Program-made: the position numbers and the translations under genes
Assembly: GCA_003612335.1 (NCBI GenBank)
Contig: RAYO01000012.1
Span: 1 to 64,000 of the forward strand
DNA: 64,000 nt
Source: a bacterium 1xD42-67
GTDB lineage: Bacteria > Bacillota > Clostridia > Oscillospirales > Oscillospiraceae
Direction of reading: 5' to 3'
Shown here: piece after piece, positions 1 through 64,000 of the stretch
Position numbering within the stretch: position 1 is the first letter of the stretch
Layout: the number at the start of each line of letters is the position of its first letter
Notes under the pieces: generated by a model
What the model was told of the DNA's origin: nothing
Database searches by the model: none
What the model saw: the letters and a program-made list of their open reading frames with translations, nothing else

Positions 1-146
1 GACCCCCTCGTTTCTGCTGGGGTCATTATAACATGGCGTCCACTATTATGCAATTTTTAGATTTTATGGACCAGTAGTTGGTAGTATAATTATTAAACTT
101 GCAAAAGATTAATATTTTCACTTTTCATTACAGGGGGAAAATCGTC
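1..146. other. Window start, intergenic
   Basis: No gene start is visible. Positions 1-24 form a short inverted repeat (GACCCC at 1-6, GGGGTC at 19-24) without a T-run, possibly the tail of a terminator that starts outside the window. A ribosome site (AGGGGG at 132-137) precedes the next gene. Confidence 0.3.
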
Positions 147-614
147 ATGCGGGAACAAACCTGTTGCTTCACTGGGCATCGGAAGATATCATCCGCGGAA
201 CAGGCAGAAATCATCGACAAACTAAAAAATGTCATTGATGATTTGTGCCAGCGGGGCATCAGATATTATGGAGCTGGGGGCGCTATTGGATTCGACACGC
301 TTGCCGCCAAGGCGGTACTGGCCATGAAGGAGAAATATCCTGGTATCAAACTAATTCTTGTTTTTCCATGCCTGGACCAAACGAGACGGTGGAACCAGAG
401 GGATATCGAGGTGTATGAACGCATCAAAAGCTGCGCTGATAAAATCGTCTATACATCTCAGAAGTACACAACAGGATGTATGCATAAACGAAACCGTCAC
501 TTGGTGGACAACAGCAGTGTCTGTGTTTGCTACATGAACAAGGCCAGCGGCGGGACTGCTTACACCGTCCGATATGCGCAGGAGCAAGGGCTGAAGATAA
601 TCAATATCGCCTGA
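147..614 (+). CDS. SLOG-fold protein of the DUF1273/YpsA type
   Basis: A 155-residue protein opening with CCFTGHR, followed by a glycine-rich GAGGAIGFDTLAA stretch and an LVFPCLDQT strand, the pattern of the SLOG (DUF1273/YpsA-like, LOG/DprA-related) Rossmann fold that binds nucleotide-type ligands. I place the start at 147, where AGGGGG lies 9 bases upstream; a TTG at 99 in the same frame would add 16 residues but has no ribosome site. In other Firmicutes such genes sit in mobile elements and near recombination functions. The actual ligand and role are unknown. Family call fairly sure, function not. Confidence 0.75.
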   Translation: MREQTCCFTGHRKISSAEQAEIIDKLKNVIDDLCQRGIRYYGAGGAIGFDTLAAKAVLAMKEKYPGIKLILVFPCLDQTRRWNQRDIEVYERIKSCADKIVYTSQKYTTGCMHKRNRHLVDNSSVCVCYMNKASGGTAYTVRYAQEQGLKIINIA

Positions 615-855
615 TGCGAAGTCCTGAAATGCCACCAACGTCTGCTTAAAGCAAATTGTTCCTCTCCCCAGCCAAATTTAATTTTTCGCTTTGGCTGTCC
701 CCTCTTCAGTTCTGTGCTGTTTGAGTAGAATCGTTGATTTTTATGGCCATACAGTGCGGGAGACCGTATTTTTATTTGTGTGTCATGTTTTTCTCGAAAT
801 TCTATATTGCAATTATGACAAAATGGGGATATACTATAGGTGGAGGTGTATTGCT
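615..855. promoter_or_regulatory. Intergenic, leader of the XRE-ImmA-PIN operon
   Basis: About 240 bases of AT-richer DNA between the SLOG gene and the next operon, with no convincing gene. Any promoter for the XRE gene must lie here; I cannot fix -35/-10 boxes by eye. The ribosome site GGAGGTG at 842-848 belongs to the following gene. Confidence 0.35.
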
Positions 856-1185
856 ATGGAGAAAACAACGTTGGGTGGGCGGCTTAAAGAGCTGCGCACA
901 AAGTACAGATATACCCAATCTGACATTTCAGCATTCCTTGGTGTTGACCAGAGCCTGATATCCAAGTATGAGTCTGGAGAGCGGCAAATCAGTGTTGACA
1001 TGTTGGAGAAACTCGGTGAGCTCTACTGCTGCGATTTAGTTCACGCACCGGAGGCAGACTCTCCGGCAATCCAGGTGGCTTTCCGTGCGGACAATATTGA
1101 TGCATCTAATATGAGGTCTATTCAGGCTGTGAATCGGATTGTGTTGAATAGCATTTTTATGGCCGGCCTGCTCAAGGGGGACTGA
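856..1185 (+). CDS. XRE-family HTH regulator (first gene of triad)
   Basis: A 109-residue protein with an N-terminal helix-turn-helix: LGGRLKELRTKYRYTQSDIS, then LGVDQSLISKYESGER, the classic Cro/CI (XRE) pattern in residues 5-60. The ATG at 856 follows GGAGGTG at a good distance; the open frame upstream has none. The next gene starts 3 bases after its stop. In XRE-ImmA pairs the regulator is normally a DNA-binding repressor that the partner protease destroys, so this is the likely repressor of its own operon and possibly of element genes. That role is inferred from family and context. Confidence 0.85.
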   Translation: MEKTTLGGRLKELRTKYRYTQSDISAFLGVDQSLISKYESGERQISVDMLEKLGELYCCDLVHAPEADSPAIQVAFRADNIDASNMRSIQAVNRIVLNSIFMAGLLKGD

Positions 1186-1188
1186 TGG

Positions 1189-1944
1189 ATGGATACAGGT
1201 GAATTGATCAGCAGGGCCAGCAGGTTCCGGCGGGATTTGCATGAGGATGCCACATCACCAATTGATATTTTTGCGCTGACGCTGGCGATAGAGGGAATAT
1301 CCCTCTTCCTATACCCGCTGGGGAGTGGAATCAGTGGAATGTGTATCAAGTCTGATGATACTGCCGTCATTGCAATCAACTCAGCCATGTCAAAGGGGCG
1401 GAAACGGTTTTCACTGGCTCATGAGCTGTACCACTACAAATATGGCAATGCCGGGGAGGCTACGATCTGTTCTAGCAGTCTCTCCGCCTCTGATAATGAC
1501 GGGGTTGAACGGGATTCAGATAGGTTTGCATCCTATTTGCTGTTGCCGCCAGGTGCGTATGAGGACAGGTTGGAGACAGCTAAAGCAAAAAGCGGGAAAA
1601 TCAAGTTGGCGGACTTGATTTGGGTTGAGCAACGGTATGGGATCAGCCACCAAGCGATGCTTTGGCGTCTTACCGCAGACGGGATCATAACCCCTGCAGA
1701 AAATTTAGCACTTAAAGATGGTGTAATGCAGGAAGCTCGTAGACTGGGGTATGATACCACACTGTACCGAATGGTAAGCGAGGAACATGCAGAACGAAAA
1801 GTGCTGGGGCACTATGTCCAGATGGCGGATAATCTATTGAAGCAGAGCAGAATATCCAACGGAAAATATGAAGAATTGATGCTTGCGGGTTTCCGGTCGG
1901 ATATTGTCTATGGCGATGAGGAGGATGAGCAAATTGGCGACTGA
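1189..1944 (+). CDS. ImmA/IrrE family metallo-endopeptidase
   Basis: A 251-residue protein with the zinc-protease signature AHELYHYKYGN (HExxH) near residue 78 and, about 30 residues on, DRFASYLLLP, which matches the 'E/D-x-x-A-x-x-F-A-xx-LLMP' block after the zinc ligands in ImmA/IrrE (COG2856) proteins. Known members cut XRE-type repressors in response to damage or signals, for example ImmA and ImmR of ICEBs1. Its gene follows the XRE gene and overlaps the PIN-domain gene by 20 bases, so the three are probably translated together. Cleavage of the neighbouring XRE protein is inference. Confidence 0.88.
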   Translation: MDTGELISRASRFRRDLHEDATSPIDIFALTLAIEGISLFLYPLGSGISGMCIKSDDTAVIAINSAMSKGRKRFSLAHELYHYKYGNAGEATICSSSLSASDNDGVERDSDRFASYLLLPPGAYEDRLETAKAKSGKIKLADLIWVEQRYGISHQAMLWRLTADGIITPAENLALKDGVMQEARRLGYDTTLYRMVSEEHAERKVLGHYVQMADNLLKQSRISNGKYEELMLAGFRSDIVYGDEEDEQIGD

Positions 1945-2470
1945 TTCTCCTCTATACTTCGATACGGATTGTCTCTCGGCATTTCTCTGGGTAAGGGATG
2001 AAAGCCTTTTGACGCAGCTTTATCCAGGCAAGGTAGTGATCCCCAGACAAGTTTATGATGAGCTTGGCTCTGTACCACATCTGCAGGCGAGAATAGATAC
2101 CCTTTTGCGCCGCAATGAAGTAGAGATTTCCGAAATACAGGTGGGAACTCCGGCACATGAGATATATGCGGAACTCACAGGGGCGCCTCGGCCAGGTCAT
2201 GCAGTTATCGGCCGCGGTGAAGCGGCTTCGCTGGCCCTCAGTAAATGCTTTAATGGAATTGTGGCAAGCAACAATCTGCGGGACATTTCTCAATATATTT
2301 CAGAGTTTGGCCTGCAGCATAAAACTACTGGCGATATTTTAGCAGAGGCGATGGATGCAGGGCTCATATCAGAACAAGACGGCAACACCCTCTGGAGCAA
2401 TATGCTAAAAAAACGGCGTATGCTTGGAGCCCCATCGTTTACAGAGTTTCTGCACCAAAAGGGGCGTTGA
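1925..2470 (+). CDS. PIN-domain-like protein (third gene of triad)
   Basis: About 181 residues. The protein opens YFDTDCLSAFLWV, has PRQVYDELG in the middle and then GRGEAASLALS and VASNNLRD: a set of Asp/Glu residues in the order expected of a PIN-domain nuclease (D near residue 12-14, E near 44, E near 97, D near 117), as in the COG2405 group. Start uncertain: ATG at 1910, 1916 or 1925 all lie close to GAGGAGG; I choose 1925. It overlaps the protease gene, indicating coupled translation. PIN proteins are often RNase toxins, so with XRE and COG2856 partners this may be a toxin-like effector; not shown here. Confidence 0.7.
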   Translation: MSKLATDSPLYFDTDCLSAFLWVRDESLLTQLYPGKVVIPRQVYDELGSVPHLQARIDTLLRRNEVEISEIQVGTPAHEIYAELTGAPRPGHAVIGRGEAASLALSKCFNGIVASNNLRDISQYISEFGLQHKTTGDILAEAMDAGLISEQDGNTLWSNMLKKRRMLGAPSFTEFLHQKGR

Positions 2471-2535
2471 ATCACAAACATATTATTGCTGGGATAAATT
2501 CTTTGCTGATTGTACCTAAACCATCGGATTCGCCC

Positions 2536-2568
2536 CGCCGGGCCGCAAGTTTTGCGGTCCGGCGTTTT
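2536..2568 (+). terminator. Intrinsic terminator after the triad
   Basis: A GC-rich hairpin (CGCCGGGCCGCA pairing with TGCGGTCCGGCG, short loop) followed by TTTT, about 65 bases past the PIN gene stop. It would end the XRE-ImmA-PIN transcript. The remaining DNA to 2771 holds only a weak open frame with no ribosome site. Confidence 0.7.
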
Positions 2569-2771
2569 GGCTATGCTTGAGTTGTCCGGAACTGTTATTG
2601 GCGGCTGCCGTATCATCGGGCGAATCGAAGATTTTGCTGTGGGCTCATGGGGCTGCTTTCGATATGGAAGGATATTCTGCTTGTTCGGTGAAACAAAAAC
2701 AGCTCACAGCTTCGACAAAACAGGCTTTGGCGTTTATGATGTCTCTATCAAAAAGTAAGGAGGCATCCAAG

Positions 2772-3692
2772 ATGATCAATCTACAAAAATGGGCCGAGCA
2801 GTACCTGGTCGCCTGCAAGTACCAGAAAGGCCTGGATCCAAAAACCATCAAGGCCTATCAAATTGACCTGTCTCAGTTTATCCTGTTCACAGCTCCACTG
2901 GGAAATGAACTGACGCGCACCAGTATGATGGAATATATTTCTGATCTGCATCAGAAGTATAAACCGCGGACAATCCGGCGTAAGATCGCCAGTGTGAAAG
3001 CTTTCTGCGGTTATTTGGAGTATGAGGAACTGATCTCAGAGAATCCTTTTACCAAACTGCAGCTGAAACTGAACGCACCTCTGATCCTGCCGAAGACCAT
3101 TCCATTCTCAGTGATTGAGGCGATTCTCTCGGCGGCCTATCACCAGGGGCAAAAGCCTGAGCTGTCAGAGAAGCAGCAAAAGGCATCGCTGCGGGATATT
3201 GCGGTGTTGGAGCTGCTGTTTGCCACGGGAATGAGAGTTTCAGAACTGTGCTCGTTGAAGTGCAGTGATGTGAATTTGACGGAGGGCGAGGTAAAGATCT
3301 ATGGTAAGGGGGCCAAAGAACGCCTGGTGCAGATTGGAAATTCGGCGGTACTGGCAGCGCTTCAGACGTACTATGTTCTAAATCACCCGACTATCGAACA
3401 CACAGGTACTTTCTTTGTGAACAGGCTGGGAAATCCTCTGTCGGATCAGTCTGTTCGTAACATTGTCGTTAAATACACCCGATTGGCCGGAGAGGAGCTA
3501 CATATCACACCGCACATGTTTCGCCACTCGTTTGCAACCCTGCTGTTGGAAGAAGATGTAGACATCCGATACATTCAACGGCTGCTTGGACACAGTTCCA
3601 TTGTCACCACCCAAATTTACACCTATGTTTCAGGACGGAAGCAGCGGGATATTCTTTCTACAAAACATCCCAGAAACAAGGTCCATATATAG
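2772..3692 (+). CDS. Tyrosine recombinase / integrase, XerC/D type
   Basis: A 306-residue site-specific recombinase. The N-terminal SAM-like core-binding domain (residues 1-90) is followed by the catalytic domain: Arg in ATGMRVSEL, Lys in GKGAKERLV, HMFRHSF (HxxR), LGHSS and the tyrosine nucleophile in TQIYTYV. The ATG at 2772 has AAGGAGG 8 bases upstream; the longer open frame has no such site. No excisionase lies beside it. It could serve the conjugative region to the right or be left from another element; it is not closely similar to the three recombinases at 57-60 kb. Confidence 0.9.
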   Translation: MINLQKWAEQYLVACKYQKGLDPKTIKAYQIDLSQFILFTAPLGNELTRTSMMEYISDLHQKYKPRTIRRKIASVKAFCGYLEYEELISENPFTKLQLKLNAPLILPKTIPFSVIEAILSAAYHQGQKPELSEKQQKASLRDIAVLELLFATGMRVSELCSLKCSDVNLTEGEVKIYGKGAKERLVQIGNSAVLAALQTYYVLNHPTIEHTGTFFVNRLGNPLSDQSVRNIVVKYTRLAGEELHITPHMFRHSFATLLLEEDVDIRYIQRLLGHSSIVTTQIYTYVSGRKQRDILSTKHPRNKVHI

Positions 3693-3983
3693 GAAATCTG
3701 AAGAACAGTTTTAAGAAGGGTCTAATTCCATTGGTATCCAAAATAAGTGTACTGTAGCTCTTCCCCAAACGACAAAATTTTCAATACACATTATGGAGGC
3801 CCCAGGCCATAGAGCCCTGTAGCTACACCGCCATAGTATCTAACCGAATGCCTAACTAGAAAAACCGTGCAGATTATGTCTGATATGAATACAGCAAATA
3901 CGCCATAGACACAAAAATCCGTCTTTAGCGTATAGAATACCCATGCAATAGCTGGTAAAATATTATCTATAGGAGGAGCTTCT
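3693..3983. promoter_or_regulatory. Intergenic, upstream of XRE regulator
   Basis: About 290 bases without a gene. It carries AT-rich stretches such as TATAGAATAC near 3930 and GGTAAAATATTATC near 3955, plausible promoter or operator DNA for the regulator that follows, but I cannot define boxes. The ribosome site AGGAGGAG is at 3971-3978. Confidence 0.35.
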
Positions 3984-4313
3984 ATGGATGACATTTTAAC
4001 CCAAATGGGGCAGCGCATACGAAAGCACCGAGAAGAATCCCACCTGACACAAGAAGAACTGGCTGAACTTGTCAATATTTCAAGCCAGACCATCTCAACT
4101 GCGGAAACAGGCAAAAAGCGGCTGCGTCTCGAAAACATCGTGAAAATATGTATGGCCTTGGGGGTCAGCACCGACTACCTGCTCCTTGGGAAAATATCGC
4201 CCGAAGATATAGCAATCCTCTCGAAAAAAGTCTCCCGGCTTACCCCAGTCCAATATCGTCATTTGGAAGATATTATTGATAGCTATATTGCCGCAGTAAC
4301 AGAAGAACAATAG
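3984..4313 (+). CDS. XRE-family transcriptional regulator
   Basis: A 109-residue protein with an N-terminal HTH (GQRIRKHREESHLTQEELAELV, then SSQTISTAETGKKR) and a short helical C-terminus (LTPVQYRHLEDIIDSY) that could dimerise. Strong ribosome site 5 bases before the ATG. It stands alone, convergent with the long minus-strand operon and separated from it by a shared terminator. Such single XRE genes at the edge of conjugative elements often control transfer or excision; that role is inferred from position. Confidence 0.85.
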   Translation: MDDILTQMGQRIRKHREESHLTQEELAELVNISSQTISTAETGKKRLRLENIVKICMALGVSTDYLLLGKISPEDIAILSKKVSRLTPVQYRHLEDIIDSYIAAVTEEQ

Positions 4314-4331
4314 GATACTTTACCCAATACA

Positions 4332-4383
4332 CAAAAAAAGAGGGGATACTCTTCGGTATGGACCGTTGGGTATCCCCTCTTTC
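4332..4383. terminator. Bidirectional terminator between convergent units
   Basis: GAGGGGATAC pairs with GTATCCCCTC around a loop of about 20 bases. The stem is preceded by a run of A (4331-4337) and followed by TTTC, so it can stop both the XRE transcript (+) and the long conjugation operon (-). Confidence 0.8.
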
Positions 4384-4444
4384 ATTATGGCAATTCGAAA
4401 CATGCAGGTCTACAGTCTCAGGAATGACTGTTCTGGGCTTAGTA

Positions 4445-4810
4445 TCAACAGGCAGCGCAATATGGGGCTGTTTTTCCGGGGAGCGCTGACGCTCCCTGCT
4501 CAACCTTAGCACAGCCGTCCTGCAGGTACTTCCTATAACGCGGATGCCGCAGCTTACGCTGTGACTTTTTAATGATCTGCCGGATACGACCGTAGCTCAA
4601 TCCATAATAGGCGGCGATCTCCCGGAGACTCATATTGCGCATGTAGCGCAGGATCAGAATGAACGCATCCCGCTCCGACATTGATTGCTCCAGAACATAC
4701 TGAACGCTCTCCTCAATATCCGGCGGCAGCTCCTCCAGAGCGACATCTCTCCCCAATACCTCGCAGATAAGATTGCGGGGGAAAGGAATAGCCAAGCATT
4801 GTTGAACCAT
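4445..4810 (-). CDS. Sigma-70 region 4-like HTH protein
   Basis: A 121-residue protein whose centre reads SERDAFILILRYMRNMSLREIAAYYGLSYGRIRQIIKKSQRKLRHP, the sigma-70 region 4 pattern that binds -35 elements. It has no recognisable region 2. AGGAGG lies 8 bases before the start and the gene follows 18 bases after the sigma-like gene at 4829-5371, so the two are probably co-expressed. It may be a split or auxiliary sigma subunit, or a regulator built on the same fold. The C-terminal tail is Cys- and Ala-rich (APYCAAC). Last gene of the operon, followed by a terminator. Confidence 0.7.
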   Translation of the reverse strand: MVQQCLAIPFPRNLICEVLGRDVALEELPPDIEESVQYVLEQSMSERDAFILILRYMRNMSLREIAAYYGLSYGRIRQIIKKSQRKLRHPRYRKYLQDGCAKVEQGASALPGKTAPYCAAC

Positions 4811-4828
4811 AAAAGTACCTCCTAAAAA

Positions 4829-5371
4829 TTATGTCGCCATCGCGGCAAGGTATTTCCGGGCCTTCGCCACCCAGGCGGTCACATGATTGGCCGGAGCATC
4901 ACCGAACTGCTCGCCAATCTCACGGTTGGTGTAGCCTTGGGCCAGCAGGCGGATCGCCTGGATGCCCTTGGCCACAGTCCCAGTTGCTGTGGCCTCCGCC
5001 TGGTCGAGCTGGTCTAGCAAGGCGCCGCACAGGATACGCTGCTCAAATTCGTCCTCCAGCCAAACATTGGGCAGCTCCTCTGGATCCGTCGCCTGCTCCC
5101 GGCCATGTCGGGTAGAGTACTCCAGCGCATCATAAATCTCATTCCGGATCAGCCGGCTGGCGTAAGTGGAAAAAGCGGCGCTATGACCGGCCTTGTCCGT
5201 CTTCACAGCCTTACACAGCCCAATACAGCCAATTTGATACAGGTCCTCCGTGGTATATACGCTACCCGGCGGAGGAGTATGGACATAGGTACTAAGCACC
5301 ATCCCTACCAGTCCCATATTCTCCTCAACTCGCGCTTGCTCTTGCGGCGTAAGCGCCAACATCCTGTCCAC
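4829..5371 (-). CDS. Sigma-70-family RNA polymerase sigma factor
   Basis: A 180-residue protein with region 2 features: DLYQIGCIGLCKAVKTD followed by FSTYASRLIRNEIYDALEY (residues about 43-85), matching the RNA polymerase binding and -10 recognition helices. The C-terminus (AIRLLAQGYTNREIGEQFG...AWVAKARKYLA) can form a weak region-4-like HTH. It overlaps the DUF3268 gene upstream by 47 bases. Sigma-like factors of this size occur in phages and conjugative elements, where they direct element promoters; which promoters are used here is unknown. Confidence 0.8.
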   Translation of the reverse strand: MDRMLALTPQEQARVEENMGLVGMVLSTYVHTPPPGSVYTTEDLYQIGCIGLCKAVKTDKAGHSAAFSTYASRLIRNEIYDALEYSTRHGREQATDPEELPNVWLEDEFEQRILCGALLDQLDQAEATATGTVAKGIQAIRLLAQGYTNREIGEQFGDAPANHVTAWVAKARKYLAAMAT

Positions 5372-5825
5372 CTCCTATTCCTTTTTGTGCCCCTTTTATG
5401 AGAGGCCGGTTTCTCTTCAGGATCGCTTTGCTCTCCCGGATCACTTCTTTGCAGTAATACTCGCCCAGATGCCCGATATGGGCGTGAGACATGGGAGCGT
5501 GTACGACCTGGGCAAGCCATTCATAAGACTGCCGTTTTGTCATGATCCCTGTTTTATGCAATTGGTCAAACTGCCTATGGGCCTCAAACCGGAGCCGCCG
5601 CAGTTCCGGGCCCGCCAGACTCCCCATAGGCTCCATGGTCTTGGGATGTGCCAATACGAAGGAGTTGCAGGCGGGGTAGCCGGAACAGACATAGGCCATC
5701 TCCCCTTCGCGGCGGGTCCTGCACACCTCTTCCGCCTTGCGCAGCACCGCTGGACGGCCGCAATGGCAGTACAGCTTGCATCCCGCTGCAGGTAAGGTGC
5801 GTTTTGCGTGTTTGTTTCTTTTCAT
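5325..5825 (-). CDS. DUF3268-like zinc-finger protein
   Basis: A 166-residue protein. The first 60 residues hold paired cysteines (CKLYCHCG, then VCRTRREGEMAYVCSGYPACNSFV), a zinc-ribbon layout as in the DUF3268 zinc-finger family seen on plasmids and ICEs. A basic helical segment follows (PELRRLRFEAHRQFDQLHKTGIMTKRQSYEWLAQ) and resembles the usual C-terminal part of that family. GAGGAGGG precedes the ATG. Its 3' end overlaps the sigma gene. Likely nucleic-acid binding; the precise role is unknown. Confidence 0.65.
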   Translation of the reverse strand: MKRNKHAKRTLPAAGCKLYCHCGRPAVLRKAEEVCRTRREGEMAYVCSGYPACNSFVLAHPKTMEPMGSLAGPELRRLRFEAHRQFDQLHKTGIMTKRQSYEWLAQVVHAPMSHAHIGHLGEYYCKEVIRESKAILKRNRPLIKGAQKGIGGGQDVGAYAARASAS

Positions 5826-6302
5826 TGGCTTAACCCTCCTCGATCCGTTTTCTTTTGGACGTATGCTGTCACCTCTGGAAACGGAAAAAGCCGAGGGGCC
5901 GCTAAAAAAGACAGCACAGAATCAAGCGCTGGAATAGTGGTGTCGCATCCAGCCATTGACTCTGTACTGTATTTCAGCAACCTCTCGGCTACATATTGTT
6001 AAAACAAGACCTGCGCCGTGTGGACCCGTCAATGCACACGGATCCGTAACGATTCCCCACCAAGATTTATGGGTCTGACGCCAGGCTGCTCCCGACGTAT
6101 CGAAAGCCTGAGCGCAGTGTCTTGCTATGGTTGTAGCTTAACATATTTACCCGCAAAAGTCAACAAAAATACGAAAAATACACAGATAATTCACACTTTT
6201 TCACTCAAAGTCAGTATAGGAGATTAGAGTCAGTATGGGAGATGTTGCTCGTGCGGGATATTGCCGAATTTAACTGTAACAAGAATAATTAACGCTAACA
6301 TT
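5826..6302. other. Non-coding spacer in the transfer operon
   Basis: About 480 bases without a credible gene inside an otherwise tightly packed operon. Seen in it: a near-identical 16-base direct repeat (6209-6224 and 6228-6243, AGTCAGTAT-R-GGAGAT), an inverted repeat CCGTGTG...CACACGG at about 6017-6041, and an inverted pair AACGC...GCGTT near 6291-6311. It may hold the promoter of the DUF3268-sigma genes; an origin of transfer is a possibility I cannot support further because no relaxase is visible. Confidence 0.35.
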
Positions 6303-6515
6303 TTAGGCGTTATACTGTTCTTGCAGTGAATGTGTACCGCTTGGTGCTTGGCCCATCTGTGCAGGCGGCGTGTGGCCATATGACCAAGGGCCGCCGCTGA
6401 TCTGCTGGCCTATACCATACTTACTGTGCGTGGCACAGAACGATTGGTAGTTCGCATCAAGAACGATGAGTCGATGTGGGCCGCTATCACTCTCCATCTT
6501 CATCGTCCCATTCAT
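6303..6515 (-). CDS. Possible small protein, 70 residues
   Basis: An open frame overlapping the 3' end of the preceding membrane-protein gene by 29 bases, with GGAGAG upstream of the ATG. The product is rich in Gly, Pro, Gln and Ser, with no hydrophobic segment and no family I recognise. The overlap and ribosome site favour coupled translation, but composition is not decisive; it may be a chance frame. Confidence 0.3.
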   Translation of the reverse strand: MNGTMKMESDSGPHRLIVLDANYQSFCATHSKYGIGQQISGGPWSYGHTPPAQMGQAPSGTHSLQEQYNA

Positions 6516-7053
6516 CGTAGCTCTCCTCCTGGCGGCGCTTCAGGATCCAAAATGAGATCATGCCGCCGCCCACTGCCGCCACCCCCATTAAGAAGATAAC
6601 CAGGGGACCAAGGGGGACGCTCTGCTGCTTGGGCGCTGGAGCAGGCACAGGCTCCGGGCTGGATGTCTGAGGCTGCTGCTGCACGGGAGTATTGTCTGCG
6701 GGGGGCAGGGTTTCATTGCCGGGGGCCTCACCTGTTACCGGGCCGGGAATGGGGATGGAGGATTCAATACAGCTCAGCGTGTAGGTGGTGCTGCCCCCCA
6801 GATCCATCCGCAGCACACCGCCTTCATCTACTACGACCGGAGCAGGAAATACTCCAGCATCTGTCCGGAGTTCAAACTCAACACCGGCCCAGCGCGTGCC
6901 GAGCTGCAGCACCAACTGGTCGGGCTGCTGAGATATCTTCGGCGTATTATCGCCTGTGTCTGCCAGAGCGGCGGGAGCCAGGACCAGGGAAAGGACGATT
7001 GCAAGCAGTAAGGGGACAAAGCGCCGGCATGTCTGTCTTTTCGATTTTCTCAT
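6487..7053 (-). CDS. Secreted, membrane-anchored protein of unknown function
   Basis: A 188-residue protein with a signal peptide (basic MRKSKRQTCRR, hydrophobic LLLAIVLSLVLAPAALA), a predicted extracellular region of about 100 residues, a Pro/Gln/Glu-rich stalk, one membrane segment near the C-terminus (VIFLMGVAAVGGGMISFWIL) and an acidic cytoplasmic tail (EESYDEWDDEDGE). It is thus a type I membrane protein. Position between the coupling-protein block and the sigma genes suggests a part in the transfer apparatus or mating contact. Its architecture is echoed by the protein at 31548-32528. Family not recognised. Confidence 0.7.
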   Translation of the reverse strand: MRKSKRQTCRRFVPLLLAIVLSLVLAPAALADTGDNTPKISQQPDQLVLQLGTRWAGVEFELRTDAGVFPAPVVVDEGGVLRMDLGGSTTYTLSCIESSIPIPGPVTGEAPGNETLPPADNTPVQQQPQTSSPEPVPAPAPKQQSVPLGPLVIFLMGVAAVGGGMISFWILKRRQEESYDEWDDEDGE

Positions 7054-7093
7054 ACAAAAATCAACTCCAATCTGTTGTCATTCCAAATGAGTT

Positions 7094-7135
7094 TGGAAAA
7101 AGGAGGACCGCCGTATATGGCGGCCCTCCCCTTTT
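7094..7135. terminator. Terminator after the S1-domain gene
   Basis: GGAGG-A-CCGCC and GGCGG-C-CCTCC pair around GTATAT. Runs of T lie on both sides in the two orientations (AAAAA before, CCTTTTC after on the + strand), so it can act on the minus-strand transcript between the S1-domain gene and the membrane-protein gene. Confidence 0.7.
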
Positions 7136-7165
7136 CGGTGGAACTGTTGCCCACCGCTGCATCTC

Positions 7166-8635
7166 TTACCGGGTGGTGGACATATGGGTGATGACGCCCC
7201 AAATGCGGTTCGTATCATTGTTGATGCCCAGGATGCGGACGGTGACACGGGCGCCGCGGGGCGGGCGGCCGCGTTTGGGGTGGGTACACAGGCAGTCGAT
7301 GCCTCCATCCAGGGATACAAACACGCCGCTGAGGTCCACAAGGCTGACGGTCCCCACATAGCGGTTGCCCACCGCATATTTCTTGAGCGCCTTTTCGTAG
7401 GGGTTCTCACTGGCCTGCTTGACGGAGGCGGTCACCCGGGGCTTATTACGGTCAGAACGATCCACCTCCAGCACCTTCACCAGTACACGCTGGCCAGGCT
7501 GGTAATGGCTGGCGGCGTCCACCCAACGCTGGTAGGACAGCTCGCGGAGCGGGATATAGCACTCAGCGCCGAACAGGTCCACAAAGATGCCTGCCCGGAT
7601 GACCGACACGACCCGGGCCTCAGCGCGGATGCCCTCATAAATCTGGTAGTTGCCGTCCCTGTCCGTTCGGAAGTAGTACTCCCGGCGCTTCAGTGCCATG
7701 GCCTCCAGCCGGTTGGCCGCCACAACGCCGCCCTCCTGGTCAATGCGCTTGACGATATAGTCCACCTCAGCGCCTAACCGCTTGTTGAGCAGGTAGTGGA
7801 GCACATCGCCCTTGGGCTGGTCACGGTAGTCCTCGGGTTCCTCAATGGCGTCCAGGACCGGGATGATGATCTTGAAGTCGCCGTGATAGGTGACAGCGTA
7901 GCAGATATCCGGATTGCTGGCCAGCCGCTCCACGCCCTGGATGGTGCCGGTAAGGATCTTCTTCCCCTTGAAAGACTCCACCAGATCCAGCAGGTCGCTG
8001 CGCAGCCTGTCGCTCTCGGTTTCCACCGTGCGCTCTGCGTCGATGGACACGACCCGCGGCCCGCGCTGCCGGGGCATTCTCAGTCTGGAGCGAGTCGTCT
8101 CTGTCTGATCCGGCCCGTCCCCAGACTCGGCCTGGCCCGGCGCCTCAGCCTGGCCAGTTCCTGTCGTCTCTACCACAGGCGCACCGGACTCCTGCGGGGA
8201 CATGTAGAAGGGCGGAACTACCCCCTCCGGGAGCGGTGTTCCGTCGGCGCCAGGCCCGCCATCGCCTGGCGCCTGGCCTTCAGATGCCAATTCTGTCTCA
8301 GTCTGGGGGTGGCCGCCTTCAGCGACGGCGTGCATGTCAGATTCCAAGCCAGTCTGGGGGAATGTGCTGTCTGAAGCGCCGCTTTCAGGGTCCGGGGGCA
8401 GTATGGGACCGGCTGCCTGCCCCACATCGCCCGCACCCTCCATCTCAGTCTGGGGCGCATCGGGATCCAATGTTTTGGTATTTGCCAGTTCCAGATCGGC
8501 CAGACCGCCAGAGGGGTTCCCATCCTGCTCACCGGAGTCCGGCTGCAGCGCTTCGCCGCTAAGGCCGATGCCTTCGCCTACCACCTGCTCCTCAACGGGG
8601 GCCTGGTCCTTCAGTTCTTTCTTCGTGCGTGCCAT
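7166..8635 (-). CDS. Protein with two C-terminal S1 RNA-binding domains
   Basis: A 489-residue protein. Residues 1-190 are acidic, low-complexity sequence with recurring PQTE/PQTG blocks and many Gly, Ala and Pro, probably disordered. Residues about 200-320 are a mixed region resembling the N-terminal part of S1-related proteins. Two S1 (OB-fold) motifs follow: YEGIRAEARVVSVIRAGIFVDL...YIPLREL and GNRYVGTVSLVDLSGVFVSLDGGIDCL. It is not ribosomal S1 (only two repeats, odd N-terminus). It lies directly downstream of the coupling protein, so it may bind RNA or single-stranded DNA during transfer; that is inference. Confidence 0.75.
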   Translation of the reverse strand: MARTKKELKDQAPVEEQVVGEGIGLSGEALQPDSGEQDGNPSGGLADLELANTKTLDPDAPQTEMEGAGDVGQAAGPILPPDPESGASDSTFPQTGLESDMHAVAEGGHPQTETELASEGQAPGDGGPGADGTPLPEGVVPPFYMSPQESGAPVVETTGTGQAEAPGQAESGDGPDQTETTRSRLRMPRQRGPRVVSIDAERTVETESDRLRSDLLDLVESFKGKKILTGTIQGVERLASNPDICYAVTYHGDFKIIIPVLDAIEEPEDYRDQPKGDVLHYLLNKRLGAEVDYIVKRIDQEGGVVAANRLEAMALKRREYYFRTDRDGNYQIYEGIRAEARVVSVIRAGIFVDLFGAECYIPLRELSYQRWVDAASHYQPGQRVLVKVLEVDRSDRNKPRVTASVKQASENPYEKALKKYAVGNRYVGTVSLVDLSGVFVSLDGGIDCLCTHPKRGRPPRGARVTVRILGINNDTNRIWGVITHMSTTR

Positions 8636-8669
8636 AATTTGAGTCCTCCTTCAAAATTGTTTGATATAC

Positions 8670-8703
8670 GAATAAAGCGCCCCCTTTGATTGGAAGGGGC
8701 GCT
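8670..8703 (-). terminator. Hairpin after the coupling-protein gene
   Basis: AGCGCCCC pairs with GGGGCGCT; on the minus strand the stem is followed by TTTATTCG. A likely attenuating terminator between virD4 and the S1-domain gene. Confidence 0.6.
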
Positions 8704-8735
8704 GTTCGCCAATAAGTAATGGGTTCATGCGGGGG

Positions 8736-10772
8736 TCAAAAGTCCGCTGGCGGCCGGGAACTCTCATAGAGCGTCTTTGGCCGCCGGGTTGGTTTAGGGG
8801 GTGATGGCTGCCCTGGTTGCTGCGATGGCGCAGGTGGAGCGCCAGGCTCCTGCGCGGCTGCGGGCTGATGTTTCGTATCAGCGGATTTAGGTGCGCCTTT
8901 TCCCTTCGTATCCGATGTGGGTGGTTGGGCGGGACCTGATGCAGACGGGCTTTGAGGGTTTTCTTTGGTGCGTTTTTCTTCCGCAGCAACGGGCTCCGCT
9001 GGAATGATCTCCGGTTCTACGGATGGAGTGTGGTTTGATTTGTAGTCCAGAATGCTTGCTTTCACGCACTCCTTGGCGTAGGGATGGCCGGTATAATCGA
9101 ATTTCCTGGCCCGCAACACCTTTTGCCCGCGAATGATGATCAGCAGTTCGTCATTGGGTAGGCGCAGCACTTCGTCTGGGGTAAGTAGTCTGCGGCGGCC
9201 AAGCCCCTCGGTATAGCGGTACTGGGGGATGACCTGAGCCATGGCAATACTCTGCCGGGTAGTCATGGTAGAGTTTACCTCAACGGTCATATCACCGCTA
9301 CGGCTGCTGAAATACTCCGCTGAGACATCATCTGTGCAGCCCAGCATGAGCTGCGTGTCCGCATTGCCCACCAGCTCCGCCCAGAGATTGTTGGGATACC
9401 GGTTCTGGAGCTGGGGTAGGGACTGGCAGGCCATAAGGATCTGCAACGCCCGGGAGCGGACAGTACTGAGCCGGCGGCCAAAATCCGGTATGATGCCGAT
9501 GTTGTTCATCTCGTCCAGTATGATATTCACCGGCACCTTGCATCGCTGGTCCGGCGTGCTGTCAGCGTATCGGACCAGCTTGATGAACAGGAAAGCGAAG
9601 AAAAGGGACGACAGGAACTCCAGGGAGGAGTTTTGGTCGTCCAGGATGATGTAATATACGCATTTGGTCTTACCAGGTTCCGTCAGGTCAATGTCTGAGT
9701 GGCGTGTGATCTGCCGCACAGCCTCGCTTTGCAGTACCTGGAGCCGGGTGCCCAGACCCAGTATGATACCAGCGCGTACCGTATCGCTGCCCTGGCTGAA
9801 GAGGCTGTATGGCGCCTTAGCAGGGTGGCTCATGGGCAGGCGGTCAAACAGGGCGGTGAGCTGCTTTTCTGAGTTCTGGGTCAGCATCTGGTACACAGCG
9901 GGCAGGTTCCGCTCCTCCGGCTTGCGGCTGGCGTCCAGATCCACATAGAGGATCAGGCTTTTGAGCAGGTTGGACTCGCCGTTATCCCAGAAGTGGTCCC
10001 CCTTTTCCCCGCCGCGGGTATTGGAGATGATGACATCCGTGAGCACTTGGGCCATCAGCGTATCACCGCCCAGGTCAAACATGCAGTTCCAGGAGTCACT
10101 CAGTTCCGGCTTGAGTAGGTTATAGACGCGGACGGTATAGCCGTGTTTGCGGAACAGCTCCACCGTATCAGCGTACATTTCAGACTTTGGATCTGCCACG
10201 ACCGCAGACTCGCCCCGCCGGATGCATTGGAACAGGGCTGGACGGATCACGCCGCGGGATTTCATTGTTCCGCTGGCGCCAAATACAGCGATGTGTTTAT
10301 TGAGTCTGGTGTTCTCCGGAAGACAGATGACCGAACCACGTTCGTTCTGGCCCAGTATGATACCCTTAGCTTTGCTTGGACTGGCCACTTCCAGGATCGT
10401 CCGCATCTCCTGCTCCCCCATCCAGCCAGCCGTCCCATAGGTACCACGCTTACTGCGGGAAAAATTACGATCATCCCGGTCCCTGCTGCTAAACCTGTCC
10501 TGCAGGCGCAGGAACACATAGACGGCTGCGGCCAAAATGATCACAAGCAGGTCGTATTTGAGACCAGTAAGCGTAACTCCTCTTGCCCAGCAGTCCAGTA
10601 TGCCAGTTTTGATCGGAAGCATGGTCGTCTGTCCTGCCATGCCCCCGTCCGACATCCACTGCACATAGTTGAGATGTACCTGACAGATCAGGCCGCCTAA
10701 ATAGAGCAGCAGCCCTAAACCCAGTATGACAGCCAGCACAATGCCGACCGTTCTGGCTCTATTTGACTTCAC
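8736..10772 (-). CDS. VirD4/TraG-type conjugative coupling protein
   Basis: A 678-residue type IV coupling ATPase that links the transferred DNA-protein complex to the secretion channel at the inner face of the membrane. Two N-terminal membrane segments (residues about 10-30 and 75-90); Walker A variant FGASGTMKSRG near residue 165; Walker B VNIILDEMNNIG near 420; LLTPDEVLRLP near 555, also typical of VirD4 proteins. The C-terminal 110 residues are Pro/Gln/Lys-rich and probably disordered. The P-loop has Met-Lys-Ser rather than the common Gly-Lys-Thr/Ser, a variant frequent in Firmicute VirD4 proteins. Confidence 0.93.
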   Translation of the reverse strand: MKSNRARTVGIVLAVILGLGLLLYLGGLICQVHLNYVQWMSDGGMAGQTTMLPIKTGILDCWARGVTLTGLKYDLLVIILAAAVYVFLRLQDRFSSRDRDDRNFSRSKRGTYGTAGWMGEQEMRTILEVASPSKAKGIILGQNERGSVICLPENTRLNKHIAVFGASGTMKSRGVIRPALFQCIRRGESAVVADPKSEMYADTVELFRKHGYTVRVYNLLKPELSDSWNCMFDLGGDTLMAQVLTDVIISNTRGGEKGDHFWDNGESNLLKSLILYVDLDASRKPEERNLPAVYQMLTQNSEKQLTALFDRLPMSHPAKAPYSLFSQGSDTVRAGIILGLGTRLQVLQSEAVRQITRHSDIDLTEPGKTKCVYYIILDDQNSSLEFLSSLFFAFLFIKLVRYADSTPDQRCKVPVNIILDEMNNIGIIPDFGRRLSTVRSRALQILMACQSLPQLQNRYPNNLWAELVGNADTQLMLGCTDDVSAEYFSSRSGDMTVEVNSTMTTRQSIAMAQVIPQYRYTEGLGRRRLLTPDEVLRLPNDELLIIIRGQKVLRARKFDYTGHPYAKECVKASILDYKSNHTPSVEPEIIPAEPVAAEEKRTKENPQSPSASGPAQPPTSDTKGKGAPKSADTKHQPAAAQEPGAPPAPSQQPGQPSPPKPTRRPKTLYESSRPPADF

Positions 10773-10831
10773 ATAGAGACCTCCTCCTGTCGTGGTTGAG
10801 CTATGAATTGATTATCAATGGCCCGTCCACC

Positions 10832-11062
10832 CTATACTAAACTGGGGAACTTCTTCTGCAGGGCCAGAAGCAGGCTTTTCGCTTCGTCCTCTGTCAGCGT
10901 GATGCCTTTGCCGCACTTCTCCCGGCCGGGTGACCAGCTTCGGATGTCGTACTTGGGCTTCTCGCCATTCCAGGAGATCAAGTTGATTTCCTTTGTGTAG
11001 CCGCTGTCGCTTTCGGAGAGCACGGCAATTTCCTTGACGATTTCATGCTGGATATTTTTCAC
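10832..11062 (-). CDS. YdbC/PC4-family single-stranded DNA-binding protein
   Basis: A 76-residue protein with INLISWNGEKPKYDIRSW and GKGITLTEDEAKSLLLAL, the two conserved blocks of the bacterial YdbC family, whose fold is that of the eukaryotic coactivator PC4 and which binds single-stranded DNA. Full length for the family. A ribosome site (GAAAGGAGTG) precedes the ATG. Placed just upstream of the coupling protein, it could coat or guide single-stranded DNA during transfer or regulate the operon; the role here is inference. Confidence 0.85.
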   Translation of the reverse strand: MKNIQHEIVKEIAVLSESDSGYTKEINLISWNGEKPKYDIRSWSPGREKCGKGITLTEDEAKSLLLALQKKFPSLV

Positions 11063-11089
11063 ACTTGAAACACTCCTTTCTTTGTGATG

Positions 11090-11692
11090 TTATGAGATGT
11101 TTGTGGTGGTTTGCGGCAGCGCCTCACCAAAATCAACATACTCTCCGATGATGGACAGCGCGTTGAAGTAGCTGCCGCTGTTCAGAACGAGCCGCCACAT
11201 CTGCTCCGCCTGGTCCTGCTGGCCAGCTTTGCGCAAAGCACGATTGGCAATGCACAGCAGACTGTAGATGTCCCCTTTCGCGCCAAGGAGCGGCGCAACC
11301 GGCTTGGGGGGCGGCAGCAGCTCCGGGCACTCAACCTCCATGATCTGCAAAATGTAGTCCCGCATCCGCTGTTGGGTGCGCTGTGGGAGCTCCGCATGGA
11401 TGGAGGGTAGGTCGTCCATATCCGGATAAGACAACCATCGCATCATCTGTTCAGAGTCTGTGACGGTAATGTACCGATATGGCTTTTTAGGTGGGTGCCC
11501 TATCCCGGCAGGACACGTACATCGTATGCCGATTGGCAGTTCATAGCGAAGGGCCAGCCAGGCCTGAGCCATTGTAAGATATACGAGCTGCTCATTTCCG
11601 GTATAGCCGCTGCCTTCTGACCATGAAGCCCGATGATAGCGAATCAGTTCGCGGAGAGCGTTCAAAGCTTTTTCCTGTTCCTGTGTTGCCAT
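11090..11692 (-). CDS. Conserved element protein, function unknown
   Basis: A 200-residue, mostly helical soluble protein with no signal or membrane segment. It has an RCTCPAGIGHPP stretch with two close cysteines near residue 58 and PECPELLPPPK near 125. The C-terminal third (GDIYSLLCIANRALRKAGQQDQAEQMWRLVLNSG) looks like a TPR-like helical pair. It starts 9 bases after the preceding gene's stop and belongs to the operon. I do not recognise the family. Confidence 0.6.
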   Translation of the reverse strand: MATQEQEKALNALRELIRYHRASWSEGSGYTGNEQLVYLTMAQAWLALRYELPIGIRCTCPAGIGHPPKKPYRYITVTDSEQMMRWLSYPDMDDLPSIHAELPQRTQQRMRDYILQIMEVECPELLPPPKPVAPLLGAKGDIYSLLCIANRALRKAGQQDQAEQMWRLVLNSGSYFNALSIIGEYVDFGEALPQTTTNIS

Positions 11693-11701
11693 AGCTTCCT
11701 C

Positions 11702-12865
11702 CTAATCGCACAGCCCATCCCCTGCTTCCGGCGCCTCAATTCCCAGCGCGGCCTCCAATGCCTCCAAATGGATTTCCCGCAGTTGGACCCGACAGCCAAA
11801 ATAGCTGTGCAGGAACACCGATTGCCAGGGAAAACATAGGACCTCGAATGGGACTTGCGTGTGTTCCAATGCCTGACGAAGCCTGACAAGTCGGGCAATA
11901 TCCCCATCAAGGTGGGAGAGGATCAGGCTTGCATCCTTTTTCGCATCACACTCCATTGTGCTGGGGGTGGACAGCCTCCATTCCGGCGGGAATACCACAG
12001 AGAGCACATGTTCATTCCAGTCTGGGAGCGTGAGGATCCGCAGCATCCGCATCCCCTGGTCATTCATGGGGATGTAGTGGATGTGCTGGTATATACGGTC
12101 AAAGCGCAATTCCATGCGTTTGCTCTTATCTGACTCCAACAGGGTCTGGAGCGCGATATCCATGCACTCACCCAAGAGCAGCGCATGGTCTGCCTGGGGG
12201 ATGCCCGCGTTCATCCTGGCCAGTTCGGTCAGATGATTGGCGGTTTTAAACTCGCCCATACCGCTCCACTTCATCACGGTACCTCGGGCGTTATAAACCG
12301 CATAGCAAATATCCGAACAAAATAATGCGCCTGTCAGTCTGGTGAAAATGGTCTTGTTCATTTCTGTGTTATCCAGCCGCTTCAGACTGCGAGCGATATA
12401 GAAGCAGGGGCTGTCGGGCACGACCTGGCGAATCTCCTGCTTCTGTAATGGCGGGAGCGTGTAAGGGCGCACCTCAGCTCCGGCCCCCAAACAGATGGCC
12501 AGAGCCTCGGCGACCCGGTGATTCCGCTGCACATGGGCATCGTTGCTGGAAAAGCGATAAGCGCCATACATTGCCAGATAGCTGTCAGGGGCTGCCGGGT
12601 GTAATGACTGCAGGAGTGGGATCGCGCCCTTGCAAAGACGTATGGTTCGCCTCTCACGCCGCCCGCTTACTGTGAGCAGCTTATATGCGCCCAACACAGT
12701 CCCGTTCGGTGCGCGAATCTCTTGTGATGACTCCAACCTGTGTACCAGCTTTTCAAGCGACCGCTCACTGCCCAACAAATGCAGGGACTGGGCCGGGAAC
12801 TCACCGACGGCAGACAGCACTGTGAGCAGGCGCCACACATGACTGCCGGGGCGGAGTGTGACCAT
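11702..12865 (-). CDS. Element protein with winged-helix-like N-terminus, unknown
   Basis: A 387-residue soluble protein. The first 100 residues (LRPGSHVWRLLTVLSAVGEFPAQSLHLLGSE...VHRLESSQEIRA...LLTVSGRRERRTIRLCKGAI) resemble the winged-helix start of element replication-relaxation-type proteins, and the central part alternates strands and helices. No catalytic motif is evident. The start codon overlaps the stop of the small basic gene upstream by one base (TAATG), indicating coupled translation. Function unknown; DNA binding is a guess from the N-terminus. Confidence 0.55.
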   Translation of the reverse strand: MVTLRPGSHVWRLLTVLSAVGEFPAQSLHLLGSERSLEKLVHRLESSQEIRAPNGTVLGAYKLLTVSGRRERRTIRLCKGAIPLLQSLHPAAPDSYLAMYGAYRFSSNDAHVQRNHRVAEALAICLGAGAEVRPYTLPPLQKQEIRQVVPDSPCFYIARSLKRLDNTEMNKTIFTRLTGALFCSDICYAVYNARGTVMKWSGMGEFKTANHLTELARMNAGIPQADHALLLGECMDIALQTLLESDKSKRMELRFDRIYQHIHYIPMNDQGMRMLRILTLPDWNEHVLSVVFPPEWRLSTPSTMECDAKKDASLILSHLDGDIARLVRLRQALEHTQVPFEVLCFPWQSVFLHSYFGCRVQLREIHLEALEAALGIEAPEAGDGLCD

Positions 12866-13059
12866 TATTGCCCCTCCCTCAAATCGGTGGCATTTTCGGC
12901 AACGCTCGAACTCTCTTTGCCGAAATCAGGCCGCTCGGGCCGGCGTTTCCCCCCGGATTTTTCAAGGATTTTCCGGCGGTTGGAATGTGTGCGCGTAAAG
13001 GGCTTCAAAAAAGGCCCTTTTGTACCCATCTTTTTAGGGCTAAATCGGCCGGTTTTCAT
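12865..13059 (-). CDS. Small basic protein, 64 residues
   Basis: A short gene with an excellent ribosome site (GGAGG 9 bases before the ATG), overlapping the upstream gene by 20 bases and joined to the downstream one by TAATG. The product is strongly basic at the front (KTGRFSPKKMGTKG, then RRKILEKSGGKRRPERPD) and acidic at the end. No family recognised. The signals at both ends argue for a real gene, perhaps a nucleic-acid-binding peptide. Confidence 0.55.
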   Translation of the reverse strand: MKTGRFSPKKMGTKGPFLKPFTRTHSNRRKILEKSGGKRRPERPDFGKESSSVAENATDLREGQ

Positions 13060-13723
13060 ACAGTCTTTCCTCCTTCAAATCGTTTGTTTTTTCTGCATCC
13101 AGCCAGCAGGGAAACAACTCCCTGGGGATCACATAAACCTCGGTCTGGTCCTGCTCGCCCATAGTGCTGCAATAGTAGTGGGCACAGCGGAGCGGCGCAT
13201 CATCCGGCAGTAAATACAAGGCCACAATGTCTGTGACCATGTTTTGCTCGATATTATCGTGGTCACGACAGGCCCGCTCCGGTCGATCCCGGTCATACAC
13301 ATGCCGGTATGCCAGCACGCAGTCAACATAGTGGGTGGGCATCTTCCCGGCAAAGAACCTCCGCATTGCGGGATAGAGATATTCCTGTATGTAGGTTGGG
13401 GACCCGCTGCTCTTTTTCGGGAGCAGCGCGGGAATACGCAGACAGAACCATCCGCGCTCCCCATATCCCATCTCCACCGGGATAGTCCCCTCCATCGTCT
13501 CTTCCATCAGCTCCAGCGCCTTGGGGTGTCCGGTGTAGGCGGGCAGAACTCGTGCCAACAGCGCAAGCTTTTCAACCTCCGCCTCAAACGCAAAAGCGGA
13601 GCCAAACGCACCTGGCATATCCTTTTGCGCTGCCAACTGCTCGGTTCGGGTAAACTCCATTTTTGCACGATCCAACCGGCGCTGAGCTGCCTCCAGGCAT
13701 CGCGCGAAATCAGAGCGTGGCAT
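13040..13723 (-). CDS. Element protein, DUF6100-like
   Basis: A 227-residue protein. I start it at the ATG at 13723 (MPRSDFARCLEAAQ), which overlaps the upstream gene by 14 bases, rather than at the longer open frame, whose first 44 codons are a shadow of that gene. N-terminal helices (RRLDRAKMEFTRTEQLAAQKDM, VEKLALLARVLPAYTGHPKALELME) look like the DUF6100 family of Clostridial ICE proteins. The second half is mixed alpha/beta and ends in a short basic tail. Function unknown. Confidence 0.6.
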   Translation of the reverse strand: MPRSDFARCLEAAQRRLDRAKMEFTRTEQLAAQKDMPGAFGSAFAFEAEVEKLALLARVLPAYTGHPKALELMEETMEGTIPVEMGYGERGWFCLRIPALLPKKSSGSPTYIQEYLYPAMRRFFAGKMPTHYVDCVLAYRHVYDRDRPERACRDHDNIEQNMVTDIVALYLLPDDAPLRCAHYYCSTMGEQDQTEVYVIPRELFPCWLDAEKTNDLKEERLYENRPI

Positions 13724-14261
13724 TCCGGCGTCCCCCTTCTTCTGTGTAAAAGCGGACCGTTGGCACCTCCTGCCCACCATAGTCCACTGTGGCAAACAGG
13801 CATGGGGCCGAAGGCAGCACCAACTCCTGCGCCATGGCAATGTGCGGCAGCACAAAGATATATTTCAATTCATCCTGTGGCTGAAGCAGGCGGGTCAAGT
13901 GCTGTTCCCCGTCATAAAGCACCACAATCTCATACCCGGTATCCTCTTTGAGGAAGAAAAGCTGGGACGGATATGTGGCGGGGTAATGTGCCATAGGATC
14001 CACCCGGTCAATGAACTCCAGCAGGACCCAAACAGCCAGGATAATTCTCTGATCCGGCTGAGTAAGGGAATCCACCCCCACATAGTAACCGCCAGCAACA
14101 TCGGAGATCATCAGTTCCCGTTTGAGACGGCGAATGATCCGCTCCGCCTTGGCTGGCGGCAGATCTTTAAGCAGGCGAATCACCTGCGTCTTGGCCAGCG
14201 CCCCATATTGGGTCAGCCAGCGTATGATATACTGTTCTTCCTGCAATAGCATGGTGGTCAC
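13710..14261 (-). CDS. Winged-helix element protein, DUF5697-like
   Basis: A 183-residue protein with an N-terminal winged helix (QEEQYIIRWLTQYGALAKTQVIRLLKDLPPAKAERIIRRLKRELMI, then a beta wing) and a C-terminal alpha/beta domain, the layout I associate with DUF5697 proteins of Clostridial conjugative elements. Likely DNA binding, possibly regulating replication or transfer. It overlaps the DUF6100-like gene downstream, so the pair is probably co-translated. The family name is from memory of the pattern and should be checked. Confidence 0.6.
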   Translation of the reverse strand: MTTMLLQEEQYIIRWLTQYGALAKTQVIRLLKDLPPAKAERIIRRLKRELMISDVAGGYYVGVDSLTQPDQRIILAVWVLLEFIDRVDPMAHYPATYPSQLFFLKEDTGYEIVVLYDGEQHLTRLLQPQDELKYIFVLPHIAMAQELVLPSAPCLFATVDYGGQEVPTVRFYTEEGGRRNATL

Positions 14262-14288
14262 CTCGTTGTATCAAAATAAGTATTCCTT

Positions 14289-14858
14289 TTATAAATGCGT
14301 ATTTTTGCCGCTATGCGCATTTACGGAATGGCCTGCGTCCAACACACGGGCGAGATTGGATAACAGCAGGTGTACGGTATCCACGTCCAGCTGCGTACCG
14401 GCACGCTGTTCCAGGCTGCGCTGTACCTCAACATTTTCCCAAGATGCTTTTCGGAATGTGAGCGAGTCAAACGCATTGACAACAGCGATCAGCTTGGCGT
14501 GGGGATGGATCTCCTGTCCGCGCAGGCCCCAGTATCCGCTGCCGTCCAAATGCTCATGGTGCTGATAGGCCACAATGGATGCTGTACTCAAAATAGTTTC
14601 CGTTCCCTCAAGCAGTTCCTTGCCGATGGTGGTGTGGGCCCGCAGGAGGGTTTGTTCCCGTGGCGACAGAGGCTCAAGTTTGTGGAAAATCCTTTGTGGC
14701 AGGGCTGATTTTCCTATGTCATGGAACAGTGCGGACCGGGCGATGGCGGTTGCTTCGGGGGCCGAAGCGCCGGCGGCCTCGGCCAGCAGTTTGCTGATCG
14801 CCGAGACTCTGCGGCAATGCAATTGTTCCTCTCGGCGGAGTGGTGTAAGAAAATTCAC
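14289..14858 (-). CDS. HD-GYP domain protein
   Basis: A 189-residue single-domain protein. It carries the metal-binding HD (LFHDIGKSALP near residue 50) and the HHEHLDGSGYWG block near 100, which is the HD-GYP signature (HHE..DGSGYP) of cyclic-di-GMP phosphodiesterases, with Trp in place of the usual Pro. No receiver or sensor domain is attached. Lying between VirB4 and the DUF5697-like gene, it is an uncommon partner for a conjugation operon and could alter second-messenger levels during transfer. Activity is inferred from the motifs. Confidence 0.82.
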   Translation of the reverse strand: MNFLTPLRREEQLHCRRVSAISKLLAEAAGASAPEATAIARSALFHDIGKSALPQRIFHKLEPLSPREQTLLRAHTTIGKELLEGTETILSTASIVAYQHHEHLDGSGYWGLRGQEIHPHAKLIAVVNAFDSLTFRKASWENVEVQRSLEQRAGTQLDVDTVHLLLSNLARVLDAGHSVNAHSGKNTHL

Positions 14859-14884
14859 AGGCTCGCATCCTTTCTTAAATGCTG

Positions 14885-17473
14885 CTATGTAATAGCAGGT
14901 TCAATATCGTTGGACCCGGCAGGAATGGCCCCACGCTCTGCTGTCTCGGCTACTGATTGAAGTTCAGAGAGCATGGCTTCCAGTTCCGCCCGGTCGGTGG
15001 TGATCATCTGCTGTTCCTCGTGGGATGCTTTGATGATGACGGGGACTTTATTGCTGTTGCTGGAGAGAAGTGCCTCGCCGCGCTCAAACTGGGTGATGCT
15101 GCGCAGTTCGGTACGGGAGAGTTTCAGAACATCCTTGACATACTCCGCTTCGTCCGGCTCCAGGTTCAGAATGATTTTGGTTTTGCTGTTGTTGAGGATC
15201 GCCCGGCCATAGCGCCCATCCTCCAGGCCAAAGAAGTCGGACAGGTCCTGGGTAGCGGCCAGGGCGCCGCCGCCATAGCCGCGGATGATTTTGAATATCT
15301 CCAGACAAAATTCAGCGGCCTGCTTATTCGCAGCACCGCCAATCAGCTTCCATATCTCATCAATAAAGACCATCTTCCGCTTAGTGCGGTCGGCTTTTAC
15401 CTGATCCCACACGTAGTCCAGTGCGATCATCATTCCTACTGGGAGTAATTTCCCCTTGAGCTCCGAAATGTCCAGCACAACATATTTGTTATCCAAATTC
15501 ACGTTGGTCTGCTGGTTAAAGCTCTGGGCGCTGCCGGTAACAAAGCGGCTGACGATGGTGGCCAGCCGGGTGGTCAGTGCGTTTTCCTTCAAATTGTTGT
15601 AAAGATCGCCCAGGATGGGCATGGGGCGCATGATCCGTCTGTCAGCATCCATATAGAGTGATGTGTTGTCATGGGTGATGCCAAACTGGGAGTAGGTCTT
15701 GATCAGAGCCTCATCCAGCATCTGCTCTTCTTCGTTACTCATATCAGGGATCAAGAGAGAGAAGAAAATCATCAGCTGTTGGATCTTCTTTGCCAGCATG
15801 GAGTCGATGTCGCTGTAATCCAGTTCATCAATCAGCTCCATCTCCGGGGTGATGGTCGGCCGAATCTCCATCACATTGATGCAGGCGGCGGAGCCAGGCG
15901 CCAGCTTAATATAAGAGCCGCCGACCTTATGGCAGGCCCGCTTGAACTCGTGGCCCTTTAGGGGCGCGAGGATAAAGCACTGGATGCCCCGCATCCGCAT
16001 ACGCAGGGCCATGACCTGCATGGTGTAGGTCTTCCCTGCCCCGGATGTGCCGCAGATCGTGAAGTTGGCGTTCTTGTTTACTTTGGTGTTGAACGGGTCT
16101 ACAATGCACAGGGAGTTGTTGTGCCGGTTAAGGCCCAGCAGGATGCCGTTATCATCGGACAGCTCAAAGCTGGTGAACATATAGGTAGAGGCGGCCCCGC
16201 TGGTCAGGACATTTCGCTTGGACTTACGCTCCAGACTGGCATCCATGCTGAGAAATGGCATAGTGGAGCGTAGTGCGGCCTCCTGCTGAAATGTACAGTC
16301 CGATACTTGGATATCCATGGATTTCATCAGATCGGTCATCTGCTGTTTGCGCCAGAGCAGTTCCTCATAGGAAGCCCCGGAGATAGTAATGAACACCGAC
16401 ATATAGAACAGGTCTTCATTCCGGCTGGACAGCCCCTGCTTGATGTAGTAGCCAGCCTGGATGGAACCAGCCAGTTCTTCATAGTCGGTTGATGTGTCCT
16501 GTAGCTCTCGCAGTTTGGTACGGTTGAGCCGGATACGCTGTGCTACCCGGTCGATAGTCTTGCCGCGAATCTCCCGCCGCAGGTGCAGATCAATATCCAC
16601 CCCCTCCCCTGCATTGATGAGCGATGACATCCAGCCGCCCCGCACCTGTTGGGGGAACCCGTTCTTTCGGATATAGAGGTAGGTGTAGTAGGAGCCGTCC
16701 ATGACGATGTAACCGGCGTGGGTCAGATCCAAGCCGCGGGGTGCTACAAAGTTTACTGCCCTGATCCTGGGGACAGGATCCACGCCGATGACCCGCTTTT
16801 TTGCTGTCATTGCGTCCACCACAACACGGTTGAGCCGGTTTTGGAATGGGTCATCCACGCAAGAACGGCGGTTGAAGTACATATACAGCACTTCCGCTAT
16901 GAAAGCGTCTTCGTCCTTGGGCTGGACGATGCTGTTGCCGCACTGCGCAAAGTAGGTGCGGGCGTTCTGGCCCGCAGTCTGGAGCGCGGCATAGATTTCA
17001 CTATAATCCGCATCCACCTGTCTGCGGCTGGCCGCCTCATACTGGAAGATCAGAAAGAATCGCCGGGATAACGCCTCCCGGCTGCCCTCCTCCCGGATAA
17101 AACGGATGGTGCCCTCGCCCAGGGTGCGGCAGGCGGCAACCTCCTCCTGCTCCAGGTCCTCCCGCAGGCCGGCGATGTATTTATCTGAGTCCGCCCGGCG
17201 AGTAACTGATTTGAACTGCAGCCGCATAGGGGAGATTTTCAACCAACTGGCAAAGTTGGAGATGATCCCCCACTGCTCTTCGTTTGAGCGCAGGAGAAAA
17301 TTGATGGGTTCGATCTCCAGTATTTTGATGTAACGACCGTCGCTGGTTTCAACGATGCCGTTTTTTATTTCTTTTAGAGGAATGAAGTCCTGGACGAACT
17401 CCAGCTTTTTTTCCTTTGGGGGCGGGGCCCGCCTTTTTTGAGGCCGGGCGTTTCTGCGTTGTGGTCCTGCCAT
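14885..17473 (-). CDS. VirB4-type conjugation ATPase
   Basis: An 862-residue ATPase that powers the type IV secretion channel. N-terminal domain typical of TraE/VirB4 (EFVQDFIPLKEIKNGIVETSDGRYIKILE...), then Walker A CGTSGAGKT near residue 473 and Walker B KMVFIDEIWKLI near 700, followed by ALAATQDLSDFF and ILNLEPDEAEYV, also conserved in the family. The first 25 residues are very basic and are encoded in the 125-base overlap with the PrgI gene. Full length for the family. Confidence 0.94.
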   Translation of the reverse strand: MAGPQRRNARPQKRRAPPPKEKKLEFVQDFIPLKEIKNGIVETSDGRYIKILEIEPINFLLRSNEEQWGIISNFASWLKISPMRLQFKSVTRRADSDKYIAGLREDLEQEEVAACRTLGEGTIRFIREEGSREALSRRFFLIFQYEAASRRQVDADYSEIYAALQTAGQNARTYFAQCGNSIVQPKDEDAFIAEVLYMYFNRRSCVDDPFQNRLNRVVVDAMTAKKRVIGVDPVPRIRAVNFVAPRGLDLTHAGYIVMDGSYYTYLYIRKNGFPQQVRGGWMSSLINAGEGVDIDLHLRREIRGKTIDRVAQRIRLNRTKLRELQDTSTDYEELAGSIQAGYYIKQGLSSRNEDLFYMSVFITISGASYEELLWRKQQMTDLMKSMDIQVSDCTFQQEAALRSTMPFLSMDASLERKSKRNVLTSGAASTYMFTSFELSDDNGILLGLNRHNNSLCIVDPFNTKVNKNANFTICGTSGAGKTYTMQVMALRMRMRGIQCFILAPLKGHEFKRACHKVGGSYIKLAPGSAACINVMEIRPTITPEMELIDELDYSDIDSMLAKKIQQLMIFFSLLIPDMSNEEEQMLDEALIKTYSQFGITHDNTSLYMDADRRIMRPMPILGDLYNNLKENALTTRLATIVSRFVTGSAQSFNQQTNVNLDNKYVVLDISELKGKLLPVGMMIALDYVWDQVKADRTKRKMVFIDEIWKLIGGAANKQAAEFCLEIFKIIRGYGGGALAATQDLSDFFGLEDGRYGRAILNNSKTKIILNLEPDEAEYVKDVLKLSRTELRSITQFERGEALLSSNSNKVPVIIKASHEEQQMITTDRAELEAMLSELQSVAETAERGAIPAGSNDIEPAIT

Positions 17474-17795
17474 AGTGATAGCCTACCCTCCTATAGTGAA
17501 GTGTCCTGCGCCGCATCCAGTACAAAATAATGTGGGAAACATACTGCAGCAGCGAATCGCCGCCCAGCCCCATCAAAGCAAAGATGGTCAGCGGCAGCAA
17601 CGTGACCGTCATTACCGTCACTTTTGCGGTGACTGGCAAATGCAGCCACATCAGCTCCGGGTATCCTACTACGGCCAGCAGAATACCGGCTTCCACCGTG
17701 TTCCGCACCTCCAGCAGGCCGCCCAGCAGCTTACCGGAGTCGGTGTAGTTGGGTGGTATTGTGTAAATATTGCTGTATTCTCTATCATCAGCCAT
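17349..17795 (-). CDS. PrgI-family membrane protein
   Basis: A 148-residue protein starting MADDREYSNIYTIPPNYTDSG, with two membrane segments (NTVEAGILLAVVGYPELM and VTVMTVTLLPLTIFALM) and a Lys/Arg-rich tail, matching PrgI/VirB3-like subunits that sit next to VirB4 in Gram-positive conjugation systems. I start it at 17795 because the longer frame begins inside the upstream gene. Its basic tail shares 125 bases with the start of the VirB4 gene in another frame. Predicted part of the transfer channel. Confidence 0.87.
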   Translation of the reverse strand: MADDREYSNIYTIPPNYTDSGKLLGGLLEVRNTVEAGILLAVVGYPELMWLHLPVTAKVTVMTVTLLPLTIFALMGLGGDSLLQYVSHIILYWMRRRTLHYRRVGYHYGRTTTQKRPASKKAGPAPKGKKAGVRPGLHSSKRNKKRHR

Positions 17796-19272
17796 CGTTG
17801 ACTCCTTGTTCTGGAATGGCAGGGATGAAATCTGCCTCCAGGTCAATATCCTTCCTGCGGCGGAATTGGGTCACATAGGTCGGTGAGTTGAGCGCGACCC
17901 CGCCTGCGCTGCTGGAGCAATGAACCCACATCTGCTTTCCATCGGCGCTTCGGCCAGCATAGAGCAGTACGTGGTTGACGGGCACTGTTCCAGGCGCAGC
18001 CATAAATCCAATGTCACCGGGCAGGAGTTCCGCCTCTGTAATTGCGTATGTGGTATCCCACTGACTCCAGGAACCGTTCAAAAGACTGACACCCAGCGCC
18101 GTTTTGTAGACCCAATCGGTGAATCCAGAGCAGTCCAGCCCATACGGACGGATCGTTCCAGAGCTGCTGGAGCCCGCTGCCGTTACCAGGCGCGGAGTGT
18201 TCCACGCCTCGTTCCAGCCAGGCGCGCTTTTCCCGCCCCAAAAATATGGGACACGGCCTACCAGGGAGAGTGCTGCCCGCATCAGCTCCTTTCGCGTACC
18301 ACTGCATGTCAGACTGTTCAGATATGCATTCAGCTCAGCATCTGTGATAGGAGGAACCATACCACTAGTCAGCGTCCCATACATGGTCATCTTCAATGCG
18401 TTGGACATGTTCGTGATAGCTTCCCCATAGGTAATGTTGAACTGACTGTATTGCGCATCTGTATCAATGTTAAATGCGGATAGTATGACGGATTGATCGA
18501 AAGGATGGATGGTGCAAGCAACGTATTTAACCGTCTTGGTCTCTGGTTCCGCCCCCTCTTCCTCGGCAGGAACTGTCACCTGCGTTTCCTTTTCCTCATA
18601 GGTAACTGCATACATTTGGCCGCTGACTGCCTGAAGTTTTGCTTGAAGGTCGCTCTTGGATACCCCTCTTTGCTCAAGGGAGGCGGAATAAGCGGCGAGC
18701 GTATAGCAGGTATCGTAATCTGTCGAGATAAGACCATTGTTGACCAGCGCCTCCATGGACAGGTCATAGTCATACCCTCCGGCAGAAATGATCTGCTCCA
18801 CCCGTGCCAAGGCGTCATCATACCCATTTTGGATACAGGCTGATACTGTTGCGGAGAGATCATCAAAATTAGCGGCTAGCTCCGTTGGACCGTTGGGGTC
18901 TACTGTGTTTGGGTCAAGGTGGAAAATATTATTGGTTACAATAGATGGCAGGGAAACAACTGTAACAATGATGAAGAGCAGAAACAGGCAGAGGGAAACC
19001 AGCACCTTAAACAACGTGTGCCGCAGTGACCACGCCGCAGAGAGTACTGCGCCCCATGGGCCGCCTGCAGCGGTCCCAGCGGCAATTTCCGCCGCGGCCT
19101 TACCGCCTTCAACACTGGCTTTAACTGTGGCTGCCGCCGCATTGGCGGTAGCTTCGCCTGCCGCGCTTGCAGCGGAAGCGGCTCCGGCCTGCTTTGCGGC
19201 TTCGGCCAGTTTTTGTGCGCCCTTCAGATAATTGTCTTGGCCGTCACCAAACTGCTGCTGTTCATCGTACAT
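17788..19272 (-). CDS. NlpC/P60 cell-wall hydrolase of the transfer system
   Basis: A 494-residue protein that opens the peptidoglycan for the mating channel. Residues 1-80 are an Ala/Lys-rich cytoplasmic segment, then one membrane anchor (VLVSLCLFLLFIIVTVVSLP, about 90-110), a helical spacer, and a C-terminal NlpC/P60 domain: catalytic Cys in GLDCSGFTDWVY (near 378), His in VNHVLLYAG (near 436) and HCSS near 455. There is no lysozyme-like domain ahead of it, unlike many Tn916-type relatives. Its stop overlaps the PrgI start. Confidence 0.9.
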   Translation of the reverse strand: MYDEQQQFGDGQDNYLKGAQKLAEAAKQAGAASAASAAGEATANAAAATVKASVEGGKAAAEIAAGTAAGGPWGAVLSAAWSLRHTLFKVLVSLCLFLLFIIVTVVSLPSIVTNNIFHLDPNTVDPNGPTELAANFDDLSATVSACIQNGYDDALARVEQIISAGGYDYDLSMEALVNNGLISTDYDTCYTLAAYSASLEQRGVSKSDLQAKLQAVSGQMYAVTYEEKETQVTVPAEEEGAEPETKTVKYVACTIHPFDQSVILSAFNIDTDAQYSQFNITYGEAITNMSNALKMTMYGTLTSGMVPPITDAELNAYLNSLTCSGTRKELMRAALSLVGRVPYFWGGKSAPGWNEAWNTPRLVTAAGSSSSGTIRPYGLDCSGFTDWVYKTALGVSLLNGSWSQWDTTYAITEAELLPGDIGFMAAPGTVPVNHVLLYAGRSADGKQMWVHCSSSAGGVALNSPTYVTQFRRRKDIDLEADFIPAIPEQGVNDG

Positions 19273-19303
19273 AATGGGTATCCCTCCTTATTTAAGAAGC
19301 GGA

Positions 19304-19331
19304 GGCGGGCATATCGCTTGATATGCCCGCC
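19304..19331. terminator. Strong hairpin between virB6-like and NlpC/P60 genes
   Basis: GGCGGGCATAT and ATATGCCCGCC pair perfectly around a six-base loop, without a clear T-run on the minus strand. It may attenuate transcription or protect transcript ends within the operon. Confidence 0.5.
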
Positions 19332-19337
19332 ATTAGG

Positions 19338-21812
19338 TCATGTTTTTTTCTTGGGGGCTTTGCGCTCCCGGGCCGGGCGGCGGGAGGGCTCCACATACCG
19401 CGCTGGCGTCGTCTTATAGCGGACAGTTTCCACATTGACGGTCTTCAGTTCATCTCCTTCATAGACCGGCTTGCCATCCTGATAGACGGGCCGCCGTTCC
19501 ACTGCGGGTGTTCCTGGGATTGCATACCATTGACCGCCGGCGCTGTCCCCAAAGACATGGTGATCGCCCCTGGGCGGTTGATACATAGTCCGGTCATAGA
19601 AGGCGGTGCCAGAACCATCTTCATGGCGCACCTCCAGAATGCCGTCTCCGGCTCTGGAACTGTCAACAGAAACTATCGGACGCTCATATCCAGGCATGAA
19701 CTGCCCAAACAGCGCTTGGTTATATGCGGCCATGTTCCCTGTTGCGCATGGGGCTTCGGATTGTCCGCTGCCGAACGAGGACGGACCGGGGACGGATGTG
19801 CCGCCAGAGGGGATGCTGGAACCCGCATCGCTGATCGAGGTACTGGAGCCCCCGGTCTCATGCAGTGTGGTGGACGGCATTTCGCCTATACCACCGCCGG
19901 AGACGCCCGCTGGCATGTCAATGGCGCTGCCAGCAGCATTGACATGAGAATTGAAAACCGGTTCGCCTGGGGTGTCGCCAGCAGAGGCACCATGCGGTAC
20001 GTCAGCACTATTGACACCGACAGGATTGGAGCTGTTTCCGTTTCCTCCAATACCGGCCTCGGGATGGATAGGCACCTCGGTTTCAGCGCCTGTGTCAAAT
20101 TGCGGGGCGGCGGCGTGTGGCGTCATAGCGTACCAATCCAAGCCGTTAGCGCCTTGTATTGTCTCGTGGGGCGCATCGGGTTCCTGATAGTGAGCACTGC
20201 TGTACCATGTGGCATTGCTCCCGTCTGGGTAGCTAGCCTCCAAAGTGCCATCGCCGGACTGACGCAGCAGTGTGCCTTCAGGCGCATTGGGAAACGCCTC
20301 CGCAACCTGTGCGGCTTCAGACTGGTCGCCGGTAAAGGCAGGCGGGGCGTAAAACGCACCCATGCCTTCACCAGATGCAACCTGATACCACTGGCTTCCG
20401 TCTGCGGCATTCACTACAGTATGGGGCGTTTCCGGTCTGTCATACTGCGAGGAGCTGAACAACTCCACATTGGACTGTCTGCCGTCCGCCCCAGTGGCGG
20501 TAGTGCTGATATGACCACCGGTAATCTGTGTGTTGGAATAGGTCATGCCCGTGGCCGCCCCATTTACAAGTTGCGGCATATAGGTGGGCAGGCTGCGATC
20601 CGCAATCTCACCGGCGATTGTACCGGAGAATTTGGACGGCTTATTGGCCACAGAGGAGATAGAGTCGGAAGTCAGTGTGGCGCCGTTGCGGGCCGCTATG
20701 CCGCCAAAGGCACGCCCAACAAAGCCGACGCTGCCGCCTGCACCCATACGGGAGCCCCCATTCACTACTGCGTCCCGAACAAAACTGTTTGGTTTATAAC
20801 GGCTGGCAAAACCGGAGAGAATGCCGCCTGTGCCAGCAGAAGCTCCTGCCGCCGCACCAGCCGCGCTGCGCCCGGCTCCACCAAACGTGGAGGAAGCGTT
20901 TTGACCGCCGCCCTTGGCAAAGCCGGTAATGACTCGGGCCGCCATAAGCATTTCCATACCCATACTGCTGCCGGTCTGGGCAACAGACAGCCCCAATGCC
21001 GCCAGGTGGCTGTCGCATTTTTGAGCGATTTTCAATAATGCCAATGCGCAGAACAGCCAAAGGAAGATACTGCCCCGGCCAGTTGTCAGCGCTCCCCCGT
21101 TGGCAATAAATTGTCCGACGGAGGAATTGAAAGCACGCAGGAACCAGACGTTCAGTACCAGCAGGAGCAGTTGGGAACCCACCATACGGCACCAGGACTG
21201 GAACACGCGGGAGGTTGCCTTGGAGGCGCCCATGGAGTAGGCTAGTGGTGATGTGTAGCAGAGCACACCCACCAGAACGTACCGCTCAACAGTCTCCAAG
21301 AGGAGCTTGAAATAATTCCATGCAAGTGCTATCATCATGATGATGAGCAATAGCAGTCCAACAACCGATACCATTGACACAAAGGTGACCAGTCCATTGG
21401 TCAGCGCCTGCTCAATGCCCGCAAAAGTAAAGTCGCCAGGATCCATCGCAGAGTCCATGAGCGCAAGATAGGGTGCTCTTGCTATGTCCAGCACCATACT
21501 GAAAATAGGTTTCGAATAGGCAATGAGCACAGCGAAGATACTGCCACGGACCAGCAGGTGCCACGGATTTTCAGCTTCAGAAAGCGGGCCGCCGAATGCT
21601 CGGAAGAGCTGCCATACCACCGTCAGGAATAAAATGGCCCAGGCGGTGTATTGAATAATATTATAGGCACTCACAACAAAGGGGAAATATTCCTCCATCG
21701 CTGTCATGTCAGTGCCCAGTGCATCCAGGAAGAGGCCGGATACAGCATCCATCAACTGGGTCATGATGCTGGCGACCCAGTTTGCTACACCCTCAAATAT
21801 CCAATCTAGCAT
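19338..21812 (-). CDS. VirB6/TrbL-like channel protein with C-terminal repeats
   Basis: An 824-residue protein. Residues 1-300 hold about seven hydrophobic segments (e.g. NIIQYTAWAILFLTVVWQLF, VVGLLLLIIMMIALAWNYF) as in VirB6/TrbL, the membrane subunit of the transfer channel. Residues 300-400 are Gly/Ala/Ser-rich. The C-terminal half carries three repeats of the form 'DG..-Y..P..PH-...-G..WY': YDRPETPHTVVNAADGSQWYQV, YQEPDAPHETIQGANGLDWYAM and YQPPRGDHHVFGDSAGGQWYAI. The end is very basic (RRPARERKAPKKKT). GAGG precedes the start codon. Channel role inferred by family; the repeats are unexplained. Confidence 0.82.
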   Translation of the reverse strand: MLDWIFEGVANWVASIMTQLMDAVSGLFLDALGTDMTAMEEYFPFVVSAYNIIQYTAWAILFLTVVWQLFRAFGGPLSEAENPWHLLVRGSIFAVLIAYSKPIFSMVLDIARAPYLALMDSAMDPGDFTFAGIEQALTNGLVTFVSMVSVVGLLLLIIMMIALAWNYFKLLLETVERYVLVGVLCYTSPLAYSMGASKATSRVFQSWCRMVGSQLLLLVLNVWFLRAFNSSVGQFIANGGALTTGRGSIFLWLFCALALLKIAQKCDSHLAALGLSVAQTGSSMGMEMLMAARVITGFAKGGGQNASSTFGGAGRSAAGAAAGASAGTGGILSGFASRYKPNSFVRDAVVNGGSRMGAGGSVGFVGRAFGGIAARNGATLTSDSISSVANKPSKFSGTIAGEIADRSLPTYMPQLVNGAATGMTYSNTQITGGHISTTATGADGRQSNVELFSSSQYDRPETPHTVVNAADGSQWYQVASGEGMGAFYAPPAFTGDQSEAAQVAEAFPNAPEGTLLRQSGDGTLEASYPDGSNATWYSSAHYQEPDAPHETIQGANGLDWYAMTPHAAAPQFDTGAETEVPIHPEAGIGGNGNSSNPVGVNSADVPHGASAGDTPGEPVFNSHVNAAGSAIDMPAGVSGGGIGEMPSTTLHETGGSSTSISDAGSSIPSGGTSVPGPSSFGSGQSEAPCATGNMAAYNQALFGQFMPGYERPIVSVDSSRAGDGILEVRHEDGSGTAFYDRTMYQPPRGDHHVFGDSAGGQWYAIPGTPAVERRPVYQDGKPVYEGDELKTVNVETVRYKTTPARYVEPSRRPARERKAPKKKT

Positions 21813-21832
21813 ATTCAGTTACCTCACAAGGA

Positions 21833-21862
21833 GGCGGGGGCGGCTGGTTAGCCGCCCCCGCC
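21833..21862. terminator. Very stable hairpin after the adhesin gene
   Basis: GGCGGGGGCGGCT and AGCCGCCCCCGCC pair perfectly around GGTT. There is no T-run on the minus strand, so it may slow polymerase or stabilise the adhesin transcript end while allowing read-through into the VirB6-like gene. Confidence 0.5.
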
Positions 21863-21878
21863 AGGGGTGGTTGGGAAA

Positions 21879-24800
21879 TCAGTACCCGGTACGGGGCAGT
21901 GTGGGTGTGGTGGTCTTGTTGTAGACGATAGTTACCCAGCGGTCAACCGCCATGACCCAATTGCCTTGCCAGAGTCCGCCCACATCGGTCTTATTGGCAA
22001 ACCGATACTCGTGGGCCAGACCCGGCAGGACTTTGCAGTAGATATAGGGTGTCTGCAGATGGGTAAAGCCGGCCGGTACACGCCCGAACAGGAACATAAC
22101 CTCAGTGACATATTCGTTGCTGGCCAGTCCCAATGCCGCAGAAGATGCGTCAAGGGTATAGCTTTTAGATGTGTTCAGGTTGTCAGCCAGAGTGCGGTAT
22201 TCACTGCTTGTATTTGTCCGATAAACCACTTTGTAGCTGAGCCGCCCGGTCCATGTGCCAGTGATGATCTTTTCCAGCCGCACAGCGTCGGTGGGAAGCG
22301 TGTCCCTCCAATAAAAATTGTCCAGAGGAACCGTGGAGTGGTTGGCAATGTCAGAGAACTCATATCGAATCGACTGACCAGGGACCACCTCTTTGTACCC
22401 ACTCTTATGGACGGACACATTGGTAAAGACGCTGGTATTCCGTACCTCAATCTGGACAATCTGCCCTTCATGCTCCAGATATACAGTGATAGGCTCACTG
22501 TTCACAGAGTAATAAGGAGGCGCTGTTACCTCCTTAATGGTGTATCGCTCCAAGGGTAATAGCTTGGAGGCTGCCAGACCGTTCTTGTCGCTCTTGACCG
22601 TGTCTACCAGACGATTGGATTTGTCGTAGATTTCAAACACAGCCCCCTCCAAAGGCGTACCTGCGGGGAAACCGTTGATGGGGTTGTCATCGGCAGACTT
22701 TTTCCAAATCTGAATCTGGCCCATAATCGGCGTATTTTTCCAGGTAATCTCTGTGGTTTCGCCGGGCTTAATATAGAAGGTCTTGAGCTGGGTATCGGCG
22801 ATATAGCCCTTGTTCTCCATCTCTCGAATGAAGATTTTTCCGGAGAAGTCCAAGCTGTCCAGGTAGATATAGCCGTTCTGGTCGGTAGTCACCTGATCAA
22901 TGGGTTTCTGGCTGCCATCATAGATCAGGAAGCTCACGCCATAAATTCCTTTTCCCGTGACGCTGTCAATTTTGTGGATGATGAGTCCTGAAAATGCCTT
23001 GTTGGTCACAGTTAAGGTAGTGGTTTTTCCGTCCTGGATTGTGAAGTAGTGGGGTGTGGGATCTACTTTGAACCCGGATGCTGTCTCAGTTTCAACCGCA
23101 TAGTAGTTACCAGCCTCCAAAGAGACATGAACTCGGCCGTTGCTGTCGGTGGTCACCGTGTCCACCAGGCCGCCGTCCATCTTCCGGATTTCAAATGTTA
23201 CGTTGGCAAGGCGCTTGCTTTTGTCGCTTTCGCTGACTTTGATCAGTTCCAGACCACCCACAGGCGTATTATAGAACCGAAGGGTCTGGGCATCGCCTAC
23301 CTTGATTTGGATGGTCTTGGGGGTGGTGTCCAGGAGGTAGCCGTCCAGTGTGCGGATCTCCTTGGCGATGATGGTCACGCCGGGTTCCAGCCCCTCGATC
23401 ACAATGCGGCCATTTTCATCTGTGGTGTACTCGCCATTAGCACTGCCCAGCACCTGGCCGTTGGATTCGGTGACAAGGAAAGTCACACCTTTCAGCGGAG
23501 TAGTGGTACCGGTGATGTATTTCTCAATGATCAACCGGGTCTTGGGGTCGTTCTCAAAAGTGAGATCGTTGCCACCATTGGTACCGCCGCCGGTATTAGT
23601 GGTCCCGCCGGTGGTGCTGCCAGTGTTACCGTTAGTAGTCCCGCCCACGGTTCCGCTGTTCACCGTGTTGGAGCCGTTTTTGACGATAATGGTCTGGGGT
23701 GTGGGGTTCAGCACATACCCGCTGGGGACCTTTGTTTCAACGACCACCACTGTGCTGCCAGGGGCAAGGCCCGTCACACCGACAGTCCCATCCTTGCCAG
23801 TGGTATAGCGGCCCAGCACGGTGCCGTTGCCGTCCTTGACGGTGAACTCAGTGCCGGGAACAGGTTTTCCGGTGACGGAATCCAGTTTTGTCAGCGTCAG
23901 GCTGCACAGAGGTTCGTTGAGGAAGGTGAGCGTCTGGGTGTCCAGGGGATTGACCGTGACCGTCTGGGTCTGGGTGGACTGGTCGATCACATAACCGGGG
24001 GCCGCCTTGACCTCCTTGACCACCACGGTCCCGGTGATGCCGTAGATACGGATCTCGCCCTTATCATCGGTGGTGTAGAGGCCGTTGCTGGACAGATGCC
24101 CGTTGTCATTATCCACATATCCGCCGTTAGCGTAGGTGACCTGGAATTGCGCGCCGGAAATCATCGCGCCGCTGATGCTGTCTTTCTTCTGGATTACCAA
24201 AGTGCCGGCCTTTTTGTTCCAGAAGGTCAACTGCTGCACAGACCCAGCTTTGATGAGGATGTCCTGCGGAGTGCCGTCCAGCACATAGCCCTCCACAGTC
24301 TTGATTTCTCTTGCGATGACGGTGGTGCCGGGTTCGATGCCCTCCAGCACGATTTCTCCGGCCTTGTCCGTGTAATACACGCCATCGTCCGGCCCAATGG
24401 CCGCGCCGCTGCCGTCCACCACCTTAAAGCACACGCCGCTCAGAGGCTCGTTCTCGGTCCCCTCCACAAATTTGCGGATGATCAGGGTCGTGGCAGGCTC
24501 ATTGTCAAAAATCAGGGTGTTCGCCACGCCGGAGCGGACAACGATATTTTTGGGCGTTTCGTCTTTTACATATCCGGTGGGGGCCTTATGTTCCGACACC
24601 ACGATGGTCGAATTGGGGGCCAGCCCGGAGACGGTGACCGTACCGTCCGTTCCGGTGGTGTACCGTCCGATGTTGCGGCCATCGCTGTCCTTCACGGTGA
24701 ACTCCGCACCCTTCAGGGGCTTCTGGGTCACGGCGTCCCGCTTCAAAATTGTCAAAGTGCAGAGCGGGTCGTTGTAGAAGCGCAGGGTTTGGGTGTCCCC

Positions 24801-27800
24801 GGCGTTGACCACGACCGTCTGCGGGGTGGGGTCTGCCTGGTAATTGTCCGGGCTGCGTACCTCAGACACGACATAGGTACCGGGGAGCAGCTTAGACAGG
24901 ACGATCTGACCCCCCACATCGGTGGTATAGAGGCCGTTGGAGCTGGTCATTCCCTCGTTGTCCGGGGTCAGCTCCCCATTGGCGTTCATCACCTTGAACT
25001 GCGCGCCGGCGAGGGGCTGTTTGGTCACGCTGTCGTACTTCTCGATAATCAGTCCGCCCTTGCGGGTGTTCTTGATGACCACTGTCTGGGTATCACCGCC
25101 CTGCCCGATGACCACGTTAGTGGAGGGGGTGTCGATGACGTATCCGCCGTCCGGGGCCTTGATCTCATTGATGACGTATGCTCCGGGGGCGAGGTTGCTG
25201 ATCCTGATTTCACCCTGTGCGTCTGTGGTGAAGATGCCGTTCTGGGTCAACGTGGAGGTGCCGATCACACCATCCAGGCCCACTTCGCAGCCAGCCGCGG
25301 TAGTGATCCTGAACTCCGCACCGGGCAAAACCTCGTTGGTCTGGCTGTCCCGTTTCTGAATAATCAAGGCACCCTTGGGCTGATTTTTGAAGGTAAGGGA
25401 GACGGTTTTGCCCTCCTGGATCTGGATGGTCTGCGATTGAGTATCCAGAATAAAGCCAGCGGGGGCGCGTACCTCAGTGACCACCACGCTCTTACCGGGT
25501 TTCAGACCAGGAATGCGAATTTCGCCATTCTCGTCTGTCCTGAAAATGCCGTTGCTGTCGCCCACTACGGAACCGTCCGCGTATGCCACCTTAAATTCGG
25601 CGTTCTGGAGGGTCACGCTGGGGTTGGTGGCGCAGACCTTGCGGATAAGCAGAATGCCGTCCGGTGCGTTGGTGAATCTAACAGTAACAACGCTCTGCTC
25701 CCCACTATCCGCCAGGAAGATGGTTTCGGAGGATTGGATAATAGAGTACCCATCCGCAGGATCGACCTCCTCCAAAATGTAGGTGCCGGGGTTGAGGCCC
25801 GTCCAGATGGCGGTGCCATTTTTGCCCGTCACCTTCGTGCCGATAACAGTGCCGCCAGTGCCGGAGGTTCCGCCCAGGTACTTCAACTGGAAGGTGCAGC
25901 CGGGCAGGGCCTCGCCGGTAACGGAATCGTATTTCTCCACTACGATCCCATTTTTCGGCACATTTTCAAATGTGACAGTCTTGCTCTCGCCGCCCTTGAT
26001 ATAGAATTCCTGAGTGGCAGGCTGCTTGATAGTGAAACCTGGGGCGGGTTCCAGTTCCGTGACCTTGTACCAGCCGTCCCGGAGGTTGTCGATCACGATC
26101 TGACCGTTGGCATCCGAGAAGAACACGCCCAAGCTGTTCAACTCGCCGGTGGTGGTGCTGTTGCTGCCGTACCAGACCTGGAACTTGGCCCCCTTGATGG
26201 GACTGCCAGTGATGCTGTCCACCTTGTTGATGGTCAGCGTGGGCTTTTTGTGGTTTTCAAAGTAAACACTGTGTTCCCGGTTGGCGTACAGCGTCACCAG
26301 CTGGCTGGGGGCATCCATGAGCCAAGGGGCAGGGACTGATTTCTCTGAAATCTCGTACACGCCCGGCAGGAGGTTGGACAGGACGGCCTTGCCGGTGCTG
26401 TCCGTCTTGATCTCGTCCACCGAATGACCGTCCGCCGCTTTTACCAGAAACACTGTATTGGGAATCGGGTCGCCAGTGTCGGCGTCCTTTTTGTAGACGA
26501 TGAGGTTAGGCCGCTTCTGGTTTTCAATGGTCAGCGTGGAAGTTTGGCCGGGGAATAGCTCCACATGATACTCTCGCAGATCCAAAATGTGGTCGGACAC
26601 TGTAGCAGTTTCTTTGACCGAATACACGCCCGGCTCCAAATCAGAGACGTTGATCTCACCATTGTCATCGGTGATGCGGTCCAGGTAGTGGGTGCCATCC
26701 TCAATCTTGGCAATCCTGAAATGTACTCCGCCCAGTCGGGAGCCATCCGAGCTAGTCTTGATGAGGCGGAAGGAGGGCTTGGGAGTATTGGTAAACACAA
26801 AATTTGCGTTTTCATCAGGATTGATCTGGACCACACGCACTGCATCGTCCACAAGGTATCCGTCCGGCGCCTCCAGTTCCCGAACCTCATATGCACCTGG
26901 TTCCAGCTTGCTGAGGTCGATCTCGCCGTTGATGTCAGTGGTAAACTCCTGACGATAAGAGCCCCCTACCTTTTTAAACTCAAAGCGAACGTTGGGCAGG
27001 GACTTCATGGTTACACTATCCACCTTCACCAGATGAATGCCTGGCTTCAGGGAATTAAAAAAGACCAGCTCACGTGTCTGCGTGTCGCCAGCCTTTAATT
27101 CGATTTGCTGAGGCGTGGAAGTAACCACATGAGCATCATCTGTGGCGATTTCCTTCACGAGATAGGTGCCAGGTTCCAGATCGAACAAAACGATCTCGCC
27201 ATCCTCGTTGGTGGTCTTGGTGTCGAACAACTTGGCATCCTTGTAAATCTCAAAGGTGACGCCGGGGAGCCTGTCTCCACTCAGCTGATCCATCTTAATG
27301 ATTCGCAATGCTGCTTTGCTGTTGTTGACCACCGTCAGAACGGGATCATCCTGAATAGTGGGGTTATAGGCATCAATATGGATACCGTGGGGCGTCTTGT
27401 CCAGCACATAGCCGGTGGGGGCAGCAGTCTCCACCACCTCGATGTACGCCTCCTTTTTGATGCCGGAGACATACGCCTCACCAGCATCGTTGGTGGTGAC
27501 GCTAGTAAACAGCTCCCCATCCGCATACACGTCAAAGGTGGCCCCAGGCAGGGACACGCCGGTCTGCCCATCAATTTTCAGGATGGTCAGGCCGATGTCA
27601 CGGACGTTTTCAAAGGTGATGGTCACATCTCTGGTGCCGTCCCACTTTACAGTCTCGACACGGGTGTCCTTCTGATAGCCATCCGGGCTGGACTGTTCCC
27701 ACACGCGGTATGACCCGTAGGGCAGCTCGTCGCCCTGGAATGAGATTGTACCGTCAAAGCCAGTAGTTCCGGTAGTCTTGTAAGTACCATCAATCTGTTC

Positions 27801-29279
27801 AAAGACGAATACTGCACCTTGAAGAGACGCCTTGTTCTGGGCGTCGATTTTCTTAATTGTGAACCCCTTTTCCGTGTCATCCACCACTGTCATATATTCG
27901 GTGCGGCCGGGGGTAAGGGTGACATTCATTGGGGCAATAATCTGGTAGCCCTCCGGGGCTGACGTTTCAGACAGCGTAAAATTTTCATCTGCCGGGAGGT
28001 CATTCCAGATTACCTGTCCGTTGCGGTCGCTGGTGCCAGTAACCGTGGTACCCCTGTCGCCAGTGAGCGTAAATTCCGCCCCCTCCAGGGGGGCGCCGCC
28101 CGAACCTACCTTCACAATCTGAAGGCTGGCAGTGTCCGGCTTATCCGCACCGCTCCACTTGAACGGGGCCTGGGCCTCCAGAGTAGTATAGCCAGGATCA
28201 GCCACAATATAGGACTGCTCTGAAGCAGTCGGGTTGTAGGCCAGGAACAGATTGTACTGTGCCACTCCACCAATGGCTTTGATGGTGAAGCTGCCCTTCT
28301 CGGCCGCGTTATCTACGGGGATGCAGACTTTGAACGTGCCGTAGTATTCTTCACCATTGGCGTTCAAACCAGTATTGTGAGCCCTGCTTGTGTCCACCTT
28401 ATAGCAGGTAGCACCATGCTCTTGCACCGTTTCCAGAGGAGAATTGTTTTCGGCAACAAAGATGGTGCCAGCAGGGGCATCAGTAGAATAAACCTTCGTT
28501 TTGCGGTCGTCAATCCAAGTAGAGGTGGCGGAGGCCACATACATCACACGGGTATAATACTCCTGTCCGTTGATGGTCTCCTTCTTGATGCCGTCTGTAC
28601 CATCTTTGGCAGCTCCCTCCAAGCCGAATTCGTTGAGGACCTCTACGCCGCGAACATCTTTATCCTCCTCGGCTCGGATGGACAGGCCGGTATAGAGGTT
28701 CTTGGTCCAATGGGCAGAGTATTTGAGCATGACCTTAACGCAGTCAAAGACCCTTATTTTCTGAGCATCGGCTGTAGGCTCTACAAGGGCGGCCCGACCA
28801 GCGGTGAAGGAAGTACCAGGGACTGAGAGCTGTCCGCAGGAGGCCCAGACCGCCACTTGGGTTGCATACTGGTATTCAGCTTCCGTCAGACTGGCGATGC
28901 CCCTTACCTCATTGGGGTGCAGTTCCTTGAACTGCTCCAGGGTGCGCATCGGGTAACCGTTTGCGAAAACGCCCATTGTCTGCGGATTTCTGTTGTATTC
29001 CTGTAAGGTCAGGGCCTTGTTGGGGGATACCATGCTGAGGCCAAAATTGACGCAGTAGGCGGTACCGGTGAGGCCGTCATTGCTTCGATAGCTCCAGCTG
29101 CTACCCCCCAGCGTGCCGCCGGTGGATTTGGACAGGTATTCCTCGCGGCCCAGGTACTGGATCGTGACGGTACCGCTGTCATTCAGCGTGGCTGCGCTGG
29201 CCGGGAATGTCAACAGGCCGGTTAGGGTCGCTACAGCCAGCAGCAGGGAAAGGACTCGGTTAAATGCCTTGTGTTTCAT
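21879..29279 (-). CDS. Giant thioester-domain surface adhesin with about 20 Cna-B/SpaA repeats
   Basis: A 2466-residue surface protein. Signal peptide (residues 1-29, ending PASA). A thioester-type head follows: AYCVNFG with Cys76 and ATQVAVW with Gln141, the Cys/Gln pair that forms an intramolecular thioester able to bond covalently to target surfaces. From about residue 380 to 2290 come about 20 SpaA/Cna-B domains of roughly 80-95 residues, each starting with a Lys-x-Asp strand (e.g. IIEKYDSVTKQPLAGAQF) and ending in F-x-N, with E-x-x-AP-x-GY in between: the isopeptide residues. A Gly/Thr/Asn linker interrupts one repeat (about 23555-23680). The protein ends TLPRTGY-stop: a sortase motif with no hydrophobic or charged tail. 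Probably a mating-contact adhesin. Confidence 0.9.
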   Translation of the reverse strand: MKHKAFNRVLSLLLAVATLTGLLTFPASAATLNDSGTVTIQYLGREEYLSKSTGGTLGGSSWSYRSNDGLTGTAYCVNFGLSMVSPNKALTLQEYNRNPQTMGVFANGYPMRTLEQFKELHPNEVRGIASLTEAEYQYATQVAVWASCGQLSVPGTSFTAGRAALVEPTADAQKIRVFDCVKVMLKYSAHWTKNLYTGLSIRAEEDKDVRGVEVLNEFGLEGAAKDGTDGIKKETINGQEYYTRVMYVASATSTWIDDRKTKVYSTDAPAGTIFVAENNSPLETVQEHGATCYKVDTSRAHNTGLNANGEEYYGTFKVCIPVDNAAEKGSFTIKAIGGVAQYNLFLAYNPTASEQSYIVADPGYTTLEAQAPFKWSGADKPDTASLQIVKVGSGGAPLEGAEFTLTGDRGTTVTGTSDRNGQVIWNDLPADENFTLSETSAPEGYQIIAPMNVTLTPGRTEYMTVVDDTEKGFTIKKIDAQNKASLQGAVFVFEQIDGTYKTTGTTGFDGTISFQGDELPYGSYRVWEQSSPDGYQKDTRVETVKWDGTRDVTITFENVRDIGLTILKIDGQTGVSLPGATFDVYADGELFTSVTTNDAGEAYVSGIKKEAYIEVVETAAPTGYVLDKTPHGIHIDAYNPTIQDDPVLTVVNNSKAALRIIKMDQLSGDRLPGVTFEIYKDAKLFDTKTTNEDGEIVLFDLEPGTYLVKEIATDDAHVVTSTPQQIELKAGDTQTRELVFFNSLKPGIHLVKVDSVTMKSLPNVRFEFKKVGGSYRQEFTTDINGEIDLSKLEPGAYEVRELEAPDGYLVDDAVRVVQINPDENANFVFTNTPKPSFRLIKTSSDGSRLGGVHFRIAKIEDGTHYLDRITDDNGEINVSDLEPGVYSVKETATVSDHILDLREYHVELFPGQTSTLTIENQKRPNLIVYKKDADTGDPIPNTVFLVKAADGHSVDEIKTDSTGKAVLSNLLPGVYEISEKSVPAPWLMDAPSQLVTLYANREHSVYFENHKKPTLTINKVDSITGSPIKGAKFQVWYGSNSTTTGELNSLGVFFSDANGQIVIDNLRDGWYKVTELEPAPGFTIKQPATQEFYIKGGESKTVTFENVPKNGIVVEKYDSVTGEALPGCTFQLKYLGGTSGTGGTVIGTKVTGKNGTAIWTGLNPGTYILEEVDPADGYSIIQSSETIFLADSGEQSVVTVRFTNAPDGILLIRKVCATNPSVTLQNAEFKVAYADGSVVGDSNGIFRTDENGEIRIPGLKPGKSVVVTEVRAPAGFILDTQSQTIQIQEGKTVSLTFKNQPKGALIIQKRDSQTNEVLPGAEFRITTAAGCEVGLDGVIGTSTLTQNGIFTTDAQGEIRISNLAPGAYVINEIKAPDGGYVIDTPSTNVVIGQGGDTQTVVIKNTRKGGLIIEKYDSVTKQPLAGAQFKVMNANGELTPDNEGMTSSNGLYTTDVGGQIVLSKLLPGTYVVSEVRSPDNYQADPTPQTVVVNAGDTQTLRFYNDPLCTLTILKRDAVTQKPLKGAEFTVKDSDGRNIGRYTTGTDGTVTVSGLAPNSTIVVSEHKAPTGYVKDETPKNIVVRSGVANTLIFDNEPATTLIIRKFVEGTENEPLSGVCFKVVDGSGAAIGPDDGVYYTDKAGEIVLEGIEPGTTVIAREIKTVEGYVLDGTPQDILIKAGSVQQLTFWNKKAGTLVIQKKDSISGAMISGAQFQVTYANGGYVDNDNGHLSSNGLYTTDDKGEIRIYGITGTVVVKEVKAAPGYVIDQSTQTQTVTVNPLDTQTLTFLNEPLCSLTLTKLDSVTGKPVPGTEFTVKDGNGTVLGRYTTGKDGTVGVTGLAPGSTVVVVETKVPSGYVLNPTPQTIIVKNGSNTVNSGTVGGTTNGNTGSTTGGTTNTGGGTNGGNDLTFENDPKTRLIIEKYITGTTTPLKGVTFLVTESNGQVLGSANGEYTTDENGRIVIEGLEPGVTIIAKEIRTLDGYLLDTTPKTIQIKVGDAQTLRFYNTPVGGLELIKVSESDKSKRLANVTFEIRKMDGGLVDTVTTDSNGRVHVSLEAGNYYAVETETASGFKVDPTPHYFTIQDGKTTTLTVTNKAFSGLIIHKIDSVTGKGIYGVSFLIYDGSQKPIDQVTTDQNGYIYLDSLDFSGKIFIREMENKGYIADTQLKTFYIKPGETTEITWKNTPIMGQIQIWKKSADDNPINGFPAGTPLEGAVFEIYDKSNRLVDTVKSDKNGLAASKLLPLERYTIKEVTAPPYYSVNSEPITVYLEHEGQIVQIEVRNTSVFTNVSVHKSGYKEVVPGQSIRYEFSDIANHSTVPLDNFYWRDTLPTDAVRLEKIITGTWTGRLSYKVVYRTNTSSEYRTLADNLNTSKSYTLDASSAALGLASNEYVTEVMFLFGRVPAGFTHLQTPYIYCKVLPGLAHEYRFANKTDVGGLWQGNWVMAVDRWVTIVYNKTTTPTLPRTGY

Positions 29280-29311
29280 AATAGCTCCTTTCTGTTACGG
29301 TGTGTAGGGAA

Positions 29312-29348
29312 CAAAAATAGCAGGCCGTTGTTTCGGCCTGCCATTTTT
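29312..29348. terminator. Terminator upstream of the adhesin gene
   Basis: GCAGGCCG and CGGCCTGC pair around TTGTTT; the minus strand reads on into TATTTTTG and the plus strand into CATTTTTT. It would limit transcription from the SLH/transglutaminase-like gene into the adhesin, implying a separate adhesin promoter or regulated read-through. Confidence 0.7.
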
Positions 29349-29361
29349 TATGGACTGGTAT

Positions 29362-30714
29362 TTACTTTGTTGAACCGGGAACAAGCAGTTCTTTAAGGAA
29401 AGCAGTGGCATCTGGTGCCTGATCTTTCCCGGTCTGATAGGTTTCGGTGAGCAGGACGCCATTCCTGCCGGAAAGGTCGTTGGCAGACACATCTACGTGC
29501 AGCCATCTGCCCTCCACATACACGAGATTCCAGACATGGATATCACTGCTGATAGTAAAACAAGGGATATCCACTGCGGCACACAAGAACTTCATTGCTC
29601 TTGCGTAAGAACCGCAGGCCGCTTTCAGCTCTCCGGTATGGGGAGCAAACGTCTGGGTAATCCCAGAAGACGCCCCCTCTTCATATGCCAACAGGGAACA
29701 AAGGTAATCATTGAGATATTCTACCTTCTCCCGGTCGGTGGCAAGGGTGTTCACGTGGCTGACAGCGGGTTGGATGAAGTCCAAAGGTGCCTGATAGTTT
29801 TCTGGCATCTTGGCGGACACTGCAAAGTAGTCCAGATACTGCCAGTAGTCAGTGAAATTCTGTGGAACATGATGCTCGTACCGCAAAATTCCCTCCATAC
29901 GACCGAGCAGATTTTTTACTGCGCTGTATTTATCGCCCTTAGCTACCATGGTATAGGCTGGAGCGGTTTCGCTGGTGCCATCCACCAGGGTCTGCCGGAT
30001 CGTGTTATAGAGCGCACGGTTGTAAACGCCGGCGAACACATTCGGGTTCGCCTGTTGGGAAAAGTCCTCCCGGCTCCAGTGGTCTGCGGTGATGGTGTAG
30101 GGCTGAGACGTGCCGCTGTCCTCGGGCGGGCGTTCAGGCGTTGGAGTGACCGGCGTTTCTTCCTCTGGCTTCCAGGCCCTGCTAATCAACACCGCCATCT
30201 CACCGCGGGTGATGATAGACGCTTGAGCGGTAGACTGACTGATCAGGCCCAGGCTCACGGCATACTGACCGGCGGTGTTATAGGTCCATGTACCGCCTTC
30301 ACTGTCCTTATAGCCGCAGCATCGGAGCACCACCGTACAGGCCATGGCCGGAGTGACCATGTCATTGGGGCCGTAATGGGATGCGTCATAACCGGATACC
30401 AGCAGATTAGCGACACAGTAGCCCACATAGGGCTTGGCCCAGGCGGGTACATCAGTAAAGTAACAGGCCCAGGCGTAATGGTCGGGATTGACTTCACCTT
30501 CTCCATGGAGCCGGGTGAGTACTGCGGCCATCTCAGCTCGGGTCAGCCCCTTGTCCAGCATCAGGTCGCCAGAACTGTCGCCCTGGTAGATGCCATGCTC
30601 CCGCAGAAATGCTCCGGCCGCCTCAATCTCTGCCGGTTGTTCAGCCGCAAATGCGGGGATGGACATGGATAGGGAAATGATGAAGCATAGGCCAATGATT
30701 GTGATCCGTTTCAT
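29362..30714 (-). CDS. SLH-domain protein with a transglutaminase-like domain
   Basis: A 450-residue exported protein. Signal peptide ending AFAA. Residues about 30-185 contain S-layer homology-type repeats (GLTRAEMAAVLTRLHGE...YFTDVPAWAKPYVGYCVANLLVSGY, and ITRGEMAVLISRAW), which anchor proteins to the cell wall. A Pro/Thr linker follows, then a C-terminal transglutaminase/cysteine-protease fold with Cys in KAACGSYARAMKFL, His in DIHVWNLVY and Asp in WLHVDVS, the expected triad order. Lying between sortase and adhesin genes, it may process or cross-link the surface structure; inferred only from context. Confidence 0.8.
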   Translation of the reverse strand: MKRITIIGLCFIISLSMSIPAFAAEQPAEIEAAGAFLREHGIYQGDSSGDLMLDKGLTRAEMAAVLTRLHGEGEVNPDHYAWACYFTDVPAWAKPYVGYCVANLLVSGYDASHYGPNDMVTPAMACTVVLRCCGYKDSEGGTWTYNTAGQYAVSLGLISQSTAQASIITRGEMAVLISRAWKPEEETPVTPTPERPPEDSGTSQPYTITADHWSREDFSQQANPNVFAGVYNRALYNTIRQTLVDGTSETAPAYTMVAKGDKYSAVKNLLGRMEGILRYEHHVPQNFTDYWQYLDYFAVSAKMPENYQAPLDFIQPAVSHVNTLATDREKVEYLNDYLCSLLAYEEGASSGITQTFAPHTGELKAACGSYARAMKFLCAAVDIPCFTISSDIHVWNLVYVEGRWLHVDVSANDLSGRNGVLLTETYQTGKDQAPDATAFLKELLVPGSTK

Positions 30715-30781
30715 GCAAATACCCCCTTATATTTAGTCTAATCATATTACACCACATATATGGGATATTTGCAACAGATCA

Positions 30782-31633
30782 TTAGGAAATTTCGCGAGCC
30801 TGGACACACCAGCGCATGTCCCGAACATCCCGAACGCAGGTGATCAGTGTGATGATGTTCTCGCTTGTCCGATCCAAACGTGAAAAATCTGTCTCGCTGA
30901 TCTGGCCAACGTAGAACACCTCATAGGTTCTGGTGCCGAGTTGTGTGGTGTAGACGATCTGGTCGCCCTTCGCCAGAGTGTGGATTTTCCCAAAGTGATT
31001 GGTGACTCCCCGGTTATGGCCAGCGATTCCAACGTTTCCATCCCAGCAGGAGGTAGATTTGAAGTGCCCGGCACCCTTTGCAAGATTTTCCAGGCTTTCA
31101 TCCTCATAGACCTTGACATTCAGATCAAGCTTGGGGATTTTTAACCGGCCAAGACTGCCATCCGAATAGAAAAGGCCGTCCGGAAGCGTGAATTTGTTAT
31201 CGCCTGTGGTAGAGACGGTCACATCGGAGGTGGAAGATCCGCCAAGCTCGGCAGGTGGAACAAAGAGATTGCCGGCATTACCGGCAGGGCCGCCCACAAG
31301 GGTGTTTCCGCCAGAATTACTGATCCCAGTAGAAGTACTGTTTTCATAATTGCCATAAGAAACGTGCGGAATCAGAACCTCGCCAGTTCCCGGCTGATAG
31401 GAGTCCGGACTCCCAAAGGAGGGCGGGGCAAGAGAAGCGTTTTTGCTGCGGTCAATATTGCTCTGCTCCGTAGGGCCGGCACCAACCACGATCACTTCCT
31501 CCACAGAAGACGATGGGGCAAACATGCCCTCATCAGGTTCCTCTACGTCATACTCCAGCGCCTGAGCCGGGGCCGCCAGCATCGCCATCATCAGCACCAG
31601 GGTAAACGTCGCTGTTGTCAACAGTTTCTTCAT
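30782..31633 (-). CDS. Sortase (LPXTG transpeptidase family)
   Basis: A 283-residue sortase with a signal peptide (MKKLLTTATFTLVLMMAMLAAPAQA), a low-complexity Ser/Gly/Asn-rich linker and a C-terminal catalytic domain: GRLKIPKLDLNVKVYEDESLENLAKGAGHF, catalytic His in GIAGHNRG, catalytic Cys in LITCVRD and a downstream Arg. It most likely acts on the LPRTG motif of the giant adhesin encoded next to it. AGGAG lies 10 bases before the ATG at 31633, so the 86-base overlap with the upstream gene appears genuine. The linker is longer than in housekeeping sortases. Confidence 0.86.
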   Translation of the reverse strand: MKKLLTTATFTLVLMMAMLAAPAQALEYDVEEPDEGMFAPSSSVEEVIVVGAGPTEQSNIDRSKNASLAPPSFGSPDSYQPGTGEVLIPHVSYGNYENSTSTGISNSGGNTLVGGPAGNAGNLFVPPAELGGSSTSDVTVSTTGDNKFTLPDGLFYSDGSLGRLKIPKLDLNVKVYEDESLENLAKGAGHFKSTSCWDGNVGIAGHNRGVTNHFGKIHTLAKGDQIVYTTQLGTRTYEVFYVGQISETDFSRLDRTSENIITLITCVRDVRDMRWCVQAREIS

Positions 31634-32528
31634 TGGATATGCACTCCTTTCGTTTCATCCAAAAATAAGCGCCGCCTGCACCCGCACAAAGCGCGGCCAG
31701 AACGGCGGAGATAAGGATCAATGCTTCCGAACCACCCTGCTTTTCCTCGACTGGATCAGGGACTACGTCCGGTTCTGCTGTTGGGATAGGGTTTCCGGTA
31801 AAAATGACAGTATACCGAATTACTGTCACTCCTGTGCGGTAGGCCTCACCGATATAGTCGGCGGTTGTGGTGTAGCCCTTGACATAGCTGACAGTTTTAG
31901 ACCCGCCATAAGTGCAAACTGCAGTAAAGCGATCCCCAATTTCATAGTCGTTGGAATTGTAGGTATTATCGGTCTGCCAGTCTACACCCTGAAGATTCAG
32001 CGTTTTTCCACCCTCTGTGATGGTTTTGGGCAGGTGATTTGTATCGGCGCTGGCCAAGTTCGGATACCGCCGGGTGACTGTAATAGGACTGGTTTTGCTA
32101 CCGTATCCAGACGGCTCCGTGTTGATAGAGTCCAGGTTGAGATACAGCGTCCCTTCAAATCCATCTTCTGTGGTGACTGTCTTCTCCTGGGGCAGCAGGC
32201 CCAGGATGGTTTCCATGTCCTTGTTGGCACTTTCCACAGTTTCGGTCTGGGTCACCTTCTGTGTTTCCGATCCGATAACCACCTCCCGGAGGATATCGGA
32301 GCACTCATATCGGCAACCGTCCCGGTCAAATGCCTCACGGGGGAGGGTTGATGGGTCCGTAGTGGGCGAGAGGTCGTAGACTTTCCGAATCTCAAGTGCC
32401 TCCTGATTGAGAATGATGTCTACCGGAAGCAGCGCGTCCGGATCAGACCAATCGGCTGCCGAGGCCGGAAGAGCCAATGCGGTAATGAGCAGTACCATTG
32501 CTATGAGAGATGTAAAAGCTCTCTTCAT
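31548..32528 (-). CDS. Secreted membrane-anchored protein, unknown
   Basis: A 326-residue protein with a signal peptide (MKRAFTSLIAMVLLITALALPASA), an extracellular region of about 220 residues rich in beta-type sequence (FTAVCTYGGSKTVSYVKGYTTTADYIG), a Pro/Glu stretch, one membrane segment (ALILISAVLAALCAGAGGAYFWM) and an acidic Gly-rich tail. The tail is encoded in the 86-base overlap with the sortase gene. Architecture matches the protein at 6487-7053. Probably exposed on the donor surface as part of the mating apparatus; family not recognised. Confidence 0.7.
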   Translation of the reverse strand: MKRAFTSLIAMVLLITALALPASAADWSDPDALLPVDIILNQEALEIRKVYDLSPTTDPSTLPREAFDRDGCRYECSDILREVVIGSETQKVTQTETVESANKDMETILGLLPQEKTVTTEDGFEGTLYLNLDSINTEPSGYGSKTSPITVTRRYPNLASADTNHLPKTITEGGKTLNLQGVDWQTDNTYNSNDYEIGDRFTAVCTYGGSKTVSYVKGYTTTADYIGEAYRTGVTVIRYTVIFTGNPIPTAEPDVVPDPVEEKQGGSEALILISAVLAALCAGAGGAYFWMKRKECISNEETVDNSDVYPGADDGDAGGPGSGAGV

Positions 32529-32548
32529 GTTGATGTCCTCCTTCTTTC

Positions 32549-32929
32549 TTAGGGCGTGTACTGTCCGCCCTGAATCAACGGCTGCAGGTACGCGACCGCG
32601 AAACCCAAGGTGTTCAGCACAATCCAGGTCACAATGATCCGTTTAAGCCAACTGGTGGCCTCGGACACAGCACGCTCGTTGCGCGAGATCATTCGCACAA
32701 GCAGTGCGACAGACGCAGCGGTTACAGCTACGATGGTGCTGATTCCAACCAACTCACCGTAAACGTCCGCCATAATCGTGGAAAAGCGGGACCAGATCGT
32801 ATCACCAGAAGCTGCTGCCGCTGGCTGTGCAAACAGAACCATCATGTAACAGGTACTTGCCGCCCCTTGGAACCAGCGTTGAAGCCGAGGAGACAGATGT
32901 TCCTGCGGCTTCTTACGATTTTGCGCCAT
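32549..32929 (-). CDS. VirB2/TrbC-like small membrane protein
   Basis: A 126-residue protein with a basic N-terminus, a first hydrophobic segment ending at an AAAAS signal-cleavage-like site (MVLFAQPAAAASGD) and two further membrane segments (GISTIVAVTAASVALLVRM and IIVTWIVLNTLGFAVAYL) separated by a short charged loop (ISRNERAVSEATSWLKR). This is the layout of VirB2/TrbC-type conjugation subunits (pilin-like) of Gram-positive systems. Near the 5' end of the operon, as usual for that subunit. Good ribosome site. Confidence 0.7.
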   Translation of the reverse strand: MAQNRKKPQEHLSPRLQRWFQGAASTCYMMVLFAQPAAAASGDTIWSRFSTIMADVYGELVGISTIVAVTAASVALLVRMISRNERAVSEATSWLKRIIVTWIVLNTLGFAVAYLQPLIQGGQYTP

Positions 32930-32974
32930 ATTGGGATTCTCCTTTCATAAAAAATTTGGCAGAAAAAACCGCCC

Positions 32975-33121
32975 CTAATGCGAACTGCTGCATTCGCACT
33001 CGGAGCGGCCTACTGCCATCGCCCAGTTTTGGACAATAACAGGATAGCACATTTTCATCGCCATGTCATCGGCGGTAACTCTGCCAATTTTCTGCCATTT
33101 TTCTGCCATAGACCCTGCCAT
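32975..33121 (-). CDS. Possible small protein, 48 residues
   Basis: A short frame whose ATG overlaps the TGA of the upstream gene (TGATG), with GGAG just before it. The product (MAGSMAEKWQKIGRVTADDMAMKMCYPVIVQNW...) ends with a Cys/Ser-rich tail (CECSSSH). The stop-start overlap suggests coupled translation. No family recognised; it could be a chance frame. Confidence 0.4.
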   Translation of the reverse strand: MAGSMAEKWQKIGRVTADDMAMKMCYPVIVQNWAMAVGRSECECSSSH

Positions 33122-33750
33122 CAGTCTCCCTCCAGCAAAGTGAGCAATTCCAACCAAGCATCCAAGCACCCGGCCGGTGCTGTCCAAAGCCGGATCGATA
33201 GGATGTTCACAGCCTGCTGGCGCAGCCGGTAATAGTGTCTATCCGATATGCCTAACCGGAACAAAATCTCATTATGGGTAAGCTTGTCCGGTGTGAGAAA
33301 CGTTTGAAAAATGATGTTATACATCATCTCTCCATTGCCCGGTTTGTGGCGCAGTACAGTCAAGGCATCGTTGATACGATCCAACAGCAGCCTGGATTTC
33401 TGGATGCCGAGCATCCGATGCTCCAGTTTTGCATTGCCCATCGCTATCTGCGTATCCACTGCACTGAGCAGCTTATCCAGGTCTTGCAGTGGACGATCCA
33501 GCTCCTCAGCAACCTGCTGTGGAAAACACTCCAACGCCCATACAATATCACGGTAATGCCTGAGCATCATTTGGGTATTGTGGTACATATTACGGCGCAG
33601 ATCCTGCTCCGCCGCCCGCGCCTTTTGGCTTAAAATGCTTTGATCCTCCACAATACCTCGGCGTTCCAGCAGAGAGAGTATCTGCTCCGCCTGTACGGAT
33701 GTATTTTTTCCAGCCTGCTCACCAAAGCGGGCTTCCTTCAAATGTTCCAT
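33121..33750 (-). CDS. HTH protein, phage-late-regulator-like, unknown
   Basis: A 209-residue helical protein. A long coiled region (residues 20-110) precedes a C-terminal helix-turn-helix-like segment: LTHNEILFRLGISDRHYYRLRQQAVNILSIRLW, the pattern seen in ArpU/RinA-type and sigma-region-4-like regulators. It overlaps the upstream gene by 32 bases. A role in regulating the operon it heads is plausible; family not certain. Confidence 0.55.
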   Translation of the reverse strand: MEHLKEARFGEQAGKNTSVQAEQILSLLERRGIVEDQSILSQKARAAEQDLRRNMYHNTQMMLRHYRDIVWALECFPQQVAEELDRPLQDLDKLLSAVDTQIAMGNAKLEHRMLGIQKSRLLLDRINDALTVLRHKPGNGEMMYNIIFQTFLTPDKLTHNEILFRLGISDRHYYRLRQQAVNILSIRLWTAPAGCLDAWLELLTLLEGD

Positions 33751-34810
33751 ATTCGATGCCTCCTATATCAGTTGGTGGGCCAGTTTTTGGACCGGCCCTG
33801 GGCAAAAGACCAAATTTAACTCGGGAAGTTCCCTCTATACCCTGGCAGTCCTCTTTGAAACTCTTACAATGCCTACACGGAGAAAAATACGCGCGCGTAA
33901 TAAGGGGGGCCGAAACTGCAACACGCTGGTGCTCTGCTGCAGGGACGGTCTGCGCCGGTGGAATTTGCGGTATGACCTTGCGGCTGTACCAGGCAATCCA
34001 GCGGTTCACACGCTCATGGTCGCAGTCGCTCTTGATGTGCGTATTTCTGCCCCAAATGCGTATTTCCTCCAAAATACGTTTGACTTGGGCGGACTCTGGC
34101 AAAGAGATCGAGACTCCTGTGGGATAGGCCGCGTTGAAGATCAGGCAGCCGAAAGAACCTGGCAGCTTTTGCAGCGGGAAGGCATCCGCATGTTTTTTGA
34201 AAAAGCGCCAGACCTTCGTCTTTTCCCATCCCCAACGGTGGCCAAGGGTCTCCAGGGTTAAAACAGCGCCATATTTGCCAAATTGAACCGCTGGCGCCAT
34301 ATGAGAAAACGCATTGCCGGGCTCCTGCCATACGGTGTGGCACCAGAGATCCAGCCATGCGTCCGACTCATCAAAGTGATAATGCGCCTCAGCAAGGCGC
34401 TGTGTGACGTTTCTGGGCAGGCATAGGAAACCATACCCCTGGGTGGCGTAAACGGCCTCAGCGCCCATGCAGGGCTCTCCAGAGCACTGTACGACCCAGT
34501 CTTTGATGTGATAGGTAAGTTTCTTTGTTTTGGGATCCAGTTCATAATCTATGTAGCCCAATTGGGCCAGTCTGTCCATCGTTTCCAGGGCCCTGTTCCG
34601 ATTTTTAATGCCTAGGATGCTTTTGAGCCCCACGATACCGCCTGCCCAGGAGCCGATGGTGACTTGATTGATGTATTTATAGTAGCGGGCCTGTCCATTT
34701 CGGAAGGCGGCCCTGGAGGCCAGTCGTGCCCATGCACCCATAACACCCTTGCCTATTGGCATTTGATTACGGGGGAGCTTGACCCACTGATATCTCAGCA
34801 GACATTTCAT
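33719..34810 (-). CDS. First gene of conjugation operon; winged-helix/initiator-like protein
   Basis: A 363-residue soluble protein. Residues 40-140 read like a helix-turn-helix with wing (NQVTIGSWAGGIVGLKSILGIKNRNRALETMDRLAQLGYIDYELDPKTKKLTYHI), comparable to replication-initiator or phage DNA-binding domains. The remainder is aromatic-rich and has CRHCKSFKEDC near the C-terminus, a possible small metal site. It starts the minus-strand operon; the divergent zinc-ribbon gene begins 81 bases away. Function unknown; DNA binding is likely. Confidence 0.55.
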   Translation of the reverse strand: MKCLLRYQWVKLPRNQMPIGKGVMGAWARLASRAAFRNGQARYYKYINQVTIGSWAGGIVGLKSILGIKNRNRALETMDRLAQLGYIDYELDPKTKKLTYHIKDWVVQCSGEPCMGAEAVYATQGYGFLCLPRNVTQRLAEAHYHFDESDAWLDLWCHTVWQEPGNAFSHMAPAVQFGKYGAVLTLETLGHRWGWEKTKVWRFFKKHADAFPLQKLPGSFGCLIFNAAYPTGVSISLPESAQVKRILEEIRIWGRNTHIKSDCDHERVNRWIAWYSRKVIPQIPPAQTVPAAEHQRVAVSAPLITRAYFSPCRHCKSFKEDCQGIEGTSRVKFGLLPRAGPKTGPPTDIGGIEYGTFEGSPLW

Positions 34811-34891
34811 TTAGCTGCCTCCTGTTGTTTTAGATTGAAAAAAGCCCCGCTACGTGCTAAACTAGATAAACACGAAAGCGAGGCGAAAAAA

Positions 34892-35047
34892 ATGGTATAT
34901 GCGTGTGATAACTGCCACTTCCTGTTTTCCAGGATATCTCCTGTGGATCAATGCCCGGACTGCGGAAAGGAAAGTATTCGTCCAGCCTCTTTAGAAGAAA
35001 TAAAGGAGTTTGAGAAACGGAAATCAGAAGATATGTGGAAAGAGTGA
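34892..35047 (+). CDS. Small zinc-ribbon (rubredoxin-like) protein
   Basis: A 51-residue protein with two CxxC knuckles (YACDNCHFLF and DQCPDCGKES), a complete zinc ribbon, followed by a charged helix. It is divergent from the conjugation operon and transcribed alone. I start it at 34892; the longer upstream frame is a shadow of the operon's first gene. Such tiny ribbons usually bind zinc or iron and may act as regulators; role unknown. Confidence 0.75.
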   Translation: MVYACDNCHFLFSRISPVDQCPDCGKESIRPASLEEIKEFEKRKSEDMWKE

Positions 35048-35189
35048 ATCGTGCTGTAGAAACTATCGAACGAAGCTGTGATCTAAAAACGCAGTGGACT
35101 TGGGGCTAAAAATGACCGTACATGCAAACTGAATACCACTGACTTGGAACTAGGATTTCTGATGAATCGGAGCTATGAAACCAAATCAG

Positions 35190-36443
35190 CTACCCATTGA
35201 GTGTTCCCAGAAAGCCAATCGGGTGGATTATGTGCTCTCCTTTGACATCCAAGTCCAAATCTGGGTCTACCAGCATAATCGCCCGGCGGATACTGCTGTA
35301 GCCATATTTGTCGCGAATTTTGTCCAGCGTCCGGTCAATATCGGCCCGACGCTGGGCTTTTTGCTCTTCTGGAAATAAGGATAGCTGCACAACTCCATCT
35401 GCGGGCATTAGTCCGCTGGCTTTGACCGCCAGACTGCGCACTGGTTCTCTGTCAATATGGTGCCGACGGAACAGCTCCATCGCTGCCTCCCAGATATCCA
35501 GTGTATTGGCGGTTGGGCGGGACAGTCTGGCTTGCCGGTCATAAGACAACAGGCGATTGTCCCGGATGCCCACCGATACGGTAGAACACAGGCAGCTCTG
35601 CTCCCGCAGGCGGGCTCCCACACTCTCACAGAGGGCCATGAGCGTAATCTTTACATCATCCTCACTAACCAAGTCCCGGGGCGCGGTGGTGGAGTTCCCG
35701 ATGCTTTTCATGGGAGGCACAGCATAATACTGCCGAACGCCGGAATGATCCCTCCCATTGGCAAATTGGTGGAGCATGATTCCGTTTTTGCCCAACAGCC
35801 AGTACAGCAGCTCCGTATTGGCCTGGGCCAGCTCACCAATAGTGGTTATCCCATATTGATTCAGCTTTCGCGTGGTGGCCGGTCCCACATAGAGCAGATC
35901 GCTCACCGGCAGCCGCCATGCGGTCTCCCGGAAGTTTTCCGGGGTGATGACCGTGGTCGCGTCCGGTTTTTTCATATCCGAACCCAGTTTAGCAAATACT
36001 TTATTGAAGGACACGCCTACTGAGACCGTCAGCCCCAGTTCCCGCCGGATCCGGTTGCGGATTTCATCGGCAATGACCGGCCCTTCCCCGAACAGTCCCA
36101 CAGAGCCGGTAACATCCAGCCAGCATTCGTCCAGGCCAAAGGGTTCTACCTGGTCGGTATAGCTGGTATAGATGTCCTTCGCCTGAGCGGAAAAGGACAG
36201 GTAGCGGTCATAGTGGGCAGGGACGCACACCAATCCGGGACACTGCTGGCGGGCCTCCCATAGCACTTGGCCGGTATGGATGCCAAACCGCTTTGCGATT
36301 TCATTTTTGGCCAGCACAATGCCGTGGCGGGCCTCTTCATCCCCAGCTACCACCACCGGCTTATTTCTCAGCGTTGGATCGTACAGAATCTCTACGCTGG
36401 CATAAAAATTGTTCATATCCGAGTGCAAAATGACTGGTTTCAT
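35190..36443 (-). CDS. Y-family DNA polymerase (DinB/Pol IV-like)
   Basis: A 417-residue translesion polymerase. Catalytic acids are in HSDMNNFYASVE (start) and GLDECWLDVTGS (near 105); the helix-hairpin-helix region reads LLYVGPATTRKLNQYGITTIGELAQ; the C-terminus has a beta-clamp motif QLSLF. I use the ATG at 36443; further ATGs lie upstream inside a palindrome. Divergent from the SRAP gene with a very short shared control region, a pairing common in Firmicute mobile elements and consistent with a DNA-damage response. Confidence 0.9.
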   Translation of the reverse strand: MKPVILHSDMNNFYASVEILYDPTLRNKPVVVAGDEEARHGIVLAKNEIAKRFGIHTGQVLWEARQQCPGLVCVPAHYDRYLSFSAQAKDIYTSYTDQVEPFGLDECWLDVTGSVGLFGEGPVIADEIRNRIRRELGLTVSVGVSFNKVFAKLGSDMKKPDATTVITPENFRETAWRLPVSDLLYVGPATTRKLNQYGITTIGELAQANTELLYWLLGKNGIMLHQFANGRDHSGVRQYYAVPPMKSIGNSTTAPRDLVSEDDVKITLMALCESVGARLREQSCLCSTVSVGIRDNRLLSYDRQARLSRPTANTLDIWEAAMELFRRHHIDREPVRSLAVKASGLMPADGVVQLSLFPEEQKAQRRADIDRTLDKIRDKYGYSSIRRAIMLVDPDLDLDVKGEHIIHPIGFLGTLNG

Positions 36444-36466
36444 GCCCTCAGTATATGAGGGCATCC
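36440..36466. promoter_or_regulatory. Palindrome between dinB-like and SRAP genes
   Basis: A near-perfect inverted repeat, CATGCCCTCA - GTATA - TGAGGGCATC, at 36442-36466, overlapping the start of the polymerase gene in the short region shared with the SRAP gene. It could be an operator for both genes or a translation-limiting hairpin. It is not the Gram-positive LexA box (GAAC-N4-GTTC), which I do not see here. Confidence 0.5.
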
Positions 36467-36496
36467 CCATTTCCATCCACGAAAGGAGTCAAACTC

Positions 36497-37063
36497 ATGT
36501 GCGGAAGATACAGCTTAGCGCCTGATGAATCCAAAGAAATTGCCCAGATTGTGGCCGAGGTGCAGTCCCGGTTTGGGGCTGCCAGTATCCATACCGGGGA
36601 GATCTTTCCCACCAACGCCGCGCCGGTCCTGCTGGCCGAAGAGCAAAAAATGACCCCCAAGCCGATGATTTGGGGCTTTCCCAGTTTCAAGGGCAAGGGG
36701 GTCATCATCAACGCCAGGGGTGAGACGGCGCTGGATAAACCGATGTTCCGCCGGTCCCTGCTGGAGCGGCGGTGTATTGTTCCCACAACCGGATTCTACG
36801 AATGGGACCGCAAAAAGACAAAGTACCGATTCCGGCTGCCGGGGAAAGACAGGCTCTATTTGGCAGGATTTTGGAATGTCTTTCAGGGAGAGGAGCGGTT
36901 TGTCATCCTGACCACCGCTCCCAACAGCTCAATCATCAACGTCCATGGCCGAATGCCAGTTCTGCTGACGGATGATGAGGCGGCGTCATGGCTCCATGAT
37001 ACCGGAATGGCCTCCGCAAAGCTGACTGCACTGCAGCCGGATTTAGAACTTGCTGCAGTCTAA
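36497..37063 (+). CDS. SRAP-family (YedK/HMCES-like) protein
   Basis: A 188-residue SOS-response-associated peptidase-type protein that shields abasic sites in single-stranded DNA by covalent attachment through Cys2. It begins MCGRYS as required, has NARGETALDKPMFR and GFYEWDR with the conserved Asn, Arg and Glu, and VHGRMPVLL with the conserved His. AGGAG lies upstream of the ATG at 36497. Full length. Divergent from a translesion polymerase, which fits joint use in lesion tolerance. Confidence 0.93.
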   Translation: MCGRYSLAPDESKEIAQIVAEVQSRFGAASIHTGEIFPTNAAPVLLAEEQKMTPKPMIWGFPSFKGKGVIINARGETALDKPMFRRSLLERRCIVPTTGFYEWDRKKTKYRFRLPGKDRLYLAGFWNVFQGEERFVILTTAPNSSIINVHGRMPVLLTDDEAASWLHDTGMASAKLTALQPDLELAAV

Positions 37064-37064
37064 A

Positions 37065-37292
37065 CTACCAAGGGATGCGCACCTTCTGCCCCCACAGCGT
37101 TTCAATCTGGACACCATCCAAATACCAGCCACGTTTACCCATCTCGATGCGGGTTGGAATCCACTGGCCGTCCAGTAAAATATCCATTGTGGTACCGCAG
37201 TGGAGTCCGCCATAGCAGTCGTCGCTGTTGAAGCGAATATCGGCGCGGCCGCTTTGCATGTCAGGAATTAAAATGCCTTCTCTTTTTTTCAC
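37065..37292 (-). CDS. DUF5348-family protein
   Basis: A 75-residue protein with GGLHCGTTMDILLDGQWIPTRIEM and GWYLDGV, the conserved core of the DUF5348 family found in Firmicute mobile elements. Function unknown. It is convergent with the SRAP gene, whose stop lies 1 base from its own. Confidence 0.75.
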   Translation of the reverse strand: MKKREGILIPDMQSGRADIRFNSDDCYGGLHCGTTMDILLDGQWIPTRIEMGKRGWYLDGVQIETLWGQKVRIPW

Positions 37293-37319
37293 AACTGATT
37301 TGCTCCTTCACTTTAAAAT

Positions 37320-37368
37320 ACAGCAGATGGTGTGTATTACCTTTCGCACCATCTGCTGTCACTTTTTT
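37320..37368. terminator. Strong terminator-like hairpin
   Basis: ACAGCAGATGGTG and CACCATCTGCTGT pair perfectly (13 bp) around a 14-base loop, with TTTTTT after on the + strand. It lies just upstream of the DUF5348 gene and would insulate the element edge from transcription coming from the SRAP side. Confidence 0.75.
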
Positions 37369-37705
37369 CATATAGGAAAATATTGCACTGGCTCTTTCGT
37401 GTTATCATAGCCCTAATCTACCACACCATTTCCACACCATTTTGGCATTGGGGTGTATAGAATTACATGGGCTTCTATATTCGCTCCAGTTCTGGAAAGC
37501 CTTGAAATATCAGGGTTTATTGAGATTTATAGAATTACAAAACCAGGGGAATAGCTTACGATTCCTAATCTCATACTTCTCTTCCTCCTGATATCTAGGC
37601 TCCGCCAGATCCGGTCCCCCTCCCGTCCTGCCATGTCCGGGCGCGGAGGAAGGGCCCTCCTCAGATATGAAAAGTCCCCCAAAGCCTTGCGGCCCCAGGG
37701 GAGCT
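37369..37705. repeat. Element edge: tandem and spaced repeats before tRNA-Val
   Basis: No gene. Two tandem copies of CCACACCATTT lie at 37421-37442, and a 12-base repeat TATAGAATTACA at 37456-37467 and 37528-37539. Such short direct repeats next to a tRNA 3' end resemble integrase arm sites, but I found no matching copy at the left end. The part 37600-37700 is GC-rich and contains a hairpin-type tail for the tRNA transcript. Confidence 0.4.
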
Positions 37706-37781
37706 TGGTGGACGATACAGGACTTGAACCTGTGACCTCCCGCACGTCAAGCGGATGCTCTACCAGCTGAGCTAATCGTCC
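37706..37781 (-). tRNA. tRNA-Val(GAC)
   Basis: Full cloverleaf on the minus strand: acceptor GGACGAT/ATCGTCC, D stem GCTC/GAGC, anticodon loop TTGACGT (anticodon GAC, valine), T arm ACAGG-TTCAAGT-CCTGT, and an encoded CCA end. A minus-strand promoter lies directly upstream. Its 3' end faces the mobile region, so it is a candidate integration site. Confidence 0.95.
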
Positions 37782-37795
37782 GAACAGCAAAAACT

Positions 37796-37824
37796 ATTAT
37801 ACTCATAGGCGGGCAGATCGTCAA
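37796..37824 (-). promoter_or_regulatory. Promoter of tRNA-Val
   Basis: On the minus strand, TTGACG (37824-37819) and TATAAT (37801-37796) are separated by 17 bases, 14 bases upstream of the tRNA 5' end: a near-consensus housekeeping promoter. Confidence 0.85.
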
Positions 37825-37892
37825 GAGCTGTTTTAAAATTTTTTGTCTTTTCTCCAAAATTTTTTCTGCGGCAAATATTTCTGGATCTGCAG

Positions 37893-37921
37893 GTGAAATG
37901 TCCCAGGGACTGTGGTATAAT
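37893..37921 (+). promoter_or_regulatory. Promoter of pgi
   Basis: GTGAAA (37893-37898) and a perfect TATAAT (37916-37921) are spaced by 17 bases, about 43 bases before the pgi start. Confidence 0.65.
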
Positions 37922-37963
37922 GGGGGCAGCGTCTATCCCATTCTTTCATAGGAGGAATGTTCC

Positions 37964-39289
37964 ATGCTGAAACTCGACCTTTCCAAGCTCAGCGGTTTCC
38001 TGCCGGAGGACTATGCCGCCTCCCGCAAGGACGCACTGGCCAAGGCGGCCCAGATGCTGGCCAGCCACACCGGCCCCGGCGGTGACTTCACCGGCTGGGT
38101 CGATCTCCCCCAGAACTATGACAAGGAGGAGTTCGCCCGGATCCAGGCCGCGGCCAAGAAGATCCAGGCCCAGAGCCAGGTCCTGGTGGTGATCGGCATC
38201 GGCGGGTCCTATCTGGGGGCCCGGGCGGTGATCGAGGTGATCAAGTCCAACAACTATAACCTGAAGGAGAAGGACACCCCCGACATCTTCTTCGCCGGCA
38301 ACGGCCTGTCCACCGACGCCCTGCTGGAGCTGCTGGAGCTCATCGGCGACCGGGACTTCTCGGTGAACGTGATCTCCAAGTCGGGCACCACCACCGAGCC
38401 CGCCGTCTCCTTCCGCATCTTCAAGGAGCTGCTGGAGAAGAAGTATGGCAAGGAGAGGGCCAAGGAGCGGATCTATGCCACCACCGACAAGGCCCGGGGC
38501 GCCCTGAAGGGCCTGGCCGACGCCGAGGGCTATGAGGAGTTCGTGGTGCCCGACGACGTGGGCGGCCGGTTCTCCGTCCTCACCGCCGTGGGCCTGCTGC
38601 CCATCGCCGTGGCCGGCGTGGACATCGACGCCCTCATGGGCGGCGCCCGCCAGGCCATGGAGGAGCTGTCCGCCCCCGGCCTGGACAACCCCGCCTGGCA
38701 GTATGCCGCCGCCCGCCACGGCCTGTATCAGAAGGGCAAGGCCATCGAGGTGCTGGCCGGCTATGAGCCCCGGTTCCGCTTCTTCGCCGAGTGGTGGAAG
38801 CAGCTCTACGGCGAGAGCGAGGGCAAGGACGGCAAGGGCCTCTTCCCCGCCAGCGTGGAGTTCACCGCCGATCTGCACTCCATGGGCCAGTATATCCAGG
38901 ACGGCGAGCGCATCATGTTCGAGACAGTGGTCTCCTTCGCCCCCGCGGGGGAGTACACCATCCCCAACGACCCCGCCAACGTGGACGGCCTGAACTTCCT
39001 GTCCGGCAAGCCCCTGGCCTTCGTGGCCGAACAGGCTATGCGGGGCACCATCCTGGCCCATGTGGACGGCGGCGTGCCCAACGTGCTCATCGAGCTGCCC
39101 CAGATCGGCGAGGCCAGCATCGGCTACCTGATCTACTTCTTCGAGTATGTCTGCGGCCTCTCCGGCCACCTGCTGGAGGTCAACCCCTTCGATCAGCCCG
39201 GTGTGGAGGCCTATAAGAAGAACATGTTCGCCCTGCTGGGCAAGCCCGGCTACGAGGACCTGCGGTCCGAGCTGCTGGCCAAACTGTAA
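37964..39289 (+). CDS. pgi: Glucose-6-phosphate isomerase
   Basis: A 441-residue enzyme interconverting glucose-6-phosphate and fructose-6-phosphate in the cytoplasm (glycolysis/gluconeogenesis). Conserved segments seen: [28 protein letters not shown] (phosphate site), [38 protein letters not shown] with the catalytic Glu, and the C-terminal [16 protein letters not shown] with the active-site Lys. Length is normal for the short Firmicute form. GGAGG precedes the ATG. Own promoter upstream and terminator downstream, so probably monocistronic. High GC and strongly biased codons suggest high expression. Confidence 0.96.
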
Positions 39290-39303
39290 GATCTCGATCC
39301 AAA

Positions 39304-39335
39304 GCGGGGGCTCCAGCGGCCCCCGCTCTTTTTTA
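39304..39335 (+). terminator. Terminator of pgi
   Basis: GCGGGGGC and GCCCCCGC pair around a 7-base loop and are followed by TCTTTTTT, 15 bases after the pgi stop. The ribosome site of the next gene begins right after the T-run. Confidence 0.85.
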
Positions 39336-39348
39336 GGAGGAACATCAT

Positions 39349-41172
39349 ATGAGAAAGAAGCTCTTATCCCTTGCGCTGGCCCTGGTGATGTGTCTGGGGC
39401 TGTTACCTGGAACAGCGTCAGCAGTCCAGGACAACGTCCTCACCATCTCCTTTGAGACCGCTGTCTACTCTATTTCCAAGGAGACCTATGTGCGCACGCT
39501 GCCCGCTCCCGCCTCCCAAGGCGAATGCGGCCCGGATGAATATGTCACGATATGCGCCATCGTAAAAAATACATCAGGTGCGGCTGTGACGATCCGGGAC
39601 CTCTATATCCGCATCGATGGCGGTGAGGAACTGCGCTGGGCACGGGATATCACGCTGGAGCCGGGAAGATCGGTCCGGCTCCACGTCTACCACGCCAACG
39701 AAAGATATCTCACCCCCGGCCTGCATACGGCGGCACTCTATTCTGCTGGGGACCTGCTGAGCTCCGGCTATTTTGGGATCGGCCGGGACTGGTCGAAGAT
39801 CTTCAGATCCCCCTCGGAGGAACAGATCGCCGCCCGGCCCGCCGACAAGCGTTCCCCCTATCTGTCCACATGGCTCTCCATAGGCGGAGACGTCCGGTAT
39901 GATGCCTACAGTGTGGATCTCAAATCGGATCATATCCCTTATGGTACTTACAGCTCTGTCTTCAATGGCTATATGGACTATTCCAGCTTGAAAGAGCGAT
40001 ATACGTCTGTTGACAACGGCGGCTACATCTCCCTCTATGGAGGGCTGCAGCAAGGGGCTGAGGGCAAGCCAAGCAACTCCATCCTGTCTTTTTGGGATAT
40101 CTACTGCACGGACGCTGCGGGGAATACGACCATCATCCGTCCAAAGCAGACCTATTCGGCAGACGGAACGAGCAGCGCTCCCTTCACCGGTGAGGGGGAC
40201 GGCGCTCACACGCTGCCCCCTTATGATTGGCAGGCGGGGCGCTGGTATCGGATGCTGCTGCGGTGCGGCACCTCGAAGACCACCGGCAACACCACCGTGG
40301 AGCAGTGGTTCCAGGACCTGACCACAAAGACCTGGACCCATATGTGTACTTACGACATCGGTGTGAAGGACAGCTGTTTTGTCGGCAATGTAGCGCTGTT
40401 CTCGGAAAACTACCTGAAACAGTACGCCGGCGGGGTGCGCTCTCTGGAGTTCACCAATGTCCGTATCCACACCGACGAGGGCTGGCAGGATGTGACCGAT
40501 ACGAATTACATCTATTCACGGGTGGATAAGGACGGTGTCCTTGGAGATATCTACGGCAGTTGGGATGCAGGTGCGGATGAGAATACCTTTTATATGATCT
40601 CCACCGGCGTTCCCGGCTGGGGCCGCACAGAGGGGACAGGGAAGCTCACGATCCAAAACCGAGAGAGCGGCGCCCCCCTCGCGCCGACAGAGCCTGTCGC
40701 CCCGACCCAGCCCCAGCAGCCCTCCAGCGGCACAGCCTACGCCTCCACCCAAAAAGTGACGGTGGACGGCAAGGCGGTGGAGTTCCAGATGTACGCGCTG
40801 AAGGACGCCAGCGGCAACGGGACCAACTACATCAAGCTGCGGGACCTGGCCTATGTCCTTGACGGCACCGAGGCCCAGTTCTCGGTGGGGTATGACGGGA
40901 GGATCAGCCTGACCGCCGGTCAGCCCTATACCGCCGCCGGGGGCGAGATGACCACCCCCTTCTCCGGCGACCGGACCTATACCGGCGGGGCCCAGACCGT
41001 GAAGGTGGACGGGAAGGACGTGACCATGACGGCCATCACCCTGTTGGACGACAACGGGGGCGGCTACAACTACTTCAAGCTCCGCGACCTGGGCAGGGCC
41101 CTGGGCTTCAACGTGGGCTGGTCCGCCGAGCGGGGCGTATCCATCGAGACCGACAGGCCCTATTCCGAGTGA
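39349..41172 (+). CDS. Secreted DUF3472-like protein with C-terminal stalk-type domain
   Basis: A 607-residue exported protein. Signal peptide MRKKLLSLALALVMCLGLLPGTASA. Residues about 30-150 form a beta-sandwich-like domain. Residues about 170-430 resemble DUF3472 (NSILSFWDIYC..., FTGEGDGAHT, YDWQAGRWYRMLLRC, VEQWFQDLTTKTWTHM), a family linked to carbohydrate-binding or hydrolysing proteins. A Pro/Thr linker follows, then a copper-amine-oxidase-N-like (stalk) domain from about 460: VTVDGKAVEFQMYALKD, YIKLRDLAYVL, and YNYFKLRDLGRALGFNV. Start chosen at AGGAGG-ATG. Function unproven; a cell-surface or secreted glycan-related role is likely. Confidence 0.75.
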   Translation: MRKKLLSLALALVMCLGLLPGTASAVQDNVLTISFETAVYSISKETYVRTLPAPASQGECGPDEYVTICAIVKNTSGAAVTIRDLYIRIDGGEELRWARDITLEPGRSVRLHVYHANERYLTPGLHTAALYSAGDLLSSGYFGIGRDWSKIFRSPSEEQIAARPADKRSPYLSTWLSIGGDVRYDAYSVDLKSDHIPYGTYSSVFNGYMDYSSLKERYTSVDNGGYISLYGGLQQGAEGKPSNSILSFWDIYCTDAAGNTTIIRPKQTYSADGTSSAPFTGEGDGAHTLPPYDWQAGRWYRMLLRCGTSKTTGNTTVEQWFQDLTTKTWTHMCTYDIGVKDSCFVGNVALFSENYLKQYAGGVRSLEFTNVRIHTDEGWQDVTDTNYIYSRVDKDGVLGDIYGSWDAGADENTFYMISTGVPGWGRTEGTGKLTIQNRESGAPLAPTEPVAPTQPQQPSSGTAYASTQKVTVDGKAVEFQMYALKDASGNGTNYIKLRDLAYVLDGTEAQFSVGYDGRISLTAGQPYTAAGGEMTTPFSGDRTYTGGAQTVKVDGKDVTMTAITLLDDNGGGYNYFKLRDLGRALGFNVGWSAERGVSIETDRPYSE

Positions 41173-41178
41173 ACAGCA

Positions 41179-41212
41179 GGCCGGTGACGGGAGCGTCACC
41201 GGCCCTTCTTTC
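41179..41212 (+). terminator. Terminator after the DUF3472-like gene
   Basis: GGCCGGTGACG pairs with CGTCACCGGCC around a short loop, followed by CTTCTTTCC. Confidence 0.75.
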
Positions 41213-41239
41213 CCTTTGAAAAATTCACAATTATTTTAG

Positions 41240-41268
41240 TTGAAATAAATGCCGTGGTATGGTAGAGT
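41240..41268 (+). promoter_or_regulatory. Possible promoter of the P-loop gene
   Basis: TTGAAA at 41240-41245 and TAGAGT at 41263-41268 are 17 bases apart; TATAGA at 41268 is an alternative -10. Upstream of a gene whose ribosome site (AAGGAGTG) lies near 41308. Confidence 0.4.
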
Positions 41269-41321
41269 ATAGATAAACAGAGGGATCTCCCCAATGTCAA
41301 TTCATTAAGGAGTGATACAAC

Positions 41322-41732
41322 ATGATTCGAGTCATCATGGGCAAGAAGGGCTCCGGCAAGACCAAGAACGTCATCGAGCTGATCAACAACGCCGTCCAGA
41401 CCGAGCACGGCAACGTGATCTGCATCGAGAAGGGCAACAAGCTGACCTTCGATATCCACTACCATATCCGTTTGGTGGAGGCCAGTGAGTATGACATCGC
41501 CAACTATACCGCGCTGAAGGGCTTCATCAGCGGTATGTACGCCAGCAATTACGACATCACCCACGTCTTCATCGACAGTTTGACCAAGATCGTGGGCGGC
41601 GAGTGCGATAACGAGACCGAGCAGTTCCTGGACTGGCTGAACAAGTTCGCTGAGCGGCACAACATCAAGTTCACCATCACCATCAGCGACGACGCGTCCC
41701 TGGCCCCCGATGGCGTGAAGAAGTTTTTCTGA
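41322..41732 (+). CDS. Small P-loop NTPase-like protein, unknown
   Basis: A 136-residue protein with a Walker A motif at the very start (MGKKGSGKTKNVIELI), a Walker B-like strand THVFIDSLTKIVGG near residue 85, and ITISDDASLAPDGVKKFF at the end. This compact protein is a recurring conserved hypothetical of Clostridia. A signal or extra domain is absent. It is flanked by its own terminators and so is monocistronic. A role in nucleotide-dependent regulation is possible but unknown. Confidence 0.7.
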   Translation: MIRVIMGKKGSGKTKNVIELINNAVQTEHGNVICIEKGNKLTFDIHYHIRLVEASEYDIANYTALKGFISGMYASNYDITHVFIDSLTKIVGGECDNETEQFLDWLNKFAERHNIKFTITISDDASLAPDGVKKFF

Positions 41733-41746
41733 CCCACACAGCTGGA

Positions 41747-41785
41747 GGGCCCGCCGTCTGCGGATGACAGACGGCGGGCCCTTTT
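41747..41785 (+). terminator. Terminator after the P-loop gene
   Basis: GGGCCCGCCGTCTG pairs with CAGACGGCGGGCCC (14 bp) and is followed by TTTT. Confidence 0.85.
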
Positions 41786-41851
41786 GCTCTGTCCGCTCCC
41801 CCGCCTGCCGGTCTTGACCGCCGGGCCAGGACAAAAACCGCAAAAAGGGAA

Positions 41852-41880
41852 TTGACAAACGGCGGCAGATGGAGTAAGAT
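41852..41880 (+). promoter_or_regulatory. Promoter of the ilv operon
   Basis: TTGACA (41852-41857) and TAAGAT (41875-41880) are separated by 17 bases, just before the T-box leader. Confidence 0.8.
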
Positions 41881-41887
41881 GATACAC

Positions 41888-42148
41888 GATCATCAAAATG
41901 CGATGACCGGGATAGTAGGCTTGTCTGGATGCGAAGAGAGGGCGCGGCTGGTGTAAGCGCCTGTGAAGGACCTCCCGCTGAACCTCACCCGCGAGCAGTC
42001 CGGCTGAACCGGCGGAACGCCCCAATAGGCTGGAACGGTCCCCCTCCGTTACAGGGCAACGAGCGCATGGCGGCACGCCATGAATTTAGGTGGTACCACG
42101 GAGTATTCGGCTTCGTCCTATTTCAGGAAATAGGATGAGGCCATTTTC
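41888..42148 (+). promoter_or_regulatory. T-box leader, probably leucine-specific
   Basis: A tRNA-sensing riboswitch. Seen: the AGAGAG element of stem I (about 41935), a specifier-type context GAA-C-CTC-ACC with CTC (leucine codon) at 41984-41986, the T-box core AGGTGGTACCACGG at 42088-42101, and a terminator (GGCTTCGTCCTATTTC pairing with GAAATAGGATGAGGCC, then ATTTTC) at 42109-42148. Uncharged tRNA-Leu would stabilise the antiterminator and switch on the operon. Class certain; the leucine specifier is read from the pattern. Confidence 0.9.
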
Positions 42149-42182
42149 ATTTCCCGATGGCATTTTATGGAGGTGACGTTTT

Positions 42183-43811
42183 ATGAACGGAGCGCAGGCG
42201 CTCATCGAGAGCTTGAAGCGGGAGGGCACAGACCACATCTTCGGCTACGCCGGGGCCACCATCTGCCCGGCGGCGGACGCCCTGAAGGACGCCCCTGAGA
42301 TCGGCTACACCCTGGTGCGGACCGAGCAGAACGCGGGCCACATGGCCTCGGGCTACGCCCGGGTGAGCCGCAAGGTGGGGGTGTGTATGGTCACCTCCGG
42401 CCCGGGCGCCACCAACCTGATCACCGGCATCGCCACCGCCTATATGGACTCCATCCCCATGGTGGCCATCACCGGGCAGGTGCCCAGCCATCTGCTGGGC
42501 CGGGACATCTTCCAGGAGGTGGATATCACCGGCGCGGTGGCCCCCTTCTCCAAGCACAGCTACCTGGTGAAGGACCCCGACCAGATCCCCCGGATCGTTC
42601 GGGAGGCCTTCCACATCGCCTCCACCGGCCGGCCCGGCCCGGTGCTCATCGACATCCCCATCGACGTCCAGGAGCAGACCCTGAAGGCTTTCCACTGGCC
42701 GGAGAAGGTGGAGATCCGGGGGTATAAGCCCAGCGTCAGGGGCAACGACCTGCAGATCAAGCGGGTAGCGGAGGCCATCGCCAAGTCCAGGCAGCCCATC
42801 ATCTGCGCCGGAGGCGGTGTGTGGTCAGCAGACGCTCAGAAGGAGCTGCTGGAGCTGGCGGAGGGGGCCCAGATCCCCGTGGTCAAGACCATGATGGGCA
42901 TCTCCCTGATGCCCACCGACCATCCTTTGAACATGGGGATGATCGGGGCCCACGGCAACCACTGCGCCAACAAGGCCCTGGCCAAGTCCGACCTGCTGAT
43001 CATGGTGGGCACCCGGGCCGCCGACCGGGCCATCGTCCAGCCCGACGAGATCCAGCGGCGGATGGCCACCATCCACATCGACGTGGATCCGGCGGAGATC
43101 GGCAAGAACATGCAGGCCGCCGTCCCTCTGGTGGGGGATGTGAAGGTGATCCTGCGCCAGATCCTGGACCTGGGCTTCCAGGCCCCCGACTGCACCCAGT
43201 GGCGGGCCCAGCTGGCCGACTACCGGAAGGCAGAGCTGAGCCGCCAGTTCCCCAGCCGCCCCGGGTCGGTCTTCCCCGGCACCGTCATGCGCAGGCTGGG
43301 CGCCCGGCTGGACGACGACGCGGTGGTGTGCGCAGACGTGGGCCAGAACCAGATCTTCACCTGCAAGTATCTGCCCCAAAAGCACGGACGCCTCCTCACC
43401 AGCGGCGGCCTGGGCACTATGGGCTACGCCCTGCCCGCCGGAGTGGGAGCGAAGGTGGCCCAGCCGGACAAACAGACCGTGGTGGTCTGCGGCGACGGCT
43501 CCTTCCAGATGGCCATGAACGAGCTGGCCGCTGTGAAGCACACCGGGATGGACCTGAAGATCCTCCTGTTCCAGAACCACACGCTGGGGCTGGTCCACCA
43601 GATCCAGAGCAGGGCCCCTTACCATGGCCCCTTCGGAGTGGATCTGGACGGCTCCCCCAACTTCGAGACCATCGCCGCCGCTTACGCCATCCCCTGCGTG
43701 ATGGTGAGCGAGGAGGGGGATCTGGACGCCTCCCTCGACCGCTTCCTGGGGACGGAAGGCCCCTGCCTCATGATCTGCCAGGTCCACCCCGACGTATCCA
43801 CCACCGATTAA
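42183..43811 (+). CDS. ilvB: Acetolactate synthase large subunit (first copy)
   Basis: A 542-residue thiamine-diphosphate enzyme making acetolactate or acetohydroxybutyrate, the first common step of valine, leucine and isoleucine synthesis. The catalytic Glu lies in VRTEQNAGHMASGYAR; SGPGATNLITGIATAYMDSIP follows; the diphosphate/Mg motif is CGDGSFQMAMNELAAVKHTGMDLKILLFQN. It is shorter and more divergent than the second copy at 47420, notably in the middle domain and C-terminus. It begins the T-box controlled operon, with GGAGGTG before the ATG and its small subunit gene 12 bases downstream. A related decarboxylase activity cannot be excluded, but pairing with ilvN supports the call. Confidence 0.9.
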   Translation: MNGAQALIESLKREGTDHIFGYAGATICPAADALKDAPEIGYTLVRTEQNAGHMASGYARVSRKVGVCMVTSGPGATNLITGIATAYMDSIPMVAITGQVPSHLLGRDIFQEVDITGAVAPFSKHSYLVKDPDQIPRIVREAFHIASTGRPGPVLIDIPIDVQEQTLKAFHWPEKVEIRGYKPSVRGNDLQIKRVAEAIAKSRQPIICAGGGVWSADAQKELLELAEGAQIPVVKTMMGISLMPTDHPLNMGMIGAHGNHCANKALAKSDLLIMVGTRAADRAIVQPDEIQRRMATIHIDVDPAEIGKNMQAAVPLVGDVKVILRQILDLGFQAPDCTQWRAQLADYRKAELSRQFPSRPGSVFPGTVMRRLGARLDDDAVVCADVGQNQIFTCKYLPQKHGRLLTSGGLGTMGYALPAGVGAKVAQPDKQTVVVCGDGSFQMAMNELAAVKHTGMDLKILLFQNHTLGLVHQIQSRAPYHGPFGVDLDGSPNFETIAAAYAIPCVMVSEEGDLDASLDRFLGTEGPCLMICQVHPDVSTTD

Positions 43812-43823
43812 AGGAGGGAGAAG

Positions 43824-44309
43824 ATGAAACAGACCATTTCTGTCCTGGTGGAGAACCAGGCCGGCGTGCTCAACCGCATCACCGGGCTGTTCTCCCGCCG
43901 GGCCTTCAATATCGAATCCCTGGCCGTGGGGGTCACCGACGACCCCGCCTTCTCCCGGATCACTATCATCGTAGACAGCGGCAACAGCGTGGTGGAGCAG
44001 GTGGAGAAGCAGCTGAACAAGCTGATCGAGGTCATCAAGGTGCGCACCATCCCTGAGGACAAGCTGATCGGCCGGGAGCTGGTGCTGGTCAAGGTGAACG
44101 CCACCACTAAGACCCGGCAGGACATCATGACCATCTGTGATATCATGGGGGCCAAGGTCTCCGATATCTCCCCCACCTCCCTCACCCTGGAGCTGTCCGA
44201 CACCCCCGACCGCATCGACACCTTCGAGGCCATGCTCCGCCCCTTCTCCATCCTGGAGGTGGTCCGCACCGGCGTCATCGCCCTGCAAAAGGGCGGGGGG
44301 AAGATATGA
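43824..44309 (+). CDS. ilvN: Acetolactate synthase small subunit (first copy)
   Basis: A 161-residue regulatory subunit with an N-terminal ACT domain (TISVLVENQAGVLNRITGLFSRRAFNIESLAVGVTDD) that binds the branched-chain end product, and the second ALS-specific domain (ELVLVKVNATTKTRQDIMTICDIMGAKVSDISPTSL). Normal length. It overlaps the following SUKH-like gene by 4 bases (ATGA), so that immunity-like gene is translated as part of the ilv operon. Confidence 0.93.
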   Translation: MKQTISVLVENQAGVLNRITGLFSRRAFNIESLAVGVTDDPAFSRITIIVDSGNSVVEQVEKQLNKLIEVIKVRTIPEDKLIGRELVLVKVNATTKTRQDIMTICDIMGAKVSDISPTSLTLELSDTPDRIDTFEAMLRPFSILEVVRTGVIALQKGGGKI

Positions 44310-45115
44310 GCAGGCTGCTGAGCAAGCTCTTTGGAAAGAAGAAGTATCAGATCGCTCCCATCGAGCTGGTCAAGTGGGCGGAGCCGCTGTTCGGCGAGGG
44401 AGAAAGACCGGCCGAGGGCTTTTCCGAAGCGCTGATCGCCTCCTACGAGGCCAGCGCGGGCTTCCGGCTCCCTGCGGCCCTGCGGGGATACTATCTCGCC
44501 TGCGGCAAGGCCAGTCTGAACCGTATGCTCCACCGAATCGCGATCCCCGACCGGGACGCGGCCCCCTTTGACGATGGTCTCACCTTTTCCCATGAATATC
44601 TGGCAGACGAGCTGGACTGCAACGACCCGGAGGACGACACCCCGGAGCAGGAGCAGCTCCGGGCCCTGCCTCGGGAGCGCTGGGGCGAGATCACCGGCAA
44701 CTATCTGCTGATCTGCTGGGAAAACCAGGGCAGCTGGTGCGCCGGTATCCGAACAGAAGATCTGGACCAGCCCGACCCGGTGGTGTGGCAGGACGACGAC
44801 ATGCCAGTCCCCACCTGGACAAAAATGAACGGCTCGGTCAGTGCGCACCTGATGGGGATCATCCTGGAAGCGATCATAGAAGAGACCACCGCCGAAAGCG
44901 ATTATATCGAGGACCCGGCGGAGCTCCAGGCCACGCTGAAAAAATACAGGGTGGACGCTGCACGGCTGAAGGCTCCGCCCCCCTTCGCGGGCGGCGAGCA
45001 GGTCCATACCTGCCTGGATACCCGGCACAACAGGCTGTTCGTCTACCATAAAGCGAACGAACAGCGCCCGGAGGGGCTGACAGTCATCTCAGAATGGAGC
45101 GTGTGGAAAGGATAG
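44306..45115 (+). CDS. SUKH (SMI1/KNR4-like) protein, paralogue 1
   Basis: A 269-residue protein with the SUKH pattern near the front: IASYEASAGFRLPAALRGYYLACGKASLNRML, then a Gly/Trp-containing stretch (GNYLLICWENQGSWCAGIRTEDLDQPDPVVW). SUKH proteins are best known as immunity proteins that neutralise polymorphic toxins of competitors. It is clearly a paralogue of the protein at 46039-46887 (shared PIELV-WAEPLFG start, ERWGE, ENQG-W-AGIR, DLDQPDP, CLDT). It overlaps ilvN by 4 bases. No toxin gene is next to it. Immunity is inferred by family. Confidence 0.72.
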   Translation: MSRLLSKLFGKKKYQIAPIELVKWAEPLFGEGERPAEGFSEALIASYEASAGFRLPAALRGYYLACGKASLNRMLHRIAIPDRDAAPFDDGLTFSHEYLADELDCNDPEDDTPEQEQLRALPRERWGEITGNYLLICWENQGSWCAGIRTEDLDQPDPVVWQDDDMPVPTWTKMNGSVSAHLMGIILEAIIEETTAESDYIEDPAELQATLKKYRVDAARLKAPPPFAGGEQVHTCLDTRHNRLFVYHKANEQRPEGLTVISEWSVWKG

Positions 45116-45118
45116 CAT

Positions 45119-45142
45119 CCATGCCCTGCATAAAGGGCATGG
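45119..45142. repeat. Intergenic inverted repeat
   Basis: CCATGCCCT and AGGGCATGG pair perfectly around GCATAA, without a T-run, between the first two immunity-like genes. It may modulate expression of downstream genes. The arm ATGCCCT is also the arm of the palindrome at 36442-36466, perhaps by chance. Confidence 0.45.
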
Positions 45143-45174
45143 GGAAGATTCGATCATTCAGGAGGATAATGATA

Positions 45175-45624
45175 ATGGAACTTCAAATTATCCCAAAGCA
45201 GGATCATGTTCCTGAGTTTGACAACCAAGCGATTCAAGTACAATATATGGAATTGGGACGCAAAAACTACAGCGGCGACAAGATCACAGAGGATCTGATC
45301 TCCAAATTTCTCAAGCAGATCCCCTCCGGCATGGATGCCATTCTGTACCTCGACCCGGACGGCGAGGACGACTGGCTGGAGGTCCTCTGCGATGGGGAGT
45401 GGCTGGCCTTGGGCTTCTGTGGGGATCTTGGACAAAACAACTGCTACTCCTACAACCCGGCCTTCGCGGGCAAGCCGGATATGACCAAGCTCAAAAGCGG
45501 CGGTCAGTCTCCCGTTGAAAAAATGCTCGCCATTCAGGACATGGAAGCCGGCGTGAAAGCGGTGGAGTATTTCATCCGGACCGGCGAGTTTTATCCAGGA
45601 ATCGATTGGGCGAAGCAGCTCTAA
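45175..45624 (+). CDS. Unknown protein of the immunity-like cluster
   Basis: A 149-residue acidic soluble protein. The middle has GMDAILYLDPDGEDDWLEVLCDGEWLALGFC, a beta-strand-rich pattern like small immunity proteins (Imm1-type: 'dG..dwl.v...g.w..l'), and ends in helices. I start it at 45175, 9 bases after GGAGG; an ATG at 45169 is possible. It lies between SUKH-like genes, which supports an immunity role, but I do not recognise the family with confidence. Confidence 0.5.
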   Translation: MELQIIPKQDHVPEFDNQAIQVQYMELGRKNYSGDKITEDLISKFLKQIPSGMDAILYLDPDGEDDWLEVLCDGEWLALGFCGDLGQNNCYSYNPAFAGKPDMTKLKSGGQSPVEKMLAIQDMEAGVKAVEYFIRTGEFYPGIDWAKQL

Positions 45625-45640
45625 GACCGCATACACGATC

Positions 45641-46015
45641 ATGAGACGCTGGTGGAAAAAACCCCGGAAGATCGTGGTCGGGGGGAAGGTCTTCCGTTGG
45701 TCCCTGCTGGACCGCCCCCGATACCGGGAGCTGCGGGTCTGGCGAGAGACGGAGGAACGTCTGGCCTTTTGCCTGCGGCTGACTTATCCGGAATGCTGGG
45801 CCATCGACCTGTTCCGACCCAAGGCAGTGGCCTATGTTATCGGCTGGTATGAGGGGACTGGGCGTGAAACGCTGGATGTGCCCTCCCTGCAAGCGGAGCC
45901 TGCCCTGCTGGAAGGGCTTCTGGACCTCTTTTTCGCCCCGGAGGAAGGGGAACAGCGGGCGCGGTTTTTGAAGCACATCCAAGTATTTCCGCCGCCCTTC
46001 AAGCGGGAATGGTAA
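45641..46015 (+). CDS. Unknown small protein of the immunity-like cluster
   Basis: A 124-residue protein starting with a basic patch (MRRWWKKPRKIVVGG) and reading KVFRWSLLDRPRYRELRVWRETEERLAFCLRL, then ECWAIDLFRPKAVAYVIGWY. Beta-rich, Trp- and Arg-rich. It begins 16 bases after its neighbour's stop and is followed by a ribosome site for the second SUKH-like gene. Function unknown; context suggests an immunity or anti-toxin role. Confidence 0.5.
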   Translation: MRRWWKKPRKIVVGGKVFRWSLLDRPRYRELRVWRETEERLAFCLRLTYPECWAIDLFRPKAVAYVIGWYEGTGRETLDVPSLQAEPALLEGLLDLFFAPEEGEQRARFLKHIQVFPPPFKREW

Positions 46016-46038
46016 TATAATGCAAGGAGGCAGCTGAC

Positions 46039-46887
46039 ATGAGCGAAAAACGATATCAGATTTCCCCCATTGAGCTGGTCCAGTGGGCGGAGCCGCTGTT
46101 CGGGGATGAAGGAGCGCCCGCCCAGGGCATATCCCAGGAGCTGGTTGTCTCCTACGAGGCAGCGGCGGGCTTCCGGCTCCCCGCCGCCCTGCGAGACTAT
46201 CTGCTGACCTGCGGCCGGGCCAGCCTGAACGATATGCTTCACCCTATGCATATCCCGGACAAGGATGCCAAGCCCTTTGGCGGACATTTGACCTTCTCTC
46301 ACGACTATATTGAGGATGCCATGCTGGATTTCAGAAGGCACAACGAGACCGGAAATGAGGAACAGGAGCGGCTGTGGGCTCTGCCCAAGGAACGCTGGGG
46401 CGAACAGCAGGACAACTACCTGCTGTTCTGGCACGAAAATCAGGGCTGCTGGTATGCCGGCATTCGGAAACAGGACCTGGACCAGCCCGACCCGGCGGTG
46501 TACTTCAACGACCAGGACACCATGTACCACTGGGCACCCTGGTCCCATTCGGTTTCCTCCTTCCTGATCTCTACCATCCTTGAGATCATAGAGTGCGAGC
46601 CCACCGCAGATACCAGCACCTTCGAGGACCCGGAAGAGATTCAAAGGGTCCTGGCGGAGGGCGGCGTGGACTTCCAGCGCCTGCAAGAGTTTTACCCCTT
46701 TCCCGGCGGGCGCTTCTGCCACACCTGCCTGGACACCGGAACCAATACACTCTATGTCTATGGCGAGGAAGCGGAGAACCGCCCTGTCTATTTGAAGGTG
46801 ATAAAACCCTGGGAAGAGGATCAAAGGAGGCGTTTTTATGAGCTGTCTTGGCGGCTTTCGGGCCATTACAGAGGAAGAGCTGGGTAA
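46039..46887 (+). CDS. SUKH (SMI1/KNR4-like) protein, paralogue 2
   Basis: A 282-residue paralogue of the protein at 44306-45115: VSYEAAAGFRLPAALRDYLLTCGRASLNDML at the same place, ERWGE, ENQGCWYAGIRKQDLDQPDPAVYF, and CHTCLDTGTNTLYVY near the C-terminus. It lacks the first nine basic residues of paralogue 1. GGAGG precedes the ATG. Its end overlaps the DUF1877-like gene by 50 bases. Two divergent copies suggest defence against different toxins; inference from the SUKH family. Confidence 0.72.
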   Translation: MSEKRYQISPIELVQWAEPLFGDEGAPAQGISQELVVSYEAAAGFRLPAALRDYLLTCGRASLNDMLHPMHIPDKDAKPFGGHLTFSHDYIEDAMLDFRRHNETGNEEQERLWALPKERWGEQQDNYLLFWHENQGCWYAGIRKQDLDQPDPAVYFNDQDTMYHWAPWSHSVSSFLISTILEIIECEPTADTSTFEDPEEIQRVLAEGGVDFQRLQEFYPFPGGRFCHTCLDTGTNTLYVYGEEAENRPVYLKVIKPWEEDQRRRFYELSWRLSGHYRGRAG

Positions 46888-47329
46888 GCTGAGGAACGTG
46901 CCCAGAGAGGGCCGGATCCCCGACTATCTGGACGAGATGGAGACGGTGGACATTTTTGACGTGGACAAAGCCTGGGACGCCATGCACCGGGCCCTGTGCG
47001 CAAGCGAACTGAAATTCGGAAACACCCCCGCCCCCAACTGCTGGGTCATTTTGGGCGGCGAGGTCCTCCGGGGGGACCGGGAGGGAGAGGAGGACTATCT
47101 TGTCGTCTGCAAGTCCCCTGAGCAGGTCCGTCAGGTAGACCAGTTCCTTCAGGGCTTGACGGAGGAGGCCTTTCGGAAGCTCTATTTCTCCATCGATCCC
47201 GAGGAATACGAATACCCGATGGATGAGGAAGATTTCGGATATACCTGGGAGTATTTGTCGGATTCCCGCCCCTTCTGGCACAGCGCGGCGGAAAAGGGGC
47301 TGTGGGTGCTGTTCGACGTGGACCAGTAG
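46838..47329 (+). CDS. DUF1877/YfbM-like protein
   Basis: A 163-residue protein matching the YfbM pattern: MSCLGGFRAITEEELGKL at the start, VDIFDVDKAWDAMHRALC, CWVILGGEVL, and YEYPMDEEDFGYTWEYL near the end. This family occurs in immunity and toxin-antitoxin neighbourhoods. AAAGGAGG lies ahead of the ATG within the preceding gene. Its TAG stop is part of the palindromic repeat that follows, so the repeat may have inserted at, or replaced, the original gene end. Confidence 0.75.
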   Translation: MSCLGGFRAITEEELGKLRNVPREGRIPDYLDEMETVDIFDVDKAWDAMHRALCASELKFGNTPAPNCWVILGGEVLRGDREGEEDYLVVCKSPEQVRQVDQFLQGLTEEAFRKLYFSIDPEEYEYPMDEEDFGYTWEYLSDSRPFWHSAAEKGLWVLFDVDQ

Positions 47330-47393
47330 GGGCGGATATTATCCGCCCGCAGCCCCTGTGCGGCATTCACGGGCGCATAATATGCGCCCCTAC
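47326..47393. repeat. Small palindromic repeat (MITE/REP-like)
   Basis: A 68-base unit with ends GTAGGGGCGG and CGCCCCTAC and two inner palindromes (GGGCGGATATTATCCGCCC and GGGCGCATAATATGCGCCC). It looks like a dispersed non-autonomous repeat of gut Clostridia. It supplies the stop codon of the DUF1877-like gene and separates the immunity-like cluster from the second ilvB. Confidence 0.75.
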
Positions 47394-47419
47394 AAATAGG
47401 AACTAACAAGGGTGATACT

Positions 47420-49123
47420 ATGAAAATCAGAGCGACCGCGGCCATCATGGAGTGCCTGCTGGAGCAGGAGGTGGACACCGTCTTCGGCTATCCCGGCGGG
47501 ACCATCCTCAACCTCTATGATGAGCTGTATCATTACAAGGACAAGATACACCACATATTGACGGCCCACGAGCAGGGGGCCTCCCACGCCGCCGACGGCT
47601 ACGCCCGGTCCACGGGCAAGGTGGGGGTATGCTTCGCCACCAGCGGCCCTGGGGCCACCAACCTGGTCACCGGCATCGCCACCGCCTATATGGACTCCTC
47701 CCCCATCGTCTTCATCACCTGCAACGTGACCGAGCAGACCCTGGGCAAGGACGCGTTCCAGGAGGTGGACATCACCGGCATCGCCATGCCCATCACCAAA
47801 GCGGCCTATCTGGTCCGGGATCCCCAGACCATCCCCGACGTGATGCGCCAGGCCTTCGCCGTGGCGGCCACCGGCCGGCCGGGCCCTGTCCTCATCGACT
47901 TCGTGAAGAACGTCACCTTCCCCAATGTGGAGATCGAATATGAGTTCGTCCCCTGGACCGAGAACCGGAAGTGCGGGAGCTTGAAGTCCCTGGCAGACAG
48001 CCACGACTTGAAAGCCCCTGAGCCCAACATCGGGGACATCGGCACCCTGGTCGACATGATCGCTCAGGCGGAGCGGCCTATGCTGATCTGCGGCGGCGGC
48101 GTGGTCCGGGGGAGGGCGGACGCGGAGTTCAAGGAGTTCGCCGAGAAGCTGGACGCCCCGGTGGCTATCACCGTGATGGGCGGAGGCGGCTTCCCCGGGG
48201 GACACCCTCTCACCACCGGCATGATCGGGATGCACGGCTCCCAGGCCAGCAACGTGGCCTGCAACGAGTGCGACCTGCTTATCGCCGTGGGCTGCCGGTT
48301 CTCCGACCGGGTGGCCCTCCAGCCCGACACCTTTGCCAGTCAGGCCAAGATCGTCCACATCGACATCGACCGGTCGGAGATCGACAAGAACGTCCTCACC
48401 GACCACCACATCATCGGCTCGGCCAAGCGGGTGCTGGCCCTCCTCAATGAGCGCCTGCCCCAGTACAGCCACCCCGACTGGAAGGCGCACATCCTCCCCC
48501 TGCGGGAACCCTCAGTCCCCCGGCAGAGCGAGGCTCTCACCCCCAAGCAGGTATTGGAGACCATCCGCCGCCTGGCCCCCCAGGACACCATCGTGGCCAC
48601 CGACGTGGGCCAGCACCAGATGTGGTCCATCCAGCACTTCCACTTCGACTACCCCGGCCAGCTCCTCACCTCCGGTGGCTTCGGCACCATGGGCTTCGGC
48701 CTGGGGGCGGCCATCGGGGCCAAGGTGGGCAACCCGGACAAGGTGGTGATCCACACCACCGGCGACGGCTGCTTCCGCATGAACTGCCATGAGCTGGCCA
48801 CCGTGGAGCACTACCATCTGCCCATCATCACGGTGGTGTTCAACAACGGCGTGCTGGGCATGGTGCGCCAGTGGCAGAACCTGATCTATCAAAAGCGCTT
48901 CTCCGAGACCACCCTGGACCGGGGCCCCGACTTCGTCAAGCTGGCCGAGGCATACGGCCTCAAGGGCTTCCGGGCCGCCACCATGGCGGAGATGGAGGAC
49001 GCCTTCCGCCAGGCGCTGGAGGCGGACCGGGGCTGCGTCATCGACTGTGTGCTGGATATGGACGAGATGGTCCGGCCCATGGTGGCGGGCGGCGCCCACA
49101 TCACCGATTTTCTGCTGAAGTAA
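47420..49123 (+). CDS. ilvB: Acetolactate synthase large subunit (second copy)
   Basis: A 567-residue standard acetolactate synthase catalytic subunit. VFGYPGGTILNLYDEL, catalytic Glu in LTAHEQGASHAADGYAR, SGPGATNLVTGIATAYMDSSP, middle-domain CGGGVVRGRA, and the diphosphate motif TGDGCFRMNCHELATVEHYHLPIITVVFNN. Near full length and close to family consensus, so probably the main housekeeping enzyme. A ribosome site (GGGTGA region) precedes it. It is followed 14 bases on by its small-subunit gene. It sits in the same direction as the T-box operon and may be partly read from it. Confidence 0.95.
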   Translation: MKIRATAAIMECLLEQEVDTVFGYPGGTILNLYDELYHYKDKIHHILTAHEQGASHAADGYARSTGKVGVCFATSGPGATNLVTGIATAYMDSSPIVFITCNVTEQTLGKDAFQEVDITGIAMPITKAAYLVRDPQTIPDVMRQAFAVAATGRPGPVLIDFVKNVTFPNVEIEYEFVPWTENRKCGSLKSLADSHDLKAPEPNIGDIGTLVDMIAQAERPMLICGGGVVRGRADAEFKEFAEKLDAPVAITVMGGGGFPGGHPLTTGMIGMHGSQASNVACNECDLLIAVGCRFSDRVALQPDTFASQAKIVHIDIDRSEIDKNVLTDHHIIGSAKRVLALLNERLPQYSHPDWKAHILPLREPSVPRQSEALTPKQVLETIRRLAPQDTIVATDVGQHQMWSIQHFHFDYPGQLLTSGGFGTMGFGLGAAIGAKVGNPDKVVIHTTGDGCFRMNCHELATVEHYHLPIITVVFNNGVLGMVRQWQNLIYQKRFSETTLDRGPDFVKLAEAYGLKGFRAATMAEMEDAFRQALEADRGCVIDCVLDMDEMVRPMVAGGAHITDFLLK

Positions 49124-49137
49124 GGGGGGCGGACAGG

Positions 49138-49704
49138 ATGAAACGTGAATTCGACACTCAGAAGAAGCTGTACACCCTGTGCATCCTGGTCCAGGACATC
49201 CCAGGCGTCCTGAGCCAGGTGGCCCGCCTCTTCTCCCGGAAGGGGTATAATATCGAGTCCATCGTCTCCGGAGAGACGGACAGGCCCCATGTCACCCGGA
49301 TCACCATCGTCCTGCGGGCCGACGAGCTGATGATCGATCAGATCGCCGCCCAGTGCCGCAAGCTGATCCCCGTGCTGGCGGTGAAGATCCTGGACGAGGG
49401 CACCTCGATCCAGCGGGAGTTCTCCCTCATCAAGGTCCGGGCCGTGGACCGCAACGCCCGGGACGAGGTGATCCAGATGGCCAACATCTTCCGGGCCAAT
49501 ATCATCGACGTGGGGCGGGAGACCCTCACGGTAGCCATCTTCGGGGACAAGGAGAAGACCGCTGCCCTCACCGGGCTGCTGGCCGACTTCGGGATCCTGG
49601 AGATCGCAAAGACGGGTACGATCGCCATCGAAAGAGGGCGCAGCACCATATACGACGACAACAAACTCAAGGAGGAATACAACTATGGCAAAAATGTACT
49701 ATGA
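49138..49704 (+). CDS. ilvN: Acetolactate synthase small subunit (second copy)
   Basis: A 188-residue small subunit with the ACT domain ([38 protein letters not shown]) and the C-terminal domain ([38 protein letters not shown]). I start it at 49138, after GGGGGCGGACAGG. The last residues ([10 protein letters not shown]) come from a 20-base overlap with ilvC. Feedback by valine is expected for the family. Confidence 0.93.
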
Positions 49705-50704
49705 GAAGGACTGCGACTTAGGCTACCTGGACGGCAAGAAGATCACCATCATCGGCTACGGCTCCCAGGGCCACGCCCACGCCATGAACCTGAAGGACTC
49801 GGGCTGCGACGTGTGCGTCGGCCTGCGGGAGGGCTCTAAGAACTGGGCCGCCGCCGAGAAGGCCGGCCTGAAGGTGAAGACCGTGGCCGAGGCCGCCAAG
49901 TGGGGCGACATCGTGATGATGCTCATCAACGACGAGGTCCAGGCCGACGTCTATAAGAAGGACATCGCCCCCAATCTGTCCGCCGGCAACATGCTCATGT
50001 TCGCCCACGGCTTCAATATCCACTTCAAGCAGATCGTCCCCCCCGCCGGCGTGGACGTGTCCATGATCGCCCCCAAGGGCCCCGGCCACACCGTCCGCTC
50101 CCAGTATGTGGCGGGCAAGGGCGTGCCCTGCCTGATCGCCGTGGAGCAGAACGCCACCGGCGACGCCTATAAGCTGGCCCTGGCCTATGCCGCAGGCATC
50201 GGCGGCGCCCGGGGCGGCGTGATGGAGACCACCTTCCAGGACGAGACCGAGACCGACCTGTTCGGCGAGCAGGCCGTCCTGTGCGGCGGCGTGGTGGAGC
50301 TGATGAAGCTGGGCTTCGAGACCCTGGTCGAGGCGGGCTACGCCCCCGAGAACGCCTACTTCGAGTGCATCCACGAGATGAAGCTGATCATCGACCTGAT
50401 CAACAAGGGCGGCGTGGCCATGATGAACTACTCCATCTCTGACACCGCCGAGTACGGCGAGTATGTCTCCGGCCCCCGCATCCTGCCCTACGAGGAGACC
50501 AAGAAGAACATGAAGGCCGTCCTCACCGACATCCAGGACGGCGTGTTCGCCGGCAAGTGGATCGCCGAGAACAAGAACGGCCGCACCTTCTTCAACGCCA
50601 AGCGCTCCCAGCTGGCCAAGCACCAGATGGAGACCGTGGGCGCCGAGCTGCGCAAGAACATGCTCTGGGGAGATGACACCGATCCCGATACCGCCTCCAA
50701 CTGA
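49685..50704 (+). CDS. ilvC: Ketol-acid reductoisomerase
   Basis: A 339-residue class I enzyme for the second step of valine/isoleucine synthesis (isomerisation and NADPH reduction of acetohydroxy acids). Nucleotide-binding [17 protein letters not shown], then [20 protein letters not shown], and Mg-binding [17 protein letters not shown] and Glu in ECIHEMKLI. Normal length. It overlaps ilvN by 20 bases, ends the operon, and has a terminator 20 bases downstream. Confidence 0.97.
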
Positions 50705-50723
50705 TCCGCCCTGAAACGCACCA

Positions 50724-50753
50724 GGAGCCCCGGCCATTGGCCGGGGCTCCTAT
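50724..50753. terminator. Terminator after ilvC
   Basis: GGAGCCCCGGCC and GGCCGGGGCTCC pair perfectly around ATT. The T-run is poor, but the stem is very strong. It lies between convergent ilvC and the PadR operon and probably serves both. Confidence 0.7.
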
Positions 50754-50806
50754 CATCCTATCGACGCCGTATCTGGATCCAGCGTATGCGCTGTGTTTTG
50801 GTCCGC

Positions 50807-51253
50807 TCAGCTGATCTGGCCCGTGGGGGAACAGGTCATGGAGATATCTACAGAGATACCTGCGTAGTACGAATGGTCCAGCGCCGCACTGAGAGAAGCA
50901 GTGCCGTTAGATTTGCCGATCTTTTCACTGCCGTAGGACCAGCCGTCATAAGTAGTGTGGGAACCGCTGGCGCTTATGACCCAGGCGGTCTTGCCATCGT
51001 AGCCGAAGGTAGCGGACAGTGTGATCTTCGCGATGACGCTGTCCCCTGCTTCCACTGTTCTAGTCCTATCAGCACTTTTGCGGTTGCTGCGGGCGAACGT
51101 ATCGTGGATGACAGTGGTCGTCGTGACCTTGAGGTCGCCAAACTCCGTGTGGATCGTCTCGACCTCCTGATAGACCTCGGGAGCCGCCAGCGCGGCCGGG
51201 GCCATCATACAGAACAGCAGTATAAAGGACAAAAGTAAAGAGCATTTTTTCAT
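50807..51253 (-). CDS. Secreted protein of PadR operon, unknown
   Basis: A 148-residue exported protein: signal peptide MKKCSLLLSFILLFCMMAPAALA, then a beta-rich region (EFGDLKVTTTTVIHDTFARS, IAKITLSATFGYDGKTAWVIS, SYYAGISVDISM). It resembles the small secreted proteins next to PadR regulators in Clostridia. The start codon overlaps the stop of the membrane-protein gene (ATGA). Function unknown. Confidence 0.65.
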   Translation of the reverse strand: MKKCSLLLSFILLFCMMAPAALAAPEVYQEVETIHTEFGDLKVTTTTVIHDTFARSNRKSADRTRTVEAGDSVIAKITLSATFGYDGKTAWVISASGSHTTYDGWSYGSEKIGKSNGTASLSAALDHSYYAGISVDISMTCSPTGQIS

Positions 51254-51645
51254 AATGGTTCCTCCGCATATATGGTTATCGTGTCGGTAGCTGTCATCTT
51301 GAGCGGCTGGGCTCGCAGATCGTGGACCCAGATCCCCAAATAGACGATCACCGCGATCGCCAAAGCTGCAACCAGGGCCGCCAGGCCCCAGCGGAGCACC
51401 TTCTTCCGCCTGCGGTGCTTCGCCAATACCTCTGGATCCAGCGTCTCCAAAAAGCCCTGAGCCAGCTCCCCAGGCTCGCCCAGGTATCCGGCAGCCTCCT
51501 GGACGGTTGCCTCCGGCCTCTCCTGGAGGAAGTCCTCCGCTATCTGCCGGGTCCGCTCCAGGAAAGGACGGCGGACCCCCCTTGGACAGTCCAGAGCCCG
51601 TTCCAGCCTGCGGAAATAGCCGGACATGGCGCGGATATCGTTCAT
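51250..51645 (-). CDS. HAAS/DUF1700-like membrane protein
   Basis: A 131-residue protein. The N-terminal 80 residues are helical (SGYFRRLERALDCPRGVRRPFLERTRQIAEDFLQERPEAT, GYLGEPGELAQGFLETLD), like the HAAS (HTH-associated alpha-helical signalling) or DUF1700/DUF6120 domains encoded next to PadR genes; one membrane helix follows (GLAALVAALAIAVIVYLGIWV). It overlaps PadR by 4 bases and the secreted protein by 4 bases. Likely transmits an envelope signal to PadR; inferred from that genomic association. Confidence 0.72.
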   Translation of the reverse strand: MNDIRAMSGYFRRLERALDCPRGVRRPFLERTRQIAEDFLQERPEATVQEAAGYLGEPGELAQGFLETLDPEVLAKHRRRKKVLRWGLAALVAALAIAVIVYLGIWVHDLRAQPLKMTATDTITIYAEEPL

Positions 51646-52031
51646 ACGTCTCCCCCCTTTTCCTGTTCCAGCTCCAGGACGCGGGCCAGCGCCCGGGCAT
51701 ACTGCCGGTATCCCTGGATCAGGGCATCCAGATAGGCAGACCCGGACTCGGTGATGGCGAAATAGATGCGGGTGCGGTTGTCCTCGCTCATCACCTTTTC
51801 ATGCTTCTGGATATAGCCGTTCTCCTCCAGGCGGTAGATGGAGAGATAGAGAGTGTTGAACACGATATCTCCGCCGCTGCGCTCCTCGATGGTGCTCATC
51901 ATCTCATAGGTATACATGGGCCTTTCGCGCAGGAGCTTCAAGACCATCATCTCAGTGGTGGCCTTCTTCAGCGCGACCTGGATAGCGGCCGGACTGCCGC
52001 TGGTCTTCGTTTTTTTTGCCACGATGCACAT
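51642..52031 (-). CDS. PadR-family transcriptional regulator
   Basis: A 129-residue winged-helix repressor: TTEMMVLKLLRERPMYTYEMMSTIEERSGGDIVFNTLYLSIYRLEENGYIQ, then a wing and a C-terminal dimer helix. I start it at 52031 (MCIVAKKTK) with AAAGG 8 bases upstream; the longer frame runs into the promoter. It probably binds the inverted repeat at 52080-52107, controlling itself and the divergent secreted protein. Regulation inferred from the operator-like repeat. Confidence 0.87.
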   Translation of the reverse strand: MCIVAKKTKTSGSPAAIQVALKKATTEMMVLKLLRERPMYTYEMMSTIEERSGGDIVFNTLYLSIYRLEENGYIQKHEKVMSEDNRTRIYFAITESGSAYLDALIQGYRQYARALARVLELEQEKGGDV

Positions 52032-52070
52032 CACACAACCTTTATCGATCTTATCTCTTATTATAAAAAT

Positions 52071-52128
52071 AAATATCATTTTGTCAATGATGATTTTTAT
52101 TGACAAATAATAGATCATGTGATAGAAT
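52071..52128. promoter_or_regulatory. Promoter and PadR operator candidate 1
   Basis: TTTGTCAAT (52080-52088) and ATTGACAAA (52099-52107) form a perfect 9-bp inverted repeat with 10-base spacing. Its right arm contains the -35 box TTGACA (52100-52105), 17 bases from the -10 TAGAAT (52123-52128). A bound PadR dimer here would block the plus-strand promoter. Confidence 0.8.
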
Positions 52129-52225
52129 GCTTACACAGAAGGGAGGTGCCTGTCATGCAGAGAGTTTGAGCCACCGGAAAAACGATGAGATAGTTCGATC
52201 GCGAAACAAGAACTGGAGGTCTACC

Positions 52226-53485
52226 ATGAAGAAAATGAGAGCATTAACGAGGTATGTGTCGGTCGCGCTGGCCTTGGCGCTGGTCTTTCCTCTCACGGCG
52301 TCCGCTTATCCTGACGAGATCGAGAGCGGCCATCTCAGCAAGACCGTAAATGGCTGGACCTATGATATATGGTCCAGCATGTATCAGGACTCAGACACCA
52401 GGTTCCGCGGCTCCACATGGGTCTATGCCCCGATCCAGCAGTCCTACCCCCAAGGGTATGTGGGCGTTTCAACGGGCCTGTACCATCCGAACGGAGCGAA
52501 GTACGTCGAAGTGGCTATGACGTATAACGCATCGCCTGAGTACCTCACCTACAGGATCACGGAGCAGGTCCGTGGGGAAAGCGACGGCATCCGCTGCAAG
52601 GGGAAGGTGGAGCTTTACGATGGCACCGATTACGTGAAAGTGGACGCGCCGGCCACCGTGGTGAGATATCCCGCGAACAGGGCGGCGGATGACGCTGAGT
52701 GGGAGGCCCTGCGGATGACGCTGGATGAAAATGGGAACTATCCCGTCACAAAAGCGGGCAAAACATATGGCTCCGAGCTTTTGAGCGATGTGGTCGGCTG
52801 TGAACCCGACCTGATCCTGTCGGAAGGGACCGACGGCACGGTGGGTTACATCCGTGCGGAGGACCTCTATCCCGATGTGAAGAATCCGATCGAGGCGCTC
52901 GCTTACATGGAGAGCCTGGAGTTTGACGAGGATGGACATCGCTCGATCCCCCTTTACGATCTGGACGAGAATGTGATCGGTACGTTCCAGATCGATCAGG
53001 GAGAAACGGAGATCCCGCCTGAAGTGCAGAATACCCTCGACCGCCTGGCCCAGGCAAGCAAAGTGGATGCGGGAGGACCGATGTGGTGGGAGACCCAGAG
53101 CGGAAAAGAGCTGATCGCGGAGGCCGTCAAAAATAACGGCTACGCCCGGAACAGCAAGGGCGAGACCTACGGCTCCTCCGCACTGTCCGAGCTGCTGGGC
53201 TTCGAGCCGGACCTGAGCGCCGCCATCGGAACGGAGGGGCAGCGCGGCTATATCCGGGAGGCGGACAACCTCTGGGGCCAGTTCAACAGCAAGACGCCCA
53301 TCAAGTCGCCGGAGGACGCCCTGCGTTATATGGAGTTCCTGAAGACCCAGCCGAATGAGTACATGGTCCCCCTCTACGATTCCGAGGGGAACGTGATCGG
53401 CGAGTTCCGGATGTCTCAGGGAGAGACGACGGTCACGTCTGGAGTGCAGAAGACCCTCGACCGCCTGGCCCAGACAGGCAAGTAG
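52226..53485 (+). CDS. Secreted protein with two internal repeats
   Basis: A 419-residue exported protein (signal peptide ending ASAYP). The N-terminal part (residues 30-150) is a beta-rich domain. Two similar units follow: KAGKTYGSELLSDVVGCEPDLI...GYIRAEDL...IPLYDLDENVIGTFQIDQGETE and SKGETYGSSALSELLGFEPDLS...GYIREADN...VPLYDSEGNVIGEFRMSQGETT. They resemble the C-terminal units of some BlaR1/M56-type Firmicute proteins. Start chosen at GGAGG-ATG. Divergent from PadR, so it is likely part of that response. Function unknown. Confidence 0.72.
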   Translation: MKKMRALTRYVSVALALALVFPLTASAYPDEIESGHLSKTVNGWTYDIWSSMYQDSDTRFRGSTWVYAPIQQSYPQGYVGVSTGLYHPNGAKYVEVAMTYNASPEYLTYRITEQVRGESDGIRCKGKVELYDGTDYVKVDAPATVVRYPANRAADDAEWEALRMTLDENGNYPVTKAGKTYGSELLSDVVGCEPDLILSEGTDGTVGYIRAEDLYPDVKNPIEALAYMESLEFDEDGHRSIPLYDLDENVIGTFQIDQGETEIPPEVQNTLDRLAQASKVDAGGPMWWETQSGKELIAEAVKNNGYARNSKGETYGSSALSELLGFEPDLSAAIGTEGQRGYIREADNLWGQFNSKTPIKSPEDALRYMEFLKTQPNEYMVPLYDSEGNVIGEFRMSQGETTVTSGVQKTLDRLAQTGK

Positions 53486-53596
53486 GAGAGCGCACCATGA
53501 AAGGACGCTGCCGGTAAACGGCTGGCTCCTCGGAGCTGGCGGGATGATACCGCCCAAGGATCAAGAGGATGAGGGAACATGATCGGTCATAGATGA

Positions 53597-53640
53597 GACC
53601 GCCCCCGACTGGAACAGCCCCAGTCAGGGGCGGTCTTTTG
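53597..53640 (+). terminator. Terminator, copy 1
   Basis: GACCGCCCCCGACTGG and CCAGTCAGGGGCGGTC pair around a short loop, followed by TTTT. Nearly identical to the one at 54286-54329. Confidence 0.85.
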
Positions 53641-53680
53641 CCGTTGACAGATCATCGGTCTCATCCCTGCTCATAAAGAC

Positions 53681-53738
53681 AAATATCATCCTATCAATAG
53701 TGATCTTTATTGACAAACACATTTCGATGTGCTATGAT
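53681..53738 (+). promoter_or_regulatory. Promoter and PadR operator candidate 2
   Basis: A 37-base segment (53681-53717) identical at 31 of 37 positions to 52071-52107, again ending in the -35 box TTGACA (53710-53715), 17 bases before the -10 TATGAT (53733-53738). This repeats the operator-promoter unit in front of a second exported-protein gene. Confidence 0.78.
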
Positions 53739-53793
53739 ATGGATATGGAACGCTCCGAACTGTATTCCAGGAGGAAACTGCGAGGCGATCGCT

Positions 53794-54249
53794 ATGAAAA
53801 AAAAGCTCGTTTTGGTCCTGCTCATCTTTGCAGCAACTGGTCTTTTCCTTGCTGGCAGTCTATTCAGATCCGTTTCTGAGCGTAGCGTAGAGCACTATCT
53901 ATCGAATCTATCAGCGGATGGACTTACTAAGATCAGTATCTACGGTCTTGGAGAATCTGTCGAGCTTTACACAGCTGAAGAACAGGAGGAGATCCTGAAT
54001 CATCTTGACAAGTTCCAAGCGACCTTGGGCGGTGACGATTCTGATACGCAAGCAGCGGGTGGGATCATTTTCGATATCAAGTTGTTCTACGCCGACGGCA
54101 GAGAAGAACTGGTAACGCTCCCAGCCTTTCGATACCCCACCCTATTGGGCGATCGGGATTTTTATCTCTCGATCGACGGAGAAAAGGTGGAAGGCGCAAA
54201 AAAACTGTATGTCCCATTTAGGAAATATTTTAGATTGCTACAAGACTAA
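53794..54249 (+). CDS. Membrane-anchored protein of the PadR locus, unknown
   Basis: A 151-residue protein with an N-terminal hydrophobic segment (KKKLVLVLLIFAATGLFLAGSLF), either a signal anchor or signal peptide, and an extracytoplasmic alpha/beta domain (LTKISIYGLGESVELYTAEEQEEILNHLDKF...GGIIFDIKLFYADGREELVTLP). The start at 53794 follows GGAGG and GAGG sites. Its promoter carries the second operator-like repeat, so it is probably under PadR too. Its codon use is less GC-rich than its neighbours. Function unknown. Confidence 0.65.
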   Translation: MKKKLVLVLLIFAATGLFLAGSLFRSVSERSVEHYLSNLSADGLTKISIYGLGESVELYTAEEQEEILNHLDKFQATLGGDDSDTQAAGGIIFDIKLFYADGREELVTLPAFRYPTLLGDRDFYLSIDGEKVEGAKKLYVPFRKYFRLLQD

Positions 54250-54285
54250 AAACCTGTATCAAAGCAAATACATCTTCTCTGATAT

Positions 54286-54329
54286 GACCGCCCCCGACTG
54301 GAACAGCTCCAGTCGGAGGCGGTCTTTTC
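54286..54329. terminator. Terminator, copy 2 (shared with mgtE)
   Basis: GACCGCCCCCGACTGGA and TCCAGTCGGAGGCGGTC pair, followed by TTTT. It lies between the convergent small membrane protein and mgtE genes and can act on the first and possibly both. Confidence 0.8.
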
Positions 54330-54343
54330 CGTATCTCATGCCG

Positions 54344-55687
54344 TCACAGGCCCAGGATCTGGGTGGCGACGGCGAAGTAGACCAGCAGGGACAGGGCGTC
54401 CACCACGGTGGTGATGAAGGGGGAGGCCATGACGGCGGGATCGAAGCCCAGCTTCTTGGCCAGCATGGGCAGAGTGCAGCCGATGAGCTTGGCGATGACG
54501 ATGGTGAAGAAGATGGTCGCCGCCACCACCAGGGCCACAGAGGCGCTCTTCCGATCCACGACCATCACCTTCCCGAACACTACCACAGACAGGGTAGCGG
54601 CACACAGGAAGGACACACGTAGCTCCTTCCAGATCACCCGCAACCAGTCGGCGAACTCCACATCCCCCAGAGACATGGCGCGGATGATGGTCACCGACGC
54701 CTGGCCGCCGGAGTTGCCCCCGGTGTCCATGAGCATGGGGATGAAGAGGGTGAGGGCGGCGTTGGAGGCCAGGGCCTCCTCGAAGAAGCCCAATATGGTG
54801 CCGGTGAAAGTGGCGGAGATCATCAGCAGCAGCAGCCAGGGGATGCGGTGCTTCCAGGTCTCGATCACGCCGGTCTGGAAATAGGGCTTGTCGGTGGGCA
54901 GGATGGCGGCCATCTTCTCGATATCCTCGGTGGCCTCCTCCTCCATGACGTCCATAGCGTCGTCTACCGTGATGATGCCCAGCAGCCGGTCGTCCCCGTC
55001 CACCACGGGCAGGGCGGTCAGATCGTATTTGGAGAACAGCTGGGCCACGTCCTCCTTGTCCTCGTGGGTGCCGATGGACACCACGTTGGTCTCCATGATG
55101 TCGCCGATCCGGGTCTCATAGGAGGACATGAGCAGCCGCTTCACGGTCACCACGCCCCGGAGCACCCGGTTGGCCGTGACATAGCAGGTATAGACCGTCT
55201 CCTTGTCCAGGCCCACCTTCCGGATCCGGGCGAAGGACTCCTCCACCGTGTTGTTGGGGTGGAGGTAGACGAACTCGGTGGTCATCAGAGAGCCGGCGGA
55301 GTCCTTGGGGTAGTTGAGCAGCTGGTTGATCTGGCTGCGGGTGGAGGCGTCGGTGTTGCGCAGGATCCGGCTCACCAGGTTGGCGGGCATGTCCTCGATC
55401 AGATCCACCGTATCGTCCAGATACAGCTCGTCCAGCACCTCCCGCAGCTCCTTGTCGCTCAGCGCACCGATCAGCTTCTCCTGGTCCTCCTCCAGATAGG
55501 CGAAGACCTCCGCCGCCGTGTCCTTGGGCAGCAGGCGGAAGACCAGGATCTCCTGCTCGATGTCCAGCTCATCCAGGAACTCGGCGACGTCCACCTCGTT
55601 CATCTCATCGAGGAGCTCCCGCAGTTGGCGGAACCTCCGCTCCCGGACCAGCTCCATCAGCAGGCCCAGGTCATAGTTCTCGTGCAT
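54344..55687 (-). CDS. mgtE: MgtE-type magnesium transporter
   Basis: A 447-residue Mg2+ channel/transporter. N-terminal superhelical domain (residues 1-125; FLDELDIEQEILVFRLLPKDTAAEVFAYLE), tandem CBS domains (about 130-255; TTEFVYLHPNNTVEESF and ETNVVSIGTHEDKEDVAQLFSKYDLTALPVVD), then five membrane segments with the conserved PMLMDTGGNSGGQ pore motif. The start at 55687 has GAGGAGG just ahead; the longer frame is in the leader. Its long, terminator-containing leader suggests transcription attenuation. Confidence 0.95.
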   Translation of the reverse strand: MHENYDLGLLMELVRERRFRQLRELLDEMNEVDVAEFLDELDIEQEILVFRLLPKDTAAEVFAYLEEDQEKLIGALSDKELREVLDELYLDDTVDLIEDMPANLVSRILRNTDASTRSQINQLLNYPKDSAGSLMTTEFVYLHPNNTVEESFARIRKVGLDKETVYTCYVTANRVLRGVVTVKRLLMSSYETRIGDIMETNVVSIGTHEDKEDVAQLFSKYDLTALPVVDGDDRLLGIITVDDAMDVMEEEATEDIEKMAAILPTDKPYFQTGVIETWKHRIPWLLLLMISATFTGTILGFFEEALASNAALTLFIPMLMDTGGNSGGQASVTIIRAMSLGDVEFADWLRVIWKELRVSFLCAATLSVVVFGKVMVVDRKSASVALVVAATIFFTIVIAKLIGCTLPMLAKKLGFDPAVMASPFITTVVDALSLLVYFAVATQILGL

Positions 55688-55949
55688 ATCAGTTTCCTCC
55701 TCTCGTCTCCTCCAAACGATGCAGGGCACGAAAAGCCACAGGCGCACCGTCTTCGCGGCGGCGCCTGTGGCTGCACATGACGAGGAGAGGGGATGGCCCC
55801 CTTACCGGCGGCAGGACCAGGACCCAGTACGGTCCCGGACCGCCGCCCCTCGTTCGTGGCAGCTGTCCTCCGTGCCTCTGCAGCGACTTCGGCCGTCCAT
55901 CCTGGGTCCCACTTCCTTCCATCCAAAAGATCGCAGATCCTTTCTGCTC
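55688..55949 (-). promoter_or_regulatory. Long structured leader of mgtE (candidate metal-sensing RNA)
   Basis: About 260 bases between the promoter and mgtE. On the minus strand GGACCCAG pairs with CTGGGTCC around a folded core, and an intrinsic terminator (AGCCACAGGCGC...GCGCCTGTGGCT then TTTTC, 55734-55771) precedes the ribosome site. This is the layout of a riboswitch-controlled leader. I could not match it by eye to the M-box (ykoK) consensus or to yybP-ykoY. Confidence 0.6.
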
Positions 55950-55955
55950 TGTCTC

Positions 55956-55984
55956 ATTGTAACACCCTTTCCCCGCCTTTGCAA
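55956..55984 (-). promoter_or_regulatory. Promoter of mgtE
   Basis: On the minus strand TTGCAA (55984-55979) and TACAAT (55961-55956) are separated by 17 bases, placing the transcript start near 55949. Confidence 0.75.
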
Positions 55985-56224
55985 GGGGGCTTTTTTACCG
56001 GGAGCGTCCATCAGGAGCATCCTTCCCTGGCGGTGCCGCAGTTCTCAAGTCTGAATCAAAAACCAGACCGGGGCCCGTCGGAATGGGACTGGTCTGGTGC
56101 GGGACGAGGTGACGGATATTTTTGACAAAAGGACACCGGAGCAAAGCGTACTTTGCTCCGGTGTGCAATAAGCGGTTAAAATCGATTTTTACCGAAAACT
56201 TTGGAATTGTAGTATTTTTATAAA
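55985..56224. other. Chromosome/mobile-DNA junction with two hairpins
   Basis: No gene. Two inverted repeats: ACCAGACC...GGTCTGGT (56062-56098) and CACCGGAGCAAAG / CTTTGCTCCGGTG around CGTA (56134-56163). After 56170 the DNA turns AT-rich, which suggests that the boundary with foreign DNA lies near 56.17-56.22 kb. Confidence 0.45.
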
Positions 56225-56862
56225 TTAGCCTGAAGCATCTGGCTCTTTACTTCTCGGCTTGTTTTTTATAATAATATATTTATCACCATTTCTTTCGTCA
56301 TCACGATATTCATATATCCATCTGTTCGCTTTAAGTGCGTCCAATATTTCAGCTATCTCATAGGTCTTTTGATAATTTCTACGCCCACCTCCTTTTGAAA
56401 ATATCCCTTTCAGTTCCGAAAGATCCAGTTCATCAAAATGCTTTTTGCAGGTGTCTTCATTTAATGTGGGTATAGCATTATTGAACAGCAAAATCTTTTG
56501 ATTACGGGCGATTACGTCAGATTGAAGCAAAATAGAAAGTAATCAATCATCCAGTGTTATTGCACTGGAAGTAATGGTTCGTATCTGTGCTTCCGCTAAT
56601 GAAATAATTTCTTTCTGTGCCTTTTCTCCATAGCGCGTATAATGGGCGTAAAGATAATCTCTGTCTTCTTTTTGGAAATTATGTGTCAGAATGTACGCAT
56701 TAACGGCATCAGGATACTGCATCCCGACAATGGAAATTCATCAATATGACCATTACGGATTAAAAATTTGAGGAGGGGAAAATAATCGCTACCCTTAATC
56801 TCCTTAAACTCAGAAATCTCTTGGATTTCATTGGTATGGTTTTTTGACCAAATATTTTGTAA
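56225..56862 (-). pseudogene. Remnant of a YobI-like NTPase C-terminus
   Basis: Read on the minus strand, the pieces NIWSKNHTNEIQEISEFKEIKG / YFPLLKFLIRNGHIDE, then (other frame) GMQYPDAVNAYILTHNFQKEDRDYLYAHY, then after an in-frame TGA at about 56545 LLQSDVIARNQKILLFNNAIPTLNEDTCKKHFDEL...YEIAEILDALKANRWIYEYRDDE, form one continuous protein end. At least one frameshift (near 56736) and one nonsense codon break it. The pattern resembles the C-terminus of YobI-like P-loop NTPases; the 5' part is missing. AT-rich compared with the chromosome. Confidence 0.6.
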
Positions 56863-57048
56863 GAACCCGCAAAACCTTGTGGAACAGCGCATTACCCCGC
56901 ATTTCCTGACAACAGACCACCCCAATTACTACGTATTTACTACCAAGGGATGAGCTTTGATACGACGAAACACCAGGAAATGCAGACATACGGTTTTGCG
57001 CCGCCCTTTGAATTACCCTCTAAAATCACATATCGCCTGACTGGATAG
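56863..57048 (+). pseudogene. 3' fragment of an unidentified gene
   Basis: An open stretch on the + strand ending QGMSFDTTKHQEMQTYGFAPPFELPSKITYRLTG-stop, with no start or ribosome site, beginning where the YobI-like remnant stops. It looks like the last 40-60 codons of a gene whose front has been lost. It precedes a parA start in the same direction, as expected for an element or plasmid replication/partition operon. Family unknown. Confidence 0.4.
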
Positions 57049-57094
57049 GCCGTCTTTTCTGCAAAGGAAAGGCGGCTTTTTCTATGCCCGTACA

Positions 57095-57122
57095 TAGCCG
57101 CCTGTTTCGCCGCAGGCGGCTA
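57095..57122 (+). terminator. Hairpin before the parA fragment
   Basis: TAGCCGCCTG and CAGGCGGCTA pair perfectly around TTTCGCCG. No T-run follows; it is more likely a leader hairpin of the parA operon than a terminator. Confidence 0.45.
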
Positions 57123-57147
57123 AATCTACGAAAGGAGGAAACCCCAA

Positions 57148-57210
57148 ATGGCGAAACCAAAAGTGTTGAGTGTAGCAAATCAAAAGGGCGGAGTTGGTAA
57201 TGAAAAGTAA
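57148..57210 (+). pseudogene. parA 5' fragment, cut in the Walker A motif
   Basis: AAAGGAGG, then an ATG at 57148 reading MAKPKVLSVANQKGGVG, the start of a ParA/Soj partition ATPase up to the deviant Walker A (KGGVGKT). After GGVG the frame enters the left inverted repeat of the recombinase trio and stops within four codons. Only the first 17 codons of parA remain here; the rest is not seen nearby. Confidence 0.85.
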
Positions 57211-57225
57211 AAGATTATGGAAAGT
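57183..57225 (+). repeat. Left terminal inverted repeat of RIT
   Basis: Starts AAAGGGCGGAGTTGGTAATG, identical for 20 bases to the reverse complement of the right end; the inner 23 bases differ at 6 positions. The outer 15 bases encode KGGVG of the left parA fragment. Confidence 0.88.
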
Positions 57226-57280
57226 CCCTCCTTAAAAGCCTTGAAGCACAGCAAAAAAGCCGGGAAAGACTTTCCATAAT
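57214..57280 (-). terminator. Subterminal hairpin of RIT
   Basis: ATTATGGAAAGTC (57214-57226) and GACTTTCCATAAT (57268-57280) pair as 13-bp arms just past the stop of the third recombinase. It may end the trio transcript or bind recombinase. Confidence 0.5.
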
Positions 57281-57290
57281 ATAGAGAGGA

Positions 57291-58313
57291 TCACTTTCCG
57301 AGACCTTTCAGCCAGTTCAATAAATCGGAATCTTTTTGCCAGGCCGGAGTCTCCGGTTCTGGGGTAGGGCTGGGATAAGCCATTGTCAGCGCCTGGCGTT
57401 TGAAATGTTCATCGGCGCGGGCATAGATTTCTGTTGTACTCACATCCGCATGACCTAACAGATCGCGGATGTAGATCAAGTTCACGCCGGATTGCAGCAG
57501 ATGCATGGCTTTGCTGTGACGTAAAACATGGGGAGAAACGGCCATCTGCGCCGGAATAGCACCCATCTGTTGAGCGGATTTCACATATTTGTTCAGAATA
57601 TAAGCAATTCCGGCACGGGTAAGTTTTTTTCCGTCCCTGTTTCGGAAGAGAGGGGCCCCGCCGTGCATGGAGAAGCGGCGGTCACATTCCTCCAGATAAG
57701 CCCGCAGCAGCTTTTCAGTCGGAGCCATAATGGGCACGAACCGGGCCTTTCCGCCTTTTCCGGTCAGACGAATTACAGTAGGACTGGAAAGGCGTACATC
57801 TTCAAATTTGAGGTCTGCCAGTTCTTGCACCCGAGCCCCGGTATCATAGAGCAGCGCCAGCATAGCGAGATCACGGCACCCGGCGGCGGTCTGTGGGTCA
57901 GGCAGCGCAAGAATTGCCTGTATCTCGTCCAAGGTGAGGTAGGATACCACCTTTTTCTCCGCACGTTTATTGGGGATCGAGAGGATCTCCTGGCAGTGCG
58001 CCAATAGATGGGGAGCCTCGAACTGCAAATACTTGTAAAACGCATGGATCGCGGCCAGACGGTTATTCCGAGTCCCGGCAGAGCAGCCACGCTCTGTCTC
58101 CAGCCATTGCAAAAAATCCTCAACCAGACGCCTTGTTACTTGCTCCAAGGTCAGCTTTTGCGGATTGAGTTTGCGTTCCTTTTGGCAAAATCGGAGGAAC
58201 AGGGAGAAGGTATCCCGGTACGAGCGGACGGTATTCACGCTGCATCCAGACTGCCCAGGAAGATAGACACCTAAATACCGGCTGAGATGTATGGCAAAAT
58301 CAGTAGGCTTCAA
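57291..58313 (-). CDS. RIT recombinase C (third of trio)
   Basis: A 340-residue tyrosine recombinase. SAM-like N-terminal domain (residues 5-105), then Arg in DTGARVQELADL, Lys in GKGGKARFV, HVLRHSKAMHLL, LGHADVSTTEIYARA with the Tyr nucleophile. The C-terminal 25 residues are Pro-rich then helical. ATGA overlap with the second gene. In RIT elements the three proteins are thought to act together; separate roles are unknown. Confidence 0.92.
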   Translation of the reverse strand: MKPTDFAIHLSRYLGVYLPGQSGCSVNTVRSYRDTFSLFLRFCQKERKLNPQKLTLEQVTRRLVEDFLQWLETERGCSAGTRNNRLAAIHAFYKYLQFEAPHLLAHCQEILSIPNKRAEKKVVSYLTLDEIQAILALPDPQTAAGCRDLAMLALLYDTGARVQELADLKFEDVRLSSPTVIRLTGKGGKARFVPIMAPTEKLLRAYLEECDRRFSMHGGAPLFRNRDGKKLTRAGIAYILNKYVKSAQQMGAIPAQMAVSPHVLRHSKAMHLLQSGVNLIYIRDLLGHADVSTTEIYARADEHFKRQALTMAYPSPTPEPETPAWQKDSDLLNWLKGLGK

Positions 58314-59287
58314 GTGGTTTCACCGCCTGGTATCACATATGCACAGGTGTTTTCTACCTGCCGAACCACATCCGGATAGACCTCTGCCGTCAGGCGAAGA
58401 TAGCGAGAAGTTGCCCGCATGGATTTATGCCCCATAAAAACAGACAGAACTGGCAGCATTGCGGTCAGATCCTCGCCGGTTTCCACCCATTTTTGCAGCG
58501 TATGGACTGCGAATGTATGACGAATATCATGCAGACGCGGCCCATTTCCCTTTCCGTTGTATGGAATACCGGCGTTCCAAAGCAATTTTCGGAATCGTTG
58601 GTAAACGGTGTTCGGGCTGAGGATCGTGCGGTCCGGTGCAGGGAAAAAGAAATCATCGTCACACAGCCAGTAAGCTGTGTTTTCTCGGTGATCACGCAGC
58701 AGTTTCAGCAGGGATCCAGAAAGTGGAATCAGCCTGTCCCGCCCGTTTTTTGCTTCCCGGATCGTGAGGATGCCTTTCTCCAAATCCACATCCCGGCAAA
58801 GGAGCCCCACCGCTTCTGAAACCCGCAGACCACAGCCGTAGAGCAGGCGGAACAGGACCGGCAGTTCCTTATGCAGATCTCTTGCCTGAGCAATGGGCCG
58901 AATGTTATCTGCTGCCTGAAACAGCTTGTCCATCTCAATGTGGGTAAAGATGTGGGGGGTAAAAGAACCCTGGTTCCAATGGCAGCTGGGCAGCATACAG
59001 ACTTGGTGTCCGGTCAATTCCAGATATTTGCTGAACTGATTCAGTACACTGACACGATGCAGCCGACTTTTTGCCGCCTCTCCATCTCTGGGAGATGTCC
59101 AATCCATAGCCAGTTCTCTGGTCAGGACAGGAGCTGTGAGGCTGTACTCTTCCGTAAAGCGGCAGAACCGTTGGAGGATTTTGGCTTCTGTATAGTATTT
59201 GTAGCCCTGAGCCCGTTTGAACGCAACAAAATCATCCGCCAACGGAGCGAAAACACCGCTCATGGTAATGGGTGTGACAGTGATCAT
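58310..59287 (-). CDS. RIT recombinase B (second of trio)
   Basis: A 325-residue tyrosine recombinase starting MITVTPITMSG at 59287, right after the stop of the first gene; the longer frame is a shadow of that gene. Catalytic residues: Arg in YGCGLRVSEAVGL, Lys in EAKNGRDRLIPL, DIRHTFAVHTL, MGHKSMRATSRYLRL with Tyr. The N-terminal domain (FVAFKRAQGYKYYTEAKILQRFCRF) is typical of the middle RIT protein. Confidence 0.92.
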   Translation of the reverse strand: MITVTPITMSGVFAPLADDFVAFKRAQGYKYYTEAKILQRFCRFTEEYSLTAPVLTRELAMDWTSPRDGEAAKSRLHRVSVLNQFSKYLELTGHQVCMLPSCHWNQGSFTPHIFTHIEMDKLFQAADNIRPIAQARDLHKELPVLFRLLYGCGLRVSEAVGLLCRDVDLEKGILTIREAKNGRDRLIPLSGSLLKLLRDHRENTAYWLCDDDFFFPAPDRTILSPNTVYQRFRKLLWNAGIPYNGKGNGPRLHDIRHTFAVHTLQKWVETGEDLTAMLPVLSVFMGHKSMRATSRYLRLTAEVYPDVVRQVENTCAYVIPGGETT

Positions 59288-59288
59288 C

Positions 59289-60488
59289 TCACACCTCCAA
59301 TGCGCAGCGGCGCAGCTGGTCAATCCCAATGGAGAGGTAAACAGCGGTAGTCTCGGTATTGGCATGGCCCAAAATCTCCGAAATAACAGGCAACGGAACA
59401 TTTTCTTCCAACAGCCTGCTGGCCAGACTGTGCCGCAGAGAATGCGGCCCACGCTTTTTCCCTTGAACTGTCAATCCGGCTTTATGGATATACTCTGAAA
59501 CGATCCTGTAGAGAGAACTGGGATTGAAGTCCTTGAATGGATATTTATGACTGAGAAAAACAGTGTTGCTGCCAGAGACAGGCCGCCCAAATTTCAGATA
59601 GTCAATCACCGCCAATCCAACATCCTCCAACAGTGGCAGCGTCAGGGGTCTGCCGGTTTTGTGCTGGGTCAGGGTGAGGCGATTGTGTTCCCAGTCAAAA
59701 TTTTCAAAGCGCAGTCCGCTGACATCCCCGGTACGAAGCCCAAGACGGGTGATCAACAGCAGGATTGCGTAATTGCGTTTGCCTACCGGATTATTCCAGT
59801 CAACCATACCAAGGATTTTCATAACATCATCGTAGGAATACGCAGAAGGGATGCGGGCCCGCTTGTCGTAGTGAACATTGGGCGCAAAGCTGGCCAGATT
59901 CTGCGGGTGGTAATCATTCTGCCAGCAGAATTCCATGAACTGCCTCACAGTCCGCATCATATGGTCCTTGCTTTGGTTGCTGAATGCACTGATATACCGC
60001 AGATAGCCTTGGATATGCTCGCCTGTGATCTTGGGAATTGTGTCTATCTCCCGGCTGGTCAGGTAGTGAAAAAATCGCTCCAGGTACAGCTCAACCGTTC
60101 CCATGTTCCGTTCCACAATACCAACAAAGCGACGATGCTCCAGAAACTCATCCGTTGCTTTTTGGAATCCCTCCGGTATGCGGTAGCTTCGGTTCCTGTG
60201 CCGCATCATAAACGTACCATGCAGCTGCACTTCAGACAGCATCGTCAGATCTTGCAGCCGCCCCTGGTTCTCACGGCTTAATGTTCCATCCGACTTGAAT
60301 CCGTAGTGTTCCTCAATAAAGCGAATTCCGATGTCCATGCTGTAATCGCTGATTCCCTGCTGTGCCATAAATTTTACAAGTTGATTGGTGGTGCTGTTAA
60401 ATTGCTGAATCTTTCCCTTGCTATACCCGTTTTCTTCCAACCTTTGCCTGACTTGTCCGATAGTCCTGCTGATAGCCATTTCCTGCAT
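59289..60488 (-). CDS. RIT recombinase A (first of trio)
   Basis: A 399-residue tyrosine recombinase, the longest of the three, with an extra N-terminal helical segment (residues 1-110) before the core-binding domain. Arg in RLGLRTGDVSGL, Lys in QHKTGRPLTLP, HSLRHSLASRLL, LGHANTETTAVYLSI with Tyr. A ribosome site (GGAGG) precedes the start. It is transcribed first, from within 105 bases of the right terminal repeat. Confidence 0.92.
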   Translation of the reverse strand: MQEMAISRTIGQVRQRLEENGYSKGKIQQFNSTTNQLVKFMAQQGISDYSMDIGIRFIEEHYGFKSDGTLSRENQGRLQDLTMLSEVQLHGTFMMRHRNRSYRIPEGFQKATDEFLEHRRFVGIVERNMGTVELYLERFFHYLTSREIDTIPKITGEHIQGYLRYISAFSNQSKDHMMRTVRQFMEFCWQNDYHPQNLASFAPNVHYDKRARIPSAYSYDDVMKILGMVDWNNPVGKRNYAILLLITRLGLRTGDVSGLRFENFDWEHNRLTLTQHKTGRPLTLPLLEDVGLAVIDYLKFGRPVSGSNTVFLSHKYPFKDFNPSSLYRIVSEYIHKAGLTVQGKKRGPHSLRHSLASRLLEENVPLPVISEILGHANTETTAVYLSIGIDQLRRCALEV

Positions 60489-60589
60489 TTCAATACCTCC
60501 AAAATGTTTTGCCTCTCGGCTTCCTCCATTTTGCGGTATTATGCTAAGTTATTCAACAAAATCCCCTTGATTCCTAGCCTTTTTATCAC

Positions 60590-60661
60590 TCAACTTTTCA
60601 TAATTACTTTCTTTCCATTACCAACTCCGCCCTTTAAGTTGAGTATCACGGTTGTCCTCAT
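60590..60661 (-). pseudogene. Second parA 5' fragment, cut in the Walker A motif
   Basis: On the minus strand an ATG at 60661, 18 bases after the helicase stop, reads MRTTVILNLKGGVG, the start of a different ParA/Soj ATPase. After GGVG it runs into the right inverted repeat of the RIT and stops (NGKKVIMKS-stop). The remainder of this parA, expected at the other end of a simple insertion, is not there. Confidence 0.83.
60593..60635 (-). repeat. Right terminal inverted repeat of RIT
   Basis: Mirror of the left repeat (37/43 identical). The outer bases encode KGGVG of the right parA fragment on the minus strand. Confidence 0.88.
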
Positions 60662-60679
60662 TGTACTCGTCCTCTCGTT

Positions 60680-62029
60680 TTATGTGTTCGGCGCTGCGCC
60701 GATGTGGTCGTACTCCTCCTCCCAGGGCAGCGGCTCACTGCCAGGGAGCTCATAGAATGACTGCTGCTTGTACTCAGGTTCCTCGCGCTTGGATTTTATC
60801 AGACCGTTTGTATCCACCCGAAACGTCTGGGTCTCCCCGTTGAACAGCAGGGGCACCCGTCCTGTCTCGCCCTCTTTGTTTTTTTCTACAGCCAGAATAC
60901 GGCGGCTGCGCAGCCGCCCAGGCTCCTCCCGATAAACAAACATCACAATATCGGCATCCTGTTCGATCTGACCGGAGGAACGCAGGGAAGCCAGGGTAGG
61001 CGGCTTAACCTTTCCGCTCTCAGGGCGGGAGAGCTGAGAGAGGGCAACTACAGTCACTCCGGTATCCTGGGCGAAACGGTGCAGGGCCTTGGAGATGTAT
61101 GTAGCCTGCTCAAATTCCGTCCGGCCTGGAGCTTGGATCAGGGTCAGGTAGTCGATGTATATGACTTCAAATCGCTTGGCCCTGGTGTAAGAGGCGATAT
61201 CCTCCACCGTCATGCTGGAGGAGCGGATCAAAGACAGCCGACGGCTGCGGACCTTCTCTGACTTGCACGCCAGCAGATCATAGTCTCTTTCTGTCAATGC
61301 CCTATGTTTTATGCGGACCCCACTCACCTGAGCCGCTGAGGAGAACACACGGTTAAAAAGCTTTGAATTTTTCGTTTCCAGTGAAAAGAACCCCACCCGC
61401 AAGCTTCTGGCCTGATGATAGGCCATAGACAGTGCCAGGGCTGTCTTTCCGTCCGAGGGGTAGCCACCCAGAACAACGTAGTCGCTGGCCTCAGCGGTGA
61501 GCCCGGAATCCAGGAAATCAATGCCCCAGGGCACATACTGCGGGGTGCGCTCCAGTTCCTCATAGAAATTGAGGATGCCCTGTTCCATGGACAGGCACTC
61601 TACCCCAGGACTGTCCGCTATCAGGCCATTGAGCCTCCCTACAATCTCCCGCACCTGCTCCATTGTGACAGTCCCCTCAGAAATCAGCTCCAGACCAACG
61701 CTCTGGGCCGCGCGTACACCGGCCTGCTCCCGCACAATGGCCATCCACTCCCGGAGATTTGCTGTTGTGGGAGTTTCATCCATCACCCTGAGCAGATATT
61801 GACGTCGCTCGGGACTGGGCGCTTCCATTTTATGCAGCACTGTCACTGGGTCGATCTTTTCGTCGGACAGATACAGTTCCCGGATTGCCAGAAACACCTC
61901 CCGCCCTGTGGGATCGGTAAAATCCTCTAGACGAAGGACGGTCACAACGTCACCCACCGTGTTTGCGTCAATCAGCATAGCCCCTAACACGCTACTTTGA
62001 GCAAGTAAATAATCTGGCATCAGTCCCAC
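60680..62029 (-). CDS. DnaB-like replicative helicase
   Basis: A 449-residue helicase of the DnaB family that unwinds DNA at forks. N-terminal domain AQSSVLGAMLIDANTVGDVVTVLRLEDF...; Walker A GYPSDGKTALALSMAYHQ near residue 190; VIYIDYLTLIQAPG (Walker B); ALSQLSRPESGKVKPPTLASLRSSGQIEQDADIVMFVYRE near the C-terminus, all typical. It overlaps the initiator gene by 10 bases and is followed at once by parA. The element probably replicates autonomously; the host copy is expected elsewhere. Confidence 0.92.
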   Translation of the reverse strand: MGLMPDYLLAQSSVLGAMLIDANTVGDVVTVLRLEDFTDPTGREVFLAIRELYLSDEKIDPVTVLHKMEAPSPERRQYLLRVMDETPTTANLREWMAIVREQAGVRAAQSVGLELISEGTVTMEQVREIVGRLNGLIADSPGVECLSMEQGILNFYEELERTPQYVPWGIDFLDSGLTAEASDYVVLGGYPSDGKTALALSMAYHQARSLRVGFFSLETKNSKLFNRVFSSAAQVSGVRIKHRALTERDYDLLACKSEKVRSRRLSLIRSSSMTVEDIASYTRAKRFEVIYIDYLTLIQAPGRTEFEQATYISKALHRFAQDTGVTVVALSQLSRPESGKVKPPTLASLRSSGQIEQDADIVMFVYREEPGRLRSRRILAVEKNKEGETGRVPLLFNGETQTFRVDTNGLIKSKREEPEYKQQSFYELPGSEPLPWEEEYDHIGAAPNT

Positions 62030-62886
62030 CCAAACCTTTCCGGCCTTATGGCCTCAGTTGCCCCCAAAGCTGGGAGCTTCTCCTCGTCCTCCCAGCGCCG
62101 GCCGTTGATCCAGGAGGCGGGGTAGGGAATACCTTGGCCGTCCTCCTCCCGAATCTTCCGCTGCCACTCAGGGCTGGCCAGTTGGCGCTGGAGGGCATGG
62201 CCCATCACCACCAGCAGCCTGTCATCCGGATGCAGTGAGTCCCAAGCGCGTATCGCTGCCTGTTTGGACTTCTTGACGGGGTACATCCGCCAGAAGCCCT
62301 CAAACCGCTCCGGCTTCCAATCGGGCGCCGCCTTTGCTGCTCGGCCCCGCTTTGGCTTTCCTGAGCCCGCCGCCCCCTGGGGGGCTTTGGGGGGATCATC
62401 TGTTAGGCTGTTATCTGGGTTTATATCTGGTAATGGTGTCCCCGTTTGGTGAAATGATTGTCCCCGTTCCGTGTTTTGCATTTCACCGTTTGGTGAAATG
62501 CATCCAGCCGTTTCTGTGGCGCACTCTGCAAAATAGGCCATCGCTTTGTCGGAGAGGGAATACCAGCTTGTCCTGTCCCGCTTGTCCTGGTTGAAGCAGC
62601 CTGTCAGAAGCAGGCTGTTCTTCTTGCAGGCGGAAATGATACGCTCAATCTGCCGTCTGCTCCAGTACGGGTGCGCCTCACAGAAAGCGGCCAGGGAGTT
62701 GAATGTCCAGTATCTCCCCTCGTAAAAATTCTTCTCATAAGCCTTGTTATGCTTGAGCCAAAAATAGATGTTATGCAGGAAAACAGCGACGTCTACCCCA
62801 TAGGTCTGAGCCAGCACAGGATTAAAATGATGGTCTGGTATATTCTTCACCCCCATTCTTGGTGTAGCTTTTAGCACTGAACTCAT
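62020..62886 (-). CDS. HTH replication protein, DnaD/initiator-like
   Basis: A 288-residue protein. N-terminal winged helix (FNPVLAQTYGVDVAVFLHNIYFWL...YWTFNSLAAFCEAHPYWSRRQIERIISACKKNSLLL), a Pro/Ala/Gly linker with basic KPKRGRAAKA, and a C-terminal block (FEGFWRMYPVKKSKQAAIRAW...YPASWINGRRWED) common at the end of phage and element replication proteins that load helicases. Directly upstream of the DnaB-like helicase, which supports a helicase-loading or initiator role. Confidence 0.8.
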   Translation of the reverse strand: MSSVLKATPRMGVKNIPDHHFNPVLAQTYGVDVAVFLHNIYFWLKHNKAYEKNFYEGRYWTFNSLAAFCEAHPYWSRRQIERIISACKKNSLLLTGCFNQDKRDRTSWYSLSDKAMAYFAECATETAGCISPNGEMQNTERGQSFHQTGTPLPDINPDNSLTDDPPKAPQGAAGSGKPKRGRAAKAAPDWKPERFEGFWRMYPVKKSKQAAIRAWDSLHPDDRLLVVMGHALQRQLASPEWQRKIREEDGQGIPYPASWINGRRWEDEEKLPALGATEAIRPERFGWD

Positions 62887-63149
62887 TTAGCTGCCGTATG
62901 CCTGACATACTGGATCAGCTCAAAACCGTCCATAATAATCTGCTTAGCCGGGTAGAGGGAGTCAATGGCCTTTTGGGGCTCGACGCCCAGCGAGGCCGCT
63001 ACCGAATCCAGGCCCTCATGGATCAGGATGTGTCCTTGCCCTAACGGTTTTACGACGGCCATAGCCTGGATGACCTTAACGTCGTCCGGCATTGCGTCTA
63101 AGACATCGATTATTTCAAGAAGCCGGTTTTTCAAATCCTTTGGCGTCAT
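62883..63149 (-). CDS. Small element protein, paralogue of 63531-63809
   Basis: An 88-residue protein (LKNRLLEIIDVLDAMPDDVKV...HEGLDSVAASLGV...IIMDGFELIQYV). It shares the pattern 'LL.LID.I..-P..V-V' and GLDSVAA with the protein at 63531-63809, indicating duplication. It overlaps the initiator gene by 4 bases. Function unknown. Confidence 0.65.
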   Translation of the reverse strand: MTPKDLKNRLLEIIDVLDAMPDDVKVIQAMAVVKPLGQGHILIHEGLDSVAASLGVEPQKAIDSLYPAKQIIMDGFELIQYVRHTAAK

Positions 63150-63263
63150 TTCTTCACTACCCCCTTGTCAAATCCATTTTGCTGTGTTATCATAAACATG
63201 TCCTTATTGTACTCTTTGAGTACGGGTCCCGCGTGGCTGCGTTCACAGTCATGCGGGATTTTT
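63150..63263. other. Short intergenic gap with palindrome
   Basis: Contains the palindrome GTACTC-TTT-GAGTAC (63209-63223), a possible operator for the replication genes transcribed to the left. Confidence 0.35.
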
Positions 63264-63530
63264 TTATTTCTCCTCATACAGACCAAAATGAATCACCTCC
63301 GCCATAGTGAGGTCGATCCACGTCTTATCGACCTGCAGGACCGGCCGGCCGCCTGCGCCGGTGTAATATGCCGAATGGGAAGCTTTCCCCTTGTCCACCC
63401 AGCGCAGCCAGAAAGCGCGGCCATGCCGCTCGAAAACAGCCTGGTAGAGGGAGGGCACATCGTAGCCCTTGGCCCGGACCAGCTTCACCATGCTGGACTT
63501 AGTGGCCTTGGGCAAAATCTTCTTTGACAT
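63264..63530 (-). CDS. Small element protein, unknown
   Basis: An 88-residue basic alpha/beta protein (KATKSSMVKLVRAKGYDVPSLYQAVFERHGRAFWLRWVDKGKASHSAYYTGAGG). It begins directly after the stop of the gene upstream. No family recognised; DNA binding is possible from the basic N-terminus. Confidence 0.6.
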   Translation of the reverse strand: MSKKILPKATKSSMVKLVRAKGYDVPSLYQAVFERHGRAFWLRWVDKGKASHSAYYTGAGGRPVLQVDKTWIDLTMAEVIHFGLYEEK

Positions 63531-63809
63531 CTACTTTTCCTCCTGGACTGGAACAATCTCAACCAACGTGATTCCATCTAACACAGCCGTCCGCTGGATG
63601 TTGCTGGAATCTTCATACTCAAATCGGCGCTCTTGGATCTCCAGAGCGTAAGCGGCTGCCACCGAATCCAGTCCGCTGGTCAGCAGCAGTTCGGGATCGC
63701 CGTGCGAGCTGGACCTTGCAGTGTTGATCTCCACCTCCACCGGCAGACGCTCTATCAGGTCCACCAGCCTCAGAAGCTCCTCTTTGCGCTGCCTTGTCCT
63801 TGTGGTCAT
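63531..63809 (-). CDS. Small element protein, paralogue of 62883-63149
   Basis: A 92-residue protein (RKEELLRLVDLIERLPVEVEINTAR...TSGLDSVAAAYALEIQERRFEYED). It shares the GLDSVAA core and the N-terminal helix with the 88-residue protein at 62883. Start overlaps the stop of the small membrane protein (ATGA). Function unknown. Confidence 0.65.
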   Translation of the reverse strand: MTTRTRQRKEELLRLVDLIERLPVEVEINTARSSSHGDPELLLTSGLDSVAAAYALEIQERRFEYEDSSNIQRTAVLDGITLVEIVPVQEEK

Positions 63810-63931
63810 CCCATTGTCCTCCCTAAGTACACGGCCAGAGCCAGCAGAAAAGCCAGCCCCGAAGCGGTGAGCACACCCCAGTTGAAAAGGTCCTCCAGCC
63901 AGGGGTGAGACTCAAACAGTTTTCGCCACAT
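63806..63931 (-). CDS. Small membrane protein, 41 residues
   Basis: MWRKLFESHPWLEDLFNWGV, then a membrane helix (LTASGLAFLLALAVYLG). AGGAGG lies 8 bases ahead of the ATG, and the stop overlaps the next gene's start, so it is very likely translated. Function unknown. Confidence 0.65.
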   Translation of the reverse strand: MWRKLFESHPWLEDLFNWGVLTASGLAFLLALAVYLGRTMG

Positions 63932-63942
63932 GATATAGCCTC

Positions 63943-64000
63943 CTAGTTTCCGTCTTTACAGTAGACTTCCAGTTCTAGGCCGGACTGAATAATCTGCCGC
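63943..64000 (-). CDS. Partial gene at the window edge
   Basis: Only the last 18 codons are in the window (ending IIQSGLELEVYCKDGN-stop), in frame and close to the next gene's ribosome site. It looks like the end of an operon gene running in from the right; family unknown. Confidence 0.5.
   Translation of the reverse strand, partial: RQIIQSGLELEVYCKDGN

Follow-up and report, generated by a model that had tools for sequence, protein, structure and literature searches.

How can one mobile element come to lie between the starts of two different parA genes, both broken at the same codon? The question is posed by the window analysed here, a stretch of 64,000 nt from contig RAYO01000012.1. Left of the element the + strand reads from an ATG at 57148 through MAKPKVLSVANQKGGVG and then TAATGAAAAG from 57198, and right of it the - strand reads from an ATG at 60661 through MRTTVILNLKGGVG and then TAATGGAAAG from 60620 downwards. 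The flanks are the 5′ ends of two different plasmid-partition genes (parA), the right one inverted, interrupted at the same P-loop codon; on this point both junction sequences confirm an earlier note on this DNA. What that note missed is that two different parA starts are not a consequence of one insertion, and a simple single insertion is rejected since one side would then carry a parA 3′ half. Sequence comparison indicates instead that the element probably integrates site-specifically in the Walker A codons of ParA and that the double-parA arrangement reflects a second integration through a spare attachment site.

The element itself (57198-60620, 3423 bp proper) belongs to the RIT (recombinase in trio) elements by its recombinase trio, its class matches, its terminal inverted repeats and a size of about 3.5 kb. 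Three genes with profile matches to Phage_integrase (PF00589) fill the interval between the inverted repeats (Table 1) in the order A-B-C; B and C overlap by 4 nt, and A and B stand 1 nt apart given a ritB start (ATG at 59287) assigned by eye. In class-to-class comparison RitA, RitB and RitC each match their own class best in the pHG1 trio, and the motifs HSLR, HDIR and HVLR, with a downstream Y, can be read from the three sequences as candidate catalytic residues of the R-H-R-Y set. By gene content, the four-gene core of SE/GInt elements (Tfp/GinC, Srap/GinD) is not found between the ends, which enclose only three recombinase genes. The inverted repeat is 43 nt long (arms 57183-57225 and 60593-60635, 86% complementary), shares its outer part AAAGGGCGGAGTTGG between both arms, and has 28 of its 43 nt inside the element. 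A DNA search of the genome's own assembly found a single copy. Used as a DNA query, the element retrieved one partial record in plasmids and one in phages, and the right flank had no match in either. A RitA search of genome contigs gave 11 pattern stretches, none of them confirmed; on viral contigs a RitC search gave five, again with none confirmed, and a RitB search gave none.

Table 1. Features at the double-parA junction, in window coordinates
Feature	Position	Strand	Remarks
Left end of integrative element ICE1 as far as the junction, including parA1 5′ fragment from ATG 57148	56850..57197	+	
6-bp spacer AGTTGG, parA1 side	57192..57197	+	native in G077 parA1 allele
C-end of RIT, TAATGAAAAG-N7-TTATGGAAAG	57198..57224	+	
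ritC, tyrosine recombinase, 340 aa	57291..58313	-	PF00589; 47% to RitC of pHG1
ritB, tyrosine recombinase	58310..59287	-	PF00589; 40% to RitB of pHG1
ritA, tyrosine recombinase, 399 aa	59289..60488	-	PF00589; 33.5% to RitA of pHG1
A-end of RIT, TAATGGAAAG-N7-TTATGAAAAG	60594..60620	-	
6-bp spacer AGTTGG, parA2 side	60621..60626	-	AGTAGC in both uninterrupted parA2 relatives
parA2 5′ fragment MRTTVILNLKGGVG, spacer included	60621..60661	-	uninterrupted relative in L211
dnaB-like helicase, upstream of parA2	60680..62029	-	PF03796 and PF00772

Uninterrupted alleles separate target from element. Homology to genomes G077 and G138 and to the own contig C73 starts at 56850 in all three, and the empty parA1 allele of G077 (locus L178) is identical over 96 nt through AAGGGCGGAGTTGG, after which the gene continues. 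The earlier note had described the KGGVG codons as the outer inverted repeat; they do lie in the repeat, but they are not part of the element proper, the whole of AAGGGCGGAGTTGG being present in G077 parA1. For parA1 the uninterrupted relative thus shows them to be target, as that note had read them, and the comparison it named as a possible refutation comes out for its reading there. No close copy of the parA2 start other than the own one was found among 300 family genomes; IMG/VR later supplied relatives, one of which (L211) encodes an uninterrupted 255-aa protein with PF13614. The uninterrupted parA2 relatives match over 106 and 113 nt and then diverge in the last 3 nt of the spacer, which is AGTAGC in them versus AGTTGG, the parA1 spacer, in the window. 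Both read AAGGGCGGAGTAGC, and the final TGG is absent from the known alleles, which are those of relatives and not of this strain; at parA2 at most these last 3 nt could be element-borne. Searched against the own genome, the parA2-parB stretch of L211 had just two matches, one being the window junction and the other, in a different setting on contig 55, a 179-bp piece of a parB-like gene (79%).

The same position is occupied elsewhere. A genome-wide scan for element ends, with a pattern free of P-loop bases, returned 85 ends in 79 loci, four of which (L109, L133, L134 and L137) stand at the same place in parA P-loops. That two ParA starts are broken at the same codon and that four of 85 ends from an unanchored scan lie at the same place means that the double-parA junction is not chance. 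The two window ends and these four interrupt KGGVG, KGGVT or KGGAG codons in the same phase; the four are the unanchored ends most like those of the window and were grouped by likeness after inspection. Three of them are fragments or relics, one is cut by its contig, and L137 as a DNA query had no match among plasmids and phages. Three more contigs came from P-loop-anchored scans, a design that favours P-loop results. One such scan gave 20 loci, the own contig and 19 judged by translation to be chance, as was L031. Allowing mismatches in the end pattern across 400 family genomes yielded nine places: the four known P-loop ends and five others (L158, L159, L162, L164 and L165). These five bear on the possibility, raised in the earlier note, of elements at unrelated sites, being matches away from P-loops, but no Rit protein occurs in any of them. 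The proposal that parA P-loop codons are targeted is accordingly supported for the RIT clade of the window by both window ends together with the four unanchored ones; as a general rule for RIT elements it fails, other clades sitting in other genes.

How such elements are seated is clearest in relatives, where comparison gives the layout target5′-[6 bp]-RIT-[6 bp′]-20-bp palindrome-[6 bp]-target3′, the palindrome lying towards target3′ with a spacer on each side of it. A scan of 34 RIT loci found this layout in 20 and failed to find it in 13, one being not assessable; six of the 20 script calls are doubtful (L033, L042, L046, L296, L302 and L303), L306 is almost identical to L297 and hence no independent case, and similar palindromes occurred in 11 of 400 random control stretches. 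Only 10 of these 20 loci carry the same sequence in both outer spacers. RIT orientation is variable, the palindrome standing constantly on the target-3′ side. An anchored search for the predicted palindrome-side junction in ParA gave four matches, two of them real; the layout is present in the ParA-type L312+L308, and in one case, also from an anchored scan, a complete ParA-type insertion of 3456 bp lies on one contig and its joined flanks restore parA. In the window the spacer-palindrome-spacer layout with its 6-bp direct repeat does not occur, and the second parA stands in the palindrome's place.

Comparison supplies the element ends, the target codons, the 6-bp spacers and, in relatives, the palindrome, and from them we infer the remainder of the route. 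Two equivalent attachment sites (palindrome-spacer-end) would be present in a circular form, inverted and flanking the palindrome; use of one would integrate the element and leave the other intact. The first step in the window would have been entry into parA1, on the + strand within ICE1. In the second, the spare site (A-end-spacer-palindrome) would recombine with the parA2 P-loop in a second integrative element, yielding parA1-5′/RIT/inverted parA2-5′ and bringing the spacer AGTTGG into parA2; with convergent parA1 and parA2 on one molecule, this step would delete the palindrome and both 3′ halves, and neither half was found in the assembly. Because the window carries no palindrome, we only infer this second step. 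The parA2 spacer departs from both empty alleles exactly where the model admits the element's spacer. Counting against the model, the target-5′ spacer of L305 looks native by reading, unlike that of parA2 in the window, and the assembly lacks the reciprocal junction.

Homologous recombination offers an unlikely alternative, in which two opposite RIT copies, normally inserted in parA1 and parA2, swapped flanks by a crossover within the elements. Both orientations relative to the target do exist, and inverted homologous flanks surround other RITs (2559 bp at 92% in L040; 214 bp at 98.6% in L043), but a DNA search of the own assembly shows only one copy, such a palindrome was found there only on contig 17, and no parA 3′ halves were found (PF13614 gave eight matches, every one with its own P-loop). 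Less likely still is an artefact of assembly that collapsed two copies present in one population and misjoined their flanks inside the element: the genome is a draft of 120 contigs and L120 terminates in an inverted stretch of 141 identical nt, a possible assembler product, but no contig with alternative flanks was found in the own assembly and the contig extends 166 kb. An identical contig in IMG/VR probably represents this same assembly and does not count as independent proof. That the KGGVG codons belong to an element with a parA-like start at each end is highly improbable, for although the inverted repeat takes them in, they run on uninterrupted in G077 and different codons occupy that place in other insertions.

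The other RIT clades occupy conserved codons in genes for PAPS reductase (PP-loop), group II intron RT (TPQGG), transposases (E motif), tyrosine recombinases (HxxR or Y) and a zincin (HExxH), where direct repeats of 6 bp are seen and joining the flanks restores ORFs. For L087, the longest joined ORF given by the script lies in a different frame from RGKIERFF, itself read from the 3′ side only. Target type tracks the RitC tree. RITs are best read as integrating sequence-specifically at conserved, often catalytic codons, each clade apparently having taken such a mobile-element codon stretch as its attB. The parA sites and those of relatives together suggest a targeting rule; for the RIT family, Table 1 of PMC10214605 (2023) lists both target specificity and empty site as NT (not tested). 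With attachment sites defined, a rule at the level of codons would open RIT mobility to direct testing and would account for the presence of RITs within genes of plasmids, ICEs and transposons, and a target whose codons can scarcely vary would account for a broad range of hosts. More tentatively, and with somewhat less than even confidence, RITs could be regarded as active-site parasites of other mobile elements, with clade-wise motif attachment sites and a spare inverted site that joins two victims and deletes or fuses replicons; the three recombinases may then act on half-sites of three kinds (the end of the element, the palindrome and the target). If true, they exploit motifs that their victims can barely alter, such as the Walker A of ParA, and provide a route for fusing or deleting two mobile elements at conserved codons.

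Inteins and group I introns likewise target highly conserved catalytic codons, but they leave the protein or RNA by splicing and rely on homing nucleases to move, whereas RITs interrupt the target gene. Coupling sequences of the Tn916 type are also 6-bp sequences moved from donor to target, as with the RIT spacer, although Tn916 uses one integrase with Xis and has broad targets. Tn554, named in PMC3414803 and PMC10214605, shares the transfer of 6-bp sequences to the target and differs in its TnpA, TnpB and TnpC. Closest are the RIT elements of Cupriavidus, on pHG1 (NC_005241) and in CH34 (PMC2864759, PMC3414803), which share with the window the ritA-ritB-ritC order, a size of about 3.5 kb and a terminal inverted repeat; the pHG1 copy shows the spacer-palindrome-spacer layout of the relatives. 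The sections of those two accounts drawn on here report radC, IS66 tnpA and a transposase as interrupted genes and an inverted repeat with an overlapping palindrome, and in these sections there is no target motif, 6-bp spacer, attachment role for the palindrome or ParA clade. SE and GInt elements resemble RITs in having several tyrosine recombinases and inverted repeats, and differ in their four core genes and, in the portions of PMC10214605 and PMC5385486 used, in having no such palindrome described. The recurrent GInt target gene ssb (PMC10214605, PMC5385486) can be likened to the repeated target of RITs, and the 6-bp spacer of SE, which acts as fingerprint and footprint (PMC10214605), to the 6-bp RIT spacer.

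Judged by its sequence, the window element (57198-60620) is a RIT (recombinase in trio), and its placement between the starts of two different parA genes, described in the earlier note as plus-stranded on the left (parA1) and minus-stranded on the right (parA2), is borne out.

Features of the window element, and sequences or motifs at related RIT loci (a slash marks the junction of joined flanks)
Feature	Position or locus	Strand	Sequence, motif or match
tyrosine recombinase gene (ritA)	59289-60488	-	PF00589
tyrosine recombinase gene (ritB)	58310-59287	-	PF00589
tyrosine recombinase gene (ritC)	57291-58313	-	PF00589
left element end	window 57198 side	+	TAATGAAAAG-N7-TTATGGAAAG
right element end	window 60620 side	inverted	TAATGGAAAG-N7-TTATGAAAAG
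parA1 start	left of element	+	MAKPKVLSVANQKGGVG
parA2 start	right of element	-	MRTTVILNLKGGVG
P-loop codons before end	L109 and L137		LISVTNQKGGVG
P-loop codons before end	L133		VIAIVNQKGGVT
P-loop codons before end	L134		VIAIANQKGGAG
PAPS reductase	L037, L115		SGG/KDS; spanning ORF + Pfam
group II intron RT	L297		GTPQG/GVISP; spanning ORF + Pfam
tyrosine recombinase	L301		HDM/RHVFAT; spanning ORF + Pfam
zincin	L304		HEL/GHATGH; spanning ORF + Pfam
IS66 transposase	L305		RPQAI/TRKNW; spanning ORF + Pfam
IS21-like	L069		KGKVERFF; weak match below cut-off

Uninterrupted relatives separate the element from its target. In the related genome G077, parA1 matches the window at all of the 96 nt that end with AAGGGCGGAGTTGG, then continues with CAAAAGCACG where the window has the left element end; because this uninterrupted allele carries the KGGVG codons of the Walker A motif (P-loop), those codons belong to the target, as had been proposed, and not to the element. 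Uninterrupted parA2 occurs in two relatives, L209 and L211, L211 encoding a 255-aa ParA that matches PF13614, behind which lies a ParB-like gene with a PF02195 match below cut-off. Identity to the window extends over 113 and 106 nt and ends at GGAGT, past which both relatives read AGC CAAGACGG and the window TGG TAATGG. In both relatives the 6 bp before the parA2 junction read AGTAGC; in the window they read AGTTGG, the parA1 spacer, which would be the expected trace of a 6-bp exchange region if the element moved from parA1 to parA2. A parA2 allele natively carrying AGTTGG, as yet unseen, would also explain the spacer. A comparison of window 60680-62084 with L211 suggests that the helicase gene beside parA2 was replaced: the flanking stretches are 94-95% identical, and the DnaB protein between them is only 43% identical.

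The GTDB collection, scanned with an end pattern that contains no P-loop bases, yielded 85 ends at 79 loci; a script placed Rit proteins near the end in 13 of the 79, and among the other loci many look like chance matches and some are truncated. parA P-loop codons directly precede four of the 85 ends (L109, L137, L133, L134), and by eye only these four resemble the window ends beyond the boxes. The proposal that the element targets parA P-loops is thereby upheld for six of six window-like ends (two in the window and four unanchored), a group drawn after inspection. Compared with one another, the flanks of these ends share 18 to 33 of 40 nt, so they represent different parA genes or alleles, with L109 close to L137. 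Among the four, window-like Rit genes are present only in L137 (RitC 73%), which is cut by a contig edge; L134, inspected by eye, is a relic followed by a ParB-like gene, and L133 and L109 are end fragments. A second scan of 400 family genomes, allowing up to two mismatches in the end pattern, returned nine places, four being the known P-loop ends and five lying away from P-loops, which counts against a parA rule; no Rit proteins were found in the loci of these five. L159 and L164 have RIT-like ends and no Rit protein in the locus, and are perhaps relics of another subtype.

Other RIT loci carry, on one side and between two 6-bp spacers, a 20-bp palindrome (P) composed of two end-like boxes. 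A second, different RIT with a perfect 6-bp repeat lies inside a PAPS reductase gene on contig 17 of the window's own genome (L037) and reads target-CAAGGA-RIT-TCTTTT-TTATGGAAAGCTTTCCATAA-CAAGGA-target; joining the flanks of this 3512-bp insert restores VFVSFSGGKDSTVLLDL. A scripted search picked out a candidate layout at 20 of 34 RIT loci and none at 13, one locus being untestable; of the 20 we judge 14 solid or likely and six doubtful. The two outer spacers match exactly at 10 of these loci (L037, L069, L087, L103, L115, L295, L297, L300, L301, L304), and at 18 P is palindromic to 9/10 or better; such a palindrome with spacer also occurred in 11 of 400 random 380-bp control stretches, taken from 20 of the loci with true sites not excluded and no matching far end required. 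In the ParA, PAPS and IS21 cases P lies 3' of the insertion point within the target gene, whichever way the RIT points; at L036 it seems to lie on the 5' side. At L081, a 320-bp insertion (3931-4251, reverse strand) with RIT ends, a palindrome and no Rit match is a possible non-autonomous RIT; the gene it occupies is of the type that the complete RIT of L117 interrupts.

For ParA, the layout predicts the junction palindrome-[NGTNGG]-[NAARASNAC]. Scanning IMG/VR for it gave four matches, two of them real (L308 and L307, both CCAACT-TTATGTGAAGCTTCACATAA-TGTCGG followed by a ParA 3' half), and a 5'-junction scan gave three, all real: the window's own contig, L311, which carries part of a RitC, and L312, a neighbouring piece of the contig that holds L308. 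Both scans are P-loop-anchored and therefore not unbiased; when the anchored pattern was set more loosely in an earlier scan, the window's own contig was the one real locus among 20. The L312/L308 contig holds a complete 3456-bp insertion (RitA 41%, RitB 56%, RitC 56% to the window) whose joined flanks encode 44 residues in a single frame. Its spacers, TGTGGG, inner AGTTGG and TGTCGG, can each encode the V-G of the P-loop, as expected if such elements move from parA to parA.

A normal insertion would leave its end-spacer-palindrome side as a further attachment site, and that site acting on the parA2 P-loop would yield exactly parA1-5'/RIT/inverted parA2-5'. The double arrangement fits a deletion involving two parA genes in convergent orientation. 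To the left, the flank comprises the initial 350 bp of an integrative element whose end is at 56850; to the right, it is the replication region of a second such element, which has a tyrosine integrase at about 70.7-71.9 kb on the contig. By eye, chromosomal genes appear to start again around 82 kb. Exchange by homologous recombination between two RIT copies is an unlikely source of the arrangement, and an assembly join is more improbable still. In the same genome neither parA 3' half was found, a search for a P-type palindrome returned contig 17 only, and the sole relative found of the parB behind parA2 is 179 bp at 79% on contig 55. Elsewhere, the L040 RIT lies between 2.56-kb inverted repeats (92%; 3623-6174 and 9208-11759), perhaps another double-target fusion, and the L043 RIT has inverted flanks of 214 bp. 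RIT ends at L041, L044 and L040 are preceded by AAGGGCGC or AATGGCGC, which might be a transfer-origin site.

For other RIT clades, flanks (~300 nt per side where available) were joined and searched for a long ORF bridging the junction, with a Pfam match that also crosses it. The interrupted motifs (see table) are presumably catalytic in their families. L306 is nearly identical to L297, which alone the Pfam result covers. Clade mates of L069 read KGKIER, HGKIEA and RGKIER on their 3' sides; LYRLMTTTP at L117, L081, L098, L118 and L126 may be VirB4-like. Joined flanks of L295, on the Cupriavidus plasmid pHG1, give PSTTE/RYLGY with no Pfam match, which we read as the probable tyrosine region of a recombinase. 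L035 gives a long ORF with no Pfam match; L103 and L296 each lack one flank, the single L296 flank ending in a peptidase M23 match. No recognisable target was found in the joined flanks at eight of 20 loci (L033, L042, L043, L046, L300, L302, L303 and, by its longest frame, L087).

Mapped onto a RitC tree with 31 rows (L311 excluded as too short), the ParA (three rows) and PAPS (four) targets require one change each, with support of 96/92 and 97/92; RT (two rows) requires one, IS21 (four) two and tyrosine recombinase (two) two. All 12 labels, unknown included, require 13 changes vs a shuffled mean of 20.1, with 0 of 200 shuffles as low, on a tree with several long-branch rows and near-copies that favour such clustering.

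No statement of a RIT target rule was found in the literature searched, a scope outside which a main RIT survey (Ricker 2013) lies. According to PMC2864759, radC and an IS66 tnpA have been inactivated by RITs in CH34; PMC3414803 describes a transposase gene and radC as sites of RITs, and a RIT inverted repeat with an overlapping palindrome. PMC10214605 enters both the target specificity and the empty sites of RITs as not tested, and its authors are aware of no transposition in the laboratory. RITs are abundant on the pHG1 replicon, according to part of PMC3414803. The window trio shares its gene order with a pHG1 trio, and each window protein finds its best counterpart there in its own class (RitA 33.5%, RitB 40%, RitC 47% in protein comparison with this Cupriavidus RIT).
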